From a virus: DNA of 20,885 nucleotides. The notes below the pieces were generated by a model. That model saw nothing but the letters and a program-made list of their open reading frames with translations. It made no database searches and had not been told where the DNA came from. Below are positions 1 through 20,885 of this stretch, in pieces. The translations under genes and the position numbers were made by a program. Every line of letters begins with the position of its first letter. Position 1 is the stretch's first letter. The DNA lies in the IMG/VR virus record IMGVR_UViG_3300036806_000113, positions 1 through 20,885 of that record; one strand, 5' to 3'.

Positions 1-34
1 CAAGCGCCGGTGTTTGTCTGGCGCCTCATTCAAT

Positions 35-121
35 GCCGAAGTGGCGGAATTGGCAGACGCGCATGGTTCAGGTCCATGTACTCGCAAGGGTGTGGGGGTT
101 CGAGTCCCTTCTTCGGCACCA
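35..121 (+). tRNA. tRNA-Leu (CAG anticodon)
   Basis: The acceptor stem GCCGAAG (35-41) pairs with CTTCGGC (111-117), followed by A118 and an encoded CCA (119-121). The anticodon stem CATGG/CCATG encloses the loop TTCAGGT, giving anticodon CAG at 69-71. A long variable arm with a short stem (ACTC/GGGT around GCAA) is typical of a class II leucine tRNA. The T loop TTCGAGT lies at 99-105. The gene is complete. Its 3' end directly abuts the phage integrase region, so it is probably the integration target and is kept intact by phage DNA. Confidence 0.97.
94..121 (+). other. Probable attL core within tRNA-Leu 3' end
   Basis: Tyrosine integrases of temperate phages often recombine in the T arm and acceptor stem of a tRNA gene. 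Here the tRNA 3' end is followed 151 bp later by an integrase gene reading away from it, the usual arrangement at an integrated end. The exact core cannot be fixed because the partner attR is outside the window. No second copy of the tRNA 3' end was noticed in the window. This is inference from position only. Confidence 0.5.
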
Positions 122-177
122 GAAATTTTCCAGATATTTTTTAAGACCCACTCCTAGAGCCGTTTACCGGCTCCCTA

Positions 178-195
178 GCAACCAGTTGCAACCAG
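178..195 (+). repeat. Tandem direct repeats, candidate integrase arm sites
   Basis: GCAACCAG occurs at 178-185 and again at 188-195, a 10-bp period of about one helical turn. The pair lies between the tRNA and the integrase start. Just before it is an inverted repeat, GAGCCG (157-162) and CGGCTC (168-173). Directly repeated short sites beside attL are typical of integrase arm-binding or excisionase sites, but nothing in the sequence proves binding. Confidence 0.35.
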
Positions 196-272
196 CCGTT
201 TTACTGTCTTTTTGACTTTTTTCAGACAGAATCTCTCTCCTTCCCGGTACTAGGGATCTAGGAGGAGATTGG

Positions 273-1457
273 ATGGCACGATACGGAAACAGGCGAGTCG
301 CGCTACTGCGCTCGGTAAAACTTGAAGGCTCGTGGCGGATGTGCGTCCCGGTCGTGGACGCGAAAGGCCGCGTAAGCCCCGAGTTAGTAAAGGTGAAGGG
401 GAAGCGGCTGACTGTGTCACCAGACACCCCGAGCCGCTGGTACCTTTCGTGGTATGAGGCTGGTCGGAAGAAGTGGCAGAAGGTCTCAGGCGCAAGTCTG
501 AGCGACGCTATAAACGAGCGTACCCGCAAAGAGGCTGCCCTGGTCTCGCGTATGGACGGAACTCCGCTGCCGAACTTCGCGAAGCCGGAGCGTCGGACGG
601 TACAGGACTTCACCGACCAGTTCTTGGTGGACTTAAAACTGACAACTCCCTCTGCGGACGGACTGGCTCTGTACAACGCTGTGATTGAAACTTTCCTAAA
701 GGTGACTCCCACCTTTCCGGAAGAGATCACCGTGACCGACGTGCTGCGCTTCGTCAATGCCTGCCGTAAGCAAGGCCTGTCGGACAGGACTGTTTACAAC
801 CGCTATGTGGCTTTGGGAACGGTGCTTCGTGCAGCCGGAGTTGACCTGAAGAAACTGGTGCCGAAGAGACAGCAACCCACCTTTACCACTGAGGAGCCGG
901 AGCCGTACACCCAAGAGGAAATGGGAGCGTTCTTCAAGGTGGTGGACGATCCTTATTACAGGCTGGTGTTTGAGACGCTGCTCAAGACCGGGATGCGCTA
1001 CCGGGAACTGAACCACTTGGAGTGGAAGGACGTGAACTTGGACGCCAAGACGTTCCGCATAGGCGAGAAAGTGGAGTTGGGCTTCCGGCCTAAGAAGCGG
1101 AAGGGCAGGACGGTCAGCCTCGTGGACGACCTCTGCGTGAAACTCAAGGCGTGGCGGGAACAGAACCCGAAGACACGGTTCGTGTTTGGTACTTCAAACG
1201 ACAAGCCGGACAATCACTGGCTGGAGGCCGTGAAGAAGTACGCGGAGAAGGCCGGGTTCGATCCAGAAGGTTGGAGGCTCCACCGTTTCCGTGCCACTTA
1301 CTGCACATGGGCACTGGAGAGCGGAATGAGCTTGGTCACGCTGATGTCCCAGACAGGACACACGGACTTGAAATCGGTGATGCGCTATTTGAAAGGTGCG
1401 CAGAAGGACAAGGTGCAGCAGCAGTTGAACTCGGTGTTTTCGAAGGCTAAGATTTAA
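273..1457 (+). CDS. int: Tyrosine site-specific integrase
   Basis: This 394-residue phage integrase catalyses recombination between attP and the tRNA-Leu attB site. The C-terminal catalytic domain shows R242 in a GMRYRELNHLEW block, lysines in the RPKKRKG hairpin near 272-277, H337 and R340 in LHRFR, H363 in TGH, and the nucleophile Y372 in MRYLKG. Residues about 108-195 form the SAM-like core-binding domain (GLSDRTVYNRY near 168-178). The basic N-terminus probably binds arm sites. The ATG at 273 has a near-perfect Shine-Dalgarno sequence, GGAGGAG, at 261-267. Length and motifs are complete, so the gene looks functional. It is transcribed away from the tRNA and converges with the minus-strand accessory and late genes. 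Confidence 0.95.
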   Translation: MARYGNRRVALLRSVKLEGSWRMCVPVVDAKGRVSPELVKVKGKRLTVSPDTPSRWYLSWYEAGRKKWQKVSGASLSDAINERTRKEAALVSRMDGTPLPNFAKPERRTVQDFTDQFLVDLKLTTPSADGLALYNAVIETFLKVTPTFPEEITVTDVLRFVNACRKQGLSDRTVYNRYVALGTVLRAAGVDLKKLVPKRQQPTFTTEEPEPYTQEEMGAFFKVVDDPYYRLVFETLLKTGMRYRELNHLEWKDVNLDAKTFRIGEKVELGFRPKKRKGRTVSLVDDLCVKLKAWREQNPKTRFVFGTSNDKPDNHWLEAVKKYAEKAGFDPEGWRLHRFRATYCTWALESGMSLVTLMSQTGHTDLKSVMRYLKGAQKDKVQQQLNSVFSKAKI

Positions 1458-1489
1458 GGGGCTGTCTGGAGTCTTTATGAAACACAGGC

Positions 1490-1990
1490 TTAATCATCAT
1501 CTTCATCTGCTTTTTTGCTAGGGTCTTTGGGCTGATGAGCAGGCTCATCATGCGGGTCACTGCAGCCGATCATTGAGTCTCTTTGCTCGTTTCTGAATGC
1601 ACACGCAATAAACGTTACTGGACCGCCTCTAGTCAAATGCCAGTCATCGTTCGCAATTACTTCAAATGTTACAGGGCCTGATTCATGTGGTTCTGGCTGT
1701 CGCGAACAGGCACGCTTGTTGGTGGCCCTCTGATTGATACAAATTTCGAGGGATACCGGGGTTTTGGAAGGTGAAACTACCAAATCAAAGCTACCGCTAC
1801 CGAATGTCCTAACCTTCTTGGCATGATGCCCAGTCCTAGTCGCCCAATTAGAAAAACTAACTGTGGGTGCAGCGGTTTCGATTTGTTTTTTAGAGAGAAT
1901 ATGATTGATCACGGGTACTGCGATCCCGGCTAATGCGGATATCGCTGCAACCCAAATCGTTGCTTTTGCGGCACCAGAGAGTTTAGCCAT
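1490..1990 (-). CDS. Membrane-anchored protein of unknown function
   Basis: The product has 166 residues. An N-terminal hydrophobic segment at about 10-31 should act as a signal anchor. A soluble region follows with four cysteines (84, 95, 130, 143), which could form disulfides if exported, and a very acidic end (KKADEDDD). I recognise no family. The gene lies alone between the integrase and the NUMOD3-like remnant and is transcribed toward int with only 32 bp between their ends. The start is ATG 1990, but the ribosome site before it is weak (GAACGG). An 8-bp inverted repeat (1995-2002 / 2032-2039) sits just upstream. Position and isolation fit a lysogeny-expressed cargo gene (moron), perhaps acting at the cell envelope. 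That role is inference. Confidence 0.7.
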   Translation of the reverse strand: MAKLSGAAKATIWVAAISALAGIAVPVINHILSKKQIETAAPTVSFSNWATRTGHHAKKVRTFGSGSFDLVVSPSKTPVSLEICINQRATNKRACSRQPEPHESGPVTFEVIANDDWHLTRGGPVTFIACAFRNEQRDSMIGCSDPHDEPAHQPKDPSKKADEDDD

Positions 1991-1994
1991 GACA

Positions 1995-2039
1995 CCGTTC
2001 TTTTCTGCAGCTTGTCGGAACTGCCCAGTTCAAGAACGG
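1995..2039. repeat. Inverted repeat upstream of the 1490-1990 gene
   Basis: CCGTTCTT (1995-2002) and its exact reverse complement AAGAACGG (2032-2039) are separated by 29 bp, immediately before the ATG of the minus-strand gene. It could be an operator or part of the leader. An 8-bp match can also arise by chance. The rest of 1991-2149 shows no gene and no clear sigma-70 promoter. Confidence 0.3.
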
Positions 2040-2149
2040 GAAGAATATACACCCGTACGTGCCGGATGTGCGCAGAAAAGCAAGATTTATCTCAGCTGAT
2101 CTAATTTAGAAATCATTAATGTCGGTAACTTATCTTTGGATATGTCCCT

Positions 2150-2416
2150 TTGCCCACCCATTGCAATGGCCCACACCTGCGGCTCAGCAAAAGAACAGTG
2201 CCTCAAGGATGGGTAACAAGTTTGGCGTGCCAGTCGTGTTCCGTTGAGAAGAGAGCCAAGATCAGAGCGAGCCTCACTGGCGTCAAGCATCCTCCTGAGC
2301 GTGTTGAGAAAAACCAAGCGGCCAGACTCGGTAAGAAATTGACACCGGAGCATCGAGCGAACATTGGTGCAGCGGTGCAAAAATTTAGGGCCACTCTTGC
2401 GGGAGTGGCCCAATAG
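2150..2416 (+). pseudogene. NUMOD3-like homing-endonuclease remnant
   Basis: From about residue 30 the reading frame resembles tandem NUMOD3 modules, the DNA-binding motif attached to GIY-YIG and HNH homing endonucleases: KRAKIRASLTG, then a HPPE helix, then LGKKLTPEHRANIGAA. No catalytic nuclease domain is present. The frame has no ATG: it opens at TTG 2150 just after a stop at 2126, with no ribosome site. A different frame has ATG 2209 (MGNKFG...) and stops at 2247. A +1 shift near there would join it to the NUMOD3 frame, so the gene is probably frameshifted and truncated. Its last codons overlap a minus-strand terminator hairpin. Most likely it is a decayed mobile endonuclease. It may also be an over-read open frame. 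Confidence 0.45.
2379..2411 (-). terminator. Rho-independent terminator ending the 2905-2439 operon
   Basis: On the minus strand, GGGCCACTC (2411-2403) pairs perfectly with GAGTGGCCC (2396-2388) across a 6-nt loop. TAAATTTTTG follows (2387-2378). The nine-pair GC-rich stem plus U-rich tail is a standard intrinsic terminator. It lies 28 bp after the stop of the 66-residue gene. On the plus strand the hairpin is followed by an A-rich stretch, so it works in one direction only. Confidence 0.8.
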
Positions 2417-2438
2417 AAAAAGAAGGCGGAGTGGCTTT

Positions 2439-2639
2439 TTATATGGCTTCTAGCTCCTCCGGCTTCATCCACCAATGCTGAGAGCCGTCCATCTCAAGGT
2501 ATCCATTCCGTTTGACTTTAGCTATGCGCTCTTGGTGCTCGCAACCTTGCCGCCAAAAGCGACACAGTGAACCACGGTATAAATTCTTGCCGTGCTTGTC
2601 CAATCCAATGGGACGTTCCCGAGTTTTGTTCGTTGTCAT
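2439..2639 (-). CDS. Small basic protein, unknown function
   Basis: This 66-residue protein begins at ATG 2639, which overlaps the stop of the preceding gene as ATGA, so the two are translationally coupled. A longer upstream extension of the frame overlaps the previous gene and has no better start. The protein is rich in Lys, Arg and aromatic residues, with two cysteines and a QHWW motif near the end, and has no membrane segment. I do not recognise a family. Coupling to a probable DNA-binding protein suggests a shared regulatory or recombination role, which is inference. The operon ends at the terminator at 2379-2411. Confidence 0.65.
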   Translation of the reverse strand: MTTNKTRERPIGLDKHGKNLYRGSLCRFWRQGCEHQERIAKVKRNGYLEMDGSQHWWMKPEELEAI

Positions 2640-2905
2640 GCGGCCCTCCGGGTTGCGACCGACGCTGCCGTTTTGACGATCTTCGGGAACTTTCCAACCG
2701 CCTTGAGGTATCTCCTGACCACGCTCACACGAGCGTACACGGTGTGCTTGCTCAATCCCTTTGCCTTCAGAGCCTTCTTGTAGCTGGCCAGTGAGGTGTA
2801 CCCGGCAAACGCTTCCAGCACCCATTTATGCAACCACGCCACGCGGGGTTTCTTCGCATACTTCTTCTCGATCTGCTTGATGTAAGTTTCCATTGCCTTC
2901 GTCAT
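2636..2905 (-). CDS. Stand-alone SAM-like (integrase core-binding) domain protein
   Basis: The product is 89 residues, strongly basic. Residues about 45-75 (ALKAKGLSKHTVYARVSVV and the following RRYLKAVG) align by eye with residues 163-190 of the integrase encoded at 273-1457 (ACRKQGLSDRTVYNRY...LRAAGV): GLS, TVY, R and L.A.G are in register. This is the helical core-binding fold of tyrosine recombinases, but no catalytic domain follows. The ATG at 2905 has a strong Shine-Dalgarno (AAAAAGGAG, 10 nt spacing). A later in-frame ATG at 2893 is less well placed. The conserved two-box element at 2961-3000 lies 55 nt upstream. It may bind att or regulatory DNA, or modulate the integrase. It could also be a degenerate integrase N-terminal piece. 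Confidence 0.7.
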   Translation of the reverse strand: MTKAMETYIKQIEKKYAKKPRVAWLHKWVLEAFAGYTSLASYKKALKAKGLSKHTVYARVSVVRRYLKAVGKFPKIVKTAASVATRRAA

Positions 2906-2960
2906 TTTCTTCTGTCTCCTTTTTGTCTTCGAGCGACTTCAGCCGCTGGTTCAGACACAG

Positions 2961-3000
2961 GAGTTATGTCCCGAGTGGTAACAAATTTCACGAACTTTAT
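2961..3000 (-). promoter_or_regulatory. Two-box element, copy A (upstream of 2905 operon)
   Basis: Read on the minus strand, box 1 ATAAAGTTCGTG (3000-2989), 16 variable bases, then box 2 GGGACATAACTC (2972-2961). Both 12-bp boxes and the spacing are identical to copy B at 3735-3774, which faces the other way. It lies 55 nt before the start of the 89-residue protein gene. Conserved boxes with a non-conserved spacer of fixed length suggest a promoter or a two-site regulator target. It does not fit sigma-70 -35/-10 spacing well. The remainder of 2906-3068 shows no gene. Confidence 0.65.
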
Positions 3001-3068
3001 TAGGTGTAGATCGTGTGGGATAGGGCTGTTAAGTCCCAGGCATCGTGCAGAATCATAGCCGGAAGGCC

Positions 3069-3302
3069 TCAGCCCTTGGCAGCATCGTCGGTTGCAGGAA
3101 TTGGGTCAGCGGGAGCCTTGGCAGCGAAGTAATCCTCTTTGACCGAGTGGCCAACCACGATGGCCATGAACGCTGTCATGAAAGCAACGTAGTTGCCATC
3201 CAGCTTTCCGAGAATGTGAAACACGTGGCCGCCGATGAAGAAAGCAATCAGGAAGGAAGTTGTCCGGCCCGTGAGTTTGGCAAAGATTTTGTCGAGCAGC
3301 AT
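3069..3302 (-). CDS. Holin-like small membrane protein
   Basis: The 77-residue protein starts at ATG 3302, which overlaps the previous gene's stop as TAATG. A longer reading of the frame would run into that gene and is rejected. Two hydrophobic segments (about 14-31 and 37-51) are joined by a short turn with Lys and Asp, and a hydrophilic Ala/Pro/Asp-rich tail follows. Size, topology and position beside the distal tail genes fit a class II-type holin, which permeabilises the inner membrane at lysis. No endolysin is seen in the window, so the assignment rests on topology only. Another small membrane protein function is possible. Confidence 0.55.
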   Translation of the reverse strand: MLLDKIFAKLTGRTTSFLIAFFIGGHVFHILGKLDGNYVAFMTAFMAIVVGHSVKEDYFAAKAPADPIPATDDAAKG

Positions 3303-3652
3303 TACTGCTTCTCCACGAACTTCTCCACCGCACCCACCCTGGCGTCGAACTCCACGCGGGTGACAAAGCTCGACATTTGCTCCTTGATGTATTTCACCGT
3401 GATGCACAACTCGTCCAGCTTATCCAGCTTGTTGAGTTTGTGGCGGACATCCTCAATGATCGAGTTGTGGAGCAGGTAATCTTTCTCCAACTGGTTTACT
3501 CGTTTCGACAGCTCGCCATTGCTGACTTTCAGAGCAGCAACGTCAGCGTTGCGTTTAGAAATGATGGCTGCTTGGCGTGTGAGCCAGCCAATGGCTCCAG
3601 AGTGGATAACACCTGACGCGACGGCCAGGACAGTAACAGTGTCAACGTTCAT
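3302..3652 (-). CDS. Membrane-anchored coiled-coil protein, possible lysis accessory
   Basis: The product has 116 residues. A hydrophobic N-terminal segment (about 5-24) is followed by a long charged helical region (about 30-100) with heptad-like Leu/Val spacing (ELSKRVNQLEKDYLL, KLNKLDKLDEL). This is the shape of inner-membrane spanins (Rz type) or holin-associated proteins, and it is coupled to the holin-like gene by a TAATG overlap. No lipoprotein partner gene (Rz1) was found in an alternative frame. The start at ATG 3652 has no good ribosome site. Function is inferred from architecture only. Confidence 0.6.
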   Translation of the reverse strand: MNVDTVTVLAVASGVIHSGAIGWLTRQAAIISKRNADVAALKVSNGELSKRVNQLEKDYLLHNSIIEDVRHKLNKLDKLDELCITVKYIKEQMSSFVTRVEFDARVGAVEKFVEKQ

Positions 3653-3695
3653 AGCGGGAAGCAGCCTCTATTAAGAGGTCGCGTAGTTAGGAAAC

Positions 3696-3718
3696 TCAGC
3701 TGTTATCACCGTAGCTGA
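3696..3718. repeat. Short inverted repeat in the 3653-3819 gap
   Basis: TCAGCT (3696-3701) and AGCTGA (3713-3718) flank an 11-nt loop. A second small hairpin, CCTCT/AGAGG, lies at about 3665-3678. Both lie in the divergent gap between the coiled-coil gene (minus) and the secreted-protein gene (plus). Possible operator or transcript structure, with little support. Confidence 0.3.
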
Positions 3719-3734
3719 TAGAAGAGAAAGCTCC

Positions 3735-3774
3735 ATAAAGTTCGTGTCGAACTTATTCGAGTGGGACATAACTC
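3735..3774 (+). promoter_or_regulatory. Two-box element, copy B (upstream of 3820 gene)
   Basis: Box 1 ATAAAGTTCGTG (3735-3746), 16 variable bases, box 2 GGGACATAACTC (3763-3774), 45 nt before ATG 3820. It is identical in both boxes and in spacing to copy A on the other strand. The ten bases after box 2 are partly alike too (TTGTACTTGA here, CTGTGTCTGA in A). In this copy only, box 1 is part of a perfect 17-bp dyad, AAGTTCG-TGT-CGAACTT (3738-3754), which looks like an added operator. Probably the promoter or control site of the plus-strand gene. Confidence 0.65.
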
Positions 3775-3819
3775 TTGTACTTGAGAGTTGCTGCTTTGAC
3801 TTTCTAAGTAAGGAGAGTT

Positions 3820-4260
3820 ATGAAACAACTGGCCGTAATGATTTTGGCCCTGGCACCCATGCTTGCTGTGGCTCAGCTACCCGATGCACCCAAACCAAAA
3901 GCCGAGCATCACTTCTTCGATAAGACTAACGTCAGCCTCATGGCTCTTAGCTCGGCTGCAATCGCGTCTGACGGTTGGACGACTCGCCAGAACAACGCAG
4001 ACGGCTTCAGCGAAATCAACCCGGTTGCTCGCCCGTTCGTTCGGTCAAATGCGAAAACTGCGCTGTACTTTGGAGGAGCGCAAGCAGCAGTGGTTGGCGG
4101 AATGTATCTGCTGCATCGGACGAACCATCACAAGCTGGAGCGCATTCTGCCTCTCGCAATATCCGGCGTTGAAGGTTTCTGGACGGTTCACAACACCGGG
4201 TTAAGACATCCAGTAATCGCATCTATTCCTGACACCACCAATCAGGTGACCCGGCGATAG
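3820..4260 (+). CDS. Secreted or membrane protein, accessory cargo
   Basis: The product has 146 residues. It has a clear signal peptide (about 1-18, cleavage after AVA), then a Pro-rich LPDAPKPK stretch, a weakly hydrophobic stretch (36-50), an E-x-NP motif (SEINPVARP, 65-72), a hydrophobic segment (about 79-99) and another near 109-122 after HRTNHHKLER. The layout resembles small DUF5658-like or acidobacterial envelope proteins. It has a strong Shine-Dalgarno AAGGAGAG just before ATG 3820, its own upstream element, and reads against the surrounding late genes. That is the pattern of a moron expressed from the prophage. Its function is unknown. Changes to the host envelope, for example to block superinfection, are speculation. 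Confidence 0.75.
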   Translation: MKQLAVMILALAPMLAVAQLPDAPKPKAEHHFFDKTNVSLMALSSAAIASDGWTTRQNNADGFSEINPVARPFVRSNAKTALYFGGAQAAVVGGMYLLHRTNHHKLERILPLAISGVEGFWTVHNTGLRHPVIASIPDTTNQVTRR

Positions 4261-4267
4261 CTTTTCT

Positions 4268-5305
4268 TCAATTTATCCAAACCACCACGGGCATGCGGCT
4301 GCGGACTTCCACGCTGACGGTGCCCAAGTGTGTGATGCTGGAAACTCCCGATGGGACTGCGAATAGCTTGTCGGTGACTTGTCCAAGTGAGGCCGTGGCG
4401 TGCAGACCTGATACGCTGACCACGGCGTCGATTCTCACAAAGCCAAGGGAAGCAGTAGAAGCCAGTCCAACAACATTGATGTTAGCCGTGCCGTTTGTGG
4501 TGACGCTTCCGATTGATCCTGACGCGCTGACGCCCGACACAGGCACGGATATTGTCGCGATGGCCGAACCTAAATGTGTGGTGGAACTGACACCTGTTAC
4601 TGCAACCGTAGCGGTACCAGTGAAGGTCGCAGTACCCAGGCTTGCAGTCGAGGAGAAGCCGACAACGGTCTTTGAAATAGCGGGCACGACCGTGCCGACT
4701 GCTCCTGTTGCGCTAACTCCAGTGACTGCTTTGACAGCAGTGCCAGATGCTGCCGCCGTTCCGATGGAACCTGTTGCTGAAACTCCAGTGGCATTGACGT
4801 TTGCATCAGCGTTGTAGTTTACGGTGACGCGCATCCAGTCCACGCTAACTGTCCCAGGGCCGCCTGCTGTGGATTGGAAAGAAATGTTCCCTACGAAGCT
4901 CCCGGCATTGACCTGCGCTGGAGTCCATGTAGTCCCCCAAAGGTCAGTAGGCCCACCAAAGGTAAAAGTGCTCGCGGTATTCGCAAGCGCACCAGCAGCC
5001 CTATTGGCACTTGCTCCTCCACCACCTTCCATCACTACAGTGTGAAACGCTTCGATGCCATTTACAAATGCATTGCCATTTACTTCGAGCGTGATGCCGA
5101 CAATTGTGGCAGTCGAAGGGATGCTGAAATTGAATACGCCGCCACGGAGATCGTCCGTGATCGCGACGCCAGGAAGACAAGTAGCAGTGCTTCCGTCGTT
5201 CGCTTCGATATTTGTCGGGTTTGTCCACGCAACAGTGCCGCCACCAATCGTGTTGGTAGAGCCGGTAGCTGCTGTCGGGAAATTTGGCCCCTGTGTCAGA
5301 GACAT
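4268..5305 (-). CDS. Distal repeat fibre protein (20-22-residue repeats)
   Basis: The product has 345 residues. Residues 1-165 form a beta-rich domain of a kind seen in phage and exported proteins (W.NP.N...DG.TAT near 26-43, LWGTTWTPAQVN near 122-133, VSVDWMRVTVNY near 153-164). Residues about 166-333 are eight repeats of 20 or 22 residues with the core GVSSTASLGT, followed by a short tail. The gene at 15557-16924 uses the same repeat. It starts at ATG 5305 after an AAAGGA ribosome site and lies immediately downstream of a terminator, so its expression may depend on readthrough. Position after the tail-tip genes suggests a surface-exposed tail appendage or decoration. Receptor binding is inference. 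Confidence 0.8.
   Translation of the reverse strand: MSLTQGPNFPTAATGSTNTIGGGTVAWTNPTNIEANDGSTATCLPGVAITDDLRGGVFNFSIPSTATIVGITLEVNGNAFVNGIEAFHTVVMEGGGGASANRAAGALANTASTFTFGGPTDLWGTTWTPAQVNAGSFVGNISFQSTAGGPGTVSVDWMRVTVNYNADANVNATGVSATGSIGTAAASGTAVKAVTGVSATGAVGTVVPAISKTVVGFSSTASLGTATFTGTATVAVTGVSSTTHLGSAIATISVPVSGVSASGSIGSVTTNGTANINVVGLASTASLGFVRIDAVVSVSGLHATASLGQVTDKLFAVPSGVSSITHLGTVSVEVRSRMPVVVWIN
4307..4810 (-). repeat. Coding repeat array, eight 60/66-bp units
   Basis: Eight units of 20 or 22 codons encode residues about 166-333 of the fibre protein. Each carries a G-V/F/L-S-S/A-T-A-S-L/I/V-G core flanked by alternating hydrophobic and small residues, consistent with repeated beta hairpins. 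Units have diverged at the DNA level, so recent slippage is not evident. Confidence 0.8.
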
Positions 5306-5322
5306 GCGCCCATTCCTTTATC

Positions 5323-5356
5323 AAAAAGGGGACGAACGCAGTTAACGCTCGTCCCC
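5323..5356 (-). terminator. Intrinsic terminator between two fibre genes
   Basis: On the minus strand, GGGGACGA (5356-5349) pairs with TCGTCCCC (5335-5328), with extra pairing possible inside the loop (GCG/CGT). TTTTT follows at 5327-5323. It lies 22 bp after the stop of the 5378-5839 gene and 18 bp before the start of the repeat fibre gene. It would end or sharply reduce transcription of the late operon before the last fibre gene unless an antiterminator acts. Confidence 0.85.
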
Positions 5357-5377
5357 CAAGAGGCACCAAAAACTCAA

Positions 5378-5839
5378 TTAGGCGAGACGGATGATCGCAT
5401 TGGATGCGTCAGCAGTCGGCAGGGTGATGGTGAAAGTTCCGGACGTGTCAGTGATCGTTCCACCAAAGCTGATTACAGCCACTGCCTTATTGCCTTGGGT
5501 GCTGTTATAAATCACGGCCCCAATCGCTGAAATCGAGGAAGCCGCCCAAGATGGGTCAGTCGTCCAGTCGATCCACGCGGTAGTTCCAGATGAGCTGGTA
5601 GTAAATCCGCTCATTGCGACACCACCAGTCGTGTACCCTGTGCCAGAGGCTTCGTCTGTGCCGACGTTAGCCGTAGTAGGGGAGCCTGTACCCGGTGTGC
5701 CAACGTTCGTCACAGCGGCATCGTAGGTGCCTGTGGCCCCGACTTTGAGCAAGAGGATTTTGTAGGTGTCTGAGGAAAGATGGACACCGCTGAGCAGTTC
5801 TTTCTTGTATGACGTGCAGAGTGCTGATGTTACGGACAT
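5378..5839 (-). CDS. Phage tail-fibre-associated protein, hypothetical
   Basis: The 153-residue protein opens with SALCTSYKKELLSGVHLSSDTYKI, continues into a Thr/Ser/Gly-rich middle, and ends with a beta-rich part (AVAVISFGGTITDTSGTFTITLP). Proteins of this pattern (short helix, then a GVH...DTYKI-type strand) are common among distal tail and appendage genes of siphoviruses and have no assigned activity. A strong Shine-Dalgarno (AAGGAGACATAAAAT before ATG 5839) suggests high expression. It is the last gene before the terminator at 5323-5356. Probably structural, exact position in the virion unknown. Confidence 0.65.
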   Translation of the reverse strand: MSVTSALCTSYKKELLSGVHLSSDTYKILLLKVGATGTYDAAVTNVGTPGTGSPTTANVGTDEASGTGYTTGGVAMSGFTTSSSGTTAWIDWTTDPSWAASSISAIGAVIYNSTQGNKAVAVISFGGTITDTSGTFTITLPTADASNAIIRLA

Positions 5840-5852
5840 ATTTTATGTCTCC

Positions 5853-6395
5853 TTAGGTTTTGGTGCCCAGCAATGAAACCGCAAACCCGGCAGCGGCTGA
5901 GTCTTGCGCTGATTGGGCGAAAATTGAAAACACATCATTGATAGCGAAACTTTGCGCTGAAGCCATTGCCACAGTGCTGGAAGTTCCACCTTGGGCAAAA
6001 GTTATCGTCCCAATCGAGGAGCCATTCTTCTTGAGCGTGAACACCATGCCGCTGTCAGCAGGAGCAACCCTCAAAGTGCCAACCGAGCCAGTGAGATGAA
6101 TCGGGAGCGTAAACGCCCTCACCACATTTATCGCGATAAGCTCCTGGCTGCTGTTGAACAAACCGGGGACAAACACGGACAGTTCCAACGTGGGGTCAAT
6201 ATCGCCCTTAGACGCAAGCAAATTCCACTTTGTGCTGTCTGTTCCAGGCGTAACATTCGTGCTGGACGCAACGGCCAACCATGCCGAGCCGTTGTAAGAG
6301 ACGCTGTCAAATTGCGTGTATGTGGTTGTACTGTCCCACGGCCCACGCCACGGCGTGCTTACTATGCCGGCTGTGTCAAAAGTCAAACTATCCAT
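5853..6395 (-). CDS. Appendage protein: carbohydrate-binding-like module plus shared beta domain
   Basis: The product has 180 residues. Residues about 15-64 resemble a type 5/12 carbohydrate-binding module (chitin-binding 3 fold): GPWDSTTTYTQFDSVSYNG, then a conserved late Trp in KWNLLASKG. Such modules recur in phage fibres and bind surface glycans. Residues about 71-180 (VPGLF...FTLPIHLTGSVGTLRVAP...SLLGTK) align by eye with the C-terminal half of the tail terminator fusion at 16928-17716. The gene lies 13 bp upstream of the 5378-5839 gene in the same operon. Together this suggests a surface-binding tail or fibre protein. The ligand is unknown. Confidence 0.7.
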   Translation of the reverse strand: MDSLTFDTAGIVSTPWRGPWDSTTTYTQFDSVSYNGSAWLAVASSTNVTPGTDSTKWNLLASKGDIDPTLELSVFVPGLFNSSQELIAINVVRAFTLPIHLTGSVGTLRVAPADSGMVFTLKKNGSSIGTITFAQGGTSSTVAMASAQSFAINDVFSIFAQSAQDSAAAGFAVSLLGTKT

Positions 6396-6423
6396 AGCGC
6401 CCCTACCATAGAGTCCGAAAGTC

Positions 6424-6678
6424 TCATTTCTCCAGGTGCTGCTTGACCCGGCCCTTCAGCCCGTCCAAGTGTTTGCGTCCAGCCGTCATACTCTCGTGTT
6501 TCTGGGCAATCCGGTCGTGGTACTTTTCAACTTCGGTTTCAATCTGCTCCAAGGTCAACGTGTGCGCAGCATTGATCGTAGTCGTGCTGTCAGTCTTGGG
6601 GTCACCACAGCAGCGGATTGTGACCGCGATACATTCGTCATTTGGCTGTTCGTGTTTGATGATTTCTGTTGTGTGCAT
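6424..6678 (-). CDS. Small protein after the tail-tip gene, unknown
   Basis: The product has 84 residues. The N-terminal half has a CC pair and predicted strands (CIAVTIRCCGD). The C-terminal half is a charged helix (LEQIETEVEKYHDRIAQKH...GRVKQHLEK) that could form a coiled coil. There is no signal or membrane segment. ATG 6678 is 4 bp after the tail-tip stop, with GGAG just upstream, so it is translationally linked to that gene. Its place suggests a small tail-tip assembly factor or chaperone. I do not recognise a family. Confidence 0.6.
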   Translation of the reverse strand: MHTTEIIKHEQPNDECIAVTIRCCGDPKTDSTTTINAAHTLTLEQIETEVEKYHDRIAQKHESMTAGRKHLDGLKGRVKQHLEK

Positions 6679-6682
6679 ATCG

Positions 6683-9600
6683 TTACTCCGTGGCCTCTAC
6701 CCAGCAGTCGTAAACATCCACATGCAAGGTGCCGCTGCTATCCCCTGTGCCTGCGAAGGCTTGAATATTGATTTCGTAGTCGTTTGGGTTGGAGCTGACT
6801 GGGACGGCAACCGAACTTAGTCCCAAAGCCCTCGTTGTGCCCGCGTTAACGGTGATTGTGGAAAGGGTTGTCCCTGCACCCACAAAATCAACAGTCACAC
6901 GTACGCCGGGGCCGTTCAAACTGTTCGTCGGTACCGCCCAGATAATATTCATGGTCAACGCAGAGTAGCTCCGCGTAAAGGCAGACACCTGTTGCAATGT
7001 AATCTGCTCGGCATTGAGGCTTCCTGTGCCAGTGCAGGTCAGTGTTGCTTTCGTGCTCGGGTCACCATCGTTGGCGTTATCCGGGCTTGACGGCGAACCG
7101 ACCACGCTTTCTGTTACAAACCGGAAGCGCGAAATCATTCCAGTGTGTGCTCCTGCTCCGCCGTCCCCGAAACCTTTCGTGTCGAATGCACCTGCCTTTG
7201 GAGTCTGGATTGAACCAACAAAGAAAGAGGAGCCGCTTGTGATCGCCGTTTCTTTTGTCGTTGTGGCGAGGTGCGTAACCGCGCCTCCCGCAAGGGACAG
7301 GTCGCTGTAATAGATGTAGTAGAGCGTGTCGTAAGACAGATTCGTAATAGAGCCACTGTTCAAACTAATGTCGGAGAACCCAGGTACCCGCATGTGGAAA
7401 GCCGCAATGTTGACAGTTGCGCTTGCACCCGCGTCATGCCCTGTTAACGGGTTGGTTGTCGGACGATAGGTGCTATGCGCTGCGGTTCGGGCGAGACGTC
7501 CGCTCACAGTATCGTCAATGGTTTTACCCATGGACAGCGTTCCGGCTGCCTTGTCGTAGAAACCGGGGAAATCGCCAGTCAGCACGAGAGATGACGAAGT
7601 CAAATCACCTAAATCTTGCAGGCGTCCCTGCATCTTGTTGAATGATGCAGCCTTAACATAGAGATCGCTTCCGTCCCGGCTTGCGGGATAGGTGTACTCA
7701 ACAAAGCTCTCTCCCATCTCAACGATAGTTGCACCCGAGACGTGCGATGCCCGTGCCGTGCCGAACAGACCGCGATGGAAATGATCCAGTGTGTAAACTC
7801 CAACCCCGGTAAGAGCAACATTCTTGAAAGCTACAATCTCGACCGTGCCTGCAACATCGATAATCGCGAGTAGACTCAGCTTGTTGTCAAAATCGGATGT
7901 TGGTGGCTGCGCCAACTGTAGCCCGTTGGAAACCGTCATTGTGATCGACTGCGTATCCGGGTCGCCTGTGCCAACATTCAAGGTTGACGTCAGTGTCCCG
8001 AAAACCACTGGAGCAATGATTTGTCCGCGTGGAACATAGAAAGAATCGTCATCGGACGTGAAAACTTCACAACCACCCCAGTTGTCGGGAATCTGCGGGT
8101 TTGCGTAGATGCGCACTGTGCGCCCTGCGAAACCGTTCATCAGGTCAGGGATTTCCAGTGCCACAATGTCTGTGTCCCCCGGATTCTTCAGAGCCGGGTT
8201 TGCATTGATCGCCTGCGGTGTCATCTTCGGATAGAGTGTCGGCTTTGAAACACCGTAGGGGAACTCTTCCAGCGTCAAAGCAAGACCCGAGTGACTGTCG
8301 TCAATGGAAAGTATGCGTAAGGGTTTCTGTTTCCAGCCCATCACGTCCCAAGTCGCGGTGATTAACTTCATCGGCACGAGCAGCGAACGATACCGCGTGG
8401 TGACCGTCATGGTGAACTTATCGCGGATATTCGTCATGCGCTTGAGCCGGAGATTCGCTGCTAATTGCGCAACTTCCACGGAGCGGATGAAGTGCCAAGA
8501 CTGCGCACTCTCTTCGTTGATGCCGAAGTTCTGGATGGCACCTGGGTCGTCCTCTTGTATGACCTCCGTGTTGTAGTCGTTCACTGAGTTTAGGAATTCC
8601 ACTTTTACGCGGTTAAAGATATTGTTCTCTGCCTCAGTTTCGACCTTGACAGGCTCACTCGCCTGCCCACCAGGAATCATGTCCGAGAGATCGAACTCCA
8701 CGACGGGCTGGGTGTCCGGTTCAAAGATTGCTCCGTTGCCAGCCGCTGAGGTGTCACCATACACAGCGATTTGCAGCTTGCCATCATTCCAGAAACGGAC
8801 GCCTTGTCCAGCTTCGAGAACCTGGTCGATCACAGCCCAAGCCGAAGACTGCGTATCTTGGAGCAAGCTGACGAAAAATCCATTTGCTTGCCAGAAAGCG
8901 CGAGCGTTCGACCAATTTCCCAATAGTGACGGATCAAACTCGATGCCCCAATCGGGGTCAGTGAGGATCGCTGCGATGAGGTCTGCTGGGTTTGCTCCCG
9001 CGATACCCGCTCCTGCCATGTACTTCGTCGCAACTCCTTCGAAACTGAGCTGCGGCATGGAAGCAGAAGAACCAAGCTCCAAATCTGCGGACTGCACGGT
9101 TGCGAGATTCGGGTGCGCCAGGGCTGCGGTTGGGTGCTTGTCCGTAAGGTAAGACCACGGTGATTGGGAAGATGTCCCCTGAATCAAACTCCAATTGAGG
9201 GTTGTGGCCGCATCACTGTTGGGGTCTTTGCTCTGATATGTAATGATGACTGTCTGTCCAACATCAGCGGTCGCAAACTGGAAATTGCCTGAATTATCTG
9301 CTGAATAGTGCCCTGCCACAGAGTGATCGCCGGGGCCAAAGAAACCATTGCCGGTTGCCGCGTACCTAACAAGGCTGAAGCCGACATAATTGGACGGGTC
9401 ATCGACCGTGTAAGCCCCTCCGAGCGGGATAACGATTTCCCTCGTCAAATCCACTCGGGCGAAGTTGGTGGAATAATTGATTGTGACTATCTTGCCCGCG
9501 TCCGTGGAATCGAAGCTATAGCGCGTCACTCCGGGCGAAGGGAACGTAACTGTATATACGCCTGTAGAAGTGACAGCTCCTGAAACGAACGGCTGCTGGT

Positions 9601-10093
9601 ATGTGCCTGATAGCGTCGTGCTGCCATCAGAGCCGAAGTCGTCAACCAGTTGGCTGTACGAAACATGGTGTCCTACACCTTTGTCGCCTTGATACCCACC
9701 ATCATTGATGTCTTTGTGTCCACCACCCCCAGGTACTACGAAGTCGGTGGATACTTGCTGCACAGGAATTTTGCCTGCGGAATTCCAGACTGCATCGATG
9801 TGATCAATTGGGCCGAAGCCTAGCAGGGCTTGGAATGCCGTGCTGTAAGTGTAAGAAGTTGTGGATGGTGTAGTGCCGCTTCCGCCAATTCCTTTTCCAA
9901 CTTTCTGTCCCGGTGTGGTGTGTGTCGTTCTGAGGAAGTCCCACAACCCAATGAGGGACATGGGCAAGGGATTAGGGCCAACGATGACGGGGATAACATT
10001 CCCGTAAGTAGAAGAGTTGACACGTACCCCGTTCAAGATTTGCGTGTCAGCTTGAGGCGTCTTTGCCGTTTTCTTCCCAAAGAGCATGGACAT
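6683..10093 (-). CDS. Tail-tip / host-specificity protein (J-like, Phage-tail_3)
   Basis: At 1136 residues this is the largest protein in the window. The N-terminus (about 1-120: NGVRVNSSTYGNVIPVIVG, FQALLGFGPIDHID) matches the start of tail-tip proteins that follow the hub. Residues about 490-620 (NNIFNRVKVEF, VAQLAANLRLKRM, PLRILSIDDS) are the Phage-tail_3 domain. Two beta units near 180-215 and 265-300 share a D-x-G...V.I.Y pattern. The C-terminal third is Ser/Thr/Gly-rich and beta-like and probably carries host contact. The gene follows NlpC/P60 directly, as in gene transfer agents and J-type siphovirus tails. ATG 10093 is 2 bp after the previous stop. Confidence 0.85.
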   Translation of the reverse strand: MSMLFGKKTAKTPQADTQILNGVRVNSSTYGNVIPVIVGPNPLPMSLIGLWDFLRTTHTTPGQKVGKGIGGSGTTPSTTSYTYSTAFQALLGFGPIDHIDAVWNSAGKIPVQQVSTDFVVPGGGGHKDINDGGYQGDKGVGHHVSYSQLVDDFGSDGSTTLSGTYQQPFVSGAVTSTGVYTVTFPSPGVTRYSFDSTDAGKIVTINYSTNFARVDLTREIVIPLGGAYTVDDPSNYVGFSLVRYAATGNGFFGPGDHSVAGHYSADNSGNFQFATADVGQTVIITYQSKDPNSDAATTLNWSLIQGTSSQSPWSYLTDKHPTAALAHPNLATVQSADLELGSSASMPQLSFEGVATKYMAGAGIAGANPADLIAAILTDPDWGIEFDPSLLGNWSNARAFWQANGFFVSLLQDTQSSAWAVIDQVLEAGQGVRFWNDGKLQIAVYGDTSAAGNGAIFEPDTQPVVEFDLSDMIPGGQASEPVKVETEAENNIFNRVKVEFLNSVNDYNTEVIQEDDPGAIQNFGINEESAQSWHFIRSVEVAQLAANLRLKRMTNIRDKFTMTVTTRYRSLLVPMKLITATWDVMGWKQKPLRILSIDDSHSGLALTLEEFPYGVSKPTLYPKMTPQAINANPALKNPGDTDIVALEIPDLMNGFAGRTVRIYANPQIPDNWGGCEVFTSDDDSFYVPRGQIIAPVVFGTLTSTLNVGTGDPDTQSITMTVSNGLQLAQPPTSDFDNKLSLLAIIDVAGTVEIVAFKNVALTGVGVYTLDHFHRGLFGTARASHVSGATIVEMGESFVEYTYPASRDGSDLYVKAASFNKMQGRLQDLGDLTSSSLVLTGDFPGFYDKAAGTLSMGKTIDDTVSGRLARTAAHSTYRPTTNPLTGHDAGASATVNIAAFHMRVPGFSDISLNSGSITNLSYDTLYYIYYSDLSLAGGAVTHLATTTKETAITSGSSFFVGSIQTPKAGAFDTKGFGDGGAGAHTGMISRFRFVTESVVGSPSSPDNANDGDPSTKATLTCTGTGSLNAEQITLQQVSAFTRSYSALTMNIIWAVPTNSLNGPGVRVTVDFVGAGTTLSTITVNAGTTRALGLSSVAVPVSSNPNDYEINIQAFAGTGDSSGTLHVDVYDCWVEATE

Positions 10094-10095
10094 AT

Positions 10096-10533
10096 TTAGC
10101 CCCTATCCTTCAGCCTGAAAAACCTGCGAGGCTTCCTGCGCAAAAAATCTTCGCTGCCATGCGAGGAAATCACACCGCGTTTTTCCGTGGCATGAATTAC
10201 ATGGCAGGGCCAACTCACAATAATTGCCGAGTGCATCCAACCGTGGGAAGTTTGATAAACAACAATGTCGCCCGGTGCAGCCTCAACTTCTGCGATTTCG
10301 TCGCAGTAAAGGAGAATGGTGTCGATATACTCACTTCCGTTCGGCACCACTGTGCTGTAGCCATTCGGCACGGGAACCTCTGGTGCCAGCCCGGTACCTT
10401 CGAAAACGCCGACTAAAAGTTGCGCGCAGTCCACACCAGCACCTTTGATGCGTGCGTGGTCGTGGTACTTCGTGCCAACCCAGGACTTAGCTTCTTCGAT
10501 AATTAGATCTGAAATTTCTTTTCGCAATGCCAT
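10096..10533 (-). CDS. NlpC/P60 family tail-associated peptidase
   Basis: The 145-residue cysteine peptidase probably cleaves peptidoglycan stem peptides during DNA entry. The catalytic Cys36 is in GVDCAQLL, the His is H101 in HGWMHSAIIVS, and H114 in VIHAT is the likely third residue. All are present. The family is known as TIGR02219 (GTA gp14-like) when it lies between DUF2163 and the tail-tip gene, as here. No signal peptide, consistent with packaging in the tail tip rather than with export. It is the only murein hydrolase seen in the window and is not a convincing lysis endolysin. Confidence 0.9.
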   Translation of the reverse strand: MALRKEISDLIIEEAKSWVGTKYHDHARIKGAGVDCAQLLVGVFEGTGLAPEVPVPNGYSTVVPNGSEYIDTILLYCDEIAEVEAAPGDIVVYQTSHGWMHSAIIVSWPCHVIHATEKRGVISSHGSEDFLRRKPRRFFRLKDRG

Positions 10534-10535
10534 GA

Positions 10536-11417
10536 TTAACTGCCTGTTGCGTTTATTGCGCTCGGTGGCCCTGGAACATTGGGCAGCCCCCCGAAGTTAG
10601 TTTTATTGCCAAATTTGAACTCGCACGTAGCCTGTAAGCCATCACAGCCGGGATGCAACGTGAACGTGTTCCCAATCGCGATAGACAGCTCGAACGGTGC
10701 CAGCTCAAGGTGTGTTGAATCGATCTGTTTATTGACTGTGATTTTCCAGCCTGTTGCTTCGCCCGATGTCGGCACGATATATCCCCGCGAATAAGGCAGC
10801 GTGTCTGTGCCAACTGAGCCGAGTGCAGAACTGACCACAATGTTTGTTTGGGTACTGCCTGACGCCACGGTGCAGCTGACAGCGAAGCTGCTTGGTGACA
10901 AAGTGCAGCCACGGTCAAACAGGGTGTAAGGGCATCCGGCTTGGATAACCCGCAAAGGCCAGGGCTTGAGGCCAAGATAGCCGAAGTCCGAGCACTTGAA
11001 TGTCGCTTGGGTGCTCGTCAAAGAAGGGATAGTGATCTGGCCAATAAAGACGGTTTTCGAAGCCACAACTGCGGCTGGAGCGTCCAGTGGTGCTTGTGTC
11101 GTGGGCAGAGCAAGAGATGCTGTAACGATCTGCACCGTTGAACGAGCGAACAGCTTGGACACCCAAAGCATGGGCTTGCTGGTGCCGGGAAATAAAATAT
11201 CCGTGCTTGCCGTAAGCGATAAATCAATCTCGGTGACTGTGTTGAGTTCCGATGTGATTGAGTCTCTTTGCCATTTGCCATACTTCGTCGAATAGTAAGT
11301 GTTGCCGCTCACCTTAAGGTCTTGCTGGTGATTTGTCATACGGATCACTGTGCCAGTCGGTAAAGTCAAAGTGAACAAATCAGCCTCGTATCTATCGAGC
11401 AGTGTTAGGTCAGACAT
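10536..11417 (-). CDS. DUF2163 / BR0599-type tail hub protein, probable Fe-S site
   Basis: The product has 293 residues. The N-terminal half is DUF2163 (LFTLTLPTGTVIRMTNHQQ, DLKVSGNTYYS). The C-terminal part has the Phage_BR0599 signature: C162-x8-C171 (CPYTLFDRGC) and C258-x6-C265 (GCDGLQATC), then FGNKTNFGGLPNVPG. In lambda gpL and in gene transfer agent hub proteins, equivalent cysteines hold an iron-sulfur cluster. All four are present here, so cluster binding is likely by family. It should form the ring between tail tube and tip. The start ATG 11417 follows the DUF2460 stop as TAAATG. Confidence 0.85.
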   Translation of the reverse strand: MSDLTLLDRYEADLFTLTLPTGTVIRMTNHQQDLKVSGNTYYSTKYGKWQRDSITSELNTVTEIDLSLTASTDILFPGTSKPMLWVSKLFARSTVQIVTASLALPTTQAPLDAPAAVVASKTVFIGQITIPSLTSTQATFKCSDFGYLGLKPWPLRVIQAGCPYTLFDRGCTLSPSSFAVSCTVASGSTQTNIVVSSALGSVGTDTLPYSRGYIVPTSGEATGWKITVNKQIDSTHLELAPFELSIAIGNTFTLHPGCDGLQATCEFKFGNKTNFGGLPNVPGPPSAINATGS

Positions 11418-12008
11418 TTAGCGCACCACCGATTCGAAGGCGAGAGTAGATATGGTCCAAGCGTTCTCGAAAAACATAGTCAGGTCTTGCAGGCTGTCGT
11501 CCTTCATACGTAATAGAAATTGAAAGTCCCCAGACCAGCTCAGTACCGCAGCATTAGCGGGAGCAGTGTTAAAAGTGACGATGCCCTTATCATCAATGGT
11601 GTAAGCACTGGTTGGAGTGCCATTAATGAAGATCGTTGGGGTGCCAACCACGTTCTGAACCCACTCGAAGCTGCCTCCGATTGGCCGTGTAAGCTGAAAG
11701 ACCTCGGACGAACCGTCGCCAGTCCCAAATTGATAATTTGTCACCGCGTGGTCTCTGTCATCGAAAAAAGTGAACGTCCCTGCACGTCCTTTGGCATTTA
11801 CGAACAAGCCGAGCAGCAATGCGATAGTGGATGTCGGGTCGTCAATGCGCCCGCTGAGGTAAGGAATGCTGAGCTTGAAATCCCATACCGGCGTCTGCAT
11901 CGTGGATACATATACGTTCGCTTGCTGAGCAGCAGTTTCTTGGGCAATAGTATTGAAGCGCGTCGTCTTGACCATGTTCCATGCCGGACTGATAGTGATA
12001 TTCGCCAT
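11418..12008 (-). CDS. DUF2460 distal tail protein
   Basis: The product has 196 residues. It matches the DUF2460 (TIGR02217, GTA gp12-like) pattern: early strand RFNTIAQETAAQQ, central KAGTFTFFDDRD-like block (here GRAGTFTFFDDRDHAVTNYQ), then FQLTRPIGG, and a short beta hairpin TIFINGTP. It is thought to form the distal tail ring that joins tube to hub. Followed directly by DUF2163 and NlpC/P60, it forms the conserved baseplate module. The start ATG 12008 overlaps the tape-measure stop as TAATG. Confidence 0.85.
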   Translation of the reverse strand: MANITISPAWNMVKTTRFNTIAQETAAQQANVYVSTMQTPVWDFKLSIPYLSGRIDDPTSTIALLLGLFVNAKGRAGTFTFFDDRDHAVTNYQFGTGDGSSEVFQLTRPIGGSFEWVQNVVGTPTIFINGTPTSAYTIDDKGIVTFNTAPANAAVLSWSGDFQFLLRMKDDSLQDLTMFFENAWTISTLAFESVVR

Positions 12009-14146
12009 TAGTTGCTAAACCGAATTCCTTTCTTGCGCGACTGGCTGCGAGTCCAGCGGTCAAAATGTCCATCAATAAACTTCTCGAACTCTTTTGCCGA
12101 GCCGCCCGGTGGAACGTGAACCACAGGAGCGTAGGTGACGTTCTGTGCCATCCCGTTCGAGCCACTGTTGCTCTGAGACAGCATTCGGTTTTCCTCAACC
12201 GTTAGAACACGCTCTCCAGGGGTGAGCATGGCAGGGATGATGTCACTATTGCCCGAGCCGGGAACCAGTCCACCCCGGTTGAAAGCCATGACCGCAGCGA
12301 ATGCGCTTGCCCCAAGCAAAGGGGCCATCACGATATTGATGGGGAACGGAAAATCCATACCCGCGTTGTATCCTTTGCGGGCAGCGTGAGCAGCGTCCTT
12401 TTCCTTGGTCATATCCGCAGTCATCATGGACATGAGCGCGTTCTTCAACATGCCGGCCACTACCTGGTCGCCGAGGTCCAGCATCATCTTGCTAAAGGAT
12501 TCCTGTCGCATCAGCACACTGGTTAGACCCTGAGCAAGTGAATCCTCAAACTTGCGCTCAGCTGCCAGGATCCTTTTATTACGCTCCTCTTCACCCTTGT
12601 CCTTTATGTCGGTAATTTTGTTCTCGTGCTGTTGAGTGAGTTCTTCCTCTTTGTTCTGGAGGGCCTTTAACTTGTTCTGGTAGTCCTTGTCGTTCTTATC
12701 AAGGGCCGCTATTTGTTTTTGATATGCCTTCTGCTTAATGTCGTATTCTTTGTTTTCAACTGCGATTGCAGCATCAATATCTTCCTGGTCGGCCTTCCTG
12801 CGCATCGCCTGACGATGCCTGATTTGCTCCAACTCCGCAGCCGCATTCAAGTCAGCCATCTTCGTGTCATGCTCAGCGGCAATCTTTCCCGCCTCCTGAC
12901 GGACACGGGCTTCTTCGTCAGCCATGTGACGGATGAGTTCAATGCGCTGGCGGCCCAGCTCCTTGTAGTATTCCGTTTCCTGGAGGCCCTTGTGGTTCTC
13001 TTCAGTGATGGCCGCATCAATCGCGGCAAGCCGCTGCGCAGACCCTTCTTTGGTGGCGGCAATCTTGTCTTTTTCGTTGTCCTGAATTCGCTTTACTGCT
13101 TCGCGGTAGACTTCCTCGCGACGACGATCTTCTTCGCTCTGCTGCCTCTCTTCCTCTTTCATCCGCCGAAAATTCTCGTTGCCCAGCTTGTTGCTGGTTT
13201 CCTGCTTTGCGTTGTCCCTCTCCTGGGCCACGATAGCGGCATGGGTTTTATCTGCTTCCACCGTGGCATTCAGAACTTCAAGAAGCCTGTTCTGGGCTTC
13301 AATCTGGTCCATAGTCCCCTGATAGGTTTGCGCCCGGTACTTGGTCTTCAGCCCTTCGACCTTCTCGAACTCCGCATAGGTTTTGTCCGACTTCGGAGTG
13401 TCGGCAGCGTAGAATTTCTTAATCTCTTCAAGTTCCTGCTTAGCTTTCTTGGCACTCTCAAGCGTACCCGCCAAAAGGTCGCCAGCATCCTTGCCCTTGC
13501 CTTCGGAGAGGAGCAGGTCGTACTTCTTCTTGAAGTCGTCGAGTGCGTGTTGCGCTCCTTCGGAGCCCAAACTGATGTTGTACCAGTGGGACTTCATGTC
13601 CGCGAACACCGCGTCCACTGCCTTCGACAAGTTGTCGAAAGTCTGCATGAGTTCTTTCATGCTCGCGTGGTCGATCAGTGTGAGTTGTTTAGCCAGCGCA
13701 CCTAAATGGTCACGGTTCAGCTCATCCGCCTTAATCTGCGCTTGGAGAAGCTTGTCATCCAGACTGGTGAAGGTGCTGTTTATAGTGACTTCAAATTTTG
13801 CCGTGTCAGTATCGAGCTTCTCAGCCGTCTCTTTTAGTTTGGTGAGGTGCTCAATCAGGACGGAGGCTGCAACTGCAATAGCGAGGAACGGGAAGGCCAG
13901 TTCCATAGCAGCGGCGACCGGGCCAAGGGAGGATATGAAAGAGGTGACGTGACGAGGGAGTTTGACGCCCACAAGATCGTCAAACAGCATCATGCCCCCG
14001 CGTGCTTCCGAGGTATCTATGCCGTTGAACGCACCCTGTATTTTCTTACCTGACCGCTCGGCCCCATCCCCGAGGTCAACGAACTTGGCTGTTGCTGCGC
14101 CAGTATCGGCGTCCACTGCAATAACGAGTTTTCCAATAGTTGACAA
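12008..14146 (-). CDS. Tail tape measure protein
   Basis: The product has 712 residues. The N-terminus has a GKLVIAVDADTGAATAKF start typical of the family, a hydrophobic stretch at about 72-99, then a very long charged helical region (about 100-560, rich in Glu, Lys, Arg and Gln) and a C-terminal hydrophobic part with FNRGGLVPGSGNSDIIPAM and LTPGERVLT, common at tape-measure ends. At roughly 0.15 nm per residue a tail of about 107 nm is inferred. The start is TTG 14146, one base after the preceding TAG, with GGAAGG upstream. No lysozyme or peptidase domain seen. It lies just after the two chaperone frames, as expected. Confidence 0.92.
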   Translation of the reverse strand: MSTIGKLVIAVDADTGAATAKFVDLGDGAERSGKKIQGAFNGIDTSEARGGMMLFDDLVGVKLPRHVTSFISSLGPVAAAMELAFPFLAIAVAASVLIEHLTKLKETAEKLDTDTAKFEVTINSTFTSLDDKLLQAQIKADELNRDHLGALAKQLTLIDHASMKELMQTFDNLSKAVDAVFADMKSHWYNISLGSEGAQHALDDFKKKYDLLLSEGKGKDAGDLLAGTLESAKKAKQELEEIKKFYAADTPKSDKTYAEFEKVEGLKTKYRAQTYQGTMDQIEAQNRLLEVLNATVEADKTHAAIVAQERDNAKQETSNKLGNENFRRMKEEERQQSEEDRRREEVYREAVKRIQDNEKDKIAATKEGSAQRLAAIDAAITEENHKGLQETEYYKELGRQRIELIRHMADEEARVRQEAGKIAAEHDTKMADLNAAAELEQIRHRQAMRRKADQEDIDAAIAVENKEYDIKQKAYQKQIAALDKNDKDYQNKLKALQNKEEELTQQHENKITDIKDKGEEERNKRILAAERKFEDSLAQGLTSVLMRQESFSKMMLDLGDQVVAGMLKNALMSMMTADMTKEKDAAHAARKGYNAGMDFPFPINIVMAPLLGASAFAAVMAFNRGGLVPGSGNSDIIPAMLTPGERVLTVEENRMLSQSNSGSNGMAQNVTYAPVVHVPPGGSAKEFEKFIDGHFDRWTRSQSRKKGIRFSN

Positions 14147-14147
14147 G

Positions 14148-14567
14148 CTATTTCGCTACCTTCCACTTCGGGAACATTTCCCGGAGCATGGTTTCCGCCT
14201 CGTCCTCAGAAAATCCGTCCTCCACGATGGAGCTGATCACCGCGCTCCTGTCGATTGCAGATTTCTGATAGAAAGCCAACACCATGGCGTCTCGGATTTC
14301 TGCCCGCTTTCTCTCCAAACGCACCCACTCATAAGGCTGAGGCACAAAATCCCAAGGCGACATCGTGTTGCCGTCCCGCAGCATCTTGCCCGCGAAGTTC
14401 GCAATTGCCGATGCTGGGATTCCCGCATAGAAACATTCGCGCTTGTGGCGTTCGCTTCTCAGCACAATGAACCGATCAAACTCTCGAAGGGTCATTCTGC
14501 CGAACTCTCTTCGACTCGCGATCCACCCTTCCGCACGAGCCAGCCGGTACATTCCCGGCAAGTCCAC
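14148..14567 (-). CDS. Tail assembly chaperone, T-type frame (probable -1 frameshift product)
   Basis: The 139-residue frame starts at GTG 14567 with no convincing ribosome site. The frame is open upstream to 14666 and overlaps the end of the preceding gene, reached by a -1 shift. It is therefore probably made as the C-terminal part of a G-T-like fusion (about 281 residues if the shift is at 14620-14616). The protein is helical and basic with MYRLARAEGW, MTLREFDRFI and SEDEAETMLREMFPKWK, in keeping with tape-measure chaperones. It lies between the G-type gene and the tape measure, the standard position. Independent initiation at GTG cannot be ruled out. Confidence 0.75.
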   Translation of the reverse strand: MDLPGMYRLARAEGWIASRREFGRMTLREFDRFIVLRSERHKRECFYAGIPASAIANFAGKMLRDGNTMSPWDFVPQPYEWVRLERKRAEIRDAMVLAFYQKSAIDRSAVISSIVEDGFSEDEAETMLREMFPKWKVAK

Positions 14568-14596
14568 TGGGATTTCTTCAAGCTGTGTCCCAGGAC

Positions 14597-14992
14597 TTAA
14601 GTGTTCGGCGTCGTTTCCCCCGCTGAACTGCCCTTGTTCATTGCAGTGTTTAGGCGGTTGAATACATCAGGCCACGTGTGACCGAATAAAAGGCTGAACA
14701 CAGCGTCATAGCTGCCAGGGCCAACCCAACGTTTCACATTGCTTAGCTCAACGTCAGGATGAAACAAATCCAGACAGGCCCAGACCACCACGGCTAACTG
14801 CGAGCAGTTAAGGCTGAACCAATGAGTTGGGTTCGCGACATTAACAGGAGTCGACGGAGCAGGGTCGGCACTGTTCAGTTCTGTGTTTGCTTTGTCAGCA
14901 GCGATGGCATCAAAAGCCAATTGGTATTCTTTTCCCGCGAATTCAATGATCGGGTACTCTTGTGTTAACTTGAGTGCTTTTTTATTTTCCAT
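14597..14992 (-). CDS. Tail assembly chaperone, G-type
   Basis: The product has 131 residues and starts at ATG 14992 after a GGGAG ribosome site. It opens with a short strand-rich segment (PIIEFAGKEYQLAFD), then a helical domain with CSQLAVVVWACLDLFHPD and a C-terminal Ser/Thr/Gly-rich tail. I place it by its position between the tube and tape-measure genes and its overlap in another frame with the T-type ORF. Its last codons contain GCG GGG GAA ACG, the candidate slip site. Chaperones of this class coat the tape measure before tube assembly. Confidence 0.7.
   Translation of the reverse strand: MENKKALKLTQEYPIIEFAGKEYQLAFDAIAADKANTELNSADPAPSTPVNVANPTHWFSLNCSQLAVVVWACLDLFHPDVELSNVKRWVGPGSYDAVFSLLFGHTWPDVFNRLNTAMNKGSSAGETTPNT
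14612..14623 (-). promoter_or_regulatory. Candidate -1 ribosomal frameshift site
   Basis: On the minus strand, GCGGGGGAAACG is read as GCG GGG GAA ACG in the G frame. A slip of one base back on the five-G run keeps GGG paired and moves into GGA AAC GAC, the open T frame. An AAGG sequence lies about 7-12 bases upstream, like an internal Shine-Dalgarno that can aid slipping. It is not a perfect X-XXY-YYZ heptamer because the GAA to GGA re-pairing is imperfect. Confidence 0.55.
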
Positions 14993-15047
14993 AGAGAACG
15001 GACTCCCGCCCTAGAGCTTCTCAACCACGAGGGGTTCGACCCTGCAA

Positions 15048-15470
15048 TTAAGCAGCTGGGGTGTATACAGCCTTGGCGTTGAGCTTCAGCTTTACGTTGA
15101 GGCCAACCTGCTTCTTGATTTCAAGACTGACCACGTCGGCAGATTCCACATAAGCGGGGAAAACCCAAGTGCTCCCGTCGCTCAGCTCCACCTTGAAGTT
15201 CGTCAGGTCGCCGCTATCACGCAGGGTGACCAGCTCTTGCTGAGAAGAATCGCCGGGGATGAAATTCGTTTCGAAGGAAAACTCGCCGCTGGCCATGGTC
15301 GTGGGCAGGGCTGTCTCATAATTGTCTGCGCTCTGAATGGTCGTAGTGTCGGAGAAGTTCCGCTTAATACCAGAGAATCCGCCTTTGGTGATTTCTCCGA
15401 TATCGACAGGGGGACTGTCGAGGATGTAAACGTGGCCGCCGATGAAAGTGGTAGGTGAATTTGATGCCAT
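15048..15470 (-). CDS. Major tail tube protein
   Basis: The product has 140 residues and is beta-rich: an N-terminal arm (MASNSPTTFIGGHVYIL), then IGEITKGGFSGIKRNFSDTTT, a central ASGEFSFETNF sheet and ELVTLRDSGDLTNFKVEL. This is the compact tube fold of siphoviruses without an extra Ig domain. A very strong ribosome site (AAGGAG, 8 nt spacing) precedes ATG 15470, fitting the highest-copy tail protein. A 6-bp hairpin, CCGGAG/CTCCGG, lies at 15495-15517 just upstream. It is followed by the chaperone genes and preceded by the repeat protein, an unusual insertion between terminator and tube. Confidence 0.85.
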   Translation of the reverse strand: MASNSPTTFIGGHVYILDSPPVDIGEITKGGFSGIKRNFSDTTTIQSADNYETALPTTMASGEFSFETNFIPGDSSQQELVTLRDSGDLTNFKVELSDGSTWVFPAYVESADVVSLEIKKQVGLNVKLKLNAKAVYTPAA

Positions 15471-15556
15471 TTGTGTTGCTCCTTGTATTGCTTGCCGGAG
15501 GAATAGGGCCGCTCCGGTGCCGCTACTAAGGAGTTTGAAAGACAGATTTTTAAGGG

Positions 15557-16924
15557 CTAGACGCCAATGATGGAGAGGGTGGGCTTGCGTCGAAAATTGC
15601 TAATGGTCGAAAGAGATACGGTGCCAAGCGTAAGGATCAGTTGCTGCCCCGTTGCAGTGAAAACTGCACTACCGCTGGGAAACACTGATCCAAGTGAAGC
15701 TATGGGTGAGAAACCTGTAGCAGCGATTGAGGCGAAGGCAGAATATACCGGCACCCCAAGTCCGAACATGGCTGATATGCCAAGGATGGCGATGGACGCG
15801 CTACCTGAAACAGTTGCCGAACCAACAGAAGCGGTTGCTGCCACGCCTGCGGGACTTATATTTCCATCAGCCGCTACAAAAACAGTGCCTAAGTTTGCAG
15901 TTGCACTCGAACCAGTTATAGACACATTAGCTGTGCCCGAGGCGTTAATTGCTCCTTCTATTGTGCTTGCGCTAATTCCGACGACAGATACGTTAGCAGC
16001 GCCTGAAACAGATGTTGTGCCAAGGGCAGAGCTTGAAACAACACCCGTGACGGAAACAACGGCAGTGCCTGTAAGCGTAAGAGTGCCGAGGGCTGCTGTT
16101 GAGCTAATCCCCGTTGCTGCGAATACTGCCCCGCCAGTGGTCAAGGGGCTGCCAATTGATGCGGTGGAGCTAACACCATTTGGTGAAACATTTGCAGTAC
16201 CGCTGGCTGCTGCTGTGCCTAGTGACGCCGTGGATGATACGCCAGCCGGGGATACATTGGAGTTTCCGCTGATCGAAAATGCCATTGAAGCCGCATTCCA
16301 TCCTGTATTCGCGGAGCTAGAGACAGTCCAGTTGACCGCAGTAGCAGCGGATACGGATAGCTGGTAAGCATCAGCCGAGTTGTTCGCATCGCTATTGATC
16401 GTGCCACGAGTGCCTTCCACCCAAGACCCGCCAACCGCGCTGATTGTGCCAGCCGATGCCGGGTCAGAGATCCCAGCCGCATAAATCAATTCTGCCGCGT
16501 TAGTCGGGGTTAGCGAAGGCGTGTTGATCGGCGTTGTGCCAGTTGACGGGCCAGAGTTGGCTGTCTTATCCAAGCTGCACGTGCCGGTGTAACTGAACTC
16601 AATAGCGTGTATGGACAATCCATGAGCTACTGAGGGAGTGGCCGTTATGGTCATCGACCCGCTGGCAGCGGACAGGATGTACCCAAGCCAGATGTACCGT
16701 GCTCCGCCACTGTATGCAAATGGGGAACCAGTTGGCTGTGTGAATGTGTGGCCGTTCCCGTCTGTTATCGTTAGGGTAAATCCGGTTGATGAGCCCAGGT
16801 AGCAGACAGCGACAACGACGAGATGCCCTGCAACCACACTGGGCAAGGACAAGGTTGTCGTTGCAGGTGATGGAGTAGTTCCAGCCGATGAGTTCCAGGC
16901 TTTCTGTACGAAAGTGAACGCCAT
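15557..16924 (-). CDS. Repeat-bearing virion surface protein between tail terminator and tube genes
   Basis: The product has 455 residues. Residues 1-219 form a jelly-roll-like beta domain (HLVVVAVCYLGSS, LTITDGNGHTFTQ, SIHAIEFSYTGT) of a kind common in phage and exported proteins. Residues about 220-439 are ten repeats of exactly 22 residues with the core GVSSTASLGT, and a basic tail follows. The fibre gene at 4268-5305 has the same repeat. Neighbours are the tail terminator fusion and the tube protein, so it may decorate the tail shaft or neck. No enzymatic motif. ATG 16924 follows the previous stop by 3 bp with AGGGGC upstream. Confidence 0.8.
   Translation of the reverse strand: MAFTFVQKAWNSSAGTTPSPATTTLSLPSVVAGHLVVVAVCYLGSSTGFTLTITDGNGHTFTQPTGSPFAYSGGARYIWLGYILSAASGSMTITATPSVAHGLSIHAIEFSYTGTCSLDKTANSGPSTGTTPINTPSLTPTNAAELIYAAGISDPASAGTISAVGGSWVEGTRGTINSDANNSADAYQLSVSAATAVNWTVSSSANTGWNAASMAFSISGNSNVSPAGVSSTASLGTAAASGTANVSPNGVSSTASIGSPLTTGGAVFAATGISSTAALGTLTLTGTAVVSVTGVVSSSALGTTSVSGAANVSVVGISASTIEGAINASGTANVSITGSSATANLGTVFVAADGNISPAGVAATASVGSATVSGSASIAILGISAMFGLGVPVYSAFASIAATGFSPIASLGSVFPSGSAVFTATGQQLILTLGTVSLSTISNFRRKPTLSIIGV
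15608..16267 (-). repeat. Coding repeat array, ten 66-bp units
   Basis: Ten consecutive 22-codon units, each in register from a G/A-x-A/S-x-V/I start to a Gly in the LGT core. Length is constant with no indels, unlike the 20/22 mixture in the 4307-4810 array. Sequence divergence between units is high, so the repeats are old. Confidence 0.85.
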
Positions 16925-16927
16925 TTT

Positions 16928-17716
16928 TTAGCCCCTGGAGCCGAGCAAGCTCAGTGAAAGCCCGGCAGCCGTGCCATCTGGGGACACAGGCGCAAGGACT
17001 TTGAAAGCATCGCCGCTATTGAATGACGTGGCCGATGTGGAAGCAAAAACGCCAGTGGAACTACTTGCCGCGAAAGAGATAGTTCCTATTTCCACGGTAT
17101 TTTTCGTGAGTGAAAATACAGTTTCATCCGTGGCTGCCACATCCAGTTTGGCGATGCTGCCCGCCAGCCCAGTCGGCAATGTGAACGAGCGCACGGAGTT
17201 GATTTCCGAGCAGACCATTCCGCTTGTGAAAGTGCCTGGCACATAAACTGCAATGTCGTATGGCAGGGTGACGAGCGGCGGAACCGTGGGGCCAATCAAT
17301 GGAATAACCGTGGACAGGTACGAAATTTCGACTTCGATCATGTGCCGGAACAATTGTCCAGAAGCACCCGGCTCGAAAATAAAATCTTGGTCTGTGATGA
17401 GCACACTGCTTTCGACGAAAGTGCCATCAGGCAGTGTGCCTCTGAAATTTTGCAACAGTGCCCGCACGGCATCTGACACTTTGACGCTGTCTATGTAGGT
17501 GCGGGCATAGGAATCAATTTGCACCCGCTTTGTGCGGTAACCTGAAGCCCCTTGGATCGAGTAAAGGTCAACTGTGGATACCACCGACCAAACAATGAGA
17601 GGATAAGAGGAGTCGGTGACGGTTTTAGGCGCACGCCCACCGAATATCCTTCCGCTCACAAGAGCGGAGACTCCGCTATCGTTCTTCATCAATTGGTACA
17701 GCCCAGCTTCAAACAT
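16928..17716 (-). CDS. Tail terminator (DUF3168-like) fused to a beta domain
   Basis: The product has 262 residues. Residues about 1-135 fit the DUF3168 tail-completion family: MFEAGLYQLMKNDSGVSALV, YPLIVWSVVSTVD, KRVQIDSYA, VSDAVRALLQ and a final RHMIEVEISY. Such proteins are usually about 130 residues and end the tail tube at the neck. Residues about 150-262 add a second domain (VYVPGTF, FTLPTGLAGSIAKLDVA, GDAFKVLAP, LSLLGSRG) that also ends the protein at 5853-6395. The start ATG 17716 overlaps the gp10-like stop as TAATG. The fusion would place a fibre-type domain at the head-tail neck. Confidence 0.75.
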   Translation of the reverse strand: MFEAGLYQLMKNDSGVSALVSGRIFGGRAPKTVTDSSYPLIVWSVVSTVDLYSIQGASGYRTKRVQIDSYARTYIDSVKVSDAVRALLQNFRGTLPDGTFVESSVLITDQDFIFEPGASGQLFRHMIEVEISYLSTVIPLIGPTVPPLVTLPYDIAVYVPGTFTSGMVCSEINSVRSFTLPTGLAGSIAKLDVAATDETVFSLTKNTVEIGTISFAASSSTGVFASTSATSFNSGDAFKVLAPVSPDGTAAGLSLSLLGSRG

Positions 17717-18111
17717 TATTTTTCCAGTTCCTTCAACTCAATTCCAAATGCTTCTGCAAAACCTTCGAGTACAGCATCCTTGCCTTCTTCAAATGCGGGT
17801 CGCAGAAACGGTTTTGCTTCCTGCAAATGAGTACCAAATTCGTCGAACAGGGCGTAGAAAGCCCGCTTGACCGGGCCAATTTCCATTTCCAGTCTTGCGC
17901 CTTGGTCTTTGAATCGAGCAACCACAGCGAGATGTTCCGCAAGAAACCCCGTGTCGCGTGGGGCTTTTTCCATGATTAAATCTAGCCAAGGTTTAACCGC
18001 TTCTTTGGCCGCCCTGCGCAGGGCCGCCCGCGTCGCTGCTTTGATCCCTTGGTCTAAAGCTTCTTGCAGTTCTTCCATGCCGATTATTTGGCAGTTCACA
18101 CCCGCGATCAT
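17716..18111 (-). CDS. HK97 gp10-like head-tail protein
   Basis: The product has 131 residues. It shows the gp10-like pattern: a basic helical start (EELQEALDQGIKAATRAALRRAAKEAVKPW), then APRDTGFLAEHLAV, and a YALFDEFGTHLQEAKPFLRPAFEE motif (the E-F/Y-G-T...PFLRPA block is diagnostic). It probably works at the head-tail interface with the terminator. The start ATG 18111 overlaps the preceding stop as ATGA. Confidence 0.88.
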   Translation of the reverse strand: MIAGVNCQIIGMEELQEALDQGIKAATRAALRRAAKEAVKPWLDLIMEKAPRDTGFLAEHLAVVARFKDQGARLEMEIGPVKRAFYALFDEFGTHLQEAKPFLRPAFEEGKDAVLEGFAEAFGIELKELEK

Positions 18112-18479
18112 CCCTGGCCCCCGTTAATTTCGCGTACGGTGAGACGCAGCTCCCTGTTTGCAAAATCGGGGTTGTCGATGCTGCTGATGACCCATGTTTG
18201 CCCGCTGGGGCCAAACAGTGTCATGTCGTCAGTGATCCCAGTCCGGTATCTGATCGTGACGATGAAATATGCGACCGCCTGCGTGATCTGCTCCTGTGTA
18301 TCGGGTCTTCCTTTGTTGGGGACAGATCGGATTTTTGCAGGAACCCCTGTTGCGAACACTTCAGGCGCAACAGGGGTTCCGTTGTCGTCGGCAACTAATG
18401 ACGGCTTCATGATCGTTACTTTCCGGTTGAACTCCGTCGTGGAAGTGAATGCAACTCCGTTTGTGTTCTTAGGTAGCAT
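18108..18479 (-). CDS. Head-tail joining protein (SPP1 gp16 / HK97 gp7-like)
   Basis: The product has 123 residues and a beta-barrel pattern of the Phage_H_T_join family: VFATGVPAKIRSVPNKGRP, VAYFIVTIRYRTGITDDMTL, then WVISSIDNPDFANRELRLTVREI. The last block is characteristic. It closes the connector after packaging and joins it to the tail. It starts at ATG 18479, after a GAGG ribosome site inside the end of the connector gene. Confidence 0.85.
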   Translation of the reverse strand: MLPKNTNGVAFTSTTEFNRKVTIMKPSLVADDNGTPVAPEVFATGVPAKIRSVPNKGRPDTQEQITQAVAYFIVTIRYRTGITDDMTLFGPSGQTWVISSIDNPDFANRELRLTVREINGGQG

Positions 18480-18481
18480 CG

Positions 18482-19156
18482 TTACCTCGCCACTCGATAG
18501 AGCCGAAAGCCATTCAACAGGCTGGTCAGGGTCATGAACACTTCGCTGGTTGGCTCGATGCTCACGATTGAGCGTGTCTCGTAGAAATGGTTCGCTAGGA
18601 ACTTGATGGCTTGTTTGAGGCGAGCCGACACGTTCGTTGCATCGCTCACGCCAGCCGTGTACTCGATACGCACCGCATCTTGAATACGTGCAGCATTAGG
18701 CCAACAGTTACCTGGCTTCAGCGTGATCTTGTCTGCGAACACTATGTACGTGCTCGGGTCCAGCGTCTGCGTGGCTCCGTTCGGGTCGATGTACGTCACG
18801 ACAGGCGAGTCGGGAGGCGAGCCAGCACCGTCCTCGGCTACCGGACGACGCAGCATCTCCAGCGAATGCTTGGCTGGATGCAGATACCAGAACGGAGGCA
18901 GTTGGTAAATGGGATCGTAGTTGTACAGCTGATTGGTCTCTACATCCGGGAAATTGTCGAAGGCCAGCAGCCAGCGTTGCGTCATGCACACGTACTTGGT
19001 CAACTGCTCCACTTGCTCACGAGCAGCCGTGATGTAGCCCAGCAGTTCGTCGTACTCCGCCGATGGGTTCGTCGGTACGGCGATGCGGCTATAAGTAGCC
19101 TGCTCGGTGACAGTGACTGGCTCAACGCTGGGCCCAGTGATTAAACGCTCGAACAT
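18482..19156 (-). CDS. gp6-like head-tail connector
   Basis: The product has 224 residues. It has the usual gp6 features: VTVTEQATYSRI near the start, YDELLGYITAAREQVEQLTKYVCMTQRWLLAFDNFP, central IDPNGATQTLDPSTYIV, RIEYTAGVSDATNVSARLKQAIKFLANHFYETR and a C-terminal LNGFRLYRVAR. These proteins form the ring below the portal. The gene begins 3 bp after the protease stop. Its ribosome site GGAG is in the protease's last codons, leaving no room for a capsid gene. Confidence 0.9.
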   Translation of the reverse strand: MFERLITGPSVEPVTVTEQATYSRIAVPTNPSAEYDELLGYITAAREQVEQLTKYVCMTQRWLLAFDNFPDVETNQLYNYDPIYQLPPFWYLHPAKHSLEMLRRPVAEDGAGSPPDSPVVTYIDPNGATQTLDPSTYIVFADKITLKPGNCWPNAARIQDAVRIEYTAGVSDATNVSARLKQAIKFLANHFYETRSIVSIEPTSEVFMTLTSLLNGFRLYRVAR

Positions 19157-19159
19157 TTG

Positions 19160-19915
19160 TTAGCTCCGTAGTTTGCGCAGCACCGCGATACGCTCGCGAA
19201 TGGCTGTGATCTGTGAGTCTTCAACGTGCTCCGGTTCAGCAACAGGAACGGGTTCACGTTCTGTAGTCGTCTTCAGTGCTTCCGGAGTGTTGTTGAACAC
19301 GGACAGATCGAACGCAGCAGCGAGTGCTTTGGCTTTCGGAGCACTCTTGGTATCAGCGAGAGCCGTGGCGAAGCCTTTCTCTACAGCGTCCTGGGCACCG
19401 AGCCACGTTTCCGCGTCCATCATGGCCTGCACATCGGCTTTGTCCATGCCAGTACGCTTCACATAGACATCTGCTGCGCTGGCTGAAACAGTGTCGAGCA
19501 CTTCCGCCATTTTGCGAAGATCATTGCCGTTGCCAAACGCTAGGGCCATCGCGTTGTGAATCATGATCATGGCACCATCGCCCATGGTGATAGAGTCGCC
19601 AGCCATCGCAATGATGGAAGCTGCAGACGCAGCTAAACCGTCCACCAAGACGTTCACTGGTTTTTCCTGGGAGCGTAGGAGGTTGTAGATGGTTACGCCT
19701 TCGAACAGGTCACCACCTGGCGAGTTGATGCGCAGGGTGATGCTCTGGAAGCCACTGTTGGCGGTCAGTGCGTCCGATATGCTTTTGCCAGTAATGCCTT
19801 CGCCGAAGAAATCAGCGCCGATGACATCGTAGATTTCAAGAACGAGTTCACCGGAGTTGGTGGACGCCTTGAACGTAAGGCCAGTCACGCCTTTGCGTAG
19901 TGCCAGTGGTTTCAT
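19160..19915 (-). CDS. ClpP-type prohead protease (S14)
   Basis: The product has 251 residues. The ClpP fold is clear: LRINSPGGDLFEGVTIYNLL, catalytic Ser97 in DGLAASAASI, His120 in IMIHNAMA, and an acidic residue in MMDAETWLGA (D167 or E169; E169 sits where E. coli ClpP has its Asp). It would mature the prohead by cleaving capsid or scaffold domains. C-terminal residues about 188-251 form a hydrophilic Pro/Glu-rich tail and a short helix, which may act as scaffold. It lies between the portal and the gp6-like connector, with no major capsid gene following. Stop is at 19160-19162. Confidence 0.92.
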   Translation of the reverse strand: MKPLALRKGVTGLTFKASTNSGELVLEIYDVIGADFFGEGITGKSISDALTANSGFQSITLRINSPGGDLFEGVTIYNLLRSQEKPVNVLVDGLAASAASIIAMAGDSITMGDGAMIMIHNAMALAFGNGNDLRKMAEVLDTVSASAADVYVKRTGMDKADVQAMMDAETWLGAQDAVEKGFATALADTKSAPKAKALAAAFDLSVFNNTPEALKTTTEREPVPVAEPEHVEDSQITAIRERIAVLRKLRS

Positions 19916-19917
19916 GC

Positions 19918-20885
19918 TTACTCTCCTATTACCAGGGCGACGAGCGCAGCCTCTGCGTTCTCGGCTGTGATCTCGTTGCTCTCGCGTTGCTTGCAGTATG
20001 TTTCGGCTTGCTCCAGGCTGATGTTGAGCACTTCTGCCACAAACTTCGCCTCGACCTTGCCAGCTTTTTCTTCCTTGCGCTGTACTCGCTGTGCTAGCGA
20101 GTTTGCGATGCCATTAAGTCGTGCCTTTGCCTTGTTCGGAGCCGGAAGGATTGGCTTCGAGTCCACTGATGCCGGAGCTGGCTCAGCTGGGGCAGGTGGC
20201 TGTTGCCGTTTCGGAATGAAGAGTTCACCCTTCTCAGGGTCGTAGACGGCTGTATTAGCTGGGAATCCCATGACATCCCAGCCGTCGATGGGGTCGCGAT
20301 CCTCGTCGATACGCGCCTCGTTCGGTGAAATTTGTCCCGAGCGAATCTTAATTTCGTTAGTTTCAGCGCGTTCTTTTGGCGAGCCGCGCAGGATGACGTC
20401 GGCGTTCAGCTTCACAAACAGCTTGGAACGGTCGTCCTTCGCGATGACATCACGTTGGATCGACTGCTCGTAGTTCACAGTGAATGGAAGCAGGACTGTG
20501 TTGAAGTACGCCTCCATCTGTGACTGGCTAGCGCCGTAGGTGGCATTCGTCGGGCCATAGCCGAGCCGAGTGAGCAGTGGCGCACCACCTAGGAGTCGTA
20601 CGACTTCCTCAGCGTTCCACTTGCGTGACTCCAGCAGTTGGGCTTCGACTGCGGTGAAGTTGATCTTTTCGAACTTCATGCCCATCGGCAGGAAGCCGAG
20701 TTTGCCGCCGTTGCGAGAACCAGACAGGTCTTTGTTCACTTCGTCCACGACCTTCTGTGCCTGCTCAGGTTCAATTTCCGCTTCCAACGGCGCAGTCAAG
20801 AAGCCAGCAGCTGAGAGTCCGTTGGCGAAGAAGCGTCCAGCCACTTCGTCCGAAGCCATCATCACGCTCAGCGCTTCTTTTGCTA
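19918..20885 (-). CDS. Portal protein (HK97 family), C-terminal part
   Basis: About 322 residues are visible. The frame is open through the right edge, so the N-terminus lies outside the window; the internal ATG at 20865 is not the start. Portal features: a FFANGLSAAGFL block, then GFLPMGMKFEKINFTAVEAQLLESRKWNAEEVVRLL, a Gln/Tyr-rich MEAYFNTVLLPF stretch and SPKERAETNEIKIRSGQISPNEAR before the clip/wing end. A Pro-rich linker (PPAPAEPAPA) leads to an extra charged C-terminal helix domain. The portal forms the packaging vertex dodecamer and, with the protease, begins the late structural operon. Confidence 0.9.
   Translation of the reverse strand, partial: AKEALSVMMASDEVAGRFFANGLSAAGFLTAPLEAEIEPEQAQKVVDEVNKDLSGSRNGGKLGFLPMGMKFEKINFTAVEAQLLESRKWNAEEVVRLLGGAPLLTRLGYGPTNATYGASQSQMEAYFNTVLLPFTVNYEQSIQRDVIAKDDRSKLFVKLNADVILRGSPKERAETNEIKIRSGQISPNEARIDEDRDPIDGWDVMGFPANTAVYDPEKGELFIPKRQQPPAPAEPAPASVDSKPILPAPNKAKARLNGIANSLAQRVQRKEEKAGKVEAKFVAEVLNISLEQAETYCKQRESNEITAENAEAALVALVIGE

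Follow-up and report, generated by a model that had tools for sequence, protein, structure and literature searches.

An exact two-box element precedes two accessory units in a probable acidobacterial prophage

The stretch of DNA analysed here (the window) is a virus record of 20,885 bases, and is a phage fragment, so other regulators of the same phage would go unseen. A tRNA-Leu(CAG) gene (35–121) and an integrase gene (273–1457) are followed by a late module on the minus strand, comprising portal, tail and other genes. Bases 1–34 are identical at 33 of 34 positions to the tRNA flank of an Acidobacteriaceae MAG (L018), which makes a host from that family very probable. The Acidobacteriaceae tRNA-Leu gene also turns up in a MAG labelled Armatimonadetes (L028), where binning contamination is possible. 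Tail-region proteins encoded at 4268–5305 and 15557–16924 (minus strand) carry short degenerate TGVSSTASLGTA-like repeats, with similar ones in a related prophage (L004, 3376–4533). The locus of interest holds the following features.

2439–2639, minus strand: second small frame of the gene-A unit, 66 aa, its start overlapping the gene A stop
2636–2905, minus strand: gene A, 89 aa, very basic, predicted stand-alone core-binding (SAM-like) domain of tyrosine recombinases
2906–3063, minus strand: conserved leader of the gene-A unit, with the block CTATGATTCTGCACGAT, a dyad, the two-box element, the hairpin AGCGGCTGAAGTCGCT and the Shine-Dalgarno sequence AAGGAG
3000–2961, minus strand: copy A of the two-box element, ATAAAGTTCGTG (box 1, 3000–2989), N16 (2988–2973) and GGGACATAACTC (box 2, 2972–2961); kept in two related prophages, G001 (L003) and G002 (L004)
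2989–3015, minus strand: copy-A dyad CACGANCT-N11-AGNTCGTG, its right arm within box 1; exact, and present once each in the window, G001 and G002
3069–3652, minus strand: two late frames between the copies, perhaps a lysis cassette
3735–3774, plus strand: copy B of the element, ATAAAGTTCGTG (3735–3746), N16 (3747–3762) and GGGACATAACTC (3763–3774); absent before relatives of the downstream gene B
3738–3754, plus strand: perfect 17-bp dyad private to copy B, AAGTTCG-TGT-CGAACTT (AAGTTCGTGTCGAACTT), overlapping box 1
3820–4260, plus strand: gene B, 146 aa, signal peptide by eye, host-family gene

The pattern ATAAAGTTCGTG-N16-GGGACATAACTC occurs exactly twice in the window, in divergent orientation, with all 24 box bases and the 16-nt gap identical. 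The preliminary description had reported this arrangement, together with a spacer identity of 2 in 16, distances of 55 nt (copy A) and 45 nt (copy B) to the start codons, and the private dyad of copy B, all of which we recovered. Both starts, 45–55 nt after the element ends, are preceded by good Shine-Dalgarno sequences. The pattern appeared in none of 100 dinucleotide-preserving shuffles of the window, and allowing up to three mismatches reveals no third copy there. The flanks of the two copies are identical at near background level, with a slight excess (6 of 10) directly after box 2. Outside the boxes the neighbourhoods of copies A and B are unrelated, and the boxes are what the gene-A and gene-B units have in common.

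When 2.9 million viral contigs were scanned, the element turned up in two more acidobacterial prophage records, G001 (39,142 bp) and G002 (28,864 bp), each with a single copy, also when up to three mismatches are allowed. Looser patterns with 20 and 18 fixed bases returned no viral contigs beyond these two from the same 2.9 million, and a protein scan of these contigs with gene A, independent of the pattern scans, led to the same pair. Direct att repeats of 24 and 46 bp mark both as complete prophages. DNA similarity between G001 and the window is confined to the integrase region and to 392 bp at gene A and its leader. In G002 the integrase and the tRNA site are different, and what it shares with the window are some structural genes and the gene-A block. 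Gene A with its leader of about 160 bp (gene A at 2636–2905, minus strand, in the window; 1750–2007 in L003; 2246–2494 in L004) thus accompanies different integrases and, because the block recurs in otherwise different phages, forms a discrete module. Elsewhere in G001 (L102, 7354–7989), two consecutive frames contain identical stretches of about 80 residues as a direct repeat.

The two relatives carrying the element allow the boxes to be assessed independently of copy B. Between the window and G002, the more distant of the two, box 1 is unchanged at 12 of 12 positions and box 2 at 11 of 11 (23/23 together), while the N16 spacer is identical at 10 of 16 (62%) and the third codon positions of gene A at 37 of 68 (54%). 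Since the spacer diverges about as far as third codon positions and the boxes do not, the boxes are under selection and the spacer is nearly free. Selection for two contacts at a fixed spacing, as first proposed from the two copies in the window, is therefore also supported by the comparison with the two relatives. The extent of box 2 needs a correction: its 12 bases hold in the window, but the last (C) is T in both relatives, so the conserved part amounts to 12 + 11 bases.

The leader of copy A is conserved throughout, from about 3063 to 2906, and not only in the boxes (88.7% identical between the window and G002), which suggests that several functions overlap there. Copy B lacks the dyad CACGANCT-N11-AGNTCGTG, the upstream block and the leader hairpin of copy A. 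A search against Rfam gave nothing credible; a match to mir-1175, located on the opposite side of the unit, fell below the gathering score. The sequence GGGACTTAAC (3028–3037, minus strand), one base off the box-2 core, lies 65 nt upstream of copy-A box 2; it is also found in G001 (2139, minus strand) and not in G002.

Gene A opens a two-gene unit that ends in a terminator-like hairpin (2411–2388) after the second small frame. Its product is strongly basic (pI 10.6, 22 K/R against 3 D/E), and the structure model (pLDDT 79.6) displays a predicted four-helix SAM-like fold. The best structural match is XerA (PDB ID: 5hxy; Z 8.5, r.m.s.d. 2.2 Å over 73 residues), followed by an integrase-like domain and the core-binding domains of Cre and Tn1549 Int. 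The best 13 matches are all of tyrosine-recombinase type and stand above the remaining ones; these Z-values are modest for helical folds, and the Foldseek result alone is not significant. A single comparison with the phage's own integrase gave 34% identity over 35 residues (E 3e-4). No profile matched in Pfam, PHROG or NCBIfam, a sequence search of the PDB found nothing, and no relatives were found in annotated phages or in 398 host-family genomes, a set that holds no positive control. The model thus leads us to describe gene A as a predicted stand-alone core-binding domain of tyrosine recombinases, without the catalytic domain.

Gene B is the lone plus-strand gene here, antisense to the minus-strand late genes, as is typical of morons that carry a promoter of their own (PMC7067206). 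Homologues are present in 18 of 50 host-family genomes and also in a few phages; in L082 the gene comes after an integrase gene. The element does not accompany them: upstream of the relatives at 11 viral loci no site is better than 8 mismatches, and in loci around 12 host relatives the best has 6 mismatches, within chance. As an extra gene with host relatives, lying against the phage operons, gene B is most plausibly a host gene that was captured (a moron) and acquired the site in this phage lineage. A related phage with a gene-B relative (L079) has a different 19-base repeat, CCTAAAAAAGAAATCTTCT, twice, at about 10190 and 10940, possibly an analogous shared site. Of the two late frames between the element copies, that at 3652–3302 is very weakly spanin-like (E about 0.08) and that at 3302–3069 encodes a small membrane-type protein by eye; L004 has a gene pair at the same position without sequence similarity.

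The reading we favour, with a probability of roughly 0.58, is that the element is a phage-specific promoter core, used twice, with a shared regulator contact, and that the gene-A product is the leading candidate for the regulator. Copy A would drive a self-contained unit, close to the integrase, for a small and basic protein predicted to bind DNA, and copy B would drive the captured host gene, which probably encodes an exported protein and stands alone against the late genes. Counting from a start assumed to lie 7 nt after CATAAC, this hexamer falls at about −12 to −7; box 2, spanning −16 to −5, would provide the −10 region, and box 1 (−44 to −33) would replace the −35 hexamer as the regulator contact. 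With identical boxes, both units would come under the same control. Against a promoter it can be said that CATAAC is a poor −10 and that no −35 hexamer lies at the usual distance. The geometry of the boxes and the selection on them would fit an activator-dependent phage promoter. We infer promoter activity, start sites, the identity of the regulator and the sense of regulation.

The regulator should be phage-encoded, because the hosts lack the site, and would most likely be the gene-A product, since gene A is the one DNA-binding-type gene known beside the site in every genome. Gene A would then regulate itself, and gene B would have been added to its control. The only copy that is not beside gene A, copy B, sits in a genome that possesses gene A; in the relatives, the linkage of element and gene A is partly trivial because the two are adjacent. 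No known activator gene was found, and the subset of G001 and G002 proteins that was profile-scanned includes no known regulator. Core-binding domains alone usually bind DNA weakly. Gene A as the regulator is parsimonious but unproven, and the fuller scenario, in which a stand-alone core-binding domain became a transcription regulator at its own promoter and a captured host gene was placed under the same control through a second site, is tentative and on balance doubtful. In the open-access literature we found no description of an orphan core-binding regulator.

The main rival is a pure operator: both boxes would be bridged or covered by a repressor, such as that of the prophage, and the promoters would be located at other points of the leaders. 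In its favour, box 1 falls within a dyad in both copies, albeit with different geometry, and the copy-A leader has a further conserved upstream block with a TATGAT hexamer. The boxes themselves, 28 bp apart centre to centre, do not clearly repeat each other in either inverted or direct orientation, however; the dyad of copy A differs from that of copy B in spacing and has its arms the opposite way round, and the upstream block has no counterpart at copy B. We consider an operator alone to be possible, though distinctly the minority case.

The preliminary description had offered two possibilities: a promoter recognised by an alternative sigma factor, perhaps one encoded by the phage, or a shared operator that links two cargo units. 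The best reading is still a promoter or operator common to both units, while the sigma-factor version finds no support. Its starting point holds: two blocks at fixed spacing around a free spacer, before genes, match sigma-70 poorly. No conserved hexamer lies 17 bp upstream of CATAAC, as had been observed; of a TATAAT-like −10 and a TTGACA-like −35 with a 16–18-bp spacer only CATAAC is found, and positions 1400–5400 contain no sigma-70-like consensus site. A promoter class served by an alternative sigma factor would be expected to recur before several phage or host genes, and only the window has two copies. The single copies in the complete 39.1-kb and 28.9-kb prophages make a phage-wide sigma-factor promoter unlikely, and no sigma-factor family matched among the subset of G001 and G002 proteins that was profile-scanned; these scans gave one weak Q-antiterminator-like protein (G001) and a ribbon-helix-helix protein (G002). 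On the host side, a 21-base pattern at up to three mismatches gave 9 matches in 398 host-family genomes against 8 for the reversed control, and this lack of excess led us to reject a host regulon. The exact two-box pattern is also absent from 84,980 species genomes, and by these sequence searches the element is phage-specific rather than a host motif. ECF and FliA promoter geometries, compared by eye, have spacings that do not fit the boxes. No description of acidobacterial promoters was found in the open-access literature. An alternative sigma factor, whether host- or phage-encoded, is thus an unlikely explanation.

An exact AAAGTTCGTG without box 2 lies in the leader of early genes in G002 (28447, minus strand; L104 about 8947). 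We rejected it as a further element, since box 2 is missing and G001 does not conserve the sequence. The sequence CGTGTCTTGCAATCAGCCGCT, right after AAAGTTCGTG in G002, is conserved in G001.

The element might instead act mainly in RNA, by analogy with hairpins that hide ribosome-binding sites: box 2 would be the 5′ strand of such a hairpin in read-through RNA, and transcripts beginning just downstream would lack it. In predicted RNAs the stretch −12 to −1 pairs with the ribosome-binding region, and folding predicts for all four leaders that the interval from Shine-Dalgarno to AUG is more open in RNA beginning at the predicted +1. When −12 to −1 was shuffled, the site was equally inaccessible in 2.0% of 400 trials for G001 and in 0% for both G002 and copy B; for copy A of the window, the value was 80%, which is not unusual. 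CATAACTC in copy B is exactly complementary to GAGTTATG, which lies at the start codon. Shuffling the whole of −44 to −1, however, raised the values to 12%, 5.8% and 2.2%, and with a narrower measure the picture was reversed, so the result depends on the measure. A hairpin would also leave box 1 and the GGGA part of box 2 unexplained, and it presupposes a promoter. We regard RNA as the main layer as improbable, and keep the hairpin, as a second layer, as a lead only.

That the copies are inverted recombinase sites, flipping or moving the 0.8-kb segment between them, is suggested by their orientation around presumed lysis genes and by the resemblance of gene A to part of a recombinase; both relatives are single-copy, and one of them has a gene pair in the corresponding position, the boxes do not form inverted repeats flanking a short overlap, and gene A has no catalytic domain, which makes this highly improbable. 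A recent duplication or chance without function would suit the presence of only two copies in the window, yet 24 bases are identical while spacer and flanks are unrelated, and the boxes are conserved between phages, so that this too has very little to recommend it.

Little is known of gene control in acidobacterial prophages. An exact, selected and phage-specific site before two accessory units points to a small regulon whose candidate regulator is encoded beside the site. The element is real, selected, phage-specific and ordinary in kind. It is most likely a promoter or operator that switches the two units together, which would make the arrangement uncommon but understandable; its unusual side is the possible small regulon around an orphan recombinase core-binding domain.

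In layout, the promoter core we favour may be compared with those of T4 MotA, lambda CII and Mu Mor/C, in which the −35 is poor or missing and a conserved block in the −35 region stands at a fixed distance from a −10. To our knowledge, the sequences, length (12 + 11 fixed bases) and spacing of the boxes match no known site of these systems. A Salmonella prophage gene antisense to lytic genes has its own promoter (PMC7067206); here too, small extra genes with their own leaders lie against the late operon or at its end, and gene B belongs to a host gene family. What differs from known morons is that an exact bipartite site is common to two units of a single prophage, the promoter here being predicted. 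T4 gene e has a late promoter within a translation-blocking hairpin (PMC3014915), and by one measure the presumed promoter DNA of three of our four leaders would likewise supply the 5′ strand of a hairpin predicted to cover the ribosome-binding site; in contrast to gene e, the promoter is presumed and the statistics are weak and depend on the measure. Over about 73 residues, the predicted fold of gene A resembles the core-binding domains of XerA, Cre and Tn1549 Int. Unlike these, gene A stands alone, without a catalytic domain and with its own conserved regulatory leader; if it is indeed the regulator, it would show part of an integrase reused for transcription control.
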